From the NCBI RefSeq assembly GCF_000237325.1, contig NC_017542.1:3506501-3570500 (forward strand): a DNA stretch of 64,000 bases, written 5' to 3'. Both the position numbers and the translations under genes were made by a program. Positions 1 through 64,000 of the stretch are shown here, in pieces; positions within the stretch are counted from its first letter, which is position 1, and every line of letters starts with the position of its first letter. The stretch comes from Paenibacillus polymyxa M1 (GTDB lineage: Bacteria > Bacillota > Bacilli > Paenibacillales > Paenibacillaceae). The notes below the pieces were generated by a model. It was not told where the DNA came from. It saw only the letters and a program-made list of their open reading frames with translations, and did not search any database.

Positions 1-176
1 TTAGATAAATTTTTGCGGCCTAGCAGTTCGGCAAATCCGCCAGCAAATCCGCCACTCATTCCCGCTACACCTGGTACTTCAACGGTAGCCAGTCCGGCAA
101 TGACTTCAATAACTTCCGGGGCAATTTGAATTTCCCCAATTTCTGTACGTTCGAATTCGGTTGGCACTGTGCTCAT
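1..176 (-). CDS. yqhY: Asp23/Gls24 family protein YqhY, N-terminal part (cut by window edge)
   Basis: The reading frame starts at an ATG whose complement is at 174-176, behind an AAGGTG ribosome site, and runs off the left edge, so only about 58 residues are visible. It opens MSTVPTEFERTEIGEIQIAP and continues with the hydrophobic and glycine-rich pattern (VIAGLATVEVPGVAGMSGGF) typical of the Asp23/Gls24 family. In Bacillus this gene follows accB-accC and is linked to control of acetyl-CoA carboxylase; here it likewise lies directly downstream of accC. The identity rests on both sequence pattern and position. Confidence 0.85.
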   Translation of the reverse strand, partial: MSTVPTEFERTEIGEIQIAPEVIEVIAGLATVEVPGVAGMSGGFAGGFAELLGRKNLS

Positions 177-301
177 ACCTTCAACACCTTTCGGTCAAAA
201 TAAGTTTCATTCCAGCTTTGGATATCAAAGCAGACATGCTCACTTATTATCCATACTATATCATTTGGCGTTCATTATGACAAACTGAGGAAATATACCG
301 A

Positions 302-1645
302 TTAAACTTCGTTTTCCTCCAAAAATTTAATATCAAAATCGCCTTCAATAAAGGTCGGATGCTCTAGCAAGCGCTGGTGAAAAGAAATCGTTGTGGGTAT
401 GCCCTCAATAGCAAACTCAGCTAAAGCCCGCTTCATTTTGGCAATCGCCTCCTGCCGTGTAGGCGCCCATACAATCAGCTTGGCAATCATAGAGTCATAA
501 TAAGGAGGAATGCTATAACCTGGATAAGCAGCGCTGTCTACCCGTACTCCAGGACCGCCTGGAGGCAGATAAAATCCGATTTTACCCGGTGCAGGCATAA
601 AATTACGATCCGGGTCCTCAGCATTAATGCGGCATTCTATTGCCCAGCCATTAATCGTGACTTCTTCCTGAGTAAAGGAAAGCGGATGCCCTTCAGCGAC
701 CGAAATCATTTCTTTAATCAGGTCTACACCGGTAATCATTTCTGTTACTGGATGTTCTACCTGAATACGAGTGTTCATTTCCATGAAATAGAATTTATTG
801 TCCGGGCCAAGCAAAAATTCAAGCGTACCTGCACCAGAGTATTGAACGGCCAAAGCTGCACGAACAGCTGCCTGTCCCATTTCTTCACGCACGTCCTGCG
901 AAAGTACTGGACATGGTGCTTCCTCCAACAACTTCTGACGACGACGCTGTACAGAGCAGTCCCGTTCGCCCAAATAGGCAACATTACCATGCTTGTCCGC
1001 TATGATCTGTATTTCCACGTGTTTCATACCGGTCAAATATTTTTCCAGATACACACCCGCATTGCCAAAGGCCTTTTGCGCTTCCTGCTGAGCAGTAGTG
1101 ATTTGTTGAATAAGGTTATCCTCATCTTCGGCGATACGAATACCTTTACCACCACCACCTGCTGTGGCCTTGATAATGACCGGATATCCGATATCACGTG
1201 CGATGCTGATTGCATCCTGCACATCCTCAACCAGTCCGTCTGAACCTGGAATAACCGGAACCCCGGCATCCTTCATGGTCTGCTTGGCTACAGCCTTGTC
1301 TCCCATTTTGTTAATTGCTTCAGGAGAAGGTCCGATAAACGTAATATTGCACGATTCGCAAATTTCAGCGAAGTCTGCATTTTCCGCCAAAAACCCGTAA
1401 CCTGGATGAATGGCATCACATTCAGTTAATGTAGCAACACTCATCAGGTTCGTAAAATTAAGGTAGCTGTCCTTAGACAACGTCGGTCCGATACAGTAAG
1501 CCTCATCTGCGAGACGCACATGTAACGAATCCTTGTCAGCTTCCGAATAAACGGCAACTGTCGAAATATTCATTTCGCGGCAAGCGCGAATGATACGAAC
1601 TGCAATTTCTCCACGGTTCGCGATTAATACTTTTTGAAATGTCAT
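302..1645 (-). CDS. accC: acetyl-CoA carboxylase, biotin carboxylase subunit
   Basis: Biotin carboxylase uses ATP and bicarbonate to carboxylate the biotin on AccB, the first half-reaction of malonyl-CoA synthesis for fatty acids; it is cytoplasmic. The 447-residue length is normal for the family. Visible are the N-terminal biotin carboxylase domain ([16 protein letters not shown]), the ATP-grasp glycine loop GGGGKGIR at residues 163-170, the ERDCSVQRR segment around 228-236 and the catalytic [15 protein letters not shown] segment near 290-304. It follows accB by 61 bp and precedes yqhY, the usual Bacillus operon order. Confidence 0.98.
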
Positions 1646-1706
1646 GACTTTATCCTCCCTGGGAGCAGTCTTGCCGAACCCTCAAAAAAGGGGACAAACA
1701 AGCTTC

Positions 1707-2198
1707 TTACTCCGGTTTCACAAGGAACAATGGCTGGCCATACTCAACCAACTGTCCGTTTTCGGCCAAAATTTCAACAATTTCGCCCTTCACTTCAGCT
1801 TCCAACTCGTTCATCAACTTCATCGCTTCAATAATACATACCGTTGTTTTATCGCCTACTTTACTGCCGATACTCACATACGGTGCCGTATCCGGGGATG
1901 AAGAACTATAGAAAGTGCCCACCATCGGAGATACGATTTTATGTAGATTGCTTGCATATTCCTTCGGTTCCCCAGCAGTTGCATGTCCAACATCGGACTG
2001 TGCTTGTGGATTCGGAATTGCAGCTTGTGGCGCCACTGTATAAGCAGGTGCTGTTACAGGAGCCTGTACCGTAACGATCTCGCTTTTGCCCGGTTTACGG
2101 ATCATGAGGCGAGTTCCTTCATTTTCAATTTCAAGCTCATGCACAGACGTTTCATCCACCAGCTTGATCAATTCCTTAATCTCGCTTAATTTAAACAT
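1707..2198 (-). CDS. accB: acetyl-CoA carboxylase, biotin carboxyl carrier protein
   Basis: This 163-residue protein carries the biotin that shuttles carboxyl groups in acetyl-CoA carboxylase. The C-terminal lipoyl/biotinyl domain holds the EAMKLMNE motif, with the biotinylated lysine at K127. The N-terminal segment [15 protein letters not shown] is the usual dimerising part, and the middle is a proline/alanine-rich linker. The gene is first in the accB-accC-yqhY run and lies downstream of the spoIIIAH terminator, so it probably has its own promoter; a TATAAT -10 hexamer is seen on the minus strand at 2263-2268. Confidence 0.98.
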
Positions 2199-2262
2199 CT
2201 CTATTAATCACTCCTTCAGCATTTTGCCGGTTGCTGATAACATTTTTGAAACAGCTTTATGT

Positions 2263-2291
2263 ATTATATCACAATCATTAAAAATAGAAAG
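2263..2291 (-). promoter_or_regulatory. candidate accB promoter
   Basis: A TATAAT hexamer (2263-2268, minus strand) lies 65 bp upstream of the accB start and after the spoIIIAH terminator. The matching -35 position (2286-2291, CTTTCT) is a poor sigma-A match, so the call rests mostly on the -10 and on the need for a promoter after the terminator. Confidence 0.35.
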
Positions 2292-2325
2292 AGCCCGGGA
2301 TTGTGCAGAAATCCGGGCTTTTTCG
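2288..2325 (-). terminator. terminator of the spoIIIA operon
   Basis: On the minus strand an AGCCCGGATT arm pairs with AATCCCGGGCT across a 6-nt loop and is followed by a short T-rich stretch. It lies just after the spoIIIAH stop and separates the operon from accB. Confidence 0.8.
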
Positions 2326-2336
2326 CGTTTTTTGTC

Positions 2337-3158
2337 TTATTGTGTAACATACTGGACACTGATCTTGTCCTGCGTAACGTTTAATTCCTTCATGACTTTA
2401 TCGACAATCGTTACCGCTTGCTTAGCATCCAATTTTTCACTCAGAACCACTACTTTGTATTTATCAGCATCTTCCTCGCGGACGACTGCATTGGCGAATT
2501 GCTGCTGTAGCTCTTCTTCGATACCGGTAATTTTGGCCTGTTTATCTTCAAGTACATGTAATTCCTTTTGCGCCTCTGCAGCTTTCTGAGGTGTACTATC
2601 ATTCATTGCCGTAGTCAGCTCGTCATTTTTCTTTTGATTTTCCACATCCCGCTCCAGCAAATAGTTGTCAATCACAGCTGCCGCTGTTGGTTGGGCTGCT
2701 TGTTCGTTTGCTACTTGATCAAGTACCTGCTTGTCGGTTTTGGCGCTAGAAGCTGCTTTGTCATCACTTTTAGCTGTCGTGTCTGTCTTAGCTGTAGTTG
2801 TGTTTTGATCGGATGCAGTCGATTCAGTAGCAGGGGCCGCGGCTGTGTCTTTATCACCTTTTGATGGTTCTGTTGCTGGATCAGTTGTAGAAGCTGTGTC
2901 CTTTGTGGAAGTCTCTGCCGTTCCGTTAGTTACTTCTCCATTGGTTACCACTTCATTTACTTTCAGCTCGTTCATTTGTTCTTCTGCCTTTGTCGTTGCT
3001 TCCTGTGCAGCATCCTGTTTAACCTTGCTCACCTGCTCGCTGTCCGCTACTGGCGGATTCGCCGGACTTGAGTCCTCCGTAAACAAATAATATGCAGACA
3101 GTACCACCATTAAACTCAGCATGGACACCAGCCAAACGGTTTGTCTTTTATTATTCAT
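2337..3158 (-). CDS. spoIIIAH: stage III sporulation protein AH
   Basis: SpoIIIAH sits in the mother-cell membrane around the forespore and binds SpoIIQ across the intermembrane space as part of the feeding-tube channel. The chosen start (273 residues, MNNKRQTVWLVS) follows a GGAGGACAGAAC ribosome site; an upstream in-frame ATG at 3191 has none. One membrane helix (about residues 7-23) is followed by a very long Thr/Ala/Glu/Lys-rich low-complexity stretch (about 30-160) and a conserved C-terminal ring-forming domain ending KISVQYVTQ. The protein is longer than the roughly 218-residue B. subtilis version because of this linker. Confidence 0.93.
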   Translation of the reverse strand: MNNKRQTVWLVSMLSLMVVLSAYYLFTEDSSPANPPVADSEQVSKVKQDAAQEATTKAEEQMNELKVNEVVTNGEVTNGTAETSTKDTASTTDPATEPSKGDKDTAAAPATESTASDQNTTTAKTDTTAKSDDKAASSAKTDKQVLDQVANEQAAQPTAAAVIDNYLLERDVENQKKNDELTTAMNDSTPQKAAEAQKELHVLEDKQAKITGIEEELQQQFANAVVREEDADKYKVVVLSEKLDAKQAVTIVDKVMKELNVTQDKISVQYVTQ

Positions 3159-3220
3159 GTTCTGTCCTCCATATTCATAAGTGGTTTGCAATATTAACTT
3201 CTTTGTTCTTCAATTCCATA

Positions 3221-3862
3221 TTATCCCTGCTTACGCGGAACGACTGATATTTTGTATGAAGGTACGTTCAGTCCCTTCTGCACAGCATCTACAATGAGTT
3301 GCTTCACGGTAGGGTTTTCTGCCCCCATAGCCACCACAAGCACTCCCCTTACCTGTGGTTTTACTTTTTTGGTAACAATCGGAGTGTGCTGACCGCCCGA
3401 TGATTCATAGGTGACAATCTCACCATCGCGTGTATATTGAGTAGTATGCCTTTGTCCACCATTGGCGTCCGTCTCGTTATTTTCTTCCTGCATGTCCTTC
3501 ACATTCCGTTGAACGATCACTTCTTCGGTAGAGTCTACCGTAACCATGACATCGACGGTTCCTACGCCAACAATCTGCTCCAGCATCTGTTTCATATTGT
3601 CCTCAAAAGCCTTCTCGATTCCTGCAAAGGAACTGTCCTCACCTACCGTTGTTTCTAACGCAGGCTCATTTTTCATTACGCCAGGCGGTTCTCTCCCTAC
3701 GTTTTCCGGGTCGACTTTTTTCACATTAACGAATGAATTAAAGAGCATGATCGCTACACCGATAAGGCCAAGAATAAGTAGCCAACGAAATGAATTGAAC
3801 TTTTTCGCTCCGTCTCCCCCTCCACCCATCCATTGCTCCAGCTTTTTCCTCCATTTACCCAT
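3221..3862 (-). CDS. spoIIIAG: stage III sporulation protein AG
   Basis: SpoIIIAG forms a large oligomeric ring in the channel between mother cell and forespore. The 213-residue protein has a short cytoplasmic N-terminus, one transmembrane helix near residues 26-45 (WLLILGLIGVAIMLFNSF) and an extracytoplasmic ring-building domain with the VGVGTVDVMVTVDSTEEV region and the ending RGVLVVAMGAENPTVKQLI. An AGGAGGTGAA ribosome site precedes the ATG. It lies between spoIIIAF and spoIIIAH in canonical order. Confidence 0.95.
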   Translation of the reverse strand: MGKWRKKLEQWMGGGGDGAKKFNSFRWLLILGLIGVAIMLFNSFVNVKKVDPENVGREPPGVMKNEPALETTVGEDSSFAGIEKAFEDNMKQMLEQIVGVGTVDVMVTVDSTEEVIVQRNVKDMQEENNETDANGGQRHTTQYTRDGEIVTYESSGGQHTPIVTKKVKPQVRGVLVVAMGAENPTVKQLIVDAVQKGLNVPSYKISVVPRKQG

Positions 3863-3878
3863 TTCGGTTCACCTCCTG

Positions 3879-4646
3879 TTACCATTCATGTGTTCCATCC
3901 TGCGAATTAATCACCTGAACATGTGTGCTGTCGATCCCCCATTTTTCACGTAGAATGCCTGTGATTAAGCCAAAAGCTTTCTGATCCGCAGGTTTGCCAT
4001 CCTCTGTGGTTTCGTCAGGACTACGATCATCTTCTCGCGTTCCTTCATTATGATTAGAGGTTTTTGACTGTGTCGGCTCTACACGAATATTCACTGTCTT
4101 TTCAGCTACAGGCTCCACGATAACCGGCTTGATATCTGTATCCGGCGGGACGTTTGTGTTTTTTTCTTTTTCTGCCTTCTGCTCCGCCAATTTGACCACT
4201 ACTGACTGAACACCCGTTCCTGCCTCTAGCCCCGATTCTTTCTGCTGAATCTGCGCAAGGGTCACCTGGACCGACTGAATTGCTAACCCAGTGTACTGCT
4301 CCAATTGCCCTTTCATTTCCTTAGCTACCTCTTTGCCTGCCCATTGCATGGAGCTTTGTTCCTGCTGTTGCTTTAGCTTGTTGCCTTTGGCTAAGATCTC
4401 CTCCAATGTCGGTTCCCTGTTACCTGTCTCTGCCTGGCGTTGCAGATCCAATGCTCGCCCCAGAACCTCTGAGGGACTGCTGCTCAGCAAGCGCACAATC
4501 GGAGACAGCAATGTCAGCAAAACAAGCAGGCTGAGTACGAGTTTGACATACCTTTCCATAGATCGGCTCGGTAAGATCATATCGACAAAAGAAGCCAGCA
4601 GCACGATTAGCACTAGTTCCTTGAGCCAGCCTCCCAGCCAGGTCAC
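3879..4646 (-). CDS. spoIIIAF: stage III sporulation protein AF
   Basis: This is a membrane component of the SpoIIIA complex. The 255-residue protein begins at a GTG behind GGGAGGCGAG. Two N-terminal transmembrane helices (about residues 7-22 and 34-54) flank the conserved ILPSRSMERYVKLVLSLLVL segment; the rest is a hydrophilic domain with a charged, low-complexity tail (DDRSPDETTEDG) and the closing DSTHVQVINSQDG. The gene order and two-helix plan match the family; the acidic insert makes it longer than the B. subtilis protein. Confidence 0.93.
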   Translation of the reverse strand: MTWLGGWLKELVLIVLLASFVDMILPSRSMERYVKLVLSLLVLLTLLSPIVRLLSSSPSEVLGRALDLQRQAETGNREPTLEEILAKGNKLKQQQEQSSMQWAGKEVAKEMKGQLEQYTGLAIQSVQVTLAQIQQKESGLEAGTGVQSVVVKLAEQKAEKEKNTNVPPDTDIKPVIVEPVAEKTVNIRVEPTQSKTSNHNEGTREDDRSPDETTEDGKPADQKAFGLITGILREKWGIDSTHVQVINSQDGTHEW

Positions 4647-4684
4647 GTCACTCGCCTCCCTCTCGTTGGATTATGTGCATGTAT

Positions 4685-5875
4685 TCACCTCATCATGACC
4701 GTCATATTGCCTGCTGCGAGCATGACGGTAATCGCAAGGAAGGACATTAATCCCACTGCCGCCAGTGCCGCAAAAACATAAATCATACTCTTGCCGATGG
4801 CATCCAAACATTCCACAATAGGCGTATCTCCCAAAGGCTGCATGATTGCTGCGGTCACTTTATAAATGAGAGCTAGTGTCAGAATCTTGAGAGCAGGAAA
4901 AGCGCATAGGAACAAAATAATGATGACTCCCACAAGACCGATGGCATTTTTAACGAGCAGTGATGCCGAAATGACCGTATCAGTTGCATCTGCCAGCGCC
5001 TTGCCTACCACTGGAACAAAGCTACCTGTAATATATTTAGCTGTACGGATTGTTAATCCGTCAGTAACCGAAGAGGTTAATCCCTGTACCGAAATGACTC
5101 CTAGAAAAATAGTCAGAAGCACTCCCAGCACGGCAACACCAGCGTTCCGCAGTAGGTCAGCTAACTGGGTCAGCTTGTATTTGCCCGTGAGCGAGTTGAC
5201 CAAGTACAGCACAGCCGAGAAGAAAAGCAGCGGGAAAACAAGCGTATGAATGACTGTTCCGACCGTGTTGATCATAAATACAATCAGCGGGTGGGTCACC
5301 GAAACTGTGACAACGTTACCCATCGAGGCCAACATGGTAAACAGCAAGGGCAACATCGCCATCATGAAATGAATCATGCTGTCAATTGCTTCTTTGGCAT
5401 AACCAATCGCTACACTAAAGCTATTAATCGCCAAAATGATAATGACCATGTACACGATAGCGTAGGCAACTTTGCTGACCTGCTTGCTTTCAAAAGCGCT
5501 TTGCAGCGTTTCCAGCACCATACTCATAATGCTGAGCATGACGATGGTGACGAGCAGCTTGGCATTCACCCGGATTTCATGGATGAAAAAATCAGCTATA
5601 GCCATCAACACACCTTTTATGGTGAATCCTTCACCACCCGGAAGCAGCATGTCCATGAAAGAAGGCGTTTTCTGGTCAGGGAAAAATCCGCCGTATTGCT
5701 TCATGAGTCCGTCCCAATAATGTTCAACATCATCTTTGGGCATTTGCTCCGCCTGTTGTCTGATCCATTCGTTTGTAGGTGTATCTGCGAAGAGGACCGC
5801 AGCCGAGGCGCACCAGAGACATAGCAGCAAAATCACAATAACTTTGAGATTCGGCATGCCCCCCAGCCTTTTCAT
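4685..5875 (-). CDS. spoIIIAE: stage III sporulation protein AE
   Basis: SpoIIIAE is the main polytopic membrane protein of the SpoIIIA complex. The 396-residue product has an N-terminal signal-like helix (VIVILLLCLWCASAAVLFA), an extracytoplasmic segment containing the DVEHYWDGLMKQYGGFFPD region, and about seven further helices. The PIVECLDAIGKSM segment near the C-terminus is typical of the family. GGGGGTGAT precedes the ATG. It is separated from spoIIIAD by 12 bp and so is surely co-transcribed. Confidence 0.96.
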   Translation of the reverse strand: MKRLGGMPNLKVIVILLLCLWCASAAVLFADTPTNEWIRQQAEQMPKDDVEHYWDGLMKQYGGFFPDQKTPSFMDMLLPGGEGFTIKGVLMAIADFFIHEIRVNAKLLVTIVMLSIMSMVLETLQSAFESKQVSKVAYAIVYMVIIILAINSFSVAIGYAKEAIDSMIHFMMAMLPLLFTMLASMGNVVTVSVTHPLIVFMINTVGTVIHTLVFPLLFFSAVLYLVNSLTGKYKLTQLADLLRNAGVAVLGVLLTIFLGVISVQGLTSSVTDGLTIRTAKYITGSFVPVVGKALADATDTVISASLLVKNAIGLVGVIIILFLCAFPALKILTLALIYKVTAAIMQPLGDTPIVECLDAIGKSMIYVFAALAAVGLMSFLAITVMLAAGNMTVMMR

Positions 5876-5887
5876 GGCATCACCCCC

Positions 5888-6277
5888 TCAGGCGGGCATC
5901 AGCTTCAGAATGGTATCAATAATAATGCTGATAATCGGGATTGCGAGTACCATGATGAGTACCTTTCCAGTAAGCTCTATCTTGGAAGCAATACCGTCTT
6001 GTCCCGCATCCCGTACGATCTGTGCTCCAAATTCAGCAATATAAGCGATACCGATTATTTTTAATACGGTTTTAAAATAAATCATGTCCATGCCTGAAGA
6101 CCTGGCCAGTCGCTCCAGCACGGCAACCACAGATCCGATCTTGCCAATCAGCAGCAAAAAAATGACGATTCCCGCAGCTGTTGCAATCAAAAAGGCAAAC
6201 ATCGGCTTCTGTTCCTTGATAACTAAGATGAGGACTGTGGCAACGAGGGCGAAGCCCACCACTTGAATAATTTCCAT
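5888..6277 (-). CDS. spoIIIAD: stage III sporulation protein AD
   Basis: A 129-residue small membrane protein with four predicted helices, including VVGFALVATVLILVIK at the N-terminus and VLIMVLAIPIISIIIDTIL at the C-terminus. The conserved FAEFGAQIVRDAGQDGIASKIELTGK-type core, here AEFGAQIVRDAGQDGIASKI, is diagnostic. It follows spoIIIAC by 8 bp. Its exact role in the sporulation channel is not settled; together with SpoIIIAC it forms the inner membrane part. Confidence 0.96.
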   Translation of the reverse strand: MEIIQVVGFALVATVLILVIKEQKPMFAFLIATAAGIVIFLLLIGKIGSVVAVLERLARSSGMDMIYFKTVLKIIGIAYIAEFGAQIVRDAGQDGIASKIELTGKVLIMVLAIPIISIIIDTILKLMPA

Positions 6278-6285
6278 GTGTTCAC

Positions 6286-6489
6286 CTACTGAAAAAGAAA
6301 AATAGATTTGATCTCTTGCAGAAGGTTATCCAGCATTCGCACCACCATGAACAGCACTACAACGAAACCGATGACCGTCACCCAATGGGCCATGTCTTCC
6401 TTGCCCATTTGCTTTAGTACGGTATGAATCATAGCGATAATAATGCCAATTCCGGCAATCTGGAAAATTGCGTTCACTTCTAAATTCAT
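6286..6489 (-). CDS. spoIIIAC: stage III sporulation protein AC
   Basis: This 67-residue protein consists essentially of two membrane helices (IFQIAGIGIIIAMIHTVLKQ and VTVIGFVVVLFMVVRML) joined by the MGKEDMAHW loop, a sequence strongly conserved in SpoIIIAC. It lies 12 bp after spoIIIAB and 8 bp before spoIIIAD. The length equals the usual family length of about 68 residues. Confidence 0.96.
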   Translation of the reverse strand: MNLEVNAIFQIAGIGIIIAMIHTVLKQMGKEDMAHWVTVIGFVVVLFMVVRMLDNLLQEIKSIFLFQ

Positions 6490-6501
6490 TCGAGCACCCC
6501 G

Positions 6502-7020
6502 CTAATAGATCAAAATGACGATCAATGCTCCGATCAGCAGTCCCAGGCTTCTGCTCATACGCTCGTATCTCACCTGATCTGCCTGCGCCTGCGCTTCTTC
6601 ATGGGATAACTGCTGGATGGTCAGCGCAATGTGCTTGATCTGGTCCTCACGGTCGCTGGTTCCAAGGCTGTAAGCAAGCTGACGCATCGCTTCCTTCTCG
6701 GCCTGCTTCATAGAGGAACGGCTCCACGAGACTTCAATCGCTTTATGCAAGCTTTCTCTGGCGGTCAGGCCAAACGAGGGGTGCATCCAGCGTGAGGCTT
6801 GCTGAAACAGAGAGCGCAGCGGCTCTCGCAAGGGCTCTCCTGTCTTGGCGAAAGCATCTGGTAACGGAGACACCCCGTAAGAAACCTCGGTGGTCAGTCT
6901 TTGCAGTGCGAGAATTAACTCTCTGATTTGCCGCGGCCTCATGGCAAATTGCCTTGCCCGCTGCCAGCCTGCCAGTGTGGTGGCTAGTATAACCAAGACA
7001 GCTCCCAGCAACTTAAGCAT
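6502..7020 (-). CDS. spoIIIAB: stage III sporulation protein AB
   Basis: The 172-residue product has hydrophobic segments at both ends (LLGAVLVILATTLAGW and LGLLIGALIVILIY) around a helical, charged middle with the conserved RPRQIRELILALQRLTTEV and FLEREAE-like features. This membrane anchoring plan resembles the type II secretion GspF-related SpoIIIAB family. Its start overlaps the 3' end of spoIIIAA by 8 bp, which suggests translational coupling. Confidence 0.95.
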   Translation of the reverse strand: MLKLLGAVLVILATTLAGWQRARQFAMRPRQIRELILALQRLTTEVSYGVSPLPDAFAKTGEPLREPLRSLFQQASRWMHPSFGLTARESLHKAIEVSWSRSSMKQAEKEAMRQLAYSLGTSDREDQIKHIALTIQQLSHEEAQAQADQVRYERMSRSLGLLIGALIVILIY

Positions 7021-8008
7021 AGGAGATGCCCCCGTTCTGCCCTTCCCCAGGCAGTGTCAGCCTGCGCTGCTTGGCATCTGCCAGGCGAAAAGAGACACCC
7101 CGGCTCGTCCGCTCCAGCATGACGTAGAGCTGGAACAGCTCCTGTCCTGTAGCTAATCCAGCAAAGGCAGATCGGCTCGCCATTTCAGCCACATCGCGAC
7201 CATGTGCGGAAGCAATGACTGCGATGCCTGCGTGAAGTGCTTCACGCACCGCCTCTGCATCTTCTGGCCGCCCGATTTCATCAACAATCAGGACATCCGG
7301 TGACATCGAGCGAATCATCATCATCATGCCCTCTGCTTTCGGGCATCCGTCCAATATATCGGTGCGAGGTCCGACATCAAAACCGGGGATGCCCTTGTGA
7401 CTGCCAGCAATCTCAGAGCGTTCATCTATAATGCCCACCTTAAGTCCATTTCGTCGCCCTCCGTTGCTTTTCATCCCTCCGTAACTCAGTTGCCGAGCCA
7501 AGTCCCTAAGCAACGTCGTCTTGCCATGCTGAGGCGGTGACAAGATGAGCGTATGCCGTATCATTCCAGATTTTCGATCCGCTACATAAGGCAATATCCG
7601 ATCAGCTATGCCAGGAATGGCCCGAGCAATTCGTACATTAAAGCTGCTTATATCTCGCAAATGCTCTACTCGCCCTCGGTTGAGCACGGTTCTCCCTGCC
7701 AAGCCAATACGATGACCGCCAGGGATCGTAATAAACCCTTTGCGAAGCTCCTCTTCCATGGTGTACAGGGAATGATTACTGATAAAATCCAGTAATCGGT
7801 GGGCATCCTCGCGGTTAGGCTTATAGGCTTCAACAGGATTCAAAGTCAGCCGACCAGCAGTCGTTACAAAATGATGATCACCATTCGCATTAACTTCCAG
7901 CGGCCTTCCTTCCCGGATCCGGATTTCTTCCAGTTGCTTAAATACGGTTTCTGGAAGCCTTCCGAGTATACCGTGCAACGGTTCCGGAAATAACTCCAGC
8001 CATTCCAT
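7013..8008 (-). CDS. spoIIIAA: stage III sporulation protein AA, secretion-type ATPase
   Basis: SpoIIIAA is the cytoplasmic ATPase thought to power the mother-cell-to-forespore channel. The 331-residue protein has an N-terminal domain followed by a P-loop at residues 157-165 (SPPQHGKTT) and a Walker B-type strand DVLIVDEIGR around 237-246, as in type II/IV secretion ATPases. It is the first gene of the operon; a GAGGGGG ribosome site precedes the ATG and a SigE-like promoter lies 43 bp upstream. The family length in B. subtilis is about 307, so this is slightly long at the C-terminus. Confidence 0.96.
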   Translation of the reverse strand: MEWLELFPEPLHGILGRLPETVFKQLEEIRIREGRPLEVNANGDHHFVTTAGRLTLNPVEAYKPNREDAHRLLDFISNHSLYTMEEELRKGFITIPGGHRIGLAGRTVLNRGRVEHLRDISSFNVRIARAIPGIADRILPYVADRKSGMIRHTLILSPPQHGKTTLLRDLARQLSYGGMKSNGGRRNGLKVGIIDERSEIAGSHKGIPGFDVGPRTDILDGCPKAEGMMMMIRSMSPDVLIVDEIGRPEDAEAVREALHAGIAVIASAHGRDVAEMASRSAFAGLATGQELFQLYVMLERTSRGVSFRLADAKQRRLTLPGEGQNGGISYA

Positions 8009-8050
8009 ACCAGTGCCGCCCCCTCACAGTTGTCCTTTTTCTTTAAGACA

Positions 8051-8079
8051 AGTCTATGGCTGACTCTCGCTTTTTATGC
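8051..8079 (-). promoter_or_regulatory. candidate SigE promoter of the spoIIIA operon
   Basis: On the minus strand GCATAAA (8073-8079) is followed after 14 bp by CATAGACT (8051-8058). The SigE consensus is about KMATATT, 13-15 bp, CATACANT, so the -10 matches at 7 of 8 positions and the -35 at 5 of 7. spoIIIA is a known SigE operon, and the position 43 bp from the spoIIIAA ATG is suitable. Confidence 0.55.
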
Positions 8080-8182
8080 CGAAAATATATTGAAAATTCA
8101 GTCGAACATTTGCTCACTCCTATCCACGCTCAGCGGACCTTTCCCCCGCTCATTCAAGCCCCTTTCCCTGCTTTATATAATA

Positions 8183-8220
8183 AAAAAAGGCTCCCTCTAA
8201 GCCTTGGCGGCTAAGGGATA
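8183..8220 (-). terminator. second downstream terminator of the aspartokinase gene
   Basis: Minus-strand hairpin TCCCTTAGCC / GGCTTAGAGGGA followed by GCC and seven T residues. It lies about 30 bp beyond a first terminator after lysC and before the spoIIIA promoter, so it would insulate the sporulation operon. The region 8080-8390 contains no credible gene. Confidence 0.6.
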
Positions 8221-8246
8221 CCCTTAAATAAAAACGCTAGATTTAG

Positions 8247-8300
8247 AGCAAAAAGAGGCTGCTCCACAGTCTGACTCTCACTGATGGAACAACCTCTTAA
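8247..8300 (-). terminator. terminator of the aspartokinase gene
   Basis: Minus-strand imperfect hairpin AAGAGGTTGTTCCA / TGGAGCAGCCTCTT with a 22-nt loop, followed by TTTTTGC. It lies 93 bp after the lysC stop. Confidence 0.7.
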
Positions 8301-8392
8301 CCTACTGCTGTATTCTATGATTTATCCATCTATAACTAGGGAGCGTATAATATATTCCCCGTTATAGCGTTTCTCTAAATCATTTGATGTTA

Positions 8393-9646
8393 TTAACGAC
8401 GGTCTTTAGGTCCGCCCACAAACGCTTGCTCCTCGGTATCCAGATTATAAGCTGTATGCAACGCTTGAATAACCTCATGAAGCTTTCCAGCTTCAATTAC
8501 ACACGATACCTTGATTTCGGATGTGCTTACCATTTTAATGCTAACGCCTTGCTCGGCCAGCACGGCAAACATTTGCGCTGCAACACCCGGGTGGCTAACC
8601 ATTCCCGCACCTACAATGGATACCTTCACCAGATTTTCCTCAGACGTTACTTCACGGTATGGAAGCTCTCCGCGAATACCTTCCAGTGTCTTAAGTGCAG
8701 CTTCACGATCCGTCAGAGCTACTGTAAAGGAGAAATCTGCTTTTCCAGCTTCAACCCCGCTCTGCACAATAATGTCTACATCAATTTTGGCTGCTGCCAG
8801 TGTTCCGAAAACTTTTGCCAGTACACCAGGGATATCTGCAACGCCCAAAATACTGATTCTTGCTACATTTTTATCATATGCAATTCCACTGACTACAACG
8901 CCTTGCTCCATTACTGCATCCTCCTTTACGACTGTTCCTTCATTATGGTTAAAACTGGACCGCACAATCAACGGTACCCGGTTATGTTTGGCATACTCTA
9001 CCGCACGGGGATGTAAAACAGCCGCACCTAAATTGGCTAATTCCAGCATCTCATCATAAGAAATTTCTTTTAGCTTACGTGCCACCTTCACAATTCGTGG
9101 ATCTGTTGAATATATGCCGTCCACATCCGTGTAAATTTCACAGGCATCCGCTTGAATCGCCGCCGCCAGCGCAACGGCCGTCGTATCAGAACCACCACGT
9201 CCCAGCGTAGTAATATCTCCATCTGCAGACATCCCCTGGAAACCAGCTACAACAACAATCTTGTTGCTGCTCAGTGCATCCAGCACACGCTGAGGTTGAA
9301 TATCCGTAATCCGTGCCCGACCAAAGTCAGATTCAGTACGGAAGCCAGCCTGCCATCCTGTAAACGATACCGCTTCATGACCCAGCTGCTGAATAGCCAT
9401 CGACAACAATGCGATTGAAATTTGCTCGCCTGTCGTCATCAACATATCCAGCTCACGCGCAGGCAACTGCTCATTTAATAATTTAGCCTGGTCAATCAAT
9501 TCGTCTGTCGTGTCTCCCATTGCGGAAACGACCACTACACATTGATGCCCTTCACTCTGTTTCTCAACGACGCGTTTTGCCACGCGTTTCATGCGCTCCG
9601 TGTCACCGACGGAACTGCCTCCGAATTTCATGACATACAAAGACAA
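8393..9646 (-). CDS. lysC: aspartate kinase (LysC type, two ACT domains)
   Basis: Aspartokinase phosphorylates aspartate, the entry to lysine, diaminopimelate, threonine and methionine synthesis. The 417-residue protein has the kinase motif KFGGSSVG near the N-terminus, the GRGGSDTTAVALAAAI segment (about 163-178), and two C-terminal ACT regions (LGVADIPGVLAKVFGTLAAA and VSIVGAGMVSHPGVAAQMFA) that bind feedback amino acids. Translation appears to start at TTG (GGGAG, 9-nt spacer). It sits between efp and spoIIIAA, where B. subtilis has yqhV. No lysine riboswitch fits in the short upstream region. Confidence 0.95.
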   Translation of the reverse strand: MSLYVMKFGGSSVGDTERMKRVAKRVVEKQSEGHQCVVVVSAMGDTTDELIDQAKLLNEQLPARELDMLMTTGEQISIALLSMAIQQLGHEAVSFTGWQAGFRTESDFGRARITDIQPQRVLDALSSNKIVVVAGFQGMSADGDITTLGRGGSDTTAVALAAAIQADACEIYTDVDGIYSTDPRIVKVARKLKEISYDEMLELANLGAAVLHPRAVEYAKHNRVPLIVRSSFNHNEGTVVKEDAVMEQGVVVSGIAYDKNVARISILGVADIPGVLAKVFGTLAAAKIDVDIIVQSGVEAGKADFSFTVALTDREAALKTLEGIRGELPYREVTSEENLVKVSIVGAGMVSHPGVAAQMFAVLAEQGVSIKMVSTSEIKVSCVIEAGKLHEVIQALHTAYNLDTEEQAFVGGPKDRR

Positions 9647-9738
9647 CGATATTCACTCCCTCAGACTCACAGTATGTAACCTTGAGATGGCACCAAACGA
9701 TTTGAACGTGACATCCTGCGGCATAACTTTAGTACAGT

Positions 9739-9766
9739 ATAATACGAAAGTGCTGTGTGGAGCCAA
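9739..9766 (-). promoter_or_regulatory. candidate lysC promoter
   Basis: Minus strand TTGGCT (9761-9766), 16-bp spacer, TATTAT (9739-9744). It lies between the efp terminator and the lysC start, giving a leader of about 85 nt. Confidence 0.45.
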
Positions 9767-9785
9767 TGTTTTTTAATATTCCTAT

Positions 9786-9824
9786 ATATAAAAATATCCC
9801 CCGCCCTTAACAAGGACAGAGGAT
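9786..9824 (-). terminator. efp terminator
   Basis: A 13-bp minus-strand hairpin (9796-9824) with a 3-nt loop pairs ATCCTCTGTCCTT with AAGGGCGGGGGAT using several G-U pairs, followed by ATTTTTATATA. It ends the transcript 18 bp after the efp stop. Confidence 0.8.
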
Positions 9825-9841
9825 ACCAGAAACTGTAAATT

Positions 9842-10399
9842 CTATGCGCGAGACATGTATTTGCCGTCACGAGTATCAATTAACAATACGTCATCTTGGT
9901 TAATAAACAGAGGAACTTGAACATTCAAGCCTGTTTCCAGTTTGGCATTTTTGGTTGCACCTGTAGCTGTATTCCCTTTAATACCTGGTTCTGTTTCAAT
10001 TACTTTGAGCTCCACGCTGGTAGGCAGGTTGATACCCAGGATTTCTCCGTTGTAGCTTATGATGTTTACATTCATGTTTTCTTTCAGGAAGTTAAGCTCC
10101 CATTTCAGTTGATCGCTGGACAATGTAAATTGATCATATGTTTCGTTGTCCATGAATGTGTGATCGTCTGCACTAGCATACAGATAAGATACACCACGAT
10201 TTTCGATTTGCGCCCGGCCAATTGTTTCACCCGCACGGAATGTACGTTCAACCGTATTACCGTTACGCAGGTTTTTCAACTTGGAGCGTACGAATGCTGC
10301 GCCTTTACCTGGTTTTACGTGTTGAAAATCCAGAACTGTAAAAATATCTCCGTCTACCTCAACGGTCAAACCTGTTTTAAAATCATTAACGTTAATCAC
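9842..10399 (-). CDS. efp: translation elongation factor P
   Basis: EF-P relieves ribosome stalling at consecutive prolines. The 185-residue length is exact for the family. The KOW-like N-terminal domain carries the tip loop [11 protein letters not shown], with K32 at the position that is modified in many bacteria; two OB-fold domains follow, ending with [22 protein letters not shown]. The gene follows the Xaa-Pro peptidase by about 33 bp, the conserved yqhT-efp pair of Firmicutes. Confidence 0.98.
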
Positions 10400-10432
10400 T
10401 AAAATACCCCTCCTACAGGACTGTTATCGTTA

Positions 10433-11512
10433 TTAAACGACTGTAAATTCTTTGCTCGAATGCGTTAATACTTTGATGCCGCTATCTGTAATAACGATAT
10501 CATCCTCGATCCGTACACCGCCCAATCCAGGCACATAGATACCTGGTTCGACCGTTACAACCATGCCCGGCTCCAGAATATCATCACTTGCCTTCGACAG
10601 ACGTGTAGATTCATGCACTTCAAGACCCAGACCATGACCTGTACTGTGTCCGAAATTGTCTCCATAGCCATGGCTCGCAATAATATCCCGGGTCAACGCA
10701 TCCGCTTCACGGCCTGTCATGCCCGGCTTAATATGTTCGAGTGCATGAAGCTGCGCCTTAAGTACAATATCATAGATCTCGCGCAACTGAGGCGCCAAAT
10801 CCCCTTGTGTAGCCACTGTACGGGTCAAATCGGAGCAATAGCCATCCAGCAACGCACCAAAATCAAACGTAATCAGCTCACCTGCTTGTACTAACTTTGC
10901 ACTGGCTACTCCATGAGGCAATGCCGAACGAACTCCGGATGCCACAATCGTGTCAAATGAAGAAGAAGTAGCTCCCTGCTTGCGCATGAAGAATTCCATT
11001 TCCAGATCCAGCTCACGCTCGCTGACTCCTGGTTTGATGTAAGGTAAAATGTGTGCAAATGTAGCATCTGCCAAATCCGCTGCCCGTTGCATCACTTCCA
11101 GCTCTTCCGCATCCTTGTACACCCGCAGCTTTTCCACAATGCCCGATACCGGAACCAGCTTAATAGGTGACAAATCTTCGCTGTAAGCTTTATGTGTCGC
11201 AACAGTTACATCATCCTGCTCAAAGCCTGTTTCGCTAATCTGATGGGAGGACAGCAATTCTTTTACTGTTTCCATGACCTGCGCAGCGTGCTGCACTACC
11301 GTAAAGCCTTGGGCTTGTTCGGTCGCTTGTGTCATATAACGAAAGTCAGTCAGCAAATAGCTATGGGATTCTGTAATCAGCACATAACCCGCTGAACCTG
11401 TGAAGCCTGTCAAATATCGACGATTGACAGGGCTAGTAATCAGCATAGCCCGCAGATTATGCTCGCCCAGCGCCTGCCGCAACTTTAGCACCCGGTCATT
11501 CTTCATCTTCAT
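10433..11512 (-). CDS. yqhT: Xaa-Pro peptidase (M24 family, YqhT-like)
   Basis: This is an M24 metallopeptidase that releases the residue before proline. The N-terminal creatinase-like domain (LTGFTGSAGYVLI) precedes the pita-bread domain with metal ligands in FDFGALLDGYCSDLTRT, the GHSTGHGLGLEVHE histidine segment, and the final glutamates in VVTVEPGIYVPGLGGVRIEDD. The start at 11512 (MKMKND) is preferred because GAGGGGAGCGG directly precedes it; the longer frame to 11530 would begin inside that ribosome site. Length is 359 residues. It is probably co-transcribed with efp. Confidence 0.94.
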   Translation of the reverse strand: MKMKNDRVLKLRQALGEHNLRAMLITSPVNRRYLTGFTGSAGYVLITESHSYLLTDFRYMTQATEQAQGFTVVQHAAQVMETVKELLSSHQISETGFEQDDVTVATHKAYSEDLSPIKLVPVSGIVEKLRVYKDAEELEVMQRAADLADATFAHILPYIKPGVSERELDLEMEFFMRKQGATSSSFDTIVASGVRSALPHGVASAKLVQAGELITFDFGALLDGYCSDLTRTVATQGDLAPQLREIYDIVLKAQLHALEHIKPGMTGREADALTRDIIASHGYGDNFGHSTGHGLGLEVHESTRLSKASDDILEPGMVVTVEPGIYVPGLGGVRIEDDIVITDSGIKVLTHSSKEFTVV

Positions 11513-11580
11513 TCCGCTCCCCTCTGTCAAATAACCAAATGCTATTTTAACACAGGGGATAGGCGCTTGAGAAGTTTTTG

Positions 11581-12171
11581 TTACGTTCTGCCCCCGGCCT
11601 TCTCAGGCTCGCGCATTCTTTCATCCGTATACTCGACAGCAACGGTATATCCGATAAATAGTCCCCACAGTAGAAATACACAAACTTCCGTATATATGGA
11701 ATTCCATGTTAACCGATAAGGAGGGTTCATCATCCCTAACTTAGGACCTGTTAACACAAATAAAACAACCCACCAGATCAGACCGTATATAATGCCGGGT
11801 ATAGGGCCATTAAACCTGCGCAAAATCAGAGTGTACACCAAGGACGCTACAACGGACAATGCAATAAAAAACAGCAGCCCTACCAAATGCCCTGCCATGG
11901 TGTTCATGAACGAATGCTTAAAAAACGGCTCTGCCAGAAAGCCAGGCGCCACTACTGTAAAGTGCAGCGTATAAAATAGCCAGCGCAGCAATCCCCAGAG
12001 CAAACCCGCAAAAAAACCCAGCTCAAGTGCAAAGGGAATGAGCGGTGTATGTACTTTGCCTGACTGTTGTCTGCCTCTGCTACTGTTGTCATTATGATTA
12101 CGTTGATCTTGAGATTCGCGAGACTGTTCCTGGTCATGACCTATTTTCGGTATAGAGTAAGTTTCACTCAT
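11581..12171 (-). CDS. yqhR: conserved membrane protein YqhR
   Basis: A 196-residue protein with a polar N-terminal tail rich in Gln/Ser/Arg (residues 1-40) and four predicted membrane helices (for example LELGFFAGLLWGLLRWLFYTL and FFIALSVVASLVYTLIL). The start at 12171 (MSETYS) is chosen because AAAGGAGAT lies 8 nt upstream; an in-frame ATG at 12210 lacks such a site. The fold and the position between yqhQ and yqhT match YqhR of Bacillus, whose function is unknown. Confidence 0.85.
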   Translation of the reverse strand: MSETYSIPKIGHDQEQSRESQDQRNHNDNSSRGRQQSGKVHTPLIPFALELGFFAGLLWGLLRWLFYTLHFTVVAPGFLAEPFFKHSFMNTMAGHLVGLLFFIALSVVASLVYTLILRRFNGPIPGIIYGLIWWVVLFVLTGPKLGMMNPPYRLTWNSIYTEVCVFLLWGLFIGYTVAVEYTDERMREPEKAGGRT

Positions 12172-12342
12172 GTGGTTGGATCTCCTTTCAAAATGCATAA
12201 ATTTTCTCATGGTAAAGACTCATTGTTATAAGGAAAAGCATGTGTACTTTCACCAGATTCGTGCCTATCCATTTTGAGAGGTAGTATGCTCCAGTGGTGG
12301 GTATTTTAACAATGAAATTGAATGGATTTTGTATTCTTTTCA

Positions 12343-12371
12343 TTGACAAAAATTCAATCCTGTTTCATAAT
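12343..12371 (+). promoter_or_regulatory. promoter of the iron-binding lipoprotein gene
   Basis: TTGACA (12343-12348), 17-bp spacer, CATAAT (12366-12371). The Fur box begins 10 bp after the -10 hexamer, so bound repressor would cover the transcription start. Confidence 0.75.
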
Positions 12372-12380
12372 ATAATGATG

Positions 12381-12403
12381 AAAATGATAATCATTATCAT
12401 TTT
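12381..12403. promoter_or_regulatory. Fur box
   Basis: A 23-bp perfect odd palindrome: AAAATGATAAT, a central C, then the reverse complement ATTATCATTTT. It contains the classical Fur motif TGATAATNATTATCA and overlaps the start of transcription of the gene at 12434. Confidence 0.93.
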
Positions 12404-12433
12404 ATAATACGTTTATATAGGAGAACGCAATCT

Positions 12434-13435
12434 ATGAAAAAGGGATTTATCGGATTCTTATTGTTACTGACTTTTATGCTCACACTGGCAGGTTGTGGAG
12501 CAACTGACAATGCAGCGAATAAAGGCCAGACAGCTACGTCGGGTAGCAAACCTACTGAAGCAGCGACCGGTCCTGTGACAGTAAAGCATAACCGTGGTGA
12601 GCTCACGCTTGACAAGCCCGCTCAGCGTGTCGTAGTACTGGAATGGACATTCACGGAGGATTTGATTGCATTGGGCGTGCAGCCGGTTGGTAATGCGGAC
12701 AATGCCAACTATAAGGTGTATGTGACTCCAGAGGCAGCTCTGGACAGTAACGTGGTCGATGTCGGTACACGCAACGAGCCTAATTTGGAGGCGATTGCTG
12801 CATTAAAGCCGGATCTCATCATCTCCAACTTTGATGGGAATGAAGCAATCTATGAGCAACTCAAGGCTATCGCACCGACGATTGAATATAATCTGAACGA
12901 TGGTAACGGCTACGACTATGATAAGATGGTAGAGATTTTTAATAGTATCGCAGTCGCTCTTGGAAAAGAGGATAAAGCTAAGCAGGTGCTTGCCGATCTG
13001 GATCAGCATTATGCCGAAGCCAAACAAAAGCTCGCCGCTGCAGACAAGTCGGATTTTCATTTTATACTGACACAGGCTTTCACTTCCCAAAATGCAGCCA
13101 GCCTGCGTATGTTTTCAGATAATTCAGTCGTCGTGGGAACATTGGCGAAGATCGGTTTGGTCAACGATTGGAAACCGAGCAAGGTTGAATCATATGGCTT
13201 TTCAACTGTAGGCATTGAAGCTCTGTCAGCTGTTCAGGACAGTAACTTTATCTATATTGTGCAGCCGGACGATAATGTTTTCGGCTCATCTATGAAAAAT
13301 AATTCTGTTTGGAACGGTTTGAAATTCGTCAAAGAAAAACGTACTTATCCGTTGGCCAGTACAACATGGACGTTTGGCGGCCCGGTCTCGTCAAAGGGAC
13401 TGGTTGATGGAGTTGTAGGGGCAATCACGCAATAA
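12434..13435 (+). CDS. iron-siderophore ABC transporter substrate-binding lipoprotein
   Basis: The 333-residue protein has a lipoprotein signal (LLTFMLTLAGC, lipidated C21), a Ser/Thr-rich linker and a FecB/FhuD-type periplasmic-binding fold beginning RVVVLEWTFTEDLIALGVQPVG, with the NLEAIAALKPDLIISNFDGNEA segment. The family binds ferric siderophores or ferric citrate at the cell surface. A strong Fur box and promoter lie upstream, so expression should rise in iron starvation. No permease or ATPase gene is adjacent: a terminator follows at 13480. The ligand cannot be named from sequence. Confidence 0.92.
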   Translation: MKKGFIGFLLLLTFMLTLAGCGATDNAANKGQTATSGSKPTEAATGPVTVKHNRGELTLDKPAQRVVVLEWTFTEDLIALGVQPVGNADNANYKVYVTPEAALDSNVVDVGTRNEPNLEAIAALKPDLIISNFDGNEAIYEQLKAIAPTIEYNLNDGNGYDYDKMVEIFNSIAVALGKEDKAKQVLADLDQHYAEAKQKLAAADKSDFHFILTQAFTSQNAASLRMFSDNSVVVGTLAKIGLVNDWKPSKVESYGFSTVGIEALSAVQDSNFIYIVQPDDNVFGSSMKNNSVWNGLKFVKEKRTYPLASTTWTFGGPVSSKGLVDGVVGAITQ

Positions 13436-13479
13436 ATTTCATGTTGACGATTCCGTCTGGATTTATAACTGACGATAAT

Positions 13480-13524
13480 AAGCATTTATGGGGGCAGTTT
13501 GACCGCTCTCATAAATGCTTTTTT
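13480..13524 (+). terminator. terminator of the iron-binding lipoprotein gene
   Basis: AAGCATTTATG (13480-13490) pairs with CATAAATGCTT (13510-13520), followed by TTTTTT. Bases 13525-13706 hold no gene and lead into yqhQ. Confidence 0.9.
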
Positions 13525-13706
13525 AAACCTATGGTATGAGTCTCCCCCACACACTACAAGGATTTCCATCTTCTCCGTTATGACTAATTAGCCTTTTCAA
13601 ATGATAAAATTAGCAGGGCACCACATCCCATTTTCGTCTAACTAGATATTCCCTTCCAAATTCGATACAATATACAAAAAAGCATGTATTAAGAGAGGTG
13701 AGACGG

Positions 13707-14699
13707 TTGTCACAAGCATCCAAGCCTGTGAGCTACGGCGGTCAGGCAGTCATTGAAGGTGTCATGTTCGGCGGCAAGCGTGTCAATGTCACGGCAGTTC
13801 GCCGCAAATCTGGCGAAATCACATATTTGGAAGTACCACGTAAGGAGCAATCCTGGGTGTCCAAATTCCGCAGAATTCCGTTATTGCGGGGGATTGTCAG
13901 CATCATCGACTCCAGTGCCAAGGGCACCAAGCATTTGAACTATTCAGCCGATGCGTATGCTGATGATGAAGTAGATCCGGAAGAACGCGCTGAACAAAAG
14001 AAAAAAGAGGAATCCCGTTGGAGCCTGAGCATGATGATCGGCGTGGCTGCGGTCGGTATATTGTCCTTCCTCTTTGGCAAAATTGTATTAACCCTCGTTC
14101 CAGTTGTTGTGGAGAGTTTCCTGTTTGACGGTTTGTTTCACAACCAGATTTTGCATAATCTCGCTGAAGGAGCTATTAAGCTGATTTTGCTGCTGGCTTA
14201 TTTATGGGGTATTTCCCAGACTCCGTTAATCAAGCGACTGTTTCAATATCACGGCGCGGAGCATAAAGTGATTACTGCATTTGAAGCAGGGGAAGAACTA
14301 ACTCCAGCCAACGTACAAAAATATAGTCGACTGCATTACCGCTGCGGCAGCAGCTTTATTATGCTCACCGTGATTATCGGGGTACTTGTCTATTCCCTGT
14401 TTACCTACGATAATCTGTGGGAGCGCATGGGGCAACGTCTTTTACTGCTTCCGATCGTATTGGGTCTTTCTTTTGAATTCCTCAAGCTGACCAATGCACT
14501 TCGGGAAATTCCAGTGCTTCGTTATCTAGGTTACCCCGGCCTATGGCTGCAGTTGCTTACCACCAAAGAACCGACCGATGATCAAGTCGAGGTATCGATT
14601 GCCTCATTTAAGCGTATGCTTGAATTGGATGCTGAGTTGGAAAATGTACCTGTAAAGGAGACCCTCAACAGTCCGGTCCTTGATCCTGTGAAAGGATGA
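13707..14699 (+). CDS. yqhQ: DUF1385 membrane protein YqhQ
   Basis: The 330-residue protein starts SQASKPVSYGGQAVIEGVMF, the signature of the DUF1385 family, and carries the conserved YHGAEHKVITAFE and RLHYRCGSSF segments plus about four membrane helices. The start is taken as TTG at 13707, because AGAGGTGA lies properly upstream; a GTG at 13698 would overlap that ribosome site. Function is unknown; in Bacillus the gene adjoins yqhP and yqhR, as here, although yqhR is divergent in this window. Confidence 0.92.
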   Translation: MSQASKPVSYGGQAVIEGVMFGGKRVNVTAVRRKSGEITYLEVPRKEQSWVSKFRRIPLLRGIVSIIDSSAKGTKHLNYSADAYADDEVDPEERAEQKKKEESRWSLSMMIGVAAVGILSFLFGKIVLTLVPVVVESFLFDGLFHNQILHNLAEGAIKLILLLAYLWGISQTPLIKRLFQYHGAEHKVITAFEAGEELTPANVQKYSRLHYRCGSSFIMLTVIIGVLVYSLFTYDNLWERMGQRLLLLPIVLGLSFEFLKLTNALREIPVLRYLGYPGLWLQLLTTKEPTDDQVEVSIASFKRMLELDAELENVPVKETLNSPVLDPVKG

Positions 14700-14703
14700 G
14701 TGA

Positions 14704-15027
14704 ATGATGTACAGACATGCCGTTATTTTCTGGCTTACCCTTGCTTTGGGCGCATATGGAATTATAGATATGCTATGGAAAGGTAGCTGGGGCTTTCTCA
14801 TTAGTTTACTAATCCCTGTTTTTATTTTTGCAGTTATATTTCTGCTGTACAAATACCAGCCTGGACAACGCAAGCGAACTCCCAAAATTAAGCCCTCTGT
14901 GCGCACCATGGCCAAAACAGCCAACACACGTAAGCAGCAAACTACAAGCAAACGCAAAACTTATCCTTTTCATGTTATTGAGGGTTCCAAGGGTAAAAAT
15001 GAAGAGGAACAACCCAAATATCATTAA
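14704..15027 (+). CDS. small membrane protein in the yqhP position
   Basis: A 107-residue product with two hydrophobic segments (VIFWLTLALGAYGIIDML and FLISLLIPVFIFAVIFLLY) and a strongly basic, Lys/Thr-rich tail. It begins 4 bp after the yqhQ stop and so is co-transcribed with it. Position suggests the Bacillus yqhP gene, but the sequence alone does not prove orthology; no function is known. Confidence 0.75.
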   Translation: MMYRHAVIFWLTLALGAYGIIDMLWKGSWGFLISLLIPVFIFAVIFLLYKYQPGQRKRTPKIKPSVRTMAKTANTRKQQTTSKRKTYPFHVIEGSKGKNEEEQPKYH

Positions 15028-15054
15028 TAATCATCAACCTTTAAAATGTAGCAC

Positions 15055-15107
15055 AAAGGAGCCATTACCCGTGTTTTGAAATATGACCGGGAAGAGGCTC
15101 CTTTTTT
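15055..15107 (+). terminator. terminator of the yqhQ operon
   Basis: AAAGGAGCC (15055-15063) pairs with GGCTCCTTT (15096-15104) and is followed by a run of T residues on the plus strand. Confidence 0.85.
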
Positions 15108-15145
15108 ACTTTCATTAAATTACTTCACCTGCCAGTAAGTGGTGC

Positions 15146-16135
15146 TTATTTCATGGCGTACATGGTATCTTTCATCAATTGATACTTACTATACTGCTGC
15201 TGGTAAGAAGTGATACTCCATTTGTGGAAAAAAGCTTCTCCTGCCTGCACACCGGAAGCATATAACAAATCACTTTGCTCTAGTGAAATGCTGAATTGTG
15301 CTGTGCGGATACCTAAAGTTGGAATTTTAATGGTCCGATACCGATTCTCCTGCTCAATATACCGTTCATCATGTGCCGATAGCATTGTATCAAAAATAGC
15401 CTGCAGCATGGTCAATGGGCCTCGTATATAAGAAACTTTGGTCTCCGTCCCTGTTTTGCCCACCATTTGAAACCCTACCGTTGGAATCGTTTTGGCCTCA
15501 CGTTCATTTACAGGCTCATCAAAAAGCCACAAAGGCAAATTACTGAGCAAGGCCCCGTCAACTACAAATACAAATTGCTGGGAAAAGGTTTTTCCCTTGG
15601 CAAGTGCAGAATCAAGTCTTAACATAACAGGATCAAAAAAATAAGGGATACTGGTGCTCATCCGAATGGCCTTGGCTACCTCCAGCGAAGAGGGGTTTAT
15701 ACCAAAACGTTTGATGTCCTCAGGAAGCACCAAAATGCGTCCATTCGTAATGTCTGATGCAATAATGCGCAGCTTGCCAGGAGGTAGATCCGCGAACGTA
15801 CGCACTCCTTTAGCTCGTAACAGCTCGCGTACCCAATGCTCCAGTGCCTCCCCTGAGTAGAGCCCTTTTTTAAGAAAGATACGTGCTGCTGGCCCAACCC
15901 ACTTAATGTTGAATACTGGAGAACGTCGTAGCAACTTGACCAAGGGGGTTTTCTCAATTACGGCTTTCATTTCATCCGCCGTATATCCCGCAGCCAATAA
16001 AGCAGCTACAATAGCACCTGATGATGTACCTGCCAAACGATTGAATACAATATCATGATCCTCGGCAGCCTTAACTGCACCCGCCAGCGATATTCCCTTA
16101 ACCCCTCCACCCTGGAACACAGCATTGATCAGCAT
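15146..16135 (-). CDS. yqhO: patatin-like phospholipase (YqhO family)
   Basis: The 329-residue protein has the patatin signature: oxyanion hole FQGGGVKGISLAG at residues 8-20, nucleophile elbow GTSSGA with Ser near residue 39, and the dyad aspartate in VVDGALLSNLP. Patatin-like enzymes hydrolyse acyl esters of lipids; the substrate is unknown. The ribosome site GGAGG (11 nt before ATG) lies inside the 3' arm of the upstream terminator hairpin, which may limit translation. No signal peptide is seen, so a cytoplasmic location is inferred. Confidence 0.92.
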   Translation of the reverse strand: MLINAVFQGGGVKGISLAGAVKAAEDHDIVFNRLAGTSSGAIVAALLAAGYTADEMKAVIEKTPLVKLLRRSPVFNIKWVGPAARIFLKKGLYSGEALEHWVRELLRAKGVRTFADLPPGKLRIIASDITNGRILVLPEDIKRFGINPSSLEVAKAIRMSTSIPYFFDPVMLRLDSALAKGKTFSQQFVFVVDGALLSNLPLWLFDEPVNEREAKTIPTVGFQMVGKTGTETKVSYIRGPLTMLQAIFDTMLSAHDERYIEQENRYRTIKIPTLGIRTAQFSISLEQSDLLYASGVQAGEAFFHKWSITSYQQQYSKYQLMKDTMYAMK

Positions 16136-16140
16136 AGATC

Positions 16141-16201
16141 AAAAAACCTCCGTTCTCTTGGGAGTAAGCAGTTCTACTGCTTATCTATGAGAACGGAGGT
16201 C
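16141..16201 (-). terminator. terminator of the GHL10 glycosidase gene; overlaps the yqhO ribosome site
   Basis: Minus strand ACCTCCGTTCTC pairs with GAGAACGGAGGT, with an inner AAGCAGT/ACTGCTT stem, followed by TTTTTT. The descending arm contains the GGAGG used by yqhO. Confidence 0.88.
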
Positions 16202-16230
16202 CATATAGAACCTAAATGATCCAATTTATA

Positions 16231-17976
16231 TCATAATTTATAATAATTTTGAAGAAGTTGAATGAGTCCGTATGGATTTTTGCGCAAATGCTGTGCACTA
16301 AAATAAATATCCCCTTTAACCTGTTTATAATTCTCGTTCAGTTCAAGCTGCTTAATTAACTCTTGAGCTGATTGCCACCCTTTTTCAGGGGTGCCGATTT
16401 TATAAGGTGAATGACCGATATACAGCTTAACATCTGAATTTTTGACCTCATTGGACCACCATGCGACAAGCTTGTCATATCCAGCCGCTGGGAAACCGAT
16501 ACTCCAGTAAATTTGTGGAGCTACATAATCAATCCATTCTTTGTTAATCCAGGTTCTTACATCCGCAAATGTCGTGTCATATGCAGTAACGCCTGCCTTG
16601 GTGTCTGAACCCGTTATATCCTGAGACTTGTTGCGCCACACCCCAAAAGGACTAATCCCGAATTGAACTTTCGACTTGCTGGCATGAATGCTTTTGCCCA
16701 AATCGCGAACAAAACTATTCACATTATCTCTCCGCCAGTCACCTTTGTTAGAGATTTTGTTGGCGTTATATGCTTTGAAGGTCGCATCATCATCAAAAGT
16801 CCCGCTGTAAGGATAAAAATAATCGTCCAAATGGACACCGTCAATATCGTATCCGTTTACGACTTCCATAATCGCAGCAATGACATGCTGACGTGCAGCA
16901 GGAATTCCAGGATTGATGTACAACTGGCTACCATTCTTAACAATCCAATCCGGGTGCTGATTAGCTACATGGTTTGCTGCCAAACCGCTAGTTGTTCCTG
17001 TAGAATTCGCACGGAACGGATTAAACCAGGCATGAAATTCCATCCCCCGCTTGTGTGATTCGCTAATCATAAATTTCAACGGATCATAGCCTGGATTTTT
17101 ACCCTGGGTATTTGTTAAATACTTGCTCCATGGCACAAGATCAGACCGATAGAGCGCATCACCGCTGGCACGAACCTGAACGAATACTGCATTAATTCCC
17201 ATGCCCTGCAGATCATCGAGCATTTTTGTAAACTCTTGCTTTTGCTTCTCGGAGCTGCTTCGGGCAGCCGAAGAAGGCCAATCTCCATTAATGGTGGAAA
17301 TCCATGCTCCTCGCATAGAGGTTGTAGCCTTTACCTGAGCCACATTTCCCTGGGAGGAACCTGAGCTGTCCTCATTAGTAGATGTGGAAGATGAGTTGGC
17401 TACGTCCTGTCCATCATCTTTAACTCCCTGATCCGTGCTTACACTTTCCTGATTGCCAGATGCTGATGTATCTGATGATGAGCTACTGCTTCCCACAGCA
17501 GAAGTGTTCCCACTAGTAGAGGCACCTTCTTTACCACTGCTTAACGTAATGACCCGTTCTGAGGCTTGCCAGTCTACCTTTAAGCCCAACTCTTCCCCAA
17601 CAAAACGCAACGGTACCATGACTCTCCCACTTGACATACGCGCAGATGCGTCCAAGCGAACCGACTTACCATTCACAGTAGCGCTTTGTGCACCATTATC
17701 CATAGATATATTTTTGTTCTGTGCTGTAATCGTTACCGTACCAGACGATGCCGACCAGTTAACCTGAGCGCCTAATCCCTCACTAATCACTCGCAAAGGA
17801 ACCATCGTGACATTCGCTCCCTGTACAATGTACGGTGATGCATCACTTTGCAGGGACTGTCCGTCCAATATAATCTCAATCTCACCAGTTGGTGCCGCTT
17901 GAACTCCAGGCACGATGGCAGTCTGTACTGCTAAGAGTAGACCCGAAACCATGAGCCCTATTTTCTTCCGATTCAT
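16231..17976 (-). CDS. secreted GHL10-type (family 10-like) glycoside hydrolase with stalk domain
   Basis: The 581-residue product has a signal peptide ending AVQTAIVPGVQAA, a copper-amine-oxidase N-terminal-like stalk domain (about 30-150, two copies of the MVPLRVISEGLGAQVNW type pattern), a Ser/Thr-rich linker (about 150-215) and a GHL10/DUF187 catalytic domain beginning MRGAWISTINGDWPSS, with NAVFVQVRASGDALY, GMEFHAWFNPFRA and IDGVHLDDYFYPY. YngK of B. subtilis is related. The family acts on cell-surface or peptidoglycan-linked glycans; the substrate here is unknown. Confidence 0.9.
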   Translation of the reverse strand: MNRKKIGLMVSGLLLAVQTAIVPGVQAAPTGEIEIILDGQSLQSDASPYIVQGANVTMVPLRVISEGLGAQVNWSASSGTVTITAQNKNISMDNGAQSATVNGKSVRLDASARMSSGRVMVPLRFVGEELGLKVDWQASERVITLSSGKEGASTSGNTSAVGSSSSSSDTSASGNQESVSTDQGVKDDGQDVANSSSTSTNEDSSGSSQGNVAQVKATTSMRGAWISTINGDWPSSAARSSSEKQKQEFTKMLDDLQGMGINAVFVQVRASGDALYRSDLVPWSKYLTNTQGKNPGYDPLKFMISESHKRGMEFHAWFNPFRANSTGTTSGLAANHVANQHPDWIVKNGSQLYINPGIPAARQHVIAAIMEVVNGYDIDGVHLDDYFYPYSGTFDDDATFKAYNANKISNKGDWRRDNVNSFVRDLGKSIHASKSKVQFGISPFGVWRNKSQDITGSDTKAGVTAYDTTFADVRTWINKEWIDYVAPQIYWSIGFPAAGYDKLVAWWSNEVKNSDVKLYIGHSPYKIGTPEKGWQSAQELIKQLELNENYKQVKGDIYFSAQHLRKNPYGLIQLLQNYYKL

Positions 17977-18083
17977 ATCTTTATAATCCTCCGCTACCCC
18001 TGTTAATTTTAACCCCTATGTTGTCCTGCTATATAATGGATAGACGCTATTAACCGGATATTTGTTGCGGTCAGGACAAATAA

Positions 18084-18116
18084 AAAAAGCATCGTCCGTA
18101 AGGACAGATGCTTTTA
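18084..18116 (-). terminator. mntR terminator
   Basis: Minus strand AAAGCATCTGTCC / GGACGATGCTTT hairpin followed by T residues. The 5' arm overlaps the mntR stop codon. Confidence 0.9.
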
Positions 18117-18539
18117 GGAATCTCCACTTAATTCCTTGTGTATGTCATGAAGCTGGCGCAAGCGATCTTCATCCCGGCGGAAATATTCAACCAATGTCTC
18201 GATACGGGTGATGGAATCCCAGCTCAAATGGTGTTCAATACCTTCCACATCTTTATATATCAGGTCCTTGTCAACCCCAATCATATCCAGAAATTGCTCT
18301 AGTAGCTGGTGGCGGTCAACCAACCGTTTGCCAACCTTTTTCCCTTTTGGTGTCAAAATCAGTCCCCGATACTTCTCATATACAAGATAATCGTCCTTAT
18401 CCAACTTCTGAATCATCTTGGTGACGGACGAAGGATGCACTTCCAAACCTTCTGCGATATCCGAGACACGAGCATATCCCTTCTCATCGATCAGTTGGTA
18501 AATGCGCTCCAAATAATCTTCCATGCTTGGCGTTGGCAC
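18114..18539 (-). CDS. mntR: manganese-sensing transcriptional regulator MntR
   Basis: A DtxR-family regulator of 141 residues, the B. subtilis MntR length. The winged-helix domain holds [21 protein letters not shown]; metal-site residues expected from MntR are present in MEDYLERIY (Asp8, Glu11), the HQLLEQFL segment (His77 region) and [10 protein letters not shown] (Glu99, Glu102, His103 region). It would repress manganese uptake genes when Mn(II) is plentiful. The only other manganese-linked feature here is the yybP-ykoY riboswitch at 45.4 kb. Confidence 0.95.
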
Positions 18540-18791
18540 TTGTTTCCCTCTTTTCTGTTATTGAACGGGCGCTTACCGCCTTCATTTCCTGCATTAAACC
18601 TACTATGTAATGATACATGTTATCATCGCTCATTGGCAAGTCTCGTCCCTCCACTCACATCTATTGCCACGATTTGTTCAATTTAAGCAGGGTACACTAA
18701 TGTTGTCGCCCCTGTCTCGTTGCTTTCTGCGGATATACTTTAGAGTTGGACACCAGAGCACAGAGGATTTATTTCGAAAGGAGCGTTAGCC

Positions 18792-19856
18792 ATGTCTACG
18801 CTTGAGCGTACTCCTGTCCAAACCAGAGGAACCAAGCCATTCATGCCTGATCTGGTGTTTTTTGAGCCAGACGCACTAAATTATCCCAAAGGCCAGCGTA
18901 TTATGGATTGGGTCAAAGCTAAGGATATTCCGTATCGTATGACGACCTCTCACAACCGAATTACCAATTTACCAGGTGAAACTGAAGTTGAAAAGTACCG
19001 AATGGCAAAAAAGACACTGGTTGTCGGAATCCGTAAAACATTAACTTTTGACCAATCCAAACCCTCTGCCGAATATGCCATCCCTATTTCGACCGGCTGC
19101 ATGGGGCACTGTCACTACTGTTATTTACAAACAACCTTGGGAGCGAAACCTTATATTCGCATCTATGTCAACACTGACGATATCATATCAGCAGCTAAAG
19201 GCTATATCGAGGAGCGAGTGCCTGAAATTACTCGTTTTGAAGCAGCTTGTACCTCTGATCCGGTTGGTTTGGAGCATATCACCGAATCGCTTGGAGACTT
19301 GATTCGTTTCATGGCAGATGAGGAATTTGGCCGACTTCGTTTTGTTACTAAATATCATCATGTGGATCCATTGCTGGATATTAAACATAATGGTCATACT
19401 CGCATCCGCTTTAGCATTAATTCCGATTATGTTATTAAACAGTTTGAACCTGCAACTTCGCGCTTCGAGGAACGTATTGAAGCAGCGGGCAAAATCGCAC
19501 GGGCCGGTTATCCGCTGGGATTCATCATTGCACCCATCATTTGGTATGACGGCTGGGAAGCAGGTTACGGAGAGCTGCTGCGTAGATTGGGAGAAACCTT
19601 GCCCCAGCATGCTACAAAGGATCTGACATTCGAACTAATTCAGCATCGCTTTACCAAAACATCCAAAGCGGTTATCGAGAAGCGTTACCCGAAAACCAAA
19701 CTGGAAATGGACATAGAGAAACGTAAGAAAAAATGGGGCCGCTGGGGACAGAATAAATATGTTTATCCTGATGAACAGCAAAATGCACTGCGGGAATTTA
19801 TTACTGAACGCATTTTTGAACATTTTCCTTTAAGTCGTATTGAATATTTCACATAA
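18792..19856 (+). CDS. splB: spore photoproduct lyase
   Basis: This radical SAM enzyme reverses the thymine dimer (spore photoproduct) formed in UV-irradiated spore DNA, acting at germination. The 354-residue protein has the cluster motif C103-x3-C107-x2-C110 (GCMGHCHYCYLQ) and a conserved cysteine C153 in EAACTSDPVG, the likely hydrogen donor equivalent to C141 in B. subtilis. AAAGGAGCG precedes the ATG. The regulatory splA gene that precedes splB in B. subtilis is absent here. The last 8 bp overlap the convergent ccdA gene. Confidence 0.97.
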   Translation: MSTLERTPVQTRGTKPFMPDLVFFEPDALNYPKGQRIMDWVKAKDIPYRMTTSHNRITNLPGETEVEKYRMAKKTLVVGIRKTLTFDQSKPSAEYAIPISTGCMGHCHYCYLQTTLGAKPYIRIYVNTDDIISAAKGYIEERVPEITRFEAACTSDPVGLEHITESLGDLIRFMADEEFGRLRFVTKYHHVDPLLDIKHNGHTRIRFSINSDYVIKQFEPATSRFEERIEAAGKIARAGYPLGFIIAPIIWYDGWEAGYGELLRRLGETLPQHATKDLTFELIQHRFTKTSKAVIEKRYPKTKLEMDIEKRKKKWGRWGQNKYVYPDEQQNALREFITERIFEHFPLSRIEYFT

Positions 19857-20568
19857 CTAGCATCCAATCCGGGGTAATCCGTTGTAAAAAAAGCGTTACA
19901 TCTGTCATATGATCCGTTACCAACAAAACGCCGGTGATCACAAGTAACATGCCACCTATTTGGAGAAGTATGGAAGTATAACGGGACGATAACTTAACAG
20001 AGCCTGCCAGCAAAGCCAATATAAAAAACGGAATCGCAAAACCAAGCGCGTAGCCAGTAATCAACTTGAACCACATGTGATGCTCTACCGCTGCCAAAGC
20101 GATAATAGCTGTTAGCATAGGACCGATACAGGGGGACCAGCCTGCCGCGAACCCAATTCCGATTACAAAGGAACCGGCGTATCCGGCAGGCTTCCATGTC
20201 CAGCGCAGCTTATGCTCTCTCATTAGAAACAATGGACGGACGAAACCAAGAGATACCAGACCCATGAGTATAATAAGCAGCCCTGCTACGATTCTTAGCG
20301 TATCCCCATAATTGGCAAACCATTCTCCAAGTAACCCGACACTTGCCCCCAGTGAATAGAAAACAACCGAAAAGCCTAATACAAAAGCAAGTGTGTGCCC
20401 CATGGTACGATAGCGAATTTCTGCCTTGTGCCGTCCTTCAGCCAGTTCACGTGCCGACATTCCTGTTATATACGATAAATATGATGGATATAGTGGCAAG
20501 CAGCACGGTGAAAAAAAAGAAACCAGTCCGGCAACGATGGCCAACCCGGCGTTGACATCTGACATCAT
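19849..20568 (-). CDS. ccdA: cytochrome c biogenesis thiol-disulfide transporter CcdA
   Basis: CcdA passes electrons across the membrane to extracytoplasmic thioredoxin-like proteins for cytochrome c maturation and spore-coat or cortex functions. The 239-residue protein has six predicted helices with the paired cysteine motifs SPCCLPLYPSYLSYI in helix 1 and WSPCIGPMLTAI in helix 4. GGGAGGAAATA precedes the start. No partner thioredoxin (ResA/StoA) is adjacent. The 3' end overlaps splB tail to tail. Confidence 0.95.
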   Translation of the reverse strand: MMSDVNAGLAIVAGLVSFFSPCCLPLYPSYLSYITGMSARELAEGRHKAEIRYRTMGHTLAFVLGFSVVFYSLGASVGLLGEWFANYGDTLRIVAGLLIILMGLVSLGFVRPLFLMREHKLRWTWKPAGYAGSFVIGIGFAAGWSPCIGPMLTAIIALAAVEHHMWFKLITGYALGFAIPFFILALLAGSVKLSSRYTSILLQIGGMLLVITGVLLVTDHMTDVTLFLQRITPDWMLVM

Positions 20569-20663
20569 TATTTCCTCCCACCTGTCTTAGTGAACACGCA
20601 GAGCAGATACAAGCCCTGCCTACTAAAACATACGTATAGACAGAGAAAAATATGATGCAAGCC

Positions 20664-20712
20664 AAAAAGCGTATGCCTGGGGAGAATAACACCCAAGCAT
20701 ACGCTTTTTACG
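20664..20712 (-). terminator. metG terminator
   Basis: Minus-strand AAAAAGCGTATGC (20697-20709 complement) pairs with GCATACGCTTTTT; the symmetrical A/T runs make it usable in both directions. Confidence 0.88.
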
Positions 20713-20734
20713 TTCTTTTATTTTACATAGCCTC

Positions 20735-22822
<2,088 letters not shown>

Positions 22823-22840
22823 TTAGACACAAATTGGCAC

Positions 22841-23105
22841 AAAAAAGACCCCCGTCCCTATGGGACGAGAGTCACCTCACGCGTTACCACCCAAATTCCC
22901 TGTACCTTCGCAGAATACAGGCTTCACCGGTCACATCTGACCGCCCATTAACGCTGGATCACGCCTCCTCCTTACGATTGCCTCTTGAACACAGCTTCAC
23001 TATGGCAAATACGCTCGAAAAAGGTTCCTCCAGGACCATATTCAGGCTTCACTCCAGACCGGTTTTCAGCTAACTCCGGCTCTCTGTACTGGACGACTTA
23101 CCTTA
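22841..23105 (-). promoter_or_regulatory. T-box leader of metG
   Basis: The minus-strand leader contains the T-box sequence TGGGTGGTAACGCGTG (22878-22893), followed by a terminator CTCTCGTCCC / GGGACGGGGG and TCTTTTTT (22841-22871). Upstream are stem I features (AGTACAGAGAG, near 23085) and a candidate ATG specifier at 23037-23039. Uncharged tRNA-Met binding should favour the antiterminator and so increase metG expression. Confidence 0.93.
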
Positions 23106-23164
23106 CTCATCCCTTCACAGGAAAACAATATTAACCAAAATATAACCAAATCGGCACGGCGCTG

Positions 23165-23455
23165 TCAAGTCAGACCCTTCTCGGTATGGGTAGCCAAACG
23201 ATCTTTGTCAGACTTATCTACCCCCTTTTTTGCAGGAGGGACCAAATCTACGCCGCCGGGATGAAATGGATGGCATTTAGCTATACGCTTTGCAGCCAGC
23301 CATGAGCCTTTGAGTGCACCATGCACTTCTACCGCCTCCAGCGCGTACGCCGAACACGTCGGATAGAACCTGCAGGTAGCAGGTTTTAATGGTGAAATGT
23401 AAGCACGATAAAACTGAATCGGAGCCTGTACCACTCTACGTGTGGTGATTTTCAT
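23165..23455 (-). CDS. yidD: membrane protein insertion efficiency factor YidD
   Basis: YidD is a small membrane-associated protein that helps insertion with YidC. The core [23 protein letters not shown] followed by [19 protein letters not shown] and [10 protein letters not shown] is diagnostic. The start at 23455 gives 96 residues; a longer open frame to 23572 lies inside zur and lacks a ribosome site, whereas GGAGGCTACTGAA precedes this ATG. The start is 1 nt after the zur stop, so translation is probably coupled. Confidence 0.94.
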
Positions 23456-23456
23456 T

Positions 23457-23948
23457 TCAGTAGCCTCCGTGGCTGTGAGTGTGACTGCTCGTCTGTCTGA
23501 AACCCCCATCCGAATTACTTTCAGTATGCCCATTCTTCTGCTGGCAGTCTTTGCAATAACCAAAAATTTCAAACTTATGCTCGACGATTTGGAATTGATC
23601 TGTCGGATCTGTCATTTGCATTGGACAAAAAGAAATCGGCAATGTTTTCTGACAACTCAAGCAAATCATATGGTGGTGGTGGTGATGTTCATTACAGCTC
23701 ACCTTGAACTTCATTCCATCCTCAAAAGATACCTGCTCCAGTACACCCAATTCCTGCATTACACGCAGATTGCGATAAACTGTATCAAAGCTAAGTCCGC
23801 TGTACTTCTTACCCATATATTCATAAACGTCTTTGGGGGACAGATACCCTTCATTCTCGGAAAATAACGTGGCCAACGTCTTGCGCTGATCTGTAATACG
23901 CAGCCCTTGAGCGGACATCGTTGCGATAATCTCATCCTTTGTCAGCAT
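23457..23948 (-). CDS. zur: Fur-family regulator, probably zinc uptake regulator Zur
   Basis: A 163-residue Fur-family repressor. The winged helix contains [27 protein letters not shown] and [11 protein letters not shown]. Structural zinc cysteine pairs are C-L-S-C (MICLSCQKT) and C-K-D-C (GYCKDCQQ); a run of six histidines (NEHHHHHHM) forms the regulatory metal site, as in Zur. The C-terminal tail is unusual, with [10 protein letters not shown] adding histidines. ATG at 23948 is preferred over GTG at 23957 because the GGGGAGG site abuts the GTG. Zur rather than PerR or Fur is inferred from the sequence pattern. Confidence 0.85.
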
Positions 23949-24065
23949 GCGTTTCACCCTCCCCTGTCTATAGTTTCAGGTTTTCTGATGCAGGCTTAGG
24001 CTTGCATCTATTCATTATACCACGATTAAAGTCAATATTATAAGAGATATTCGTGCTACTCATAA

Positions 24066-24114
24066 GAAAAAGACGTTCTCCAGTGCTGCAACCAAGTTCG
24101 CAACGGGAGAACGC
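24066..24114 (-). terminator. terminator of the secreted PKD-domain protein gene
   Basis: Minus strand GCGTTCTCC pairs with GGAGAACGT across a 24-nt loop, followed by CTTTTTC. Confidence 0.75.
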
Positions 24115-24203
24115 CTATATTCTGCAAGTGACGTCGACTTTTAAAACGGTGAATGATGAGACTCAAGTGGTCTAAGCCGGTAAACAGCACCGGTTATTTC
24201 AAA

Positions 24204-26426
24204 TTAATTTTTAATAGCTGGTAAAGGCATAACTACTACGGAAACTGGAAGATTACTACCAGCAGCTGCAGTGAAATACATCTCTACACTTTCCTCAATA
24301 TGACCTGTACGATACAGTACACTCATTTCATTCGGAGCCCATACAGAACCATTTGTCGGTATACCCACAACCTGATTGTTAACCATCGCATAGCCGGAAT
24401 ATTCGCCTCCCCGCGGGTTAAACGTAATCAGTGAATATGGCGCTACATGGTCCAACTTAACCTTATATACAACACCAAAGTTACCGGCATTGGAAGCAGA
24501 AGAACCGTCCAGACCGTCGGTACCAATCAGGTTCGGGTCTACCTTATTATCACCAAGAACGATACGTTGAGCTGTTTTACCAACCTCTTCGGTATAATTG
24601 AGTGAAATATCCGAATTTGCGTACGTTCCACGGTTATGAATACCGTCCTTAGGCAGTTTTGCCAGAGTAGGCAACGCAGTCAACGGATCTACATTAGCAT
24701 CTAGCACAACTACCGTGTATTGAATAGGTTGATCCGTGTACAGATCGGATAACAAAGAAATAACTTGTTTTTGCTTGATTTTTTGCGCGTTCAAATCTTG
24801 TAAAATAACACGGCTCTCACCCGGATTTAGAACTGTGCTGGAATGCTTGCTTCCATCCAACATAGATTGAAAGTACCTTTGAATCGAAACTTTACCCGCA
24901 GCTGTGGCAAACTCAGATGGTCCAGCAAAACCGGAATTTTCGACATTTATATTGGTAGGCGTGATATTGTTGTTGGTCGCAATCACGTACATCTTTACAT
25001 CTCGACCCGTTTCATTGACATGATGGACAAGAATACGCGTACTGCCTGATCCTGTTTCCTGATACACGATACCATCCTGGAACACACGCTCTGGGCTGTT
25101 AGCACGGATCAATAGACGTGGGGAAGAAGTACTTGTCACTGGAATAGTAGCCATAGCAGGCACCTGACTGCCATCTACACTGTATTTATCACCATATGGC
25201 GTGAAAATTTTATTGAAATCATCTTCGTTGTACAGCAGTTCATTCGTAATTTTAATTGTTTCACTTTTGGTACCTGTTGCGCCATGCTTATCAGTCACGG
25301 TCAGTGTAATGGTTACATCACCTGGCTGGAAGAAGGCAAGTTTCTTGTTCTCCCAATCACGCTTAGTGATAGCATTCTCGTCGTCAGTACTCAGGTCGGT
25401 AATGGTGATTTTTTCACCCATCTTGTACTCTTTTTTATCTGTTGTAAACAGAGCCACTGGCGGCTGGTTTGGCGGTCTTACTGTAATTGTTACTGAGTAA
25501 GGATCACTCCAGTTCCCAGCAGAGTCAAGAACGGAATAGGTAACTACATATGTACCCGGCTCCTGAAATACGTCCTGCTTACCTTCCCAACGTTGGTTCA
25601 CAATCGGAAGACCTGTAGGAGAAGATTCCTTAGTCAAATACGTAACTTGAGTTTCGCCCGCATAGATATCTTTTTGCTGAACCGTAAAAGAAGCTTTTGG
25701 TTTTTGATTCAAATCCATGATAACTTGTTTAGTTGTATTATTCACAGTATAAGGAATATTTAAGGCCTGTGTAATCGAGGTCAACGGTACCATAAATACG
25801 TTCTTTTGTTGGAAAGCCGGTCCCTTCATTTGTCTAGCTTCACCGTTAACCGTATAAACCTTGCTGTCTGTTTTGAAACGCAGGACATTTGTTCCTTGGG
25901 TGATTACGGTTTCTTTAGTGGCAGTGTCATAGCTAAACTGCAATCCGACACGACTGACAAGAGAACGGATAGCTACATAGGAAACTCCGTCTTTGACTGT
26001 CATCGGCTGAGTTGCTGTATATACCTGTCCGTTTTGTTCCATTTTAGCACTGTTCAAATACAAAATCAGTTGATTCGCATTCATGGATGTTGGAGCTCCA
26101 CCAGGATTGGTAATCGTTCCGTCTCCACCGTATACATCATTGGTTACGTTCGATCCGTTAATAGTATCTGTAGGCAGACCAGTCAATGGATCATTGGATA
26201 CACCTGTGTTATTAGGTGTTACCGTATTATTTTGTGTGCTTGTTCCATCTTGATCTCCGATACTATTCTGAACGCCGGAATCAGCAACATTGGTCTGAGC
26301 CTGCTGTGCGCTAACCGAATCGGTGGATTGAACAGTTGTTGATGCTGCTTCTGCTCCTACAGGGGCTACTGCAGCCACCTGAGCTACCGCCAGGACGGTG
26401 AGCATGGTCCATTTCTTGAAATTCAT
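24204..26426 (-). CDS. large secreted protein with copper-amine-oxidase-like stalk and PKD-type domains
   Basis: The 740-residue protein has a signal peptide (WTMLTVLAVAQVAAVAPVGAEA), an Asn/Thr-rich linker (about 30-115), a copper-amine-oxidase N-terminal-like stalk domain (about 120-245, VAIRSLVSRVGLQF and FMVPLTSITQALNIPY), then two Ig/PKD-like repeats (about 248-315 and 325-392; each ends YSVTITVRP or ESIKI-like with GTYVVTYSVLDSAGNWSDP and GDVTITLTVTDKHGATG). The C-terminal 340 residues form an unrecognised beta-rich domain. It is single-gene, behind AGAAGGAGAC. Role unknown; cell-surface attachment or structure is inferred. Confidence 0.8.
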   Translation of the reverse strand: MNFKKWTMLTVLAVAQVAAVAPVGAEAASTTVQSTDSVSAQQAQTNVADSGVQNSIGDQDGTSTQNNTVTPNNTGVSNDPLTGLPTDTINGSNVTNDVYGGDGTITNPGGAPTSMNANQLILYLNSAKMEQNGQVYTATQPMTVKDGVSYVAIRSLVSRVGLQFSYDTATKETVITQGTNVLRFKTDSKVYTVNGEARQMKGPAFQQKNVFMVPLTSITQALNIPYTVNNTTKQVIMDLNQKPKASFTVQQKDIYAGETQVTYLTKESSPTGLPIVNQRWEGKQDVFQEPGTYVVTYSVLDSAGNWSDPYSVTITVRPPNQPPVALFTTDKKEYKMGEKITITDLSTDDENAITKRDWENKKLAFFQPGDVTITLTVTDKHGATGTKSETIKITNELLYNEDDFNKIFTPYGDKYSVDGSQVPAMATIPVTSTSSPRLLIRANSPERVFQDGIVYQETGSGSTRILVHHVNETGRDVKMYVIATNNNITPTNINVENSGFAGPSEFATAAGKVSIQRYFQSMLDGSKHSSTVLNPGESRVILQDLNAQKIKQKQVISLLSDLYTDQPIQYTVVVLDANVDPLTALPTLAKLPKDGIHNRGTYANSDISLNYTEEVGKTAQRIVLGDNKVDPNLIGTDGLDGSSASNAGNFGVVYKVKLDHVAPYSLITFNPRGGEYSGYAMVNNQVVGIPTNGSVWAPNEMSVLYRTGHIEESVEMYFTAAAGSNLPVSVVVMPLPAIKN

Positions 26427-26571
26427 TGTCTGTCTCCTTCTATCCCCAAATTATTATCATTCCCGTGAAAAGTCATACTATTAGACGCGACAGTTGTCAA
26501 AAAGTTTCTGGAAATTTTGACGATCATGAAAAAAAGGGAACATTCTCCTGTGATTGCAAAAATTCAACAAC

Positions 26572-26612
26572 AAAAAGCCGCCGTCCATCTGATCTGATGT
26601 GGCGGCGGCTTC
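26572..26612 (-). terminator. pflA terminator
   Basis: Minus strand AAGCCGCCGCC... pairs with GGACGGCGGCTT, then TTTTTG. It follows the pflA stop by about 30 bp. Confidence 0.88.
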
Positions 26613-26643
26613 ATAACCTGAAAGTAGTTCTGATCCATTTACA

Positions 26644-27402
26644 TTATGATGGACGACAGGCAGTATTCGTTCCTGCAGTCTCCAGACGACCCTCTTCAAT
26701 GAGTCGATAAGCGCGTTGAACTTCTTCATCTGTAGGGGACGGAACTCCCTCCAGCGGATACGCCTTACCGAGCATTTCCCATTTGTAAACACCCATTTGA
26801 TGGTAAGGTAAAATTTCGAATTTTTCGACTCCGTTCAACGTTCCAATGAACCGTCCCAAATTTAGTAGATCTTGCTCGTCATCATGAATACCCGGTACAA
26901 ATACATGTCTAATCCACATCTTGCGCCCTTGCTCAGACAACCATCGGGCCGTACTTAACATACGGTCGTTGGACTTGCCTGTAAGCTTAATATGCTTGTC
27001 GTTATCGATGTGCTTAATATCTAGTAGTACCAAATCCGTTACGTCCAGCAGATCATGGATACGACCTGCATCATTAAAGCCGTTACTGTCCAATGTCGTG
27101 TGCAAATTCCAGCGACGTTTCACTTCTTTGAACAGCTCCGCTACAAAATGAGCTTGCAATGTCGGTTCTCCACCGGATACGGTTAATCCGCCTCCCGAAG
27201 AACGGTAATAGGCTAAATATGGCTCAATCTCAGCCAATACTTCTTCTAACGTCATCGGGTTACCTTCATTCAAGGCCCAAGTGTCCGGATTATGGCAATA
27301 TTGACATTTTAACAAGCATCCTTGCATAAAGAGCACGAAGCGGATGCCAGGACCATCGACGGTCCCGAAGGTTTCCAATGAGTGTATGTGACCTTTCAAC
27401 AT
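26644..27402 (-). CDS. pflA: pyruvate formate-lyase activating enzyme
   Basis: This radical SAM enzyme installs the glycyl radical on PflB. The 252-residue protein has the cluster motif C29-x3-C33-x2-C36 (GCLLKCQYCHNPD), followed by the GGGLTVSGGEP SAM-binding segment. It lies about 65 bp downstream of pflB on the same strand and is probably expressed with it from the FNR-type promoter upstream of pflB. Confidence 0.97.
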   Translation of the reverse strand: MLKGHIHSLETFGTVDGPGIRFVLFMQGCLLKCQYCHNPDTWALNEGNPMTLEEVLAEIEPYLAYYRSSGGGLTVSGGEPTLQAHFVAELFKEVKRRWNLHTTLDSNGFNDAGRIHDLLDVTDLVLLDIKHIDNDKHIKLTGKSNDRMLSTARWLSEQGRKMWIRHVFVPGIHDDEQDLLNLGRFIGTLNGVEKFEILPYHQMGVYKWEMLGKAYPLEGVPSPTDEEVQRAYRLIEEGRLETAGTNTACRPS

Positions 27403-27467
27403 GTTGCATCATCCTTCCCGCATCCGCTATGCGTGCGTCAGTGTATTATTTGATACGTAAAACCTAC

Positions 27468-29729
27468 TTACATTGTACCGTGGAATGTACGGTTAATAAC
27501 ATCCAATTGTTGCTCACGAGTCAGCTTGATAAAGTTAACGGCATATCCGGAAACACGAATCGTAAGTTGTGGATAGTTTTCTGGGTGTTCCATTGCATCC
27601 AATAGTTGTTCACGAGCAAACACATTGACATTCAGATGATGTGCGTGGCTTCCAAAGTAGCCATCCATCATCGAAACAAGGTTTGTTTTGCGTGTTTCTT
27701 CTTCTTTACCCAGTGCTTTAGGCACGATAGAGAAGGTATTCGAAATACCATCTAAGCTGTGTTCATATGGCAATTTGGCTACGGAACTCAGAGATGCCAG
27801 AGCACCTTTTTTATCACGACCATGCATCGGGTTTGCACCTGGTGCGAACGGTTCGCCTGCTTTACGTCCATCAGGTGTTGTACCTGTTTTCTTACCATAT
27901 ACCACGTTGGAAGTAATAGTCAGTACTGATTGAGTAGGAACCGCATTACGATAAGCTTTATGTTTGCGGATCATGCTCATGAAGCTTTCTACCAGTTCTA
28001 CAGCGATAGTATCTACGCGGTCATCGTTGTTACCGTAGCAAGGGTATTCGCCTTCGATTTCAAAGTCAACAGCAATTCCTTTTTCGTTACGAATTGGTTT
28101 AACTTTTGCATATTTAATGGCGCTCAAGGAGTCGGTAGCAACTGACAGACCCGCAATACCACAAGCCATGGTACGCAGAATATCACGGTCATGCAACGCC
28201 ATTTCAATGCGTTCGTAGCTATATTTATCATGCATATAGTGAATAACATTCAAAGTGTTCATGTACAGTTTTGCCAGCCATTCCATCATAGGTTTGAAAC
28301 GGCTCAACACTTCTTCGTAATCCAGCACTTCGCTTGTAATGGCTGGGAACTCAGGTCCTACTTGAACGCCGGATTTTTCATCCTTACCGCCGTTAATGGC
28401 ATACAGCAGAGCTTTTGCCAAGTTGGCACGAGCACCAAAGAATTGCATTTGTTTACCGATTCTCATGGCGGATACACAACAAGCAATACCATAATCATCG
28501 CCGTAGATTGGACGCATCAAATCGTCATTTTCATATTGAATGGAGCTAGTTTCAATAGAAACTTTTGCACAATATTTTTTAAAGCCCTCAGGCAGTTTTT
28601 CTGACCACAGTACAGTCAAGTTAGGCTCTGGAGCAGGTCCTAAGTTGTACAGTGTGTGCAAGAAGCGGAAGCTGTTTTTGGTAACACGAGTTTCTCCAGT
28701 GACAGACATACCACCAATGGATTCTGTTACCCAAGTTGGGTCACCACTGAACAGTTCGTTGTAGTCAGGTGTACGCAGGAACTTAACAATACGCAGTTTC
28801 ATAACAAAATGATCGACCAGTTCCTGAGCTTGTTCTTCGTTCATCGTACCTTCCTCAAGATCACGTTGAGTATAGATATCAAGGAATGAAGATACACGTC
28901 CCAAGGACATTGCTGCACCATTTTGTTCTTTAATCGCTGCGAGATATCCAAAATATACCCATTGGAAAGCTTCTTTTGCATTGTTAGCTGGTTTAGAAAT
29001 ATCAAAACCGTGCTCAGCAGCCATTTGTTTCAATTCATTCAAAGCACGAATTTGTTCAGAAATTTCTTCACGTAGACGGATTACGTCTTCTTCCATGGAA
29101 TCAACTTCAAGGCTTTTCAATTGAAGTTTTTTATCTTGGATCAAGAAGTCTGCACCATACAGAGCTACGCGACGATAGTCACCGATTATACGACCACGAC
29201 CGTATGCATCTGGCAAACCAGTAATGATACCAGCTTTACGAGCTGCTCTCATTTCATCTGTATAAGCGTCAAATACACCTTGGTTGTGTGTTTTACGAAT
29301 ATGAGTGAAAATGTCAACAATGCTTTGTGGCACTTCAAAACCATAGGCTTTGCAAGCGTCGATCATCATCCGAATTCCACCAAACGGCTGCAAAGAACGT
29401 TTGAATGGAGCATCTGTTTGTACACCGACAATTTGTTCTTTGTCCCGGTCCAAATAGCCCGGTTTATGTGAAATAATGGTGGATGGCGTATTTACGTCTA
29501 CATCAAGCACGCCGCCGTTTGCCAACTCTTTTTTAGTAAGATCAGATACAATTTCCCACAATGCAGTTGTATTGGCGGTAGGACCAACCAAAAATTCTTC
29601 ATTGCCAACATAAGGTGAGATATTGGTTTCAATAAAATCGTTGACGTTAACTTCTCTAGTCCATTTTCCTTTTTTAAAACCTCTCCAGCCAGATTGTTGC
29701 TCTTGTAATTCTCTCTCAATCACCGACAT
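27468..29729 (-). CDS. pflB: formate acetyltransferase (pyruvate formate-lyase)
   Basis: PflB converts pyruvate and CoA to acetyl-CoA and formate in anaerobic mixed-acid fermentation. The 753-residue product has the active-site cysteine pair in [12 protein letters not shown] (about residue 411) and the glycyl radical motif RVSGYAVNF with G728. TTTGGAGGGATTTAC precedes the ATG. Upstream lie three FNR-type palindromes, one centred at -41.5 from the predicted start site, so oxygen-dependent control by the nearby Fnr is expected. Confidence 0.98.
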
Positions 29730-29763
29730 GTAAATCCCTCCAAATTGTTTGGTCTTCCGGACT

Positions 29764-29779
29764 TGTGATTTTTTTCACG
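29764..29779. promoter_or_regulatory. FNR/CRP-type palindrome in the pflB leader
   Basis: TGTGA-N6-TCACG, 9 of 10 consensus bases. It lies about 75 bp downstream of the predicted pflB start site, inside the untranslated leader, so its effect is unclear. Confidence 0.6.
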
Positions 29780-29845
29780 TTTAAACTATTTCTTGAGCCC
29801 GGCCTTTTCACCGATGCCTTACGCTCAGTGTCGGGACCTTTCTTA

Positions 29846-29858
29846 CACTCTTATTGTA
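29846..29858 (-). promoter_or_regulatory. pflB -10 element and predicted start site
   Basis: TACAAT on the minus strand (29853-29858) places the start near 29846. The FNR palindrome at 29880-29895 is then centred at exactly -41.5, the class II activation position. Confidence 0.65.
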
Positions 29859-29879
29859 GAATAATGATAGAGTGTAGTA

Positions 29880-29895
29880 TGTGACATAAATCACA
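29880..29895. promoter_or_regulatory. FNR box, class II position, pflB
   Basis: Perfect TGTGACATAAATCACA, with the consensus TGTGA-N6-TCACA. Centre at 29887.5, 41.5 bp upstream of the predicted pflB start. Confidence 0.85.
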
Positions 29896-29900
29896 ATATG

Positions 29901-29916
29901 AGTGATTTTTATCACT
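29901..29916. promoter_or_regulatory. second FNR-type palindrome, pflB
   Basis: AGTGATTTTTATCACT, a symmetrical match to AGTGA-N6-TCACT, 21 bp from the class II box. Its centre is at about -62.5, the usual class I position. Confidence 0.65.
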
Positions 29917-30056
29917 TTATTTTCCCTAGCTTCACGCCTATACCTTCAGCCTCGCCGCTCACCTCCCTTCCCAAACCAAGAGGCCCTCTATATAGAGAGC
30001 CTGCATTGGTATTGTATAGGAAAATGCTTTGTTACAAGCCTCTTCATACTATTATA

Positions 30057-32669
30057 TTATTGATCAAAGCGTCCGTAGAAGGCATTGCGGTATACATCAG
30101 CCAATTCAGTAACCAGCGGCAGCTTTGGATTTGCAGTTGTACATTGATCCTCAAAAGCGCGGTCAGCCAGATAATCTACACGTGATTCAAAGTCTTTTGG
30201 ATCGAATCCGAGTTGTTGGAACGATTCCTCGATACCGAGTGTTTTGTTCAACTTACGGATCGCGTCAATTAAGCTGTTAACCCCTTCTTCAGTGGTACGT
30301 GCAGGCAGTCCCAGTATGCGTGCAATTTCTGCATAGCGCTCATCTGCAACAAAGTGCGAATATTTAGGGAACGAAGCAAATTTTGTCGGTTTTTTCGCAT
30401 TGTAGCGAATAACGTGCGGCAGCAAGATAGCATTCGTGCGGCCATGCGCCGTATGGTATTGTCCGCCCCATTTATGTGCAAGACTGTGGTTAATACCCAA
30501 GAATGCATTAGCAAACGCCATACCTGCAAGTGTAGAAGCATTATGCATTTTTTCGCGAGCCAACTTGTCGCCGATCAGAGCCGATTGCTCCAGGTATTGG
30601 AATACCAGTTGAATGGCTTTAATTGCCAGACCATCTGTGTAATCATTGGCCATTACAGACACGTAAGCCTCGATAGCATGTGTCAGAACGTCCATACCTG
30701 TATCGGCTACAGCTGTTTTAGGCAGCGAATATACAAACACAGGGTCAATAATTGCCACATCAGGAGTCAACTCATAGTCAGCCAGCGGATACTTCGTGTT
30801 GCCCAGGTTTTTGTCTGTAATTACTGCAAACGATGTGACTTCCGAACCTGTACCCGAGGTTGTAGGGATAGCTACAAATTGTGCTTTTTGACCCAGACGT
30901 GGGTACTTGTAAATCCGTTTACGAATATCCATGAATTTTTGCTTCAAGTTATTGAAATCAGTATCCGGATATTCATAGAACATCCACATGCCTTTAGCAG
31001 CATCCATTGGCGAACCGCCGCCGAGTGCGATGATGCAATCCGGTTGGAAACGTCTCATCATTTCAGTACCACGCTCTACCGTAACTGTCGATGGATCTGG
31101 CTCAACTTCAGAGAACACTTCAATCGCAACTGGTGTTTGGCGCTGGTGCAAATAATGAATGACGCGGTCCACATATCCGAGTTTCACCATCATAGGGTCA
31201 GTGATAATGGCTACACGTGTGATATCAGGCATTTTAGCAAGATACTGTGTCGAATTTTTCTCAAAATAAATTTTGGAAGGTACTTTGAACCATTGCATAT
31301 TCACCGTCCGTTTCGCCACCCTTTTCACATTAATCAAGTTAACTGCAGATACGTTCGACGAAGTCGAGTTACGACCGTACGAACCGCAACCAAGTGTCAA
31401 CGAAGGAAGGTTGGTGTTGTAAATATCACCGATTGCACCATGTGTGGAAGGTGCATTTACAATGATACGACCTGTTTGCAAACGGTTTGCAAAGCGAGCG
31501 ATAACGTCCTCATCTTGCGAATGGATAGCTGACGAGTGACCCATACCGCCGAACTCTACAACTTCAGCAGCACGTTGGATACCTTGCTCTGCATTTTTCA
31601 CTTTGTAGCAAGCCAATACCGGACTCAATTTTTCCGCAGATAATGGGAATTTGGTTCCTACTCCTTCAATTTCAGCGACCAAAATTTTTGTTCCTGCCGG
31701 TACTGTAATGCCGCTCATTTCAGCTATTTTTACAGCAGACTGTCCGACGATGGCCGGGTTCACTGCACATTTTTCTACATTCATAGCCCCTTGAGTGAGC
31801 TTAGCTGCTTCTTCTTTATTTACAAAGTAGCAACCATTAGCAATCATCAATTTCTTCACTTGCTCGAAGATAGGCTCTTCGATAATTACGGCTTGTTCCG
31901 AAGCACAAATCATACCGTTATCAAAAGATTTAGAAAGGATAAGGTCGTTCACGGCCTGTTTGATATCGGCTGTTTTTTCAATAAAGCAAGGTACGTTACC
32001 AGGACCTACGCCAAGTGCAGGTTTACCACAGCTATAAGCTGCCTTAACCATGCCTGATCCGCCAGTTGCCAAAATCAATGCCACATCAGGGTGGTTCATC
32101 AGTACATTTGTTTTATCCATCGAAGGTGCTTCAATCCATTGGATGCAATCCGCTGGAGCACCATGTTTAACAGCTGCTTCAAGCAAGACGCGGGCTGCTT
32201 CCGCACTACACGATTGAGCAGATGGATGGAAGCCGAAAATGATTGGGTTACGTGTTTTAATGGCAATTAACGCTTTGAACATCGTAGTCGAAGTCGGGTT
32301 TGTTACTGGAGTAATCCCCATGATGATACCGACTGGCTCTGCAATCTTTTGGAAGCTATCGAAATCATTATCTTCAATGACACCAACGGTCTTCTCATTT
32401 TTGATGCTGTGATAGATATATTCTGTTGCAAACATGTTTTTGGTGATTTTGTCCTCGTACACACCGCGTCCTGTTTCTTCAACAGCCAACTTCGCTAGGT
32501 GCATGTGCTTATCCATCCCTGCGAGTGCCATAGCTTGTACGATTCCGTCAATCTGCTCCTGATTCATACTCATGAAAGCTTGCTGTGCCCGGTTCGCCCG
32601 GTCAATCAGCGTTTGAATATACTGCTCTGCGCTTTGCTCTTTTTGGATAACCTCGTTTTTAACAGCCAT
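30057..32669 (-). CDS. adhE: bifunctional acetaldehyde-CoA/alcohol dehydrogenase
   Basis: AdhE reduces acetyl-CoA to acetaldehyde and then ethanol with NADH. The 870-residue protein has an N-terminal aldehyde dehydrogenase domain (catalytic Cys in FDNGMICASEQAVI) and a C-terminal iron alcohol dehydrogenase domain (CIIALGGGSPMDAAKGMW, and histidines in VLTHAIEAYVSVMANDYTDG and GINHSLAHKWGGQYHTAHG). The start at 32669 (MAVKNEV) has AGGAGG 9 nt upstream; the in-frame ATG at 32678 abuts that site. An FNR box at -41.5 suggests anaerobic induction. Confidence 0.98.
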   Translation of the reverse strand: MAVKNEVIQKEQSAEQYIQTLIDRANRAQQAFMSMNQEQIDGIVQAMALAGMDKHMHLAKLAVEETGRGVYEDKITKNMFATEYIYHSIKNEKTVGVIEDNDFDSFQKIAEPVGIIMGITPVTNPTSTTMFKALIAIKTRNPIIFGFHPSAQSCSAEAARVLLEAAVKHGAPADCIQWIEAPSMDKTNVLMNHPDVALILATGGSGMVKAAYSCGKPALGVGPGNVPCFIEKTADIKQAVNDLILSKSFDNGMICASEQAVIIEEPIFEQVKKLMIANGCYFVNKEEAAKLTQGAMNVEKCAVNPAIVGQSAVKIAEMSGITVPAGTKILVAEIEGVGTKFPLSAEKLSPVLACYKVKNAEQGIQRAAEVVEFGGMGHSSAIHSQDEDVIARFANRLQTGRIIVNAPSTHGAIGDIYNTNLPSLTLGCGSYGRNSTSSNVSAVNLINVKRVAKRTVNMQWFKVPSKIYFEKNSTQYLAKMPDITRVAIITDPMMVKLGYVDRVIHYLHQRQTPVAIEVFSEVEPDPSTVTVERGTEMMRRFQPDCIIALGGGSPMDAAKGMWMFYEYPDTDFNNLKQKFMDIRKRIYKYPRLGQKAQFVAIPTTSGTGSEVTSFAVITDKNLGNTKYPLADYELTPDVAIIDPVFVYSLPKTAVADTGMDVLTHAIEAYVSVMANDYTDGLAIKAIQLVFQYLEQSALIGDKLAREKMHNASTLAGMAFANAFLGINHSLAHKWGGQYHTAHGRTNAILLPHVIRYNAKKPTKFASFPKYSHFVADERYAEIARILGLPARTTEEGVNSLIDAIRKLNKTLGIEESFQQLGFDPKDFESRVDYLADRAFEDQCTTANPKLPLVTELADVYRNAFYGRFDQ

Positions 32670-32711
32670 TTCCCTCATCCTCCTGTTATCTCGTGTACTA
32701 TCTCTTGTTCA

Positions 32712-32724
32712 CGCACTGATCGTA
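32712..32724 (-). promoter_or_regulatory. adhE -10 element and predicted start site
   Basis: TACGAT (32719-32724, minus strand) matches TATAAT at four of six positions and lies so that the FNR box at 32746-32761 is centred at -41.5. The hexamer is weak alone, as expected for an activator-dependent promoter. Confidence 0.5.
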
Positions 32725-32745
32725 ACACAGCTTTTCAAGATATTT

Positions 32746-32761
32746 TGTGATTTTTTTCACA
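32746..32761. promoter_or_regulatory. FNR box, class II position, adhE
   Basis: Perfect TGTGA-TTTTTT-TCACA. Centre at 32753.5, about 85 bp upstream of the adhE ATG. Confidence 0.85.
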
Positions 32762-32786
32762 ATCTATTTAAAATTTTATTTTATGA

Positions 32787-32802
32787 AGTGAATTAAATCA
32801 CA
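32787..32802. promoter_or_regulatory. FNR-type palindrome between adhE and fnr
   Basis: AGTGA-ATTAAA-TCACA, 9 of 10 consensus bases. It is about 82 bp from both the predicted adhE start site and the TATAAT of fnr (32864-32869), so it might act on either gene. Confidence 0.6.
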
Positions 32803-32863
32803 AAGTTTGGAATTCTGCCACTTTTACCCCCTCTTCTTGCCCCAAAAACTCATTGCACAGGTA

Positions 32864-32869
32864 TATAAT
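32864..32869 (+). promoter_or_regulatory. fnr -10 element
   Basis: TATAAT 58 bp upstream of the fnr ATG. A clear -35 is not seen; CATTGC at 32841-32846 has the right 17-bp spacing. Confidence 0.45.
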
Positions 32870-32927
32870 GAATTTGAATTGATCAAGTTGCAGATAAAAA
32901 ACATAGGATACAAAGGGGAAATGGACG

Positions 32928-33644
32928 ATGAGAAACCCTACAAATGTAATGGAAGCCCGCGGCAACACCTGTTGCTTCTCGGAGGCCAGCTTCAACCGGT
33001 TGCAAGTGATGATGAAAGATCGAGTTATGCCAGAAAGCTCGCATTTGTTCTGGGAAGGAGATACAGCGGATAAGCTGTTTTATATTAAGCGCGGACGCGT
33101 AAAGGTAACCAAAACAACGGATGAGGGTAAGGAACTTATTCTATATATGTATCAAAGCGGCGATCTTGTTGGTCAAGCTGATCCTTTCTTCGGCACCAAG
33201 CATTCCTTTTCTGCTGAGGTTCTGGAGGACAGTGATATTGGCGTAATCGATCATACAGATTTGGAGCTGCTTATTTGCCAGCATTGTGATTTTGCGATTG
33301 ACTTTATGAAATGGATGGGATCGCATCATCGCATTACTCAGACCAAGTTCCGCGATTTGATGATGTACGGCAAGCCTGGCGCTCTATGTTCCACACTCAT
33401 CCGACTATGCAACACCTATGGTGAGCCTCACGGCGACTATATCCTGATTCATAAAAAGATTACTCATACTGACTTATCAAACATGATCGGTGCTACCCGG
33501 GAAAGCGTAAATCGGATGCTCAGTGATCTGCGTAAGAAAAATGCAGTAGAATACGATAATGGTATGATTGTTGTCAAGGATTTGGAAATGCTGCAAGGTG
33601 TATGTCATTGTGAATTGTGCCCACGTGAGATTTGCCGGATATAA
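32928..33644 (+). CDS. fnr: anaerobic regulator Fnr (Crp/Fnr family, Bacillus type)
   Basis: The 238-residue protein, the same length as B. subtilis Fnr, has an N-terminal cyclic-nucleotide-binding-like beta barrel (LFYIKRGRVKVTKTTDEGKE), a dimer helix and a C-terminal winged helix (HTDLSNMIGATRESVNRMLSDL). Cysteines C226, C228, C231 and C236 near the end fit the oxygen-sensitive 4Fe-4S cluster of Bacillus Fnr, unlike the N-terminal cluster of E. coli FNR. The divergent adhE, and pflBA further on, have FNR boxes, making this the likely local activator. Confidence 0.94.
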   Translation: MRNPTNVMEARGNTCCFSEASFNRLQVMMKDRVMPESSHLFWEGDTADKLFYIKRGRVKVTKTTDEGKELILYMYQSGDLVGQADPFFGTKHSFSAEVLEDSDIGVIDHTDLELLICQHCDFAIDFMKWMGSHHRITQTKFRDLMMYGKPGALCSTLIRLCNTYGEPHGDYILIHKKITHTDLSNMIGATRESVNRMLSDLRKKNAVEYDNGMIVVKDLEMLQGVCHCELCPREICRI

Positions 33645-33666
33645 TAAATTGTTTTTTAATGTAAAA

Positions 33667-33710
33667 GGGAGTGCTGTAAGCCATTATTAGCTTATAACAC
33701 TCCCTAATTT
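33667..33710 (+). terminator. fnr terminator
   Basis: GGGAGTG-CTGTAAGC pairs with GCTTATAA-CACTCCC, followed by TAATTTTATT; a strong stem but a broken T run. Confidence 0.65.
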
Positions 33711-33789
33711 TATTCCACTCCCCATTTTTTAGAGAACGGACGGGACAGTAACAAAGCACATAACTCGACCTTCTTCTGCCCTACACGCT

Positions 33790-34557
33790 TTAAAACTGAA
33801 AGCATAGATAACTTAAATTTCCCATCTCATAGCTTCTATGGATGACCTTAGCTTTGTTTGCAGGATTGCCACTACCCATTGCAATAAACAACGGTACAAA
33901 GTGTTCTGCTCTAGGTACGGCCTGACGAGCATATGGCGCTTCGCTTTCATAGTGATCCAAAGCTTCTATATCTCCGCTTTGCACTTTTTCGATAATCCAG
34001 TCATCAAAATCAATTGCCCAAGGCTCCGTTTTCGTTTCTCCCCATTTGACAATACGCAGATTATGGACAGTCACGCCACTGCCAATGACCAGAATATCTT
34101 GTTCTCCCAACTCACGCAACACGTCACCAATGGCAAATTGTGCTTTGGGCGAGAGGTACGGATTTACGGAAATCTGAACTACCGGAATGTCTGCCTCAGG
34201 ATACATACGATGCAACAATGTCCAGGAACCATGATCCAGTCCCCTCACCCGATCAGTTTGTACATCGATGCCCTTTTGTTCATATAACTTTTTCAACTTA
34301 TTAGCTAGTTCAATAGAACCATGTGCTGGATACTTCACTTCGTACAGTTCGGGTGGGAAGCCTCCAAAATCATAAAGTGTATCGTATATGTCATCCATTG
34401 AACTAATCGTTAACACTTGCGTCTCCCAGTGAGCTGTAAAGATAACAATCGCCTTAGGGTGAACGCTTTTCCCCAACTGCTCTAGAAATGCAGTGTAGTC
34501 CGTCTGTTCAATAGCAAGCATAGGTGATCCGTGGGCTAAAAATAAAGATGGTACCAT
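33790..34557 (-). CDS. class III extradiol dioxygenase, DODA/YgiD type
   Basis: The 255-residue protein has the LigB-fold motifs LFLAHGSPMLA near the N-terminus, FTAHWE, YDFGGFPPELYEVKYPAHG and GLDHGSWTLLHRMYPEADIPVVQIS, which supply the metal-binding histidines. The family includes 4,5-DOPA extradiol dioxygenase and YgiD, whose natural substrates in bacteria are uncertain. AAGGGG precedes the ATG. The gene stands alone, flanked by the fnr terminator and an AT-rich gap. Ring cleavage activity is inferred from the family. Confidence 0.88.
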   Translation of the reverse strand: MVPSLFLAHGSPMLAIEQTDYTAFLEQLGKSVHPKAIVIFTAHWETQVLTISSMDDIYDTLYDFGGFPPELYEVKYPAHGSIELANKLKKLYEQKGIDVQTDRVRGLDHGSWTLLHRMYPEADIPVVQISVNPYLSPKAQFAIGDVLRELGEQDILVIGSGVTVHNLRIVKWGETKTEPWAIDFDDWIIEKVQSGDIEALDHYESEAPYARQAVPRAEHFVPLFIAMGSGNPANKAKVIHRSYEMGNLSYLCFQF

Positions 34558-34776
34558 TAAAAAATCCCCTTATCGCAAACAATTTATTTTATTCACTTAG
34601 TAACTTTATGTAAGCAATAATACATAAGTAATATAGTAATGTCAATATAGATGCCAGCATATACTTAAAGATCAACAATTCTTTAAATAAAGATTGATAT
34701 AGGTATAAAGTCATAGTAATATGTAACTAATAAATTTAAAAATATTATTATATCCCGATACAAAGGACTGGTTTCT

Positions 34777-35175
34777 ATGGAGATACATACTTCGAATTGC
34801 CCAAAATGCGGTTCCGTTTTCCGTCAAAATCTTAGAAACCTGTGTAATACTTGTATTCAAGAAGAAAATATATTCTTTGACCGCTGTTCTAACTATCTAT
34901 GGAAGCATCCTTCTACTCATACTCGCCAACTCAGTGATGTGACTGGCACACCTATGGATTTGCTCACGGATTGGGTAAGAGCAGGCAAATTTCCCTCCAC
35001 ATACAGTCAGCTTGATTATCCTTGCGAGTCCTGCCGTTCTCCCATTTATGCAGGAAGGCTTTGCCACTCGTGTTTAGGCACATTTCGTTCAGCCGCACTG
35101 GATATTCAATCCCGCATCCCTCGCCGTACAACAGCTGGAGTATTCTCAGTAGCAGGGCGCGCTAAAAGCTATTAA
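34777..35175 (+). CDS. zinc-ribbon flagellar-region protein (YvyF/TIGR03826-like)
   Basis: A 132-residue protein with two cysteine clusters, CPKCGSVF with LCNTC near the N-terminus and PCESC with LCHSC in the second half, fitting two zinc-ribbon knuckles. Between them is a helix-turn-helix-like TRQLSDVTGTPMDLLTDWVRAGKF. This plan matches the YvyF family that usually sits beside flgM in flagellar clusters, but no flagellar gene lies near here. The upstream 219 bp (34558-34776) are very AT-rich and hold no other gene. Confidence 0.7.
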   Translation: MEIHTSNCPKCGSVFRQNLRNLCNTCIQEENIFFDRCSNYLWKHPSTHTRQLSDVTGTPMDLLTDWVRAGKFPSTYSQLDYPCESCRSPIYAGRLCHSCLGTFRSAALDIQSRIPRRTTAGVFSVAGRAKSY

Positions 35176-35200
35176 GCCGTACTGCCTACCTCAAAATAAA

Positions 35201-35234
35201 AAAACAGCCTTTTCCTAGGAAGAGGCTGTTTTGC
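35201..35234. terminator. bidirectional terminator
   Basis: AAAACAGCCTTTTCC, a 2-nt loop, then GGAAGAGGCTGTTTT, with A and T runs on both sides, between convergent genes. Confidence 0.88.
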
Positions 35235-35262
35235 TATGAGAAATACTTAATGAGTTTGGTGA

Positions 35263-35586
35263 TCATCTAATCCATTCCTCAGCCCAAAATTGAATCTGCT
35301 CCATAACCGGCTGAAGTGCACGACCTTTGGTGGTTAGCTCATATTCAATGCGGACAGGAGTTTCCGGATATACATGGCGTGTAAGAATCCCTTCATTTTC
35401 CAGATCCTTCATCCGCTCTGATAACATTTTGTCACTCATTGTGGGAATCAGATTGGAAATATCCTTAAACCGCTTGGGACCGCTCATCATGGATTGAATA
35501 ATCAATCCATTCCAGCGCTTACCCAGACATGAAAAGGCGGTTTCAAAACGCGGACACATTTTTGTAAATTGCGGTTGACTCTCCAA
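35263..35586 (-). CDS. HxlR-family transcriptional regulator
   Basis: A 107-residue winged-helix regulator with the HxlR pattern CPRFETAFSCLGKRWNGLIIQSMM, GPKRFKDISNLIPTMSDKMLSERMKDLENEGIL and a beta wing ending YELTTKGRAL. Two cysteines in the first helix are typical of redox- or electrophile-sensing members. TTG at 35586 is the preferred start (AGAAGG, 7-nt spacer); the in-frame ATG at 35607 has no ribosome site. No obvious target gene is adjacent on its strand, so the regulon is unknown. Confidence 0.85.
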   Translation of the reverse strand: MESQPQFTKMCPRFETAFSCLGKRWNGLIIQSMMSGPKRFKDISNLIPTMSDKMLSERMKDLENEGILTRHVYPETPVRIEYELTTKGRALQPVMEQIQFWAEEWIR

Positions 35587-35773
35587 ATTTTTCACCTTCT
35601 TTTGCATTTCGGTTTGATAAAGCTTTCCTTTTGTTAGTATATATCATTTTAGCATACTTTATCCCGAAAGAAAACACTTTCTTAAATTTAATACCTGTGC
35701 TGATAAAGTTGCCATGACCAAAACTGATTATACAACAAACCAATGGGCAGGTATATGTCTAATTCGTTAAATA

Positions 35774-35808
35774 CAAAAAGGCGGAATCCCCAGAGGTTCC
35801 GCCTTTAA
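35774..35808 (-). terminator. terminator of the ThuA/epimerase operon
   Basis: Minus strand AAAGGCGGAA pairs with TTCCGCCTTT and is followed by T residues. Confidence 0.88.
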
Positions 35809-35849
35809 ACCTGTTATTTATATAATTCATCAATATGTGATAATTGTAA

Positions 35850-36581
35850 CTATACCAACACTCCACCAAGCGGCCTTACCGGTTCACTTCTACCATATAC
35901 TGGTTTTTTATTACTTGTCGGTGAAGCCCAACGGATGCTGTTAGCAATGACCTTCAAAATATCAGGCTGGTAATACGTCGGATAGGTCTCATGCCCTGGT
36001 CGGAAATAAAATATTTTACCACTGCCTCGATGGAAGGTGCATCCAGTCCTAAATACTTCGCCGCCTTCAAAGTTACTGATAAAGACTAGTTCATCCGGCG
36101 CAGGAATATCAAAGAACTCGCCATACATCTCTTCCTGCTCTAAGAGAATTTTGCCGTCTATTCCTTCCGCAATAGGATGTGACGGATTTACTGACCAAAT
36201 AATCTCCTGCTCGCCTGCAACTCTCCATTTTAAATCACAACTAGTGCCCATCAGAGCTTTAAATGGCTTGGCGAAATGGCCTGAGTGCAATACGATGAGG
36301 CCCATTCCTTCCTGCACACGCTTGACGACACGCGCTGTAACTTCATCGCTCACCTGATCGTGGGCTTTATGTCCCCACCACAGCAGCACATCTGTGGAAT
36401 TGAGGATTTCTTCTTCCAAACCATGTTCGGCATTCTCACGCAAAGTAGCTGTTCGAATGGCAAAACCTTCATCTGCCAAGCCGTCAGCCAATGCTTGGTG
36501 TATGCCGTTAGGATAAATCCGTTTGGCTTCTTCATTTAACTTTTCGTTCAAAAATTCATTCCAAATGGTGACGTTAATCAT
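35850..36581 (-). CDS. ThuA-like protein
   Basis: The 243-residue protein belongs to the ThuA family (class I glutamine-amidotransferase-like fold): VTIWNEFL at the start, LLWWGHKAHDQV, GLIVLHSGHFAKPFKALMG and YFRPGHETYPTY. ThuA was named for trehalose utilisation, and related proteins act with Gfo/Idh dehydrogenases on 3-keto sugars. It is the last gene of a minus-strand operon with two epimerases and one dehydrogenase. ATG at 36581 is preferred to the overlapping GTG at 36584. The precise reaction is unknown. Confidence 0.85.
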   Translation of the reverse strand: MINVTIWNEFLNEKLNEEAKRIYPNGIHQALADGLADEGFAIRTATLRENAEHGLEEEILNSTDVLLWWGHKAHDQVSDEVTARVVKRVQEGMGLIVLHSGHFAKPFKALMGTSCDLKWRVAGEQEIIWSVNPSHPIAEGIDGKILLEQEEMYGEFFDIPAPDELVFISNFEGGEVFRTGCTFHRGSGKIFYFRPGHETYPTYYQPDILKVIANSIRWASPTSNKKPVYGRSEPVRPLGGVLV

Positions 36582-36600
36582 CACAGTTCCCCCTATTAGG

Positions 36601-37569
36601 TTAGACCCACCACATCTCGCTCAGCGGTTCTTCAATCAGGACCTGGCGAAGATTATGGACAGCTTTAGTAAAGCCTTCTTCCACGGACATCAGACCGTCT
36701 TCATGCTCAATACTTACTACATAATCGTATCCCACCAGACGCAGAGCACTGATAATATCTGCCCAGGTTTTTACATCATGACCATAGCCCACAGTACGGA
36801 ACTGCCATGCTCGATCTAACATATTCGTATACTCCTGCATATCGGTAAGTCCGTATTTATTAACATTGATCGGATCAATCGTCGTATCCTTGGCATGGAA
36901 ATGGTGAATGGCTCCCTCTCGGCCTAAAATTTGAACCGCCTGTACGGGATCAATTCCCTGCCACCACATATGGCTCGGATCCAGATTAGCACCAATGACC
37001 TCTCCTGCCGCTTCACGCAAACGAAGCAAAGTTGCTGGTGTATGAACGGAGAAGCCCCCATGTAACTCCAGCCCTATTTTAACATGGTGATCTGCTGCAA
37101 ATTTACCCGTTTCAGTCCAGTAAGGAATAATTTTATTCTCCCATTGCCACTTCAGCACTTCCTGGAAATCATTAGGCCACGGAGCCACAGGCCAGTTTGG
37201 ATACTTCGCATCCTCGTGATCACCTGGACAGCCTGAGAAAGTGTTCACAACAGGAACTTCCAGCTTTTCTGCCAATCGGACGGTTTTAAGAAATGTGTCA
37301 TGATCTGCCTGTGCCAAATGCTTTTGTGGATGAAGCGGATTACCATGACAGCTAAGCGCGCTAATCGTTAATCCCCGGGATTCTACTGCCTTTTTAAAAT
37401 TTTTGAGCGCCGTATCGTTCTCTAGCAACTCATCAGGCTTGCAATGCTTATCTCCCGGGTTGCCACCTGTTCCGATTTCTACAGCATCCAGTCCCTGAGA
37501 AGCCACATAATCCAGCGCCTCCTCCAATGAACGTCCACCGAACAACACCATAAATACTCCAAGTTTCAA
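36601..37569 (-). CDS. sugar phosphate isomerase/epimerase family protein
   Basis: A 322-residue xylose-isomerase-like TIM barrel. Motifs LGVFMVLFGGRSLEEALDYV, GLDAVEIGTGGN, ISALSCHGNPLHP, IGLELHGGFSVH, GANLDPSHMWWQGIDP and the C-terminal YVVSIEHEDGLM supply the expected metal-site Glu, Asp and His residues. TTG is the start behind GGGAGGG. It is 16 bp upstream of the thuA-like gene. Such proteins include inosose dehydratases, epimerases and 3-keto-glycoside lyases; the substrate cannot be told. Confidence 0.88.
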   Translation of the reverse strand: MKLGVFMVLFGGRSLEEALDYVASQGLDAVEIGTGGNPGDKHCKPDELLENDTALKNFKKAVESRGLTISALSCHGNPLHPQKHLAQADHDTFLKTVRLAEKLEVPVVNTFSGCPGDHEDAKYPNWPVAPWPNDFQEVLKWQWENKIIPYWTETGKFAADHHVKIGLELHGGFSVHTPATLLRLREAAGEVIGANLDPSHMWWQGIDPVQAVQILGREGAIHHFHAKDTTIDPINVNKYGLTDMQEYTNMLDRAWQFRTVGYGHDVKTWADIISALRLVGYDYVVSIEHEDGLMSVEEGFTKAVHNLRQVLIEEPLSEMWWV

Positions 37570-37647
37570 AAGAAATCCCTCCCTGTATCATATGTGAAAA
37601 AAGCTGCTTTCATTATAGTGATTGTCTATTCGGGATCATTACAAGGC

Positions 37648-38730
37648 TTAGTCAAAATAAACTGCTTTTCCTGTACGGGCCGATTCATAGATGGCTTCCA
37701 AAATTTCAGTAACCACCAGTGCCTGCTCCGGCTTCACAAGGAGTTCTTTGTCGTCCAGAATAGATTCAATCCACAGACGGGCTTCACGGTCTGCCTCATT
37801 TTCCGTTTCACCGGAGTAAAAGGCCACTCCTCCTGCATCTAGATCTATTTTCGTGTCAAACAAGCGGCTGTTCTTTTCTCCGTTAATACGCAACCCATCC
37901 TGCATATCTGCTCCACCCTCGGTACCGCATAACAACGTCTTGGCTTCACCAAACTCTACAACATTTAATGCCCAGCTGGATTCCAATACAATTGTGGCTC
38001 CATTTTGCATGGTGATGAATCCAAAAGCTGAGTCCTCTACTTTAAATTCATCAGGATTCCACGGTCCAAAAGCATTGGCTGCATTTTTTCGATCTCCCAG
38101 CTTATGGAAGGTTGAACCTAGTACACTTTTAGGCTTGTAATTATCCATCAGCCAGAGTGTCAAATCAAGTGCATGTGTGCCGATATCAATCAGCGGGCCA
38201 CCACCCTGTTTCTCTTCATCCAAGAACACTCCCCAGGTGGGAACCGCACGGCGGCGTAGAGCAATGGCTTTACCAAGATAAATCTCACCAAGCTCTCCTT
38301 GCTCGACCAATTGCTTCAGATACAGACTGTCATCACGATAACGATTTTGATAGGCAATGGATAGCTTTTTGCCTGTACGGTTGGCCGCATCAAGCATTTC
38401 CCGTGCCTGCTCAGCAGTTTTAGCCATTGGCTTTTCACATAATACATGCTTACCTGCCTCAAGTGCCGCTACCGTAATTTCTGAGTGCGAGTCGTTAGGG
38501 GTACATACATGCACAACTTCAATGTCTTTATTTTCTAGCAGCTGACGGTAGTCGCTATAAACTTGCGATCCTTCAGCACCATACTTTTCAGCAGCCTCTT
38601 CAGCACGTTCCTGTATAATGTCACAGAAAGCAATGATTTCTGCTCTCTTTTGCTTGGCAAGACTCGGCAAGTGTTTACCGTTAGCAATGCCCCCACAACC
38701 GATAATCCCGATCTTGAGTGTTTTAGACAT
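37648..38730 (-). CDS. Gfo/Idh/MocA-family NAD(P)-dependent sugar oxidoreductase
   Basis: A 360-residue dehydrogenase with Rossmann motif IGIIGCGGIANGKHLPSL at the N-terminus, the CEKPMAKT motif with the catalytic lysine near residue 97, and the C-terminal GPLIDIGTHALDLTLWLMD segment that ends with the catalytic His/Asp. GGGAGGAAAT precedes the ATG. Its start overlaps the upstream epimerase gene by 8 bp, implying coupling. It probably oxidises or reduces a sugar hydroxyl; the substrate is unknown. Confidence 0.93.
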   Translation of the reverse strand: MSKTLKIGIIGCGGIANGKHLPSLAKQKRAEIIAFCDIIQERAEEAAEKYGAEGSQVYSDYRQLLENKDIEVVHVCTPNDSHSEITVAALEAGKHVLCEKPMAKTAEQAREMLDAANRTGKKLSIAYQNRYRDDSLYLKQLVEQGELGEIYLGKAIALRRRAVPTWGVFLDEEKQGGGPLIDIGTHALDLTLWLMDNYKPKSVLGSTFHKLGDRKNAANAFGPWNPDEFKVEDSAFGFITMQNGATIVLESSWALNVVEFGEAKTLLCGTEGGADMQDGLRINGEKNSRLFDTKIDLDAGGVAFYSGETENEADREARLWIESILDDKELLVKPEQALVVTEILEAIYESARTGKAVYFD

Positions 38731-39490
38731 GAATATTTCCTCCCTGAGCTGCGTATTGTTGGAGCCACTTCATACTGGTTTCAATGCTTTCGATTGAAGG
38801 ATTTGAGCTGAAATCTTGTTCCACAACAACCCAATCCACACCTGCTTCAATAGCGGCATCTGTAATGGTCTGAAGCTGCACTTCTCCTTGGCCTAACTCT
38901 ACAGTAACTGCTTTTTGCTGCTCGTCGCGTGCCATATCCTTTAAGTGAATGATAGGCAGGCGTCCACGATATCGTCCAATGTATTCCACTGGATCATAGC
39001 CCCCATAGTATACCCAACAAGTATCCATTTCGACCTGTAACAAATCATCGGGAACCGCATCATATAAAGCATCGAATACCGGGCGATCATTGATTTTCTC
39101 TGTTAGTTCAAAATCATGATTATGATAAGCCAGTATCAACCCATGCTCCTTTACTTTTTCACCAATACGATTCAGATTAACAAAAAGGTCATCCCACTCC
39201 CGCTCTTCTTCGGTTAAATAAGGAACAATGAGGTACTTGTTGCCCAATTCTATGTGATATGCAATTTCCTCATCCAAATGATGCAGCAAGCGGCTGTATT
39301 GTATATGAGTTCCGACAACTTCCAGATTTAGTTCATCCAAAAGCGCCCTGACATCCTTGGCACTACGCCCAAAGAAGCTATGAAACTCAACCCCTTTATA
39401 GCCCAGCTCAGCTACCTTGCGCAATGTGCCTTCAAAATCCTGTTCAAGCTCTTCCCTAACTGTGTATAATTGTAATCCTACTTTAGTCAA
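38723..39490 (-). CDS. sugar phosphate isomerase/epimerase family protein
   Basis: A 255-residue TIM barrel of the IolE type: VGLQLYTVREEL at the start, GYKGVEFHSFFG, LILAYHNHDFEL, LLQVEMDTCWVYYGGYDP, IIHLKDMA and WVVVEQDF, giving the usual metal ligands Glu, Asp, His and Glu. Initiation is at TTG behind GAGGTGAAGGGGA. It is only distantly similar to the epimerase at 36601 (255 against 322 residues), so the two probably act on different steps. Confidence 0.9.
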   Translation of the reverse strand: MTKVGLQLYTVREELEQDFEGTLRKVAELGYKGVEFHSFFGRSAKDVRALLDELNLEVVGTHIQYSRLLHHLDEEIAYHIELGNKYLIVPYLTEEEREWDDLFVNLNRIGEKVKEHGLILAYHNHDFELTEKINDRPVFDALYDAVPDDLLQVEMDTCWVYYGGYDPVEYIGRYRGRLPIIHLKDMARDEQQKAVTVELGQGEVQLQTITDAAIEAGVDWVVVEQDFSSNPSIESIETSMKWLQQYAAQGGNIHV

Positions 39491-39523
39491 TCCCCTTCAC
39501 CTCTTCGTTAGGATGAATTTTCA

Positions 39524-39811
39524 TTATATCTGTTCCATTACACCTGCTTGCCCGCCTCTGGTATCGCACATCTGCAGTGCCTGGCAGCCAGGTACCGGCA
39601 GATAAAATGCAAACTCCATCTCAGGCCGAAGCATCGATCTATCCACTTTGTATACGTTTACAGCACTCAATTTATCGACCCTCTCCTTGGCCCTTCCATT
39701 CAATAGATCACCAAAGGTCACTACTTCAAAGGGCGGGTTGGTTTGGAGAATTTTAAGATATACCGAGCTAGTGTTACCACAGCTGATAATCCCGGCCTTA
39801 TTCGTTTTACG
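39524..39811 (-). pseudogene. remnant of a Gfo/Idh/MocA oxidoreductase gene
   Basis: The minus frame reads KAGIISCGNTSSVYLKILQ and then FEVVTFGDLLNGRAKERVDKL, clearly the Rossmann N-terminus of a Gfo/Idh protein, but there is no start codon (a TGA precedes it) and the frame jumps within about 45 residues to an unrelated-looking tail ending RGGQAGVMEQI. Some 250 residues are missing. It lies at the head of the epimerase operon and was probably once its first gene. Confidence 0.75.
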
Positions 39812-39977
39812 TCTTCACACTCCTTGGCCTCTAACATGTACTTTCTCATCTAACATGTAAGCTTTACAGTTCACATGGTATTCTATTTTGCTTTCGTTTA
39901 AAATGAATAATATGATTAAAACATGAACAATCTGGTCAATATTTGAAACAGCCATATGCCCAAAAGGAGTCATCATC

Positions 39978-40796
39978 ATGTCTATCATTGAGCCTTGCCA
40001 GGTTCTTACCGCAGGCTATTCCTTCCACCGTAAGCCCTTTTATTCGAACCAGCCTGATGGAATCAAAAATTATTTATTCCGTCTGCAAACAGATGGACGC
40101 TGTCAAGCACGCATTGACGGGAAAATGACACGGATTGAGGCAGGTGATCTGCTGCTGTTCAATCCGACCGAGCCTTATGAACTGGATATTCACAGTGAGT
40201 TGAACCCCATGGGAGAGCAGGTTGTAGAAAGTGGGGATTATCACATTTTTTTCGGTGGCCCCTGGGTAGATGAGTGGTGGAATCATCACAAACGTCCCAA
40301 CCGAATTAAGGTTCAGCTCACAGAAGCCCTGCTTGGCCTATTTCGTCAGCTAGTGCTGGAGCAGCGGCGTATTTCTAATCCTTACCCGGAAATATCCAGC
40401 TATTACATACGCATTTTATGTTTGGAGTTTGACCGTATACTATCCGAGCAGCCCATTGCTACTCATCACAATTATCTTGCTTATCAGATAAAAAATTATA
40501 TTGAAGAAAATGCATCATCTAATTTTAAGCTGGATGACGTGTCTTCACACGTCGGAATCAGCGTATCCCGAGCAGTACACCTGTTTAAGGAAACGTTCGA
40601 TACGAGCATTATGCAGTACACACTGGACATCAGGCTCAACATGGCAAGGGAGCGTATCATTTTCAGTCCCATGTCACTGGAACAAGCCGCAGAATCGTCA
40701 GGATTTGCAAACTACACATACTTTCACCGTGTGTTTCGTTCCCGCTTCGGTATGTCGCCTAAGGAATTCAGACTGATTCACCGCGAGCAATTGTAG
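39978..40796 (+). CDS. AraC-family transcriptional regulator
   Basis: The 272-residue protein has an N-terminal cupin-like effector domain (YLFRLQTDGRCQARIDGKMT, AGDLLLFNPTEPYEL) and a C-terminal double helix-turn-helix (NFKLDDVSSHVGISVSRAVHLFKE and SLEQAAESSGFANYTYFHRVF, ending RFGMSPKEFRLIHREQL). AAAAGGAGTC precedes the ATG. It is divergent from the epimerase/dehydrogenase/ThuA operon and convergent with the arabinofuranosidase gene, so it most likely controls the divergent operon in response to a sugar. Confidence 0.92.
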   Translation: MSIIEPCQVLTAGYSFHRKPFYSNQPDGIKNYLFRLQTDGRCQARIDGKMTRIEAGDLLLFNPTEPYELDIHSELNPMGEQVVESGDYHIFFGGPWVDEWWNHHKRPNRIKVQLTEALLGLFRQLVLEQRRISNPYPEISSYYIRILCLEFDRILSEQPIATHHNYLAYQIKNYIEENASSNFKLDDVSSHVGISVSRAVHLFKETFDTSIMQYTLDIRLNMARERIIFSPMSLEQAAESSGFANYTYFHRVFRSRFGMSPKEFRLIHREQL

Positions 40797-40833
40797 AAAA
40801 AAAGAGAGCGTTCAGGGGAACGCTCTCTTTTTT
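40797..40833. terminator. bidirectional terminator
   Basis: AAAGAGAGCGTTC (40801-40813) pairs with GAACGCTCTCTTT (40818-40830) between convergent genes, with A and T runs on both sides. Confidence 0.92.
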
Positions 40834-40881
40834 CTAACAAATCATTTAACGGGTGCTGCCTACATACCACAATCTAATTTT

Positions 40882-42366
40882 TTAAGGAGCGATTGTCAGC
40901 ATCACAACCGACATCGGTGGCAGTGTAACATCCAAATGCTGACCTTGCAGCTGATAAGATGTAAAAGTTTCCTTTTTCACACGCTCTGGCTGATCAAATG
41001 TATTATGTGCCTGCATATCGTTACTGGCTAAGACAACACCATTAATCTTCTTAACCTCTTCGAGCCCTCTTAGCTCAAGGCTCAAATTTGCCGATTCGCC
41101 CGGATGGACATTGCATAAGCTTATATGAATAAAGCCATCTTGAGCCTTAGAGGCGGACACACTTACTTGTGGGATGGAGTCTCCATCATACTTATAATTG
41201 CCTACCTTCGCATGAATAGCCAGTGCTTGTGCATCCTGATGCACTTTGAACATTTCAAATACATGGTATGTCGGGGTCAACAGCATAGCAGGGCCTTCAG
41301 TTAGAACCATCGCTTGCAAAACGTTGACCATTTGAGCAATATTCGTCATCTGCACACGATCATGATGATTATGGAATATGTGCAGGTGTAGTCCGGCTAC
41401 CAGCGCATCCCGCATCGTATTTTGCTGATACAGGAAGCCAGGATTGGTACCTGGTTCGGTCAGGAACCAAGTTCCCCATTCATCGACGATCAGCCCAACC
41501 CGTTTGTCAGGATCATATTGGTCCATAATGGCAGAGTGGCGAGTAATCAATTCATCCATGTGCAATGATTTTTTCATCGTCTCAAACCATTCTGCTTCAT
41601 CAAAACCGACTGCGTGTCGTTTCCCTTCCCAACTCCCCGGTATTGTGTAGTGGTGTAGACTCAAACCGTCCATAAGGTGCCCGGCTTCGCGCATCAGTAC
41701 TTCGGTCCAACGATAATCATCCACATTCGCCCCACCAGCTATTCGATAAATGCGATTCTCTCCATAATTACGGACATATGTCTGATAGCGGCGATACAGG
41801 TCAGCATAATATTCCGGGCGCATGTTACCGCCACAACCCCAGTTTTCGTTACCAACTCCAAAATATTTGAGCTTCCATGGTTTCTCACGACCGTTTTCCT
41901 GACGCCATGCAGCCATAGGGGACTCCCCGTCAAAGGTCATGTACTCTACCCACTCCGACATTTCCTGCACTGTACCACTGCCTACATTCCCACAGATATA
42001 CGGCTCTGCATTCAATAGCTCACACAATTGGAAAAACTCATGTGTACCAAAATGGTTATTTTCAACCACACCGCCCCAGTGCGTATTTACCATTCTTTTG
42101 CGGTTTTCTTTCGGTCCGATCCCATCTTTCCAATGATATTCATCGGCAAAACAGCCCCCTGGCCAACGCAGCACAGGAATGTTCAGCTGTTTGAGCGCTT
42201 CCACCACATCATTTCGAATTCCGTCAGTGTTAGGGATTGGAGAGTCCTGTCCCACCCATAAACCTTCATAAATGCATCGTCCAAGATGCTCGGCAAATTG
42301 CCCATAAATATTTTTATTAATAACGCCCTGTTCCCAATCGGTATTTACAATAATAGAACCCTTCAC
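40882..42366 (-). CDS. abfA: alpha-L-arabinofuranosidase, GH51
   Basis: The enzyme removes arabinofuranosyl side chains from arabinan and arabinoxylan oligosaccharides; no signal peptide is seen, so it acts inside the cell. The protein of about 494 residues has [15 protein letters not shown] at the N-terminus, the acid/base glutamate in [13 protein letters not shown], the nucleophile glutamate in [10 protein letters not shown] and a C-terminal beta domain ending [16 protein letters not shown] at 42366 is preferred because GGGAGG lies 7 nt upstream; a GTG one codon earlier is possible. It stands alone. Confidence 0.95.
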
Positions 42367-42605
42367 CACAAAACCTCCCAAACATTAAAATTGTTGAAGC
42401 ATCACAAAAATGATTACGCTTTCATAATCGCATAAATTGCACTCACACTACCGTTCTCTTTTCGAACTCTAATATTACACATTGTCACACCTAACAATCC
42501 TTTTATTAATATAAATATTAATAATTAAACAAAAACATTTTACGTGTTTAATATATTTTATTGTCTACAATTTGTCAATTGCTAACAACAAAGTCCAAGC
42601 AAACC
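42367..42605. other. AT-rich upstream region of abfA
   Basis: These 239 bp are very AT-rich (many ATTAAT/TTTAAT stretches) and hold no gene. They must carry the abfA promoter; no catabolite-response or AraC operator could be assigned with confidence. Confidence 0.4.
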
Positions 42606-42632
42606 AAAAAGGTCTGCCATTAAGGCAGACCA
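42606..42632 (-). terminator. terminator of the cysteine-rich small protein gene
   Basis: Minus strand GGTCTGCC, loop, GGCAGACC, followed by TTTTTGG. Confidence 0.88.
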
Positions 42633-42690
42633 GGGGATGACTACTTTAGCCTGTAATCTCAGATTTAATTGAGTCTGGGCTTTGCATTTT

Positions 42691-42969
42691 TCAAGCTGAT
42701 CCTTGCCAACGTGAACCATGGTAGCTGGGACAATTTTGAGTTACTGCCAAGGCACGTATACGAACAATACTTCCACTAATGCCACATGTGTGACCGGACA
42801 TTAACTCATCGCATTGTGCACAGGCCAACAGTCTGGCTTTGTATACTTCATCGTTTACACAATCCATTTTGGGTCTCATATTGTTAAGAATTCTGGTAAT
42901 TTGCTCTTCCGATAAAGCGATATCTCTTTCACAGCCTTTACAAGTACTTGGCACAGGTATATCTTCCAT
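42691..42969 (-). CDS. small cysteine-rich protein (DUF6171-like)
   Basis: A 92-residue product with paired cysteines (CKGCERD near residue 12, CAQCDEL, and further single Cys at NCPSY), suggesting zinc binding, and a CVNDEVYKARLLACAQCDEL segment. The pattern resembles the uncharacterised DUF6171 family. The start at 42969 (MEDIPVP) follows GGGGAGGGTAAG; an in-frame ATG at 42996 is less well placed. It is followed by its own terminator. Function unknown. Confidence 0.65.
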   Translation of the reverse strand: MEDIPVPSTCKGCERDIALSEEQITRILNNMRPKMDCVNDEVYKARLLACAQCDELMSGHTCGISGSIVRIRALAVTQNCPSYHGSRWQGSA

Positions 42970-43068
42970 CGTCAGCTTACCCTCCCCGATCAACAATATC
43001 CTCAGTAAAAACAGTTTATTTCCACGATGCCACGAATGACTTTGCCAGATGCTTTATTATAGGTGGAC

Positions 43069-43389
43069 TTATTTCCGTTCCGACGGGAGCTGGGCGGCCG
43101 CCTCGGATACGACCATCGCCAAGTCCTCATTTCCGAACATGGACAGCACCCCTAATACCGTATCCAGCGGAATATCACCTGCTTCTTCGCGCGATACAGT
43201 CAGCTTGCGTATTCGCAGCAGACGCTCGTTGCTATCCTGCTGCGGATACGCTGCACGATATAATTCCTCTGGCTCCAAGTCGTTATTGATGCACCATTGA
43301 GCAAACACAAGGATCATCATATCTTCTTCTTGCTTATAATTTTCAATGATGGCTTCTTCTACCTGTTTACCGCGGTTGTTTTCTTCCAT
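43069..43389 (-). CDS. hypothetical protein, conserved-looking
   Basis: A 106-residue acidic, helical protein (MEENNRGKQVEEAIIENYKQ at the start), without signal peptide, membrane segment or recognised motif. GAAGGAG lies 10 nt upstream of the ATG, and codon use resembles the neighbours, so it is probably real. It is not recognised. It lies between a lone Gfo/Idh gene and the cysteine-rich protein gene, all on the minus strand. Confidence 0.65.
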   Translation of the reverse strand: MEENNRGKQVEEAIIENYKQEEDMMILVFAQWCINNDLEPEELYRAAYPQQDSNERLLRIRKLTVSREEAGDIPLDTVLGVLSMFGNEDLAMVVSEAAAQLPSERK

Positions 43390-43444
43390 TGATACATTTC
43401 TCCTTCAACCTAATTCTTGATGTCTGGATCATCATGGTTCGATA

Positions 43445-44389
43445 TTAATCACTCAAACCACTAATCAGTTCTTCCGCTAGCATATGGCTTTCCAACACTT
43501 TTCCAGCTTGTATAGCACACTCCTCCGGACGATGAATATGCTCCAGAAAATGATTCACCACCCCGGTGAATCCCCGTCTTTCCAATATTGTCTCCCAGCT
43601 TCCAAAAGTTTGCGTTCGTGATAAATTATTTTTTTGCATGAAAATAGCCTGTTCCATATTCGTGACTTCAACAGACCGTCCTGCCCCGTGAAGCTCCAGC
43701 TTCTCTATGTCAGCTCCTGCCTGTCTGCTCATACTGTATGTACCGGCAGCATTCCCCAAACGCAAAGTCCCGAACGCAGCGTCCATATACCCTTCACTTG
43801 TTGTATCCAGACTACTATGTAGTAGCTCATAATTATCGCCACCCAGCCACAGTAGCAAATCAAGCATATGAATTAAATCATCATAAACCGTCTGTGTCGC
43901 CGGTCTACGATCATATCCAGTTCGGTGTTTAATCGCCGCACATTGACTGAAACCGCCCACTTCCTCTAGCCAAGCTTTTGCAGCCACATAGTGCGGAGCA
44001 AAACGTCGATTAAAACCTACCGCCAGCAGTACAGCCTGTGCTTCCGCGAAAGCAGTCATTTCCAAATTCTGACGAACATCATAGGACAATGGTTTATCTA
44101 CGTACACCGCTATCCCTTTTTCAATACACGCCATAACTAGGTCAAAATGAGCTTCGGTGGCCGCATGTATAAATACAGCTTCCGGCTCCCATGCCAGCAT
44201 TTCCTTCACGTCCGTCGTTCCTCTTGGTAGTCTATACTGCTCCATAGTAGAACTGACCGGCTCCTGTGAACGGTTCATCACTCCTACAATGTCTACGCCT
44301 TGGTGTGCAGCCAGTAACGGCAGATACACTTTACGAGCGATTCCACCTAATCCTGCAATAGCTACTCTTGTCTTGATTTGCTTGTCCAT
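43445..44389 (-). CDS. Gfo/Idh/MocA-family oxidoreductase
   Basis: The 314-residue protein has VAIAGLGGIARKVYLPLL at the N-terminus (Rossmann motif), YVDKPLSYDVRQN with the catalytic lysine, and a C-terminal domain with YDDLIHMLDLLLWLGGDN. GAGGTGGAACGAT precedes the ATG. It is not part of the epimerase operon and stands alone. Slightly short for the family (330-370 residues). The sugar substrate is unknown. Confidence 0.88.
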   Translation of the reverse strand: MDKQIKTRVAIAGLGGIARKVYLPLLAAHQGVDIVGVMNRSQEPVSSTMEQYRLPRGTTDVKEMLAWEPEAVFIHAATEAHFDLVMACIEKGIAVYVDKPLSYDVRQNLEMTAFAEAQAVLLAVGFNRRFAPHYVAAKAWLEEVGGFSQCAAIKHRTGYDRRPATQTVYDDLIHMLDLLLWLGGDNYELLHSSLDTTSEGYMDAAFGTLRLGNAAGTYSMSRQAGADIEKLELHGAGRSVEVTNMEQAIFMQKNNLSRTQTFGSWETILERRGFTGVVNHFLEHIHRPEECAIQAGKVLESHMLAEELISGLSD

Positions 44390-44454
44390 ATCGTTCCACC
44401 TCTAATCACTCATTTCATCTGTTGTCTAGTTTACATGGAAGTCCGCTGACAAGC

Positions 44455-44505
44455 AAAGAAAAGAGACTGCTCCTGATCCAGATGGATCTGAGGAACAGCC
44501 TCTAA
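44455..44505 (-). terminator. terminator of the TerC-family gene
   Basis: Minus strand AGAGGCTGTTCCTCAGATCC pairs with GGATCAGGAGCAGTCTCT (G-U pairs and one mismatch) around GATCCATCTGGATC, followed by TTTTCTTT. Confidence 0.7.
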
Positions 44506-44550
44506 GACTTGAGTATCCAGCTCAGCCAGATTACTTCAATATAAGTTAGC

Positions 44551-45240
44551 TTATGCGTGCAACGCTTCTTTTTTTGTTTTCTCACTTTTTACTTTTTTAA
44601 CACGCATCCCGATGGCTACAACCAGAACTACAATCAAGGCTTCAAAACCGTATTTAACGACTCCATTTGCGAACCAGTGTGCAATTAATGGCTCGGCCAC
44701 CACCATTTTAGCAGCGGTATACGCTAATACTGCGGCTCCAATCGTGATCACTACTGGGTAACGTTCTGTCAATTTCAGAATAATCGTGCTTCCCCACACC
44801 ATGATCGGAACGGAGATTGCCAGACCTAGAATAACCAGTAGCATATTTCCATGAGCGGCTCCCGCAACAGCAAGCACATTATCGAGTCCCATCATTGTAT
44901 CCGCAATAATAATGGTACGAATCGCTGCCCACATCTGATTTGTAGCTGAAATTTCATGTTTTTTCTCTTCGACCAACAACTTATAGGCGATATAGATAAG
45001 GGCCAGACCCCCAACCAAACGCAATCCATATATTTGCAGTAAGTATGTGACCAGCACTGTAGCAATCACACGAATGATGACTGCTCCGACCGTTCCCCAG
45101 ATAATGACCTTCTTTTGATTGGCCTTATCAACATTCCGCGCCGCCAAGCCGATTACGATCGCATTGTCACCAGCTAGCACCAGATCAATAATAATAATGG
45201 ACAATAATGCGGTTAAAAACTCAATTGACAAAAAATCCAT
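44551..45240 (-). CDS. TerC/YkoY-family membrane protein, probable manganese exporter
   Basis: The 229-residue protein has about seven membrane helices with the conserved acidic motifs IDLVLAGDNAIVIGLAAR and MMGLDNVLAVAGAAHGN of the TerC family (YjbE, YkoY, MeeY). These proteins export Mn(II) or metallate exported enzymes. The start at 45240 (MDFLSIEFL) follows GGTGGGAGAAACGT; the frame to 45282 has no ribosome site upstream. A yybP-ykoY manganese riboswitch lies upstream, which supports Mn(II) as the ion. The C-terminus is Lys-rich. Confidence 0.92.
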   Translation of the reverse strand: MDFLSIEFLTALLSIIIIDLVLAGDNAIVIGLAARNVDKANQKKVIIWGTVGAVIIRVIATVLVTYLLQIYGLRLVGGLALIYIAYKLLVEEKKHEISATNQMWAAIRTIIIADTMMGLDNVLAVAGAAHGNMLLVILGLAISVPIMVWGSTIILKLTERYPVVITIGAAVLAYTAAKMVVAEPLIAHWFANGVVKYGFEALIVVLVVAIGMRVKKVKSEKTKKEALHA

Positions 45241-45300
45241 ACGTTTCTCCCACCTTCTTTGTTTATTTGTTATACTGTACATAGTTCAGCGCTTTATACT

Positions 45301-45490
45301 AAAAAAGCGCCATTTCGCGGAATCCGGAAACGGCGCTTGACCCAATTTTGGCATCAAAAAAAGACCATTTACCCGGATTCCTAAAATCCTGGCAAAGGTC
45401 TCGCTTACAACATTACGTTGCCAATAAAGCCGGGGATTAAGAATCCCGTAATGACGACTTTACTCGCTGAGCTACTCCCCTTTGGGAACT
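45301..45490 (-). promoter_or_regulatory. yybP-ykoY manganese riboswitch with two terminators
   Basis: On the minus strand the aptamer runs from AAAGGGGAGTAGC (near 45484) to GCGAGACCTTTGCC (near 45395), the two conserved strands of the yybP-ykoY class. Its 3' strand can instead form a hairpin with CGGGTAAATGGTCT followed by seven T residues (45356-45402), a likely expression platform. A second hairpin (AAGCGCC / GGCGCTT then T run) follows at 45301-45337. Manganese binding should disfavour the first terminator and switch the TerC gene on. Confidence 0.9.
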
Positions 45491-45591
45491 ATTCTGTTAG
45501 TGGCAGTATAGCATACATTTTTGGGAATGTGAACCCTATTTTTTTCTGTATAAGCAATAAGCCGAACAGGGATATTGAAAGAGGTATATAA

Positions 45592-46209
45592 ATGAAAAAA
45601 TGGTTACTCCCCGCGGCTTATGTTTCGCTGCTCTGCATCGCGTTTATCTACAGATATGATTGGCTCGCCTGGGCAAACAAGCAAACCTCCTTTCCGGTTC
45701 TGCTATTGCTCGCATTTTTATTCGCGTTAATTCCGTTTATCCCTTACAAGCTGATTATCGCTTCCATTGCTTATGCAGCAGGAGCCTGGCAAGGTGCTTT
45801 GATTTGCTGGCTTGGCACTACTTTGGCTGCGTTGGTCGTTTACAGTGCTGTACGTACCCTGTTCCGTGACAAAGGACGTGCATATTTGGAGCGTGTTCCC
45901 GCACTGGAGCGCTTCAATCAGGTCATGGAGAAAGATCCTTTTACTGCTGTGCTACTGGCTCGCCTGATTCCAGTCATTCCTCAGGCAGCTGTAAATGTAT
46001 ATGCCGGAGTAGCAGGGTTTCCATTTTGGAGCTTTATGCTAGGTACAGCGATCGGCAAACTTCCCGCAATTGCAGTGTATGCTTATGCAGGCGGTACCTT
46101 TGCGGAACACCCAATCACGGGTTTGCTTATTTTGCTGCTATATACTGCACTGGTAGGTGGAGGGTTTGTACTTTACAGAAAAAGAGTTAGGCGCGTCAAC
46201 AAAATATAA
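45592..46209 (+). CDS. VTT-domain (TVP38/TMEM64, DedA-related) membrane protein
   Basis: The 205-residue protein has five to six predicted helices and the VTT pattern: LIPFIPYKLIIASIAYAAGAWQGALICWLGTTLA, LARLIPVIPQAAVNVYAGVAGFPFWSFMLGTAIGKLPAI. GAAAGAGGTA precedes the ATG. VTT/DedA proteins include lipid scramblases and undecaprenyl-phosphate or phosphatidylethanolamine flippases; the substrate here is unknown. It is divergent from the TerC-family gene and transcribed alone. Confidence 0.88.
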   Translation: MKKWLLPAAYVSLLCIAFIYRYDWLAWANKQTSFPVLLLLAFLFALIPFIPYKLIIASIAYAAGAWQGALICWLGTTLAALVVYSAVRTLFRDKGRAYLERVPALERFNQVMEKDPFTAVLLARLIPVIPQAAVNVYAGVAGFPFWSFMLGTAIGKLPAIAVYAYAGGTFAEHPITGLLILLLYTALVGGGFVLYRKRVRRVNKI

Positions 46210-46390
46210 CACTAATGAGTTTGTGCCGCTTCTGTAGAATGTTTCATTGCAGTTTTTGGGACACACTACAGCTACGCAACTGAGTACTTTCTGGTGTTTC
46301 GTTGGATTTTGCAAAAATCCCGTATATAATTTAATTGTAAGCTATTTAAATAACAACTAATTAAACATTCTCAGATTGGAGTGATAAAAT

Positions 46391-47362
46391 ATGAGCACCA
46401 ACAATCCAAATACGGTAGAAAAAGCAACTTTTGCGGGTGGCTGCTTCTGGTGCATGGTCTCCCCTTTTGAGGAAATGCCCGGTATTTTGAAGGTTAGATC
46501 TGGATATACAGGGGGACATACCGAAAATCCTACCTATGAAGAGGTATGCTCTGAAACAACGGGACATGTGGAAGCCGTACAAATTACATTCGACCCTCAA
46601 GTGTTCCCATATGAAAAACTGTTGGAGCTATTTTGGCAACAGATTGATCCAACGGATGAAGGTGGACAGTTCCACGATAGAGGTTCATCCTACCAAACGG
46701 CTATTTTCTATCATAATGATGAACAACGGATCAAGGCAGAGGCTTCCAAAGAAGCTCTCGCTCAAAGTGGCCGTTTTGACAAGCCCATTGCTACATCTAT
46801 CCTGCCTGCGGCAACTTTTTATGAAGCAGAAGAGTATCATCAGGACTATCATAAGAAGAACCCCGCTCACTACAAACGCTATCGCAAAGGCTCAGGACGT
46901 GAAGATTTTATTGAGCAAAATTGGTCTGCCAAGATTGATAAATCCGATCTTAAAGACCGGCTGACGCCTATTCAATACGAAGTAACACAAAAAAACGCAA
47001 CCGAGCGCCCATTTCAAAATGAGTTTTGGGATCATGAAGCTGAAGGCATTTACGTGGATATCGTATCAGGAGAACCTTTGTTTAGTTCACTGGACAAATA
47101 TGATGCGGGTTGCGGCTGGCCTAGCTTTACCCGTCCGTTGCGCAGTTACAATGTCAAAGAAAAGACCGATCTCAGCCATTTCATGATTCGTACCGAGGTC
47201 CGAAGTCGCGAAGCAGATTCCCATTTAGGGCACGTATTCGATGATGGTCCAGGTCCAGAGGGTTTGCGTTATTGCATCAATTCTGCCGCGCTCCGCTTTG
47301 TGCCTCAGGAAGACTTGGAGCGTGAAGGATATGGAGCCTATAAGTCATTATTTGAAAAGTAA
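46391..47362 (+). CDS. msrAB: bifunctional methionine sulfoxide reductase MsrA/MsrB
   Basis: The 323-residue fusion repairs both S and R epimers of methionine sulfoxide. The MsrA half has the GGCFWCM motif with nucleophile C18 and the [19 protein letters not shown] segment; the MsrB half (from about residue 175) has [23 protein letters not shown] and the nucleophile C295 in [11 protein letters not shown]. The zinc-binding CxxC pairs of some MsrB enzymes are absent. TTGGAGTGATAAAAT precedes the ATG. It is monocistronic, with a strong terminator after it. Confidence 0.96.
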
Positions 47363-47380
47363 GTAGCCGTAAAAATAACG

Positions 47381-47432
47381 AGGCTGACCCGGAATCTATC
47401 TGTATTCGATGATCACGGGTCAGCCTTTTTTT
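47381..47432 (+). terminator. msrAB terminator, probably bidirectional
   Basis: AGGCTGACCCG (47381-47391) pairs with CGGGTCAGCCT (47416-47426) and is followed by seven T residues. It separates convergent msrAB and amj. Confidence 0.92.
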
Positions 47433-47455
47433 GATATGGTAGCGCATCTACTGAT

Positions 47456-48259
47456 CTAGCTCATCACCCACCCAAGCCAAATGGCTAGCGGTACCAGCAA
47501 TAGCTGAGCTAATAAAGTTCCTGCCAAACGCGAGATGATCATCCATCCGTACACGCTGTTCATTCGGATTAGGGGCAGCTCCCCTCGTAGGGTTTTTTCT
47601 GACAACACCGCCAATCTTGGATCAATTAACAAGGTCAACAATACCGTCGCGACACCATTGATTAAGCCTGACGACATTGACATTGCCGTACCTTGAGCGG
47701 GCCATAGGAATGACGCATACAAGGCAGATACCACTCCGGTTGTATAAATTGCGGTAACGGCAATATTTAAAATAATTAGACGCTTGGGGATCACTCCACT
47801 GATTAGGGAGGTAAACATGGACCAGCTAGGGCGCTTTATGTAGTAGCCTGCATGCTTCCAGCGATTTCGCCTCATTAAATGACGTATTAAAGCCGGGATA
47901 GATCCAGTATGCTCCAAATGTACAATCCATCTGGCTGACATGCGTACTACTGTTGGATACAGTAATATAGCAAGCATAGTCCCAACGGTGGCGGCCAGCA
48001 GTACCCCGTGCATATACAGTTCCAGTCTCATATCCGTTCCGCCCAATTGTGCTGCCTCTTTAGCCTGATCGACCATCCCTCCAAGTAAAGGTCCCTGTGC
48101 CATATTGGAGGTACGTGAAACCAACAGCAGCATTCCGGCCACGGTTAATGCCAATCCAATCCGACGTGCTCGCAAACCACCAAGCCGAAGAGCATAGGAC
48201 AAGCTATCGGTAGTATGAATGATGATGGTTAGTAAAAAAACGAAACCCCAGGCAAGCAA
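47456..48259 (-). CDS. amj: lipid II flippase Amj
   Basis: Amj (formerly YdaH) flips lipid II across the membrane for peptidoglycan synthesis and substitutes for MurJ. The 268-residue product has about six helices and the family core IIIHTTDSLSYALRLGGLRARRIGLALT followed by LLVSRTSNMAQGPLLGGMVD, and a later DPRLAVLSEKTLRGE. The start is taken as TTG at 48259 behind AAGGAG (7-nt spacer); the frame extends to an ATG at 48295 that has no ribosome site. It is monocistronic. Confidence 0.9.
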   Translation of the reverse strand: MLAWGFVFLLTIIIHTTDSLSYALRLGGLRARRIGLALTVAGMLLLVSRTSNMAQGPLLGGMVDQAKEAAQLGGTDMRLELYMHGVLLAATVGTMLAILLYPTVVRMSARWIVHLEHTGSIPALIRHLMRRNRWKHAGYYIKRPSWSMFTSLISGVIPKRLIILNIAVTAIYTTGVVSALYASFLWPAQGTAMSMSSGLINGVATVLLTLLIDPRLAVLSEKTLRGELPLIRMNSVYGWMIISRLAGTLLAQLLLVPLAIWLGWVMS

Positions 48260-48411
48260 ATGTTTCACTCCTTTTTCTGGTATTCTGCTCACCATTATAC
48301 GCTTTTTCTTAAGATAAATTTTACAATATATTCATTACTCTAATTTTTGTTAGTCTAAGCCGACAACGGGTAATACATAATACATCATCTGCTAAAAAGG
48401 AGTGTGCAACC

Positions 48412-48609
48412 ATGCCTTGGAACAAACATGATTACCCGCCATCCATGAAAAATCTAGAACCCCGTGTACGAGAAAAAGCCGTTGATATCGCTAACGCTCT
48501 ACTCCGCGAAGGCTATGAAGAAGGGCGTGCGATTGCGATTGCCACTGCACAAGCTGAGGAATGGAACGATAATCATCCAGCCGCACGAGAATCGCCGAGC
48601 AATCAATGA
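48412..48609 (+). CDS. small YdaT-like protein (N-terminal part only)
   Basis: A 65-residue protein, MPWNKHDYPPSMKNLEPRVR at the start, followed by EKAVDIANALLREGYEEGRAIAIATAQAEEW. This matches the N-terminal module of YdaT-type proteins, which in B. subtilis have a further C-terminal DUF2188 domain. That domain is missing here, and nothing convincing follows up to 48690. AAAGGAGTG precedes the ATG. It could be a complete short family member or a truncated one. Function unknown. Confidence 0.75.
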   Translation: MPWNKHDYPPSMKNLEPRVREKAVDIANALLREGYEEGRAIAIATAQAEEWNDNHPAARESPSNQ

Positions 48610-48819
48610 AGAGAGAGACGAACAGCCCATGTCAACCTTTAAATACAAAAATGAATCGGTGGACGAAGCTCAAAGATTTGTAGAATAGCAATAGATTTCT
48701 GCAAATATTCATGAACAAAACGGACGTATCCATTCTACTTTAAAGCCTTTCTGATGAAGCTAAATACAGCGAAAGGGTGTCACGTAAGAAGATTTCTCTC
48801 CTGACGTAACACCCTTTCC

Positions 48820-49524
48820 TTATTGACGAAGGCTGTGGACGACCGGCACTGTTTTGGCAACTACCTTTTTAGCGGGAATAGCCGCTGGCAGTACCTTTTT
48901 CACAGGTCGGTGCAATTGGAACGTGGTCGTCCATGTAATTATTTTTCCGGCAAGCCACACAGCCAGTATTGTAAACATTGTTTCCTTCACAGGCAGATAC
49001 AACAGCGATAATCCCAGTACGATGATGTCACTGACGATAAACACATTGCCGATTTTCCATCCGCGCCACTCGCTGATTAGCAGAGACAAAATATCATCGC
49101 CCCCGGTTGCTCCACCGAATCGCAGTACGATTCCGGCTCCTAAACCTGTGAGCACCCCACAAAGTAGAGCTGCTATTAGCAGATTTCCATGCAGGTCTAT
49201 AACCAGAGTCGAATATTTCTCAAATCCTGCATAAAACAGTGAAAAGGCGACGGCTCCGATTAATGCTAGCATCATAAATCTTTTGCCCTTCAGTACCCAT
49301 GCTAGCAATATGACGGGAACATCAAGCATCAGCATACTCCATGCTGGAGATATGCCAAACGCATAATGACCCAGCAAAGCTAAGCCTGCAAATCCGCCCT
49401 CTGATAAATGATTCTGGGCATTAATGTGATAGTACGTAAAAGCTAAAATGCATGTTCCGAGCAACATGACAGCAATCTGTCTCAGTGCTCCATTGTTCAC
49501 GATAGATTCGTAAGTTTTCCTCAT
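48820..49524 (-). CDS. YitT-family membrane protein without the C-terminal DUF2179 domain
   Basis: The 234-residue product has five or six helices with family patterns INAQNHLSEGGFAGLALLGHYAFGI and LCGVLTGLGAGIVLRFGGATGGDDILSLL. The cytosolic DUF2179 domain usual in YitT proteins is replaced by a short basic tail (about 210-234). The start at 49524 (MRKTYESIV) follows GAGGGAGCCTGT; the in-frame codon at 49569 is less well placed. A leader of about 285 nt with several hairpins precedes it. Transported substrate unknown. Confidence 0.85.
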   Translation of the reverse strand: MRKTYESIVNNGALRQIAVMLLGTCILAFTYYHINAQNHLSEGGFAGLALLGHYAFGISPAWSMLMLDVPVILLAWVLKGKRFMMLALIGAVAFSLFYAGFEKYSTLVIDLHGNLLIAALLCGVLTGLGAGIVLRFGGATGGDDILSLLISEWRGWKIGNVFIVSDIIVLGLSLLYLPVKETMFTILAVWLAGKIITWTTTFQLHRPVKKVLPAAIPAKKVVAKTVPVVHSLRQ

Positions 49525-49821
49525 ACAGGCTCCCTCGGTTTCTCGTAAGTTTGATGTGGATGAACCCACTCTTACGGAAGCAACCTGGTAAGATGTGCCT
49601 GGAGGACTTGGTCCTTCGCATGTACAATCCCCTCTTCCGCAGAGTTGGCTTTCGCAACTTGACGTTACTCCGCGGAAAAGCTAAGTATAAGACAGATCAA
49701 ATCGTTTCCAAATCGTCCTTTGGGGAAGTATCCTTCGGGGACACATGGTATCCTGATCCTTTCTTTTGTGGAATAAAACTCCGACATTTCTGTGGTGCAT
49801 ATAATTCTATAATTTATTATA
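49525..49821 (-). promoter_or_regulatory. long structured 5' leader of the YitT-family gene
   Basis: An extended -10 element TGTGGTATAAT (TATAAT at 49816-49821, minus strand) predicts a start near 49809 and a leader of about 285 nt without a gene. It folds into many local hairpins: GGATAC/GTGTCC, GAAG/CTTC, CCAAA/TTTGG, a 14-bp stem CTTTTCCGCGGAGT/ACTCTGCGGAAGAG, AGGAC/GTCCT, CTTAC/GTAAG and GTGG/CCAC. No known riboswitch consensus was recognised. A cis-acting RNA is inferred. Confidence 0.5.
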
Positions 49822-49877
49822 CCACACCTTGTCACCTGCTAAACAGCTTGCTTTTTTTGCTGCACCATATTTTATTT

Positions 49878-49909
49878 TATGTGCGAGCATGCTTTATTGT
49901 ATGTGCGAG
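49878..49909. repeat. 10-bp direct repeat upstream of the YitT promoter
   Basis: TATGTGCGAG occurs at 49878-49887 and 49900-49909, 22 bp apart, two helical turns. It lies about 60-90 bp upstream of the -10 of the YitT-family gene and just after the EamA transporter gene. It may be an operator; no protein can be named. Confidence 0.4.
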
Positions 49910-49945
49910 TTGACGCATTATACCAAAGGTTTGGCGAATACACAC

Positions 49946-50872
49946 TTAATGACCTGAGTGTGTTTTATTTTCACTTGGAGCTATTACCCTTAGTTTGGCT
50001 GTTCTGCGCTGATTGGCCATAAATACGCCCCCGAGTATAAGAAGCAGCCCGGTCAGCACGTTCCAGCCGATATGCTCATTCAGAAGTAAAAAGCCCCATA
50101 CGATGGCGCTCACGGGTACAAAATACGTTACCGAAGAAGCGAATTCCGCACTCCCGCGCAAAATCATATAGTTGAACAAGATATATGCTACCCCTGATCC
50201 CAAAACTCCTAGCCCTATGAGGGAACCCAATACTCCTGGAACAGAAACGATCGACAAATCCGGTCTCTCTACAATTGCCATCATAATACCACCCCCTGCT
50301 GCCGCACCAAACAGTGTCGCAAAGGTAGCCTGATACATGGAAAGATTGGAGAGAAAACGTTTGGAGAGCTGTGTTCCAAATCCGTAGCAGAGAGTCGCAA
50401 GCAGCATACATCCAAAACCTACAGGATCAACAGAAATAATAGAGGCAGGATTAATACCCAATAAAATAATAATTCCTATAAAAGCGAGCCCCATTCCTAA
50501 CCACTGCAGGCGATGAAATATAGCTCCGAAGAAGACAAGGCCCACCAACATAGTCCATATTGGCGTGGTCGCATTCAATACAGAAGCCATGCTGCTAGCT
50601 ATTCTGGTCTCACTAAAACCAATCAATGTCCATGGTAAAACCATGTTTACACATGCTACCAGAATAACCGATTTCCACGGAATGCTTTTGATTTTAAACG
50701 GCTTACGCATAAGAAGCATTAATAAGACGATAAAAATAAGACCAAAGCTGGAGCGCAGAAATACAATGGTCCACGGTCCTACTTGATGTAGCAATAACAC
50801 CTTAATAAACATAAAGGAACCGCCCCAAATAAGGCTCAACAATAATAAAGCTACATATAACGAACGTGACAA
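49946..50872 (-). CDS. EamA (DMT) family transporter
   Basis: The 308-residue protein has ten predicted helices in two EamA repeats: LLLSLIWGGSFMFIKVLLLHQVGPW at the start of the first and FGCMLLATLCYGFGTQLSKRFL at the second. Initiation is at TTG behind AGAAGG. DMT exporters move amino acids, nucleobases or other metabolites; the substrate here cannot be told. It is monocistronic and divergent from the SOS-box gene at 51177. Confidence 0.9.
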   Translation of the reverse strand: MSRSLYVALLLLSLIWGGSFMFIKVLLLHQVGPWTIVFLRSSFGLIFIVLLMLLMRKPFKIKSIPWKSVILVACVNMVLPWTLIGFSETRIASSMASVLNATTPIWTMLVGLVFFGAIFHRLQWLGMGLAFIGIIILLGINPASIISVDPVGFGCMLLATLCYGFGTQLSKRFLSNLSMYQATFATLFGAAAGGGIMMAIVERPDLSIVSVPGVLGSLIGLGVLGSGVAYILFNYMILRGSAEFASSVTYFVPVSAIVWGFLLLNEHIGWNVLTGLLLILGGVFMANQRRTAKLRVIAPSENKTHSGH

Positions 50873-51114
50873 TATGTAAACCTTCTTTCTCTACTTTCTT
50901 AAGTTAAATAGTAAAAATGACCGCTAGCAGAACACTATCCCCTTCTATGTAAGGTTTTTTATCCATCAGCTTAACACAAACTCTGTTTGACTGTCATCGG
51001 TCATATACGAAAGAACCTTTAGGCAATGGCACATGGAAGTAGGGCTCCCTGCCCCTTTTCCAATAATTGATGATTGCTTTGGCAATAGAAAAATCTCTAT
51101 GATGAGGTATATAC

Positions 51115-51128
51115 AGAACGTGTGTTCT
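51115..51128. promoter_or_regulatory. LexA (SOS) box
   Basis: AGAACGTGTGTTCT contains GAAC-N4-GTTC with the RNRY core of the Bacillus LexA consensus (CGAACRNRYGTTYG); only the outermost pair deviates. A TATACT -10 (51130-51135) follows directly, so LexA would cover the promoter of the gene at 51177. Confidence 0.85.
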
Positions 51129-51176
51129 ATATACTTATTATATATTGTAATTTTACTCCAAGTAAAGGAGATATTT

Positions 51177-51590
51177 ATGACAAACAAAAAGGTACTTGAT
51201 AACAAGCATAAAGCTCCTTTGCCTTCTGAAGAAGACGCAGGACTGATCAAGATGTGTGTACTTCTAACTCTTGTGCTAGATGTGTTGGAACGAGACATTC
51301 GTATTATGAATATCTCTCCTCTAAAAATGCCCGATTTGTATATTCGTAGCCTGACTGAAGTACAACAGCGCATAACTGTTCAATTAGCAGAAACAAAAGC
51401 GCGAATGAAAAGACAGGGAGTGAAAATATACAGCGAAATCCGAAATCATGAAGGCGTAGAGGTTTTGTATGTATGCCGCGGTTACCAAAGGCGATTTTTC
51501 ATGCTTTCATCCTTTGCCCGCAGTGAGGTTCGGCGTAAACTCGGATACTACCTGGGAATTGATCTGACCCAAGACTATGCCCCCTTATAA
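51177..51590 (+). CDS. SOS-box-controlled protein of unknown function
   Basis: A 137-residue protein, MTNKKVLDNKHKAPLPSEED at the start, with a helical middle (CVLLTLVLDVLERDIRIM) and a basic, beta-containing end (GYQRRFFMLSSFARSEVRRKLGYYLGID). The start is at 51177 because AAAGGAGATATTT precedes it; the open frame continues upstream to 51033 without a ribosome site. No family is recognised with confidence. A well-formed LexA box 50 bp upstream points to DNA-damage induction. It is not next to a polymerase gene, although two SOS-controlled Y-family polymerase genes lie within 11 kb. Confidence 0.75.
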   Translation: MTNKKVLDNKHKAPLPSEEDAGLIKMCVLLTLVLDVLERDIRIMNISPLKMPDLYIRSLTEVQQRITVQLAETKARMKRQGVKIYSEIRNHEGVEVLYVCRGYQRRFFMLSSFARSEVRRKLGYYLGIDLTQDYAPL

Positions 51591-51765
51591 TCTCGCCTTG
51601 CCTACTTGCCTAAACAAAGAGAAGATTTTAAAGCCCATTGGTTACATAGCAAATAATTTGGCTCGTATTTTCAAAAAGGAGAAATCTAAAATATGAAAAA
51701 AAAGAGCAGAGCCGCATAAAATGCTGGCTCTACTCATAATTACAACAGACTGATCGCCGTGTTGC

Positions 51766-54291
51766 TTAGTTGTTGGATTGATCAACCGTTGGTTCAGGAT
51801 AGATAACCTCGTCAGGCTGAGTTTTTGGAGCACCACTCTGGTTCTCTGATTCAGAAGGTGTCTCCGGTTCGTTTTCAATAGAAGGTTGCGATGTATCTGT
51901 TGATGGCACATCGTTATTCTCATCAAGCGGTTCGATCTCTGCATCTGTGTCAGGAACAGCAGGAGCTGTTTCCTCTGGTGGAACCTCCTCTTGATCTGTT
52001 GCAGGCACCTTAACCTCAGGGACATCTTCTTTCTTGACCTCTGGTTTGGACGGAACTACTGGTCTAGCAGAACGTGGAAGCTGTTCTCTTCCGACTTCGG
52101 TCGGCACGTACTTTTGGTTAAACCAGTCCGTCACGAGATGACCTGATTGGCGGGAATAACGCCCTGGCAGCTTACCTGTAAGACTAGATACCGTAACTTT
52201 CACAACGCCTTCCGGCTGTATAAAATGCTTATGCTTAAAAAGCTCAGGCTGGTCCTTGACCGCCTCATTCATGATCAGCGCCCACACCGACTGTGCTCTG
52301 GTGTGACCTTCTTGAGATAATGTATTAACCTGTTGGCGATAACCAGCCCAGACGCCTAGCGTAACGTCAGGTGTGTATCCCATAAACCACACATCACCAA
52401 AGTTCTGTGTCGTACCCGTTTTACCCGCGATATCAATGGTACCGTAGCTTTTAAAAGCTTTTTGCAGACGTTTGCCAGTTCCTCTCGGGTCTGATATAAC
52501 GGTTCTGAGCATATCCGTCATCAAAAATGCGGTTTGCTGCGAATATACACGCTTTGTCTGTGGTTTAAATTCATATACAATCTTACCGTTGGCATCTGTA
52601 ATTTTACTGATCAAGTGAGGGGCATTATACACGCCCATATTGGGAATTGTCCCATATGCTGCGGTCAGTTCTTCGACGGATACCCCCTTACTAAGTCCAC
52701 CTAGAACTCCTGTTTGAGCATGTTCATCCTGTGGTTGAATCGTTGTAATTCCAAGAGAACGCACAAAATTCCAAGCGTTTGGAATTTTAACTTCATATAA
52801 AAACAGCCTCAGTGCAGGGATGTTGATTGACCGATTGAGTGCTTCACGGGCTGTCATAAGCCCCTCATACCTTCTGTTATAATTTTTAGGAATATGATAA
52901 CCCTTACGTCCGTCTTTCAATATGATTTGTGAATCATCAATAAGACCGGCGGGCTGAGTGTAGCCCTTCTCCAAAGCAGGTAAGTAAGCAGCAATAGGCT
53001 TCATGGCAGAACCGGGCTGACGTGTCATTTGAGTTGCATAGTTCATTTGCTCGGTATTAAAATCCCGGCCCTCGATCATACCGAGGATAGCCCCTGTCTT
53101 ATGATCAATCATGATTGCTGCAATCTGTTCTAGCCCCTTCTTCTTACTGTATGGAGAAAAATTTTGTGGATTGGCTGCAATCTGCCGCATATTGCTATAA
53201 ATTTTTTTATTTATTGTTGTATAAATTCGATAGCCGGATCGTTGCAACTCTTCTCGCGTATTTTGAAGAAGTTCAGCATGCTCAGGCTTAGAAATCTCGG
53301 CTGCTGTGAGATTCGGATTTTGCTGGAGTGCTAACAACTGTGCGGCCTCCCGCTCTGTTTCCAGCATCAAATAAGGGAATGTATTATAGCTTTTTTCGCG
53401 ATGTGGGGCAAGGGTCGCTCTCACATCAAATTGAAGCGCCTCGTTATATTCGGACAGCGTGAGCTTGCCTGTTGCCAGCATTCTTTCCAACACAACGCGT
53501 TGGCGCTCCATCGCTTTATTGAAACCTTCTTCATCAAAATTCCCTTTACCATCAAAAGCGGAATAAACAGATGGCAGCTGTGGAAGACCTGCCAAATAAG
53601 CCGCTTGAGCAATATGAAGCTTATGTAGGTCGCTTACATTGAAAATCCCTAACGAAGCAGACTTGATTCCATACAAATTGTAACCAGCGGAACCATTACC
53701 AAAAGGCATTTTATTTAAGTAAGCCGTTAATATTTTGTCTTTGCCCATAAAACGCTCCATACGTAGTGCCAGCAGCATTTCCTTCACCTTTCGGCTGTCC
53801 GTTTTATCCAGACTCAGGAAAACTCTTCGGGCTACCTGCTGTGTCAGTGTACTGCCGCCAGTTTGGCGGTTTTCATTCAAAAGCTTCTGCTTGACAGCAC
53901 GAGCCGTCCCCTTTAAATCTACACCATGGTGCTCATAAAATTGGCTGTCTTCCGTTGAAATGAGGGCATCCACAATGGACTGAGGAACATCCTTCAGGTC
54001 AACGAGCTGTCGGTCCTCCTCCATGCGCATTCTTCCAACCGGAGTTACCTGATCATTAAAAAATACAAAGCTGGTCAGAGCATTCTCATTTACCTTTTCA
54101 TATATCAATTGACGTGATCGTACAGGTTCATCATGAACCAGTGCCGCCACATAACCGGATATAAGACCTCCGGCAAACAACACTCCAAGTACACCCGCAA
54201 GCGAGAACCACTTGATATTAATCAGCAAAACTCTGCCAAAAATGCGCCACCTACTGCGTTTTTGAGATGATGGTCGACGTTTTGGGTTCAT
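51766..54291 (-). CDS. class A penicillin-binding protein (PBP1A family)
   Basis: A bifunctional peptidoglycan synthase of 841 residues: one N-terminal membrane helix (about 21-50), a GT51 glycosyltransferase domain (EDSQFYEHHGVD, RQTGGSTLTQQVAR, KDKILTAYLNKMPFG) and a transpeptidase domain with the catalytic serine in GSAMKPIAA, the SIN motif in ALNRSINIPAL and KTGTTQNFGDVWFMG. The last 110 residues are a Pro/Glu/Asp-rich tail. GGGGAGAAAA precedes the ATG. It is monocistronic; a related gene such as pbpF or pbpG cannot be distinguished. Confidence 0.95.
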   Translation of the reverse strand: MNPKRRPSSQKRSRWRIFGRVLLINIKWFSLAGVLGVLFAGGLISGYVAALVHDEPVRSRQLIYEKVNENALTSFVFFNDQVTPVGRMRMEEDRQLVDLKDVPQSIVDALISTEDSQFYEHHGVDLKGTARAVKQKLLNENRQTGGSTLTQQVARRVFLSLDKTDSRKVKEMLLALRMERFMGKDKILTAYLNKMPFGNGSAGYNLYGIKSASLGIFNVSDLHKLHIAQAAYLAGLPQLPSVYSAFDGKGNFDEEGFNKAMERQRVVLERMLATGKLTLSEYNEALQFDVRATLAPHREKSYNTFPYLMLETEREAAQLLALQQNPNLTAAEISKPEHAELLQNTREELQRSGYRIYTTINKKIYSNMRQIAANPQNFSPYSKKKGLEQIAAIMIDHKTGAILGMIEGRDFNTEQMNYATQMTRQPGSAMKPIAAYLPALEKGYTQPAGLIDDSQIILKDGRKGYHIPKNYNRRYEGLMTAREALNRSINIPALRLFLYEVKIPNAWNFVRSLGITTIQPQDEHAQTGVLGGLSKGVSVEELTAAYGTIPNMGVYNAPHLISKITDANGKIVYEFKPQTKRVYSQQTAFLMTDMLRTVISDPRGTGKRLQKAFKSYGTIDIAGKTGTTQNFGDVWFMGYTPDVTLGVWAGYRQQVNTLSQEGHTRAQSVWALIMNEAVKDQPELFKHKHFIQPEGVVKVTVSSLTGKLPGRYSRQSGHLVTDWFNQKYVPTEVGREQLPRSARPVVPSKPEVKKEDVPEVKVPATDQEEVPPEETAPAVPDTDAEIEPLDENNDVPSTDTSQPSIENEPETPSESENQSGAPKTQPDEVIYPEPTVDQSNN

Positions 54292-54411
54292 AAAAATGGT
54301 TTTCTCCCCTCAATATTCATTCATTTCCACTTGTTTTTGTTCAAGATAATATGATACGCCATGCTAGGTTTCCCGTAAACTGTAATGTTCCAAAAAATAC
54401 ATTTGTATTAG

Positions 54412-54423
54412 GAACGCTTGTTC
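54412..54423. promoter_or_regulatory. LexA (SOS) box of the truncated polymerase gene
   Basis: GAAC-GCTT-GTTC between a TTGTAT -35-like (54403-54408) and a TATAAT -10 (54428-54433). The third spacer base deviates from RNRY. Confidence 0.75.
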
Positions 54424-54507
54424 TGTATATAATACTACTATAAGAGTATACGTTCAAGAATATTTTGGAATATGATCAATTACATATCAGGGGAGGAGGT
54501 CAACATT

Positions 54508-55026
54508 TTGAAGGAGCGTAGAAGTAGAACCATATTTCTAGCGGACTGTCAAAGCTTTTATACCAGCGTCGAAAAAGCGGATAATCCCACCTACCAACAT
54601 AAGCCGCTCGTTGTGGCCGGTGACCCTGCACTTCGTTCAGGCATTATTTTAGCTGCGTGTCCGCTGGCAAAAAAACTTGGTATATCCACTGCAGAACGTC
54701 TGGGGGAAGCTGTAAAAAAATGTCCTGACCTTATCATTGTACGCCCGCGCATGCAGCATTATATCGATGTCTCATTAAAAATAACAGAAATTTATAATGA
54801 ATATACGGATTTGGTTGAGGTTTTCAGCATTGATGAACAATTTCTAGATATGAGCGGAAGTCTCTCCCTGTTCGGAGATCCGATGAGCATTGCAAGTGAA
54901 ATTCAGCAGAAAGTGCTCGCACAAACAGGAGTATGGATTCGAATTGGTATCGGTCCCAATAAAATGCTGGCTAAAACGATTATAAGACAAACTAAATTAC
55001 TTGTACATAATTATAAAATCCTGTAG
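54508..55026 (+). pseudogene. truncated Y-family DNA polymerase (UvrX/DinB-like)
   Basis: Only 173 of about 420 residues remain. The start is TTG at 54508 behind GGGGAGGAGG. The palm and finger region is intact: TIFLADCQSFYTSVEKA with the metal-binding Asp, and VFSIDEQFLDMSGS. The sequence closely parallels the intact polymerase at 60656-61924 up to NKMLAK, where homology stops (near 54980) and a short unrelated tail runs to TAG. It lacks the thumb and little-finger domains. It is 145 bp left of the Tn3 element, so the break is not at the transposon end. Confidence 0.85.
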
Positions 55027-55171
55027 GAACAAGATATTTAACGACTAAAGTAATGTACATTATTCAATTGCTTTGTTTATTGCTTTCGAAAAAATTTTTA
55101 GATTAAAAATTTAGTTGTAGATGTCCAAGTATTTCTTATTGCTTAGACTAAGATAAGGCTTCTTTTAGAGC

Positions 55172-55176
55172 ACTAC
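55172..55176. repeat. target site duplication ACTAC (left)
   Basis: ACTAC directly precedes the GGGG of the left terminal repeat and recurs right after the right end at 60463-60467. A 5-bp duplication is typical of Tn3-family transposition. Confidence 0.85.
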
Positions 55177-55214
55177 GGGGTACCGCCAACAAAGTGCGGA
55201 TTTTGTACGCTAAG
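55177..55214 (+). repeat. left terminal inverted repeat of the Tn3 element
   Basis: 38 bp from GGGGTACCGCC to TACGCTAAG. A second imperfect copy of its inner part (CCGGAATCTTGTACGCTAAG) ends at 55255, 41 bp further in; the transposase stop codon lies in that copy. Confidence 0.9.
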
Positions 55215-55250
55215 CCTTGATTGTCGAAAAAAACGCCGGAATCTTGTACG

Positions 55251-56096
55251 CTAAGGATTACCGGCTTCGATTCTTCCTTGAATAAGTGGTAACAATGCGT
55301 TTAAACTGGCATTTCGTTTTTGATCGAATGTGTACTCACCAAGAAAGTTGATATGTTCCCAACCTAAAGGCGAAATGTGGCTTAATAGATTTTCATGAAG
55401 CGATCCTTTTTGCTTCAAGACCTTCGTTGCTTCTGTAAGATGAACCGTATTCCAGACACTAATTGCGTTGATGAGAATATTCAATGCGCTGGCCCATTGT
55501 AGCTGATTTAGCAAGGCACGCTCGCGTAATTCTCCGCGTTTTCCAAAAAAAAGTGCTCTGGCAAGAGCGTTCATTGCCTCGCCTTTATTTAGACCGCGCT
55601 GGATGCGACGACGCATCGATTCGCTAGAGATGTAATCCAAAATGAAGATTGTCTTTTCTATCCGTCCCATTTCCCGTAGAGCTGTAGCTAAACTATTTTG
55701 TCTAGCATAAGATCCAAGCTTCTCCATGATAAGAGATCCTGAAACTTTCCCTTCCCGAATAGAGTGGGCTAAACGTAAAACGTCATTATAGTTCTCCTGT
55801 ATGATCTTCGTATTGATACGACCGCGAAGTAGGTTTTCTATCTTTGGAAATTCGCCTGTCTTATCAAACGAATATAACCTGGAATCAGATAAATCGCGAA
55901 GCCGTGGAGCAAATCGGAATCCGAGCAAATGACTTAAACCAAAGACTTGATCAGTGTAGCCGGCGGTATCCGTATAATGTTCTTCAATAGACAACTCAGA
56001 TTCATGATGCAAAAGGCCATCGATGACATGCACCGCGTCACGAGCGTTCGTATTGATGACTTTGTCCAAACCGGTCAAGTTGGTACCAGAAGAAAT
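55251..56096 (-). pseudogene. Tn3-family transposase, C-terminal fragment
   Basis: About 282 of nearly 1000 residues remain. The sequence contains the second part of the DDE domain: HYTDTAGYTDQVFGLSHLLG with the catalytic Asp, FAPRLRDLSDSRLY, and the closing ELRERALLNQLQWASALN and WEHINFLGEYTF. The reading frame stays open up to 56096, where a foreign Tn3-type end (GGGGTACC) begins, so the N-terminal 700 residues are lost. TAG falls in the subterminal repeat of the left end. Confidence 0.92.
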
Positions 56097-56134
56097 GGGG
56101 TACCGCCAGCAAATCGGAAAAAAACTACGTTAAG
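56097..56134 (+). repeat. second, distinct Tn3-type terminal repeat, internal
   Basis: 38 bp beginning GGGGTACCGCCAGCAAATCG and ending CTACGTTAAG. It shares its outer 12 bp with the element's own end but differs inside. A further imperfect inner copy ends at 56175. It abuts the broken transposase directly. No matching inverted partner was found in the window. Confidence 0.8.
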
Positions 56135-56287
56135 CAAATTTCGACAAAGAAAAGACCGATTTTGACCACGTTAAGGCTAAATCGGCTGTTTCATTTCAAA
56201 CTTAGTTGTGTGGAATTTATTCATGTAAAATGTTCCTACTCTTATATTAGAGACAAACGATTTCCCCTTAATACGTTCGTGTTTATA

Positions 56288-57148
56288 TCACTCTTTTATT
56301 GTAGGTCTACTTACCAGTTGTAACAAGCGCTTCATTTTCTGTTCTGTTTCTCCCTCTTGGCGAGGTTGGTAAATGGTTAATTTTAGTTCAGGTGCATCGT
56401 ACACCTGAAGAGTAATATGATCCATAATCATTTCTCCAACTAAAGGATGCAGAAGTGTTTTTTTGCCACAAGGAGTACCTAGAACTTCATGCTTGGGCCA
56501 CCAATTACGAAACTCAGGGCTCTTATTAGTAAGTTCTTTAATGATATCTTTAAACCACTCATCACCGACAAAACGTGTATATGCTAAACGAAATTGAGCA
56601 ATCAAGCGTTGCGCATGATCTTCCCAATTAAGAAATAGCTCTCGGTATTCTTTAGATGCAAAGCAACGCCAGACTGCATTACGATCTCGATCATTCATTT
56701 TATTAAAGTCACCAAAAACCACGGTAGCAGCTTTATTCCAGCTTACTATGTTCAATTTTTCGTCTGTTACATAGGTAGGACAGTATTTTAATTGACTCAA
56801 TAAATTTTTCAAGACGCTATTTACACTTTCAACGAGAGGTCTTCCCACCTTAGATAGCAATGGCTGATTTGCTAATAAAAATAGATGCTCTTTTTCCTCT
56901 TCATTTAGCCTGAATACACGCGAAATAGCCTCCAATACTTCTGAAGATACTTGTATATCACGCCCTTGCTCTAACCATGTATACCAAGTTATTCCTATCC
57001 CTGCCAGCTGAGCTACTTCTTCTCGGCGCAGTCCCTCTGTTTTTCTACGTGGCCCAATAGGTAAACCAAAATCTTGAGGAGATAACCGTGCCCGTCGTGT
57101 CTTTAAAAAATCCCCTAGTTCTTTCCTTCTTTCTTTATCACTTAACAT
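56288..57148 (-). CDS. helix-turn-helix regulator, MmyB type
   Basis: The 286-residue protein has an N-terminal XRE-type helix-turn-helix (LRREEVAQLAGIGITWYTWLEQGRD) and a C-terminal MmyB-like ligand-binding domain (LNIVSWNKAATVVFGDF, HPLVGEMIMDHITLQVYDAPELKLTIY). The family often regulates adjacent oxidoreductase or efflux genes in response to small hydrophobic ligands. GGGGAGAGGTTAA precedes the ATG. It is divergent from the MFS operon and likely controls it. Base composition is more AT-rich than the chromosomal neighbours, in keeping with transfer. Confidence 0.9.
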   Translation of the reverse strand: MLSDKERRKELGDFLKTRRARLSPQDFGLPIGPRRKTEGLRREEVAQLAGIGITWYTWLEQGRDIQVSSEVLEAISRVFRLNEEEKEHLFLLANQPLLSKVGRPLVESVNSVLKNLLSQLKYCPTYVTDEKLNIVSWNKAATVVFGDFNKMNDRDRNAVWRCFASKEYRELFLNWEDHAQRLIAQFRLAYTRFVGDEWFKDIIKELTNKSPEFRNWWPKHEVLGTPCGKKTLLHPLVGEMIMDHITLQVYDAPELKLTIYQPRQEGETEQKMKRLLQLVSRPTIKE

Positions 57149-57254
57149 TTAACCTCTCCCCTTATATAAGTAGTAGTTTTAATAATAGTATAAACACACT
57201 CCTATTCCCATTATAAACCTTTATCTATTCTAATACATGAAGGAGGTGAGTTTA

Positions 57255-58484
57255 ATGGTTTTCAAAAAAAGGGCTGAGGCTTTTCCTATACTTACGAAAG
57301 GATTAGTTCTCCTAATGGCTGCAGCATGTGGTTTTACAGTAGCTAATGTCTATTTAAATCAAACGCTCTTAGTCAGTATGGCAAATACTTTTCACATTTC
57401 TGAAACCAATATAGGAATTGTAGCAACTTTAACTCAAGTGGGATATGCTTTGGGAAATCTTTTATTGGTACCATTAGGTGACATTTTTGAACGAAGAAAA
57501 TTGATCCTAAGTTTATTATCTATTGTATGTATTATTTTAGCTGCAACTGCTTTATCAATGAATGTAACATGGCTGATTGCAGCAAACTTAATTCTTGGAT
57601 TTGTTACCATTGTCCCTCAAATTATTGTTCCTCTTGCTGCTAATTTAGCTTCAGAAGATAACAGAGGAAAAGTGTTAGGGAACGTTGCCATTGGCTTAGT
57701 GTGTGGGATTTTAGGTGCTCGATTAATCAGTGGTTTTGTAGATTCACATTTTGGATGGAGATCTATGTATTGGGCTTCTTTTGCTGGCACAATTATAATG
57801 ATCATTTTAATTGTAATGTATCTTCCAAAAAGCAAAGGAAATCATGCAATACAGTATAAAAAATTACTTACATCTTTAGGCCCGTTATTTTTAAAGGAAA
57901 AAGTGTTGCAAAAAGCTTGCCTTAGTCAAGGAATGATGTTTGGTTCCTTTAGTGCCTTCTGGACAACACTTGTTTTTTTATTAAATACTTCTCCGTATTC
58001 TTATGGGAGTACCGTGGCAGGGTTAATAGGTTTAGTGGGAATAGCTGGAGCCTTTGCAACTCCTATTATTGGCCGGGTGATTGATAAAAAAGGGCCAAAA
58101 TTTGCTAATACTTTATGTATGTTTATTTCTTTAATCGCTTTTCTAATCTTAATATTCTTAGGATATTGGCTACTAGGATTAATTCTTGGTGCACTATTAG
58201 TAACAGTTGGTACGCAAGCAAATCAAGTTGCTTGTCAAGCTACTATCTTTCAACTATCTCCCGAAAAGAGAAGCAGATTAAATGGATTATACATGGTATC
58301 TACATTCTTAGGTGGATCTTTAGGATCATATTTAGGTGTACTTGCTTGGAGCAAATGGCATTGGTATGGAGTATGTACAGTTGGGATACTCATGATAGGT
58401 ATTGCTTTTAGTTCCTTATTTAGCTTTCCTAAACAAGAAAAAACAGTAAAAAATAGAGAATTCGAGAAAGGAAGTCATGTCTAA
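57255..58484 (+). CDS. MFS transporter, passenger gene
   Basis: The 409-residue protein has twelve predicted helices and the MFS loop motif GDIFERRKLILSL between helices 2 and 3; GRVIDKKGPKF is the equivalent loop in the second half. It resembles AraJ/drug-exporter type MFS proteins. ATG at 57255 is chosen because AAGGAGGTGAG precedes it; the ATG at 57237 would leave that site inside the gene. The TAATG stop-start overlaps the next gene. The exported or imported compound is unknown. Confidence 0.9.
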   Translation: MVFKKRAEAFPILTKGLVLLMAAACGFTVANVYLNQTLLVSMANTFHISETNIGIVATLTQVGYALGNLLLVPLGDIFERRKLILSLLSIVCIILAATALSMNVTWLIAANLILGFVTIVPQIIVPLAANLASEDNRGKVLGNVAIGLVCGILGARLISGFVDSHFGWRSMYWASFAGTIIMIILIVMYLPKSKGNHAIQYKKLLTSLGPLFLKEKVLQKACLSQGMMFGSFSAFWTTLVFLLNTSPYSYGSTVAGLIGLVGIAGAFATPIIGRVIDKKGPKFANTLCMFISLIAFLILIFLGYWLLGLILGALLVTVGTQANQVACQATIFQLSPEKRSRLNGLYMVSTFLGGSLGSYLGVLAWSKWHWYGVCTVGILMIGIAFSSLFSFPKQEKTVKNREFEKGSHV

Positions 58485-58885
58485 TGTCTGCAAATACAGA
58501 AAACTATAAAAAAGGATTGGAAGTATTATCAAAAATAGATCCGGACAACTATCAAAATATCGTGAATAGTTTTAAAGATTCAGTAGCACCTGACTTAGGA
58601 ACTTTGGCCGTGGAATTTAATTACGGTCAAATTTTTTCTAGACCAGGATTAGATTTAAAATCTCGCCTTCTTGCAACAGTTGCTGGTCTAACTGCTTTAG
58701 GAAATACGGAACAATTAAAGTTTTATATTAACGGAGCTTTAAATGTTGGATGGACCGAAGAAGAAATTGTGGAAGCTATGATGCAAATGTTAATTTATGC
58801 AGGCTTTCCTGTCGCATTAAATACCATTTTAACAATAGCTACCGAAGTATTTTCTAAAAGACGAAATCAGCTGTCAGCCAATTAA
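58484..58885 (+). CDS. carboxymuconolactone decarboxylase-family protein, passenger gene
   Basis: A 133-residue, all-helical CMD-fold protein: SVAPDLGTLAVEFNYGQIFSRPGLDLKSR, LLATVAGLTALGNTEQLKFYINGALNVGWTEEEIVEAMMQM. The family includes gamma-carboxymuconolactone decarboxylase and AhpD-like peroxidase partners; this one has no cysteine, so it is not AhpD-like. The start overlaps the MFS stop (TAATG), so translation is coupled. A role in breaking down or detoxifying an aromatic or lactone compound is inferred only. Confidence 0.85.
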   Translation: MSANTENYKKGLEVLSKIDPDNYQNIVNSFKDSVAPDLGTLAVEFNYGQIFSRPGLDLKSRLLATVAGLTALGNTEQLKFYINGALNVGWTEEEIVEAMMQMLIYAGFPVALNTILTIATEVFSKRRNQLSAN

Positions 58886-58902
58886 TGGAGGGAGAGTGAA
58901 AA

Positions 58903-59688
58903 ATGATTATCGATAGTCATGCCCACGTAGTTCTACCTATAGAAAAACAAATTAAAATGATGGATTCAAGTGGGATAGATAAAACTATTTTATTCTCTAC
59001 GCTTGTTCATCCAGAAAAAAGTGAAAGCTACGATGAATTTATTCAGGAAATGGATGTACTGAATCAAATTTTAAATAACGAGATAAATCCCCTAGAAGCA
59101 CGATTAAAAGCTCTAGAAGAATTAAGGGATGCTATCGCAAAATATCCTGATCGTTTTACTGGATTTGGTTCGGTTCCCCTTTTAAGTTCCTCTGGAGAAC
59201 TGCACGATTGGATTGAGAAGATTGTAAAAGATTATAAAATGAAGGGACTTGGAGAGTTTACCCTTGGTTCAGGCCAAATTAAAATGCTTGAACCTGCATT
59301 CCAGGCAGCTAGTGATTATAATTCCTTTCCGATTTGGGTGCATACATTCCATCCACTCAATTTAAATGATATTCAGGAATTGTTCGCTTTAACTCGTAAA
59401 TATCCCAATGTACCTGTAATTTATGGCCATTTGGGAGGAGTTCATTGGCTGCAAGTTATTGCATTAACAAAAGAAACAAAGAACGCCTACCTAGATATCT
59501 CTGCATTTTATACAACCTATGCATTATCTTTGGCTATAAAAGAACTCCCAGAGAAAACTTTATTTAGCTCTGATTTTCCTTATGGTGATCCGTTCTTAAA
59601 TAGGTTGGCAGTTGAACGTCATGCTTCAAGTGAAGAAGTCGTACAACGAGTACTAGGTGGAAATATTGCTAACCTTTTAAATATTTAA
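58903..59688 (+). CDS. amidohydrolase-family protein (Amidohydro_2 type), passenger gene
   Basis: A 261-residue TIM-barrel metal-dependent hydrolase: MIIDSHAHVVLP at the start supplies the two metal histidines, with WVHTFHPLNLNDI, VPVIYGHLGGVHWLQVIAL and LFSSDFPYGDPFLNRLAVE supplying further His and Asp residues. The family contains decarboxylases such as the 2-amino-3-carboxymuconate semialdehyde type and lactone hydrolases. GGAGGGAGAGTG precedes the ATG, 17 bp after the CMD gene. The operon ends at the next terminator. Substrate unknown. Confidence 0.88.
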   Translation: MIIDSHAHVVLPIEKQIKMMDSSGIDKTILFSTLVHPEKSESYDEFIQEMDVLNQILNNEINPLEARLKALEELRDAIAKYPDRFTGFGSVPLLSSSGELHDWIEKIVKDYKMKGLGEFTLGSGQIKMLEPAFQAASDYNSFPIWVHTFHPLNLNDIQELFALTRKYPNVPVIYGHLGGVHWLQVIALTKETKNAYLDISAFYTTYALSLAIKELPEKTLFSSDFPYGDPFLNRLAVERHASSEEVVQRVLGGNIANLLNI

Positions 59689-59707
59689 CTTATTTTTATA
59701 TCAATTT

Positions 59708-59771
59708 AAGACATAAAAGCAATCCTTACTTCTCCTTATCATTGGGAAAACTAGGATTGCTTTTATGTCTT
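59708..59771. terminator. terminator of the passenger operon
   Basis: A 19-bp perfect stem AAGACATAAAAGCAATCCT / AGGATTGCTTTTATGTCTT with a 26-nt loop. No long T run follows on the plus strand, so termination is likely but not certain. Confidence 0.65.
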
Positions 59772-59857
59772 AGTGTAAGGTGATACTCCTCTTTAGAATT
59801 ATAAACTGTAACATTTTAAATAAAAATAAACAAAGAAAAAGCTTTATGTCATTCATA

Positions 59858-59964
59858 CAACACAATAATAATTGTGTTGTATCGATAAGGGTAAATCTTG
59901 CTCTTTTCAGATCCTTACGCAACACAATTTAGCCCCAAGATGATGTTTCTCAATGCAACACAAT
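59858..59964. other. TnpI-type internal resolution site (IRS)
   Basis: CAACACAAT occurs at 59858-59866, inverted as ATTGTGTTG at 59871-59879, and as direct copies at 59920-59928 and 59956-59964. One inverted pair (core) plus two direct repeats (accessory) is the layout known for the tyrosine recombinase TnpI of Tn4430-like elements. It lies between the passenger operon and the right end; no tnpI gene is present. Confidence 0.78.
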
Positions 59965-60027
59965 CGTTAACGTGGTTTTTTCGCGTTTTGTTAGTGCTAC
60001 TTCTCAAATCACTTTGGAGGAATAATT

Positions 60028-60280
60028 ATGGATAAGGATTTTCTTGCTCCTATTGGTCTAATCACAGGGTTGCTGCTCTAGACCGCAAAGTAGCAGATAA
60101 GTGTAAATTATTGAAAAGGCAGAAAGTGGTGAAGATTTAAGTGATGAAGAACTAGCCACTTTGAAAGCTTTGCTAGTCGAACAGGATGCCGAAATTGCGC
60201 GGCTCAACGGGGTAACTACCCTTTTGAGCGGAGACGACATAGTGATGGTGGATGATCAAGACGACGAAGAAGACGAGTAA
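60028..60280 (+). pseudogene. frameshifted small acidic protein gene
   Basis: An ATG at 60028 with a GGAGG site opens MDKDFLAPIGLIT; the frame then stops at 60081, but the other frames continue RVAALDRKVADKC and then IEKAESGEDLSDEELATLKALL and end in DDIVMVDDQDDEEDE at 60280. At least two frameshifts are needed to join them into a protein of about 84 residues. It is not recognised; the acidic end resembles some phage proteins. A GGAGCG/CGCTCC hairpin follows at 60309-60335. Confidence 0.55.
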
Positions 60281-60308
60281 CATTTACAGTTGAAAACTAG
60301 GATTCTAG

Positions 60309-60335
60309 GAGCGGAAACGCTCCCTATTTTTGTGC
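60309..60335 (+). terminator. hairpin terminator after the frameshifted gene
   Basis: GGAGCGGAAACGCTCC followed by CTATTTTTG. Confidence 0.7.
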
Positions 60336-60424
60336 CTTCGGAACAATAATAAAAGCAACTGGATATTTCTGTTTGTTTGGTGCGAATCCGTCACCGCCCT
60401 TTAATCCGCGAAGCCATTTACGTC

Positions 60425-60462
60425 CTTAGCGTACAAAATCCGCATTATGTTGGCGGTCGCCC
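60425..60462 (-). repeat. right terminal inverted repeat of the Tn3 element
   Basis: The 38 bp from CTTAGCGTAC to GTCGCCC are the reverse complement of the left end with four mismatches, two near the outer tip. Confidence 0.88.
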
Positions 60463-60467
60463 ACTAC
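60463..60467. repeat. target site duplication ACTAC (right)
   Basis: Same 5-bp sequence as at 55172-55176, immediately beyond the right end. Confidence 0.85.
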
Positions 60468-60537
60468 ATGCTACCCGCGTATTTCTTTAATTAATAATTT
60501 AAATGGAATATAATGATGAGGACGTGACCCAAGCAAA

Positions 60538-60560
60538 GGTGCGGAAGCACCCTTTTTATT
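60538..60560 (+). terminator. isolated hairpin terminator
   Basis: GGTGC-GGAA-GCACC followed by CTTTTTATT. No intact gene precedes it in the 70 bp after the transposon end, so it is probably the end of a gene lost or displaced by rearrangement. Confidence 0.55.
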
Positions 60561-60655
60561 GAACTAACGGATAGCTTGGTTCCAATAATCAGGAATTTAC
60601 ACTGTACTAATAGTGAAAGATCGAATTTACTGGATGTATTAGTTTTAATACCTGT

Positions 60656-61924
60656 TTATTTATAATGCCCCCCGATTTTTAGGGATCTCTCTAGTGCCTG
60701 ACCAGCTTGGGTCAAAGAGGACGCTCTTATGATAGCTGCGCTACCATAGCGTTCTTTAATTTTATCTGTTGCTTCTTCCAGGGAGCGGATACGCTCATGA
60801 TCCTCAAAGAAGGAAAGTTGATAAGTTTGGTCGTCAACCAACCCACTTAAAGTGACACCTAAGCGTCGTATCGGCATACCGTTCCAAAAATTATAAAATA
60901 TTTTTTTTGCTGCGTTGTACACTTTATTCGTATTGTTAGTCGAATCTGTTAGCTTCATTTGCCTGGAAAATCCGGTGGGAGCCTCATATGGACTGCATGT
61001 ACAACTAACGGTCACGACAGAGCCCATGTACCCCTTACGACGACTGTCTCGACAAACTTCTTCCGAGAGTTCAAGCAGGATGGTCTCTACTTCATTTGGT
61101 TCCAAATAATCCTGGGGTAGGGTCATCATATGGCTTACCGACTTTTGTGGAGAACTGAGGGTATACGGAGCTACAGGACTCTCATCTAGACCATTGGCTG
61201 TTTTCCACATGACCTCCGCCTGTATATCCGACTGTTTTCCAAAACGAACGCGGAATTTAGACTTAAGGTCTGGTAGAGACGTTCTAGCGATATCACCAAT
61301 GGTTGTCATACCAAGCCGCTCAAAATGGGACGACATCCGCGAACCTACCCCAAACATTTTATTAACTGGCTGTGGCCAGAGTAGCTGCTCTAATTCTGTC
61401 TTGGGCAACGTGAATATACCGCTTTTAATTTTTTTAGCCCAAATATCAGTTGCGCTTTTGGCAAGAACCTTATTGGAACTGATTCCTATTCGTACCCAAA
61501 CCCCGGTTTGTAAAAGAACCTTCTTTTGAATTTCTCTTGCAACGGTTAAAGAATCTCCAAAAATTTTAAAACTACCCGAAATGTCCAGAAACTGCTCATC
61601 GATACTAAACACCTCTACTAGATCGGTGTATTCCTTGTATATATCCGTAATTGCTAAAGAGACATCAATATAATGTTTCATACGGGGACGGACGATCACA
61701 AGCTCAGGACATTTGTTGAGGGCTTCACCGAGCCGTTCTGCTGTAGACACCCCGAAACTTTTGGCCATAGGGCATGCTGCTAAAATAATTCCAGACCTGC
61801 GTGCAGGATCGCCTGCTACCGCAAGCGGTTTATTTTTGTACTCTGGGTAAGAAGCTTTTTCTACACTCGCATAAAAACTCTGACAATCCGCCAAAAGAAT
61901 TGTCCGCTCAGTTGTTTTAGTCAT
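60656..61924 (-). CDS. Y-family DNA polymerase (UvrX/DinB-like), intact
   Basis: The 422-residue translesion polymerase has TILLADCQSFYASVEKASYPEY with the first metal-binding Asp, AGDPARRSGIILAACPMAK, VFSIDEQFLDISGSF with the catalytic Asp-Glu, a helix-hairpin-helix thumb (MFGVGSRMSSHFERLGMTTIGDIA) and a C-terminal little-finger domain (FWNGMPIRRLGVTLSGL). A LexA box lies 33 bp upstream. It is nearly a paralogue of the truncated gene at 54508. No YolD-like partner gene is adjacent. Confidence 0.94.
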   Translation of the reverse strand: MTKTTERTILLADCQSFYASVEKASYPEYKNKPLAVAGDPARRSGIILAACPMAKSFGVSTAERLGEALNKCPELVIVRPRMKHYIDVSLAITDIYKEYTDLVEVFSIDEQFLDISGSFKIFGDSLTVAREIQKKVLLQTGVWVRIGISSNKVLAKSATDIWAKKIKSGIFTLPKTELEQLLWPQPVNKMFGVGSRMSSHFERLGMTTIGDIARTSLPDLKSKFRVRFGKQSDIQAEVMWKTANGLDESPVAPYTLSSPQKSVSHMMTLPQDYLEPNEVETILLELSEEVCRDSRRKGYMGSVVTVSCTCSPYEAPTGFSRQMKLTDSTNNTNKVYNAAKKIFYNFWNGMPIRRLGVTLSGLVDDQTYQLSFFEDHERIRSLEEATDKIKERYGSAAIIRASSLTQAGQALERSLKIGGHYK

Positions 61925-61956
61925 GCTGTACCCTCCAAAACCGATTACTTATATAC

Positions 61957-61968
61957 GAACATGCGTTC
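61957..61968. promoter_or_regulatory. LexA (SOS) box of the intact Y-family polymerase gene
   Basis: GAAC-ATGC-GTTC with flanking C, a near-perfect match to CGAACRNRYGTTYG on either strand. TATATA promoter sequence follows on the minus strand. Confidence 0.88.
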
Positions 61969-62111
61969 TTTATTATTATAATGCCAAACACGAGTTCTGT
62001 ATTCAGGTAATTTATAGGGCTTGTATAATTTGCAAGTAAAAAGATTGGGGAGTTTAAATGATTTTCTCCATAGGTAATGAAGTCAAAGAAACTTGCTCCT
62101 TGTTGTCAAAA

Positions 62112-62152
62112 AGCTAAAGAGGGACTATTCCCCAATGGAAATAGTCCCTTTG
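62112..62152 (-). terminator. terminator of the arsenic operon
   Basis: Minus strand AAAGGGACTATT pairs with AATAGTCCCTCTTT; the T run is short. Bases 61969-62111 hold no gene. Confidence 0.6.
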
Positions 62153-62166
62153 CCATATCGATTTAA

Positions 62167-62604
62167 TTACTTGGATGGATAAAATCCCTTCAACACATCA
62201 CGCATTTCTTGCTTGATATTGATATCTGGACGTTTTTCTTTGGCCAAGGCTTCCGCCTCTTCCACTGTGGTAGCTAAACCCAACTCAAGTAACACTCCAG
62301 TTGCTACGGTTCCTGTACGATTCCGTCCGCCGGCGCAATGGAAATACACGGTCTTCCCGCTGTTCACCGCTTCTTTAACCGCCTGAATAGCGGCATGCAC
62401 AGAATCCTCCTGCCCAGTCTCATGTTCCACAATCGGATAATGATGACGCGTAACATTTGCCGGAAATCCTTCTGCCTCAGTACCGTTATCTCGCAGATCA
62501 AAAACATCTGTGATCTCTTGCTCCCGAAGAACTTGAAGCAATGCACTCTCTCCGCCAATATATACTTTGTTCTCAACAAGCGCGTGATAATTCACCTTAA
62601 TCAT
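62167..62604 (-). CDS. dual-specificity (DSP/PTP-like) phosphatase
   Basis: The 145-residue protein has a cysteine-dependent phosphatase loop HCAGGRNRTG (nucleophile Cys) and the general-acid-type loop VEHETGQEDS; VTDVFDLRDNG-like start ITDVFDLRDNGTEAEGFP is typical of the family. ATG at 62604 is the chosen start, but the GAGGGGG site is very close; GTG at 62595 is a good alternative. It lies 30 bp downstream of arsC in the arsenic operon. Some ars operons carry such phosphatases; whether it acts on arsenate esters is unknown. Confidence 0.85.
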   Translation of the reverse strand: MIKVNYHALVENKVYIGGESALLQVLREQEITDVFDLRDNGTEAEGFPANVTRHHYPIVEHETGQEDSVHAAIQAVKEAVNSGKTVYFHCAGGRNRTGTVATGVLLELGLATTVEEAEALAKEKRPDINIKQEMRDVLKGFYPSK

Positions 62605-62635
62605 TCCCCCTCTATCAAATTCATAGCAGGAACTG

Positions 62636-63055
62636 CTATTCTCCGGTTTCTGCAAATTGTTTAATGCGTTCTCCTACCTGGTCACGAACTCGCTGAAAGA
62701 CGCCCCATTTCTCTTCTTCCGATCCTTCAGCTTTGGCCGGATCATCAAATCCCCAATGCTCACGGCGAACTTGTGGAGGAGTGATAGGGCATTTATCAGC
62801 CGCGTCCCCGCACAACGTCACAACCAGATCGGCGCTGTTCAGCAAGACAGGATCAATAATATCCGAAGTTTGATCAGAAATATCGATACCTACTTCACTC
62901 ATCGCTTGCACCGCTTTAGGATTAAGGCCGTGCGCCTCAATGCCTGCACTATATACGTTCCAATTGTCTCCTAGATATTTCTTAGCCCATCCTTCTGCCA
63001 TTTGACTCCGGCAAGAATTACCAGTACACAAAAAGTAAATTGTCTTTCTCTCCAT
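62636..63055 (-). CDS. arsC: arsenate reductase, thioredoxin-coupled
   Basis: ArsC reduces arsenate to arsenite with thioredoxin. The 139-residue length is exact. The phosphatase-like loop CTGNSCRSQ has nucleophile C10 and C15, and the redox cysteines C82 and C89 lie in [11 protein letters not shown]. It is preceded by arsB, from which it is separated by 25 bp, with GGAGGCGCTT as ribosome site. Confidence 0.97.
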
Positions 63056-63080
63056 GGGAAGCGCCTCCTTTAATGTTCAA

Positions 63081-64000
63081 TTATGAAATGACTAACCACA
63101 GATACAGGCCTAATAGCGTAATAAAAAGAGTAGGGATCGTTAAAACAATGCCTGTTTTAAAATAAGTTCCCCAAGAAATTTTCACACCTTTAGAGCTAAG
63201 CACATGTAGCCATAGCAATGTGGCCAATGAACCAATCGGGGTTATTTTCGGACCCAAATCCGATCCAATTACATTAGCGTAAATCAGTGCTTCTTTGACC
63301 ATTCCAGTCGTATGGGTGGCATTAATGGCAAGCGCATCAATCATGACTGTAGGCATGTTATTCATCAACGATGAGATAACCGCCGCGATAAAACCCATGC
63401 CCATGGTGCCTACAAACATACCTTGATCGGCAGCTGCTTGAATCACATGAGCCAGAAGATCCGTCAAACCGGCATTACGCAGACCATACACCACTACATA
63501 CATGCCGATAGAGAAAAATACGATAGCCCATGGAGCACCCTTGATGACTTCTTTCAACGGTACCGCAGGACTTTTTCTCGCCAGCAGCAAGAAAAAGATG
63601 GCTATGATACCGGCTACGACTGAGACAGGAATACTAAAAAATTCGCATGCAAAGTAGCCAATCAACAGCACCACAAGAACAATCCAGGACATAAGGAACA
63701 TTTTTGGATCTTTAATCGCTTCTGTAGGTGCCATTAATTGTGCATCATCAAACGTTTTTGGAATCCTTTTGCGGAAAAAGAGATACAGAACTACAATACT
63801 AGCCAATAAGGAAAATAAATTAGGTACAACCATACGACCCGCATATTCCATAAACGTGATGCCAAAAAAATCGGCTGATACAATGTTCACCAGGTTGCTG
63901 ACCACAAGCGGAAGCGAAGTCGTATCTGCAATAAAACCACTCGCTATGATGAACGGAAAAACCATTTTCTCATCCAGTTTAAGTGCTCGAACCATCGCTA
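63081..64000 (-). CDS. arsB: arsenite efflux permease ArsB (5' end outside the window)
   Basis: The reading frame is open to the right edge, so only the C-terminal 306 residues or so are visible of about 430. It has about eight membrane helices and the ArsB patterns [23 protein letters not shown] and [17 protein letters not shown], then [26 protein letters not shown]. It exports arsenite. It is the first visible gene of the arsB-arsC-phosphatase operon; an arsR regulator, if present, must lie beyond the edge. Confidence 0.95.

Follow-up and report, generated by a model that had tools for sequence, protein, structure and literature searches.

A probable composite of two nested Tn3-type elements with a four-gene cargo in Paenibacillus polymyxa M1

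The stretch analysed here, referred to as the window, comprised 64,000 nt of Paenibacillus polymyxa M1 (GCF_000237325.1, NC_017542.1, 3,506,501-3,570,500, forward strand). Within it, a pair of Tn3-type ends enclosed a transposase fragment, a four-motif resolution site and several genes foreign to transposition, which raises the question of how such genes came to lie between these ends. A previous reading from sequence only, made without database searches, held that a single element built on the Tn4430 plan had had its tnpI and the front of its tnpA replaced by passengers. The present analysis indicates that, very probably, two Tn3-type elements are nested here, the composite having moved as a unit between its outer ends and now occupying two sites. 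The seeming "replacement" of transposition genes then resolves into nesting and later deletion, and the steps can be followed in repeat copies that lack the element, in the unit of a second species and in a relative whose tnpI and tnpA are open.

Outer element and its target site

The following features define the outer element:

55177..60462, no strand: outer Tn3-family element, 5286 bp, identified by paired ends, empty repeat copies and a second copy in BJ-4
55172..55176, no strand: ACTAC, left copy of the target-site duplication
55177..55214, plus strand: outer end on the tnpA side (E1L), 38 bp
60425..60462, minus strand: outer end on the tnpI side (E1R), pairing with E1L
60463..60467, no strand: ACTAC, right copy of the target-site duplication

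E1L and E1R matched at 34 of 38 positions, in agreement with the sequence-only reading; 34 was not reached in any of 200 shuffled versions of the window (Markov-1), the best giving 25. A second TACGCTAAG motif followed E1L, within 55241-55255. The ACTAC that had been noted on both outer flanks was likewise borne out. Two features of the Tn3 family, related 38-bp terminal inverted repeats and a 5-bp target duplication, were thus present.

The target was an intergenic repeat, about 165 bp long and dispersed, which occurred in 13 genomes besides P. polymyxa M1 when 75 genomes of the genus were searched. The window flanks were joined over one ACTAC and compared with copies of this repeat, not with the orthologous locus; the latter also lacked the repeat in G025 (L100), the genome nearest on the right flank, and hence offered no empty site. 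Twelve repeat-bearing loci were examined (L055, L101-L106 and L110-L114; copies in G008 contig 13, G015, G031, G067 and G068 were left out), and the joined flanks aligned across the joint with 10 of them, while at L107-L109, compared in the same way, the repeat was not found. L106 was broken and was dropped from the alignment, and among the 11 repeat loci retained L114 extended just 7 bases to the left of the joint. The comparison of occupied and empty sites at ACTAC, proposed along with the sequence-only reading, showed that the element-free copies carry the target once: 0 of the 11 aligned, uninterrupted repeats had a duplication there, and the single 5-bp site was exactly ACTAC in six (L055, L102, L103, L105, L110 and L114). 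The outer Tn3-family element is genuine, with boundaries at 55177 and 60462. The earlier view that the duplication belongs to the whole unit holds, on the evidence of the single target in element-free repeats and of a second site in another strain: a unit of the Tn3 family, apparently Tn4430-like, moved here with a 5-bp duplication.

A second copy in Paenibacillus sp. BJ-4

The search of other Paenibacillus genomes, also proposed earlier, covered the 75 genomes of the genus including P. polymyxa M1, and one other genome contained a near-identical unit. This was Paenibacillus sp. BJ-4 (NZ_JAIVEM010000006.1), in which a close relative of the outer unit, 99% identical over 56064-60462, lay at a different chromosomal site. 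TAAAG flanked it on the right, and on the left only if the left end is one G shorter than expected. When its two flanks were compared with 384 genomes each, no match listed besides BJ-4 itself reached the flank edge at the element.

Over the inner part together with a 33-bp piece beside it, the two copies were identical at 3901 of 3937 positions, whereas the chromosome left of the window's element (about 20 kb) was 85-86% identical between the two strains; therefore, at least one of them acquired the unit recently. The tnpA side was less alike than the inner element (556/585), the difference being partly frameshift misalignment. A mosaic test of this side compared 29/585 with 4/339 at fourfold sites (p 0.003), but with several of the differing columns in misaligned frameshift stretches its result was set aside; a mosaic origin of the copies is conceivable.

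Remnants of tnpA and tnpI

Two remnants of transposition genes belong to the outer element of the window:

55251..56063, minus strand: tnpA 3′ fragment, 270 codons plus stop in an open frame, equivalent to the Brevibacillus invocatus gene (993 codons) from roughly codon 724 to its end
56064..56096, plus strand: tnpI piece of 33 bp, inverted relative to tnpA, in sense orientation, on the left flank of the inner element

The transposase 3′ fragment at one end, already recognised from the letters, was confirmed by PF01526, positions 144-389 of 389 being covered by the frame 55251-56078. Its score against NCBIfam NF033527 was 354.8 bits, under the 500-bit cut-off, and in a search of the PDB alone (E 0.001) the Tn4430 transposase was the sole match. 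Likeness to relatives broke at about 56063-56069, and the 33-bp piece matched nt 1246-1280 of the locus in B. invocatus contig_61 (L131), inside tnpI. In the outer element no DDE transposase of about 1000 aa was found, only the 270-codon 3′ fragment, nor a resolution site and resolvase of its own, the TTAGCGGACAT-type site being missing and tnpI being down to 33 bp. The outer unit derives from the Tn3 family and is not an autonomous member of it.

BJ-4 retained other pieces. Its tnpA kept codons 1-131 and 825-993, interrupted by a frameshift, and its tnpI kept codons 126-309 together with an inverted stretch of codons 104-135, which, at a guess, short inverted repeats allowed to turn round locally. 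Both copies had lost the middle of tnpA, about codons 132-723, the window keeping about codon 724 on. Since the tnpA pieces that remain differ between the two copies, tnpI and tnpA of the outer element were lost separately; and since pieces of tnpI and of the front of tnpA still lie beside the same cargo in BJ-4, the cargo entered in a different event from that in which the transposition genes were lost.

Among relatives, contig_61 of B. invocatus JCM 12215 carried the left end, an open tnpA (993 aa) and an open tnpI (309 aa), and the outer element resembled it in all three, with 90% DNA identity over 55177-56063, the window's piece. Contig_6 of the same strain (L132) had an E1-type end next to a different cargo, taken to be a universal stress protein and a SulP transporter; neither the contig_61 nor the contig_6 locus gave a match to the MFS, carboxymuconolactone-decarboxylase (CMD) and amidohydrolase cargo of the window. 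On the other side, the 40 bp of 60423-60462, with the outer right end, were identical in B. centrosporus, P. chibensis and P. oralis, and in P. oralis this end was followed by a resolution site, tnpI, and tnpA matching to codon 759 only. In both B. invocatus and P. oralis, tnpI was accompanied by four TTAGCGGACAT-like motifs in a comparable arrangement; the elements of the window and of BJ-4 had no such motif within one mismatch.

A search pattern built from the two outer ends picked out 12 stretches in a named genome collection. A complete tnpA together with this cargo was found neither in these, nor in the 75 genus genomes, 394 genomes of the family (E 1e-30) or the plasmid-collection matches listed. 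Close plasmid relatives numbered four records, with 80-90% identity over at most 3% of the query, and another plasmid search counted one record at 95-99% identity outside its 40 listed matches. Phage records gave no match to the right 623 bp (E 0.01), and the window, L055 and L046 gave 0 Rfam matches at gathering scores.

These remnants bear on how the outer unit moved. Of the alternatives offered by the sequence-only reading, movement while intact and with this cargo fits best, and transposase supplied in trans is kept beside it: the unit probably moved with a complete tnpA aboard. The other course, which appears unlikely without being far-fetched, is that the composite already lacked its transposase when moving and that a related Tn3 element provided TnpA in trans, as proposed for the MICs and TIMEs discussed below. 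It is favoured by transposase-less Tn3-type elements with related ends in genomes of the same family, and by the genomes of both hosts: P. polymyxa M1 had six PF01526 matches, including that of the window, and BJ-4 three, none of them complete, although the BJ-4 assembly, a draft in about 190 contigs, may have a gap here. As neither genome, BJ-4 being a draft, contained a complete Tn3 DDE domain, the two copies look stranded, unable to move without an outside transposase. Against movement of an already deleted composite, copies with different tnpA pieces cannot both come from one shared deleted form, and both ends of tnpA, at the minimum, were thus still in their common form.

Inner element and its resolution site

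Inside the outer unit, a second set of features was located:

56097..60003, no strand: inner Tn3-type element (E2), 3907 bp, with its own ends
56097..56134, plus strand: inner left end (E2L), its likeness to tnpA-side ends of relatives extending to 56190
59858..59964, plus strand: TnpI-type resolution site (IRS) of E2 with four CAACACAAT motifs, from motif scan and alignment
59966..60003, minus strand: inner right end (E2R), abutting the IRS, its terminal GGGG decayed to GAAG
60004..60422, plus strand: stretch between the inner and outer right ends, in part a remnant of a host-type small gene

The end at 56097, the degenerate end at 60003 on the minus strand and the tnpI piece at 56064-56096 had been missed in the sequence-only reading. 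E2L and E2R matched at 27 of 38 positions and were reciprocal best partners within the window; the next-best partner of E2L was E1L (26/38, one fewer than E2R), that of E2R reached 22, and 0 of 200 window shuffles reached 27. E2L was of the type found on the tnpA side of relatives and E2R of that on their IRS side, and E2R with the start of the IRS matched a plasmid end of Brevibacillus laterosporus pAZOBL1 at 44 of 48 positions.

The CAACACAAT motifs were positioned at 59858 (+), 59871-59879 (-), 59920 (+) and 59956 (+). They were the only exact occurrences in the 64 kb, where 0.93 were expected, and at least four were seen in 1 of 100 shuffles. The resolution site of Tn4430 itself presumably carries CAACACAAT. 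The four-motif site described earlier near the other end of the element is thus present with all its motifs, but it belongs to E2 and not to the outer element, because it abuts the inner end and because relatives of the outer element use another motif; its assignment to the outer element was ruled out on both grounds.

No transposition gene was found inside E2, nor, in the BJ-4 copy, any piece of tnpA or tnpI inside the inner element. There was no target duplication around E2, the left flank being tnpI, the 33-bp piece of which E2L directly adjoins, and the right flank other DNA. Here, DNA similar to a gene of non-transposon type started at most 3 bp outside 60003, and 60006-60055 and 60139-60246 resembled a host-type small gene (ATGGATAAGGAT at 60028) that is a remnant in the window. 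With no duplication around E2, tnpI on the left flank alone and the right GGGG eroded, recombination instead of insertion may have brought the parts together. Of the features of a MIC- or TIME-like cassette, E2 had two Tn3-type ends and no transposase gene, and lacked a target duplication of its own; E2 itself may be mobile.

Cargo genes

Between its ends, E2 encoded four proteins:

56288..57148, minus strand: MmyB-like (MLTR) transcription regulator with HTH, from domain search
57237..58484, plus strand: MFS transporter (PF07690)
58484..58885, plus strand: CMD-family protein (PF02627)
58903..59688, plus strand: amidohydrolase-2 family protein (PF04909)
59707..59772, no strand: 20-bp inverted repeat without mismatches, resembling a terminator, downstream of the cargo operon

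The four proteins gave no NCBIfam match above cut-off and no PADLOC match. In BJ-4, the three forward genes were open and the regulator was frameshifted. The cargo looks ordinary, and the predicted products would likely transport and metabolise some small organic compound under the control of the regulator. The same four-gene set was also present on two Priestia megaterium plasmids, with 74% DNA identity, and a scan of the two stretches for ends (at most 2 mismatches to a degenerate pattern) gave one match, which was not end-like.

This occurrence on plasmids apart from convincing ends, the missing duplication and the eroded E2R would agree with E2 being no unit at all, its ends being unrelated Tn3 ends left by separate insertions and deletions around a plasmid-type operon. 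Such an origin is improbable, in view of the reciprocal pairing of E2L with E2R, beyond all shuffles, and of their belonging to the tnpA-side and IRS-side types. It is highly improbable that a single element of the Tn4430 plan had its tnpI and tnpA front replaced, even though the minus strand reads end, IRS, gene block, tnpA remnant and end and the Tn4430 TnpA is the solved relative, given the internal ends at 56097 and 60003, the IRS abutting one of them, the tnpI piece flanking the inner element and the different motif in relatives of the outer element. What stands of that plan is an apparently Tn4430-like unit, as the PDB match suggests; what falls is the replacement, since the IRS and cargo are in the inner element, relatives have another IRS motif and BJ-4 keeps tnpI and tnpA pieces beside the cargo. 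The passengers lie in a transposase-less cassette, not in a swapped-out tnpI/tnpA place.

Proposed origin of the composite

Under the nested arrangement preferred here, the outer ancestor would have been an intact TnpI/TnpA transposon resembling that of B. invocatus. Into its tnpI would have come the inner cassette, itself without transposase and made up of the four-gene cargo and a TnpI-type resolution site between two Tn3 ends. Local inversion, followed or accompanied by an exchange close to the right end, may account for the present layout. The composite presumably transposed as one unit, replicatively as Tn3 elements do, using its outer ends and duplicating 5 bp of the target, most likely while tnpA was complete. 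Different later deletions would have cut tnpA in the two lineages, leaving both copies dependent on an outside transposase.

Comparison with known elements

In Tn4430 and Tn5401, transposons of the TnpI type, the resolution site has four subsites, one pair inverted and one pair direct, as described in part of PMC7157771. The composite resembles them in its Tn3-type ends, its four-subsite TnpI-type resolution site and a TnpA similar to that of Tn4430. Unlike them, the unit in the window has no complete tnpI or tnpA, carries cargo and comprises two nested elements, the relatives of the outer one using another motif. TnpI-type elements are scarce among catalogued Tn3 elements, three of 190 being named in the portion of PMC7157771 consulted.

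In the same portion, minimal insertion cassettes (MICs) are described as Tn3 derivatives that carry cargo but no transposition genes (PMC7157771). E2 is like them in this respect, but it has a TnpI-type IRS, sits in another transposon and is a putative cassette known from sequence. TIMEs, TIME-RES and TIME-COMP elements, with Tn3-type ends and no transposase gene, were caught on a trap plasmid, one having a resolvase and res, according to parts of PMC4133298, the main text of which does not mention TnpI; parts of PMC13367494 describe one TIME with a putative, sequence-based res site. The sites of TIMEs in these parts are TnpR-type, whereas that of E2 is TnpI-type and accompanies a 3.4-kb cargo operon. 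Nesting of Tn3 elements, Tn3 cassettes that lack a transposase, and TIMEs bearing resolution sites have each been published, as far as the parts cited go (PMC7157771, PMC4133298, PMC13367494). In a limited literature collection, searches naming Paenibacillus gave no paper, and the genus appeared in none of the titles listed by the broader ones. The composite is a Tn3 transposon holding a MIC/TIME-like cassette, of a kind already known and of which the window provides a well-documented member; its least familiar feature is the TnpI-type site on a cassette.

It is conceivable, though rather unlikely, that Paenibacillaceae harbour a class of transposase-less cassettes, with a TnpI-type site and Tn3 ends, that gather operons and ride in autonomous TnpI transposons having another resolution motif. 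If so, nesting would mean two independent sets of ends and could prevent interference between the two resolution systems. Mini-elements with a TnpI-type site were found in two other genera, 230 and 223 bp in length and with the order end, IRS and end; the end lies next to the IRS as in E2, which favours the assignment of the resolution site to E2. Three and two of their motifs, respectively, were within one mismatch of CAACACAAT, the others being weaker, and one of the two mini-elements had no target duplication while the other was flanked by a perfect TTATA.

Insertion site and flanking genes

The outer Tn3-family unit lies within a dispersed intergenic repeat of about 165 bp, and a Y-family DNA polymerase gene is found on either side, as follows.

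54472-55026, Y-family DNA polymerase gene, truncated, left of the element
55122-55176, part of the repeat, left of the element
60463-60582, part of the repeat, right of the element
60656-61924, Y-family DNA polymerase gene, full-length, right of the element
L055:4784-4951, repeat copy in another locus, which lacks the element

The repeat was present in 13 other genomes when 75 genomes of the genus were searched. Near its right end there is a terminator-like GGTGCGGAAGCACC with a run of T residues, and no Rfam match was obtained at the gathering score in the window, L055 or L046 (the stretch carrying the second copy of the outer unit, from Paenibacillus sp. BJ-4). In genome G025, sequences related to the left and right flanks were located close together.

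Related elements and their cargo

A 245-bp piece of the inner cassette E2 was found, with 97% identity, in G202, a genome of another genus (L123:2979-3219). Paenibacillus sp. Cedars and Paenibacillus larvae have relatives of the tnpI fragment on their plasmids (81% to 83% identity; matches H41-H46). In P. chibensis, a mini-element of 353 bp flanked on each side by TAGAT (L135:3189-3541) occupies the same gene end as a longer tnpI/tnpA element does in P. oralis (L139:3957).

Beside E1-type ends, B. invocatus (L132:914-3138) and Paenibacillus sp. 453mf (L125:7830-10054) share two cargo genes, which, judged from sequence, were read as encoding a putative universal stress protein and a SulP transporter. 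At L046:9940-11068, the BJ-4 copy adjoins another Tn3-type end, with a putative LOG-family gene and a possible MazG-like gene between them. Directly right of the window (L149:8211-10876), a second carboxymuconolactone decarboxylase-family gene is situated near a Tn3 tnpA-like fragment and putative tyrosine-recombinase-like fragments.
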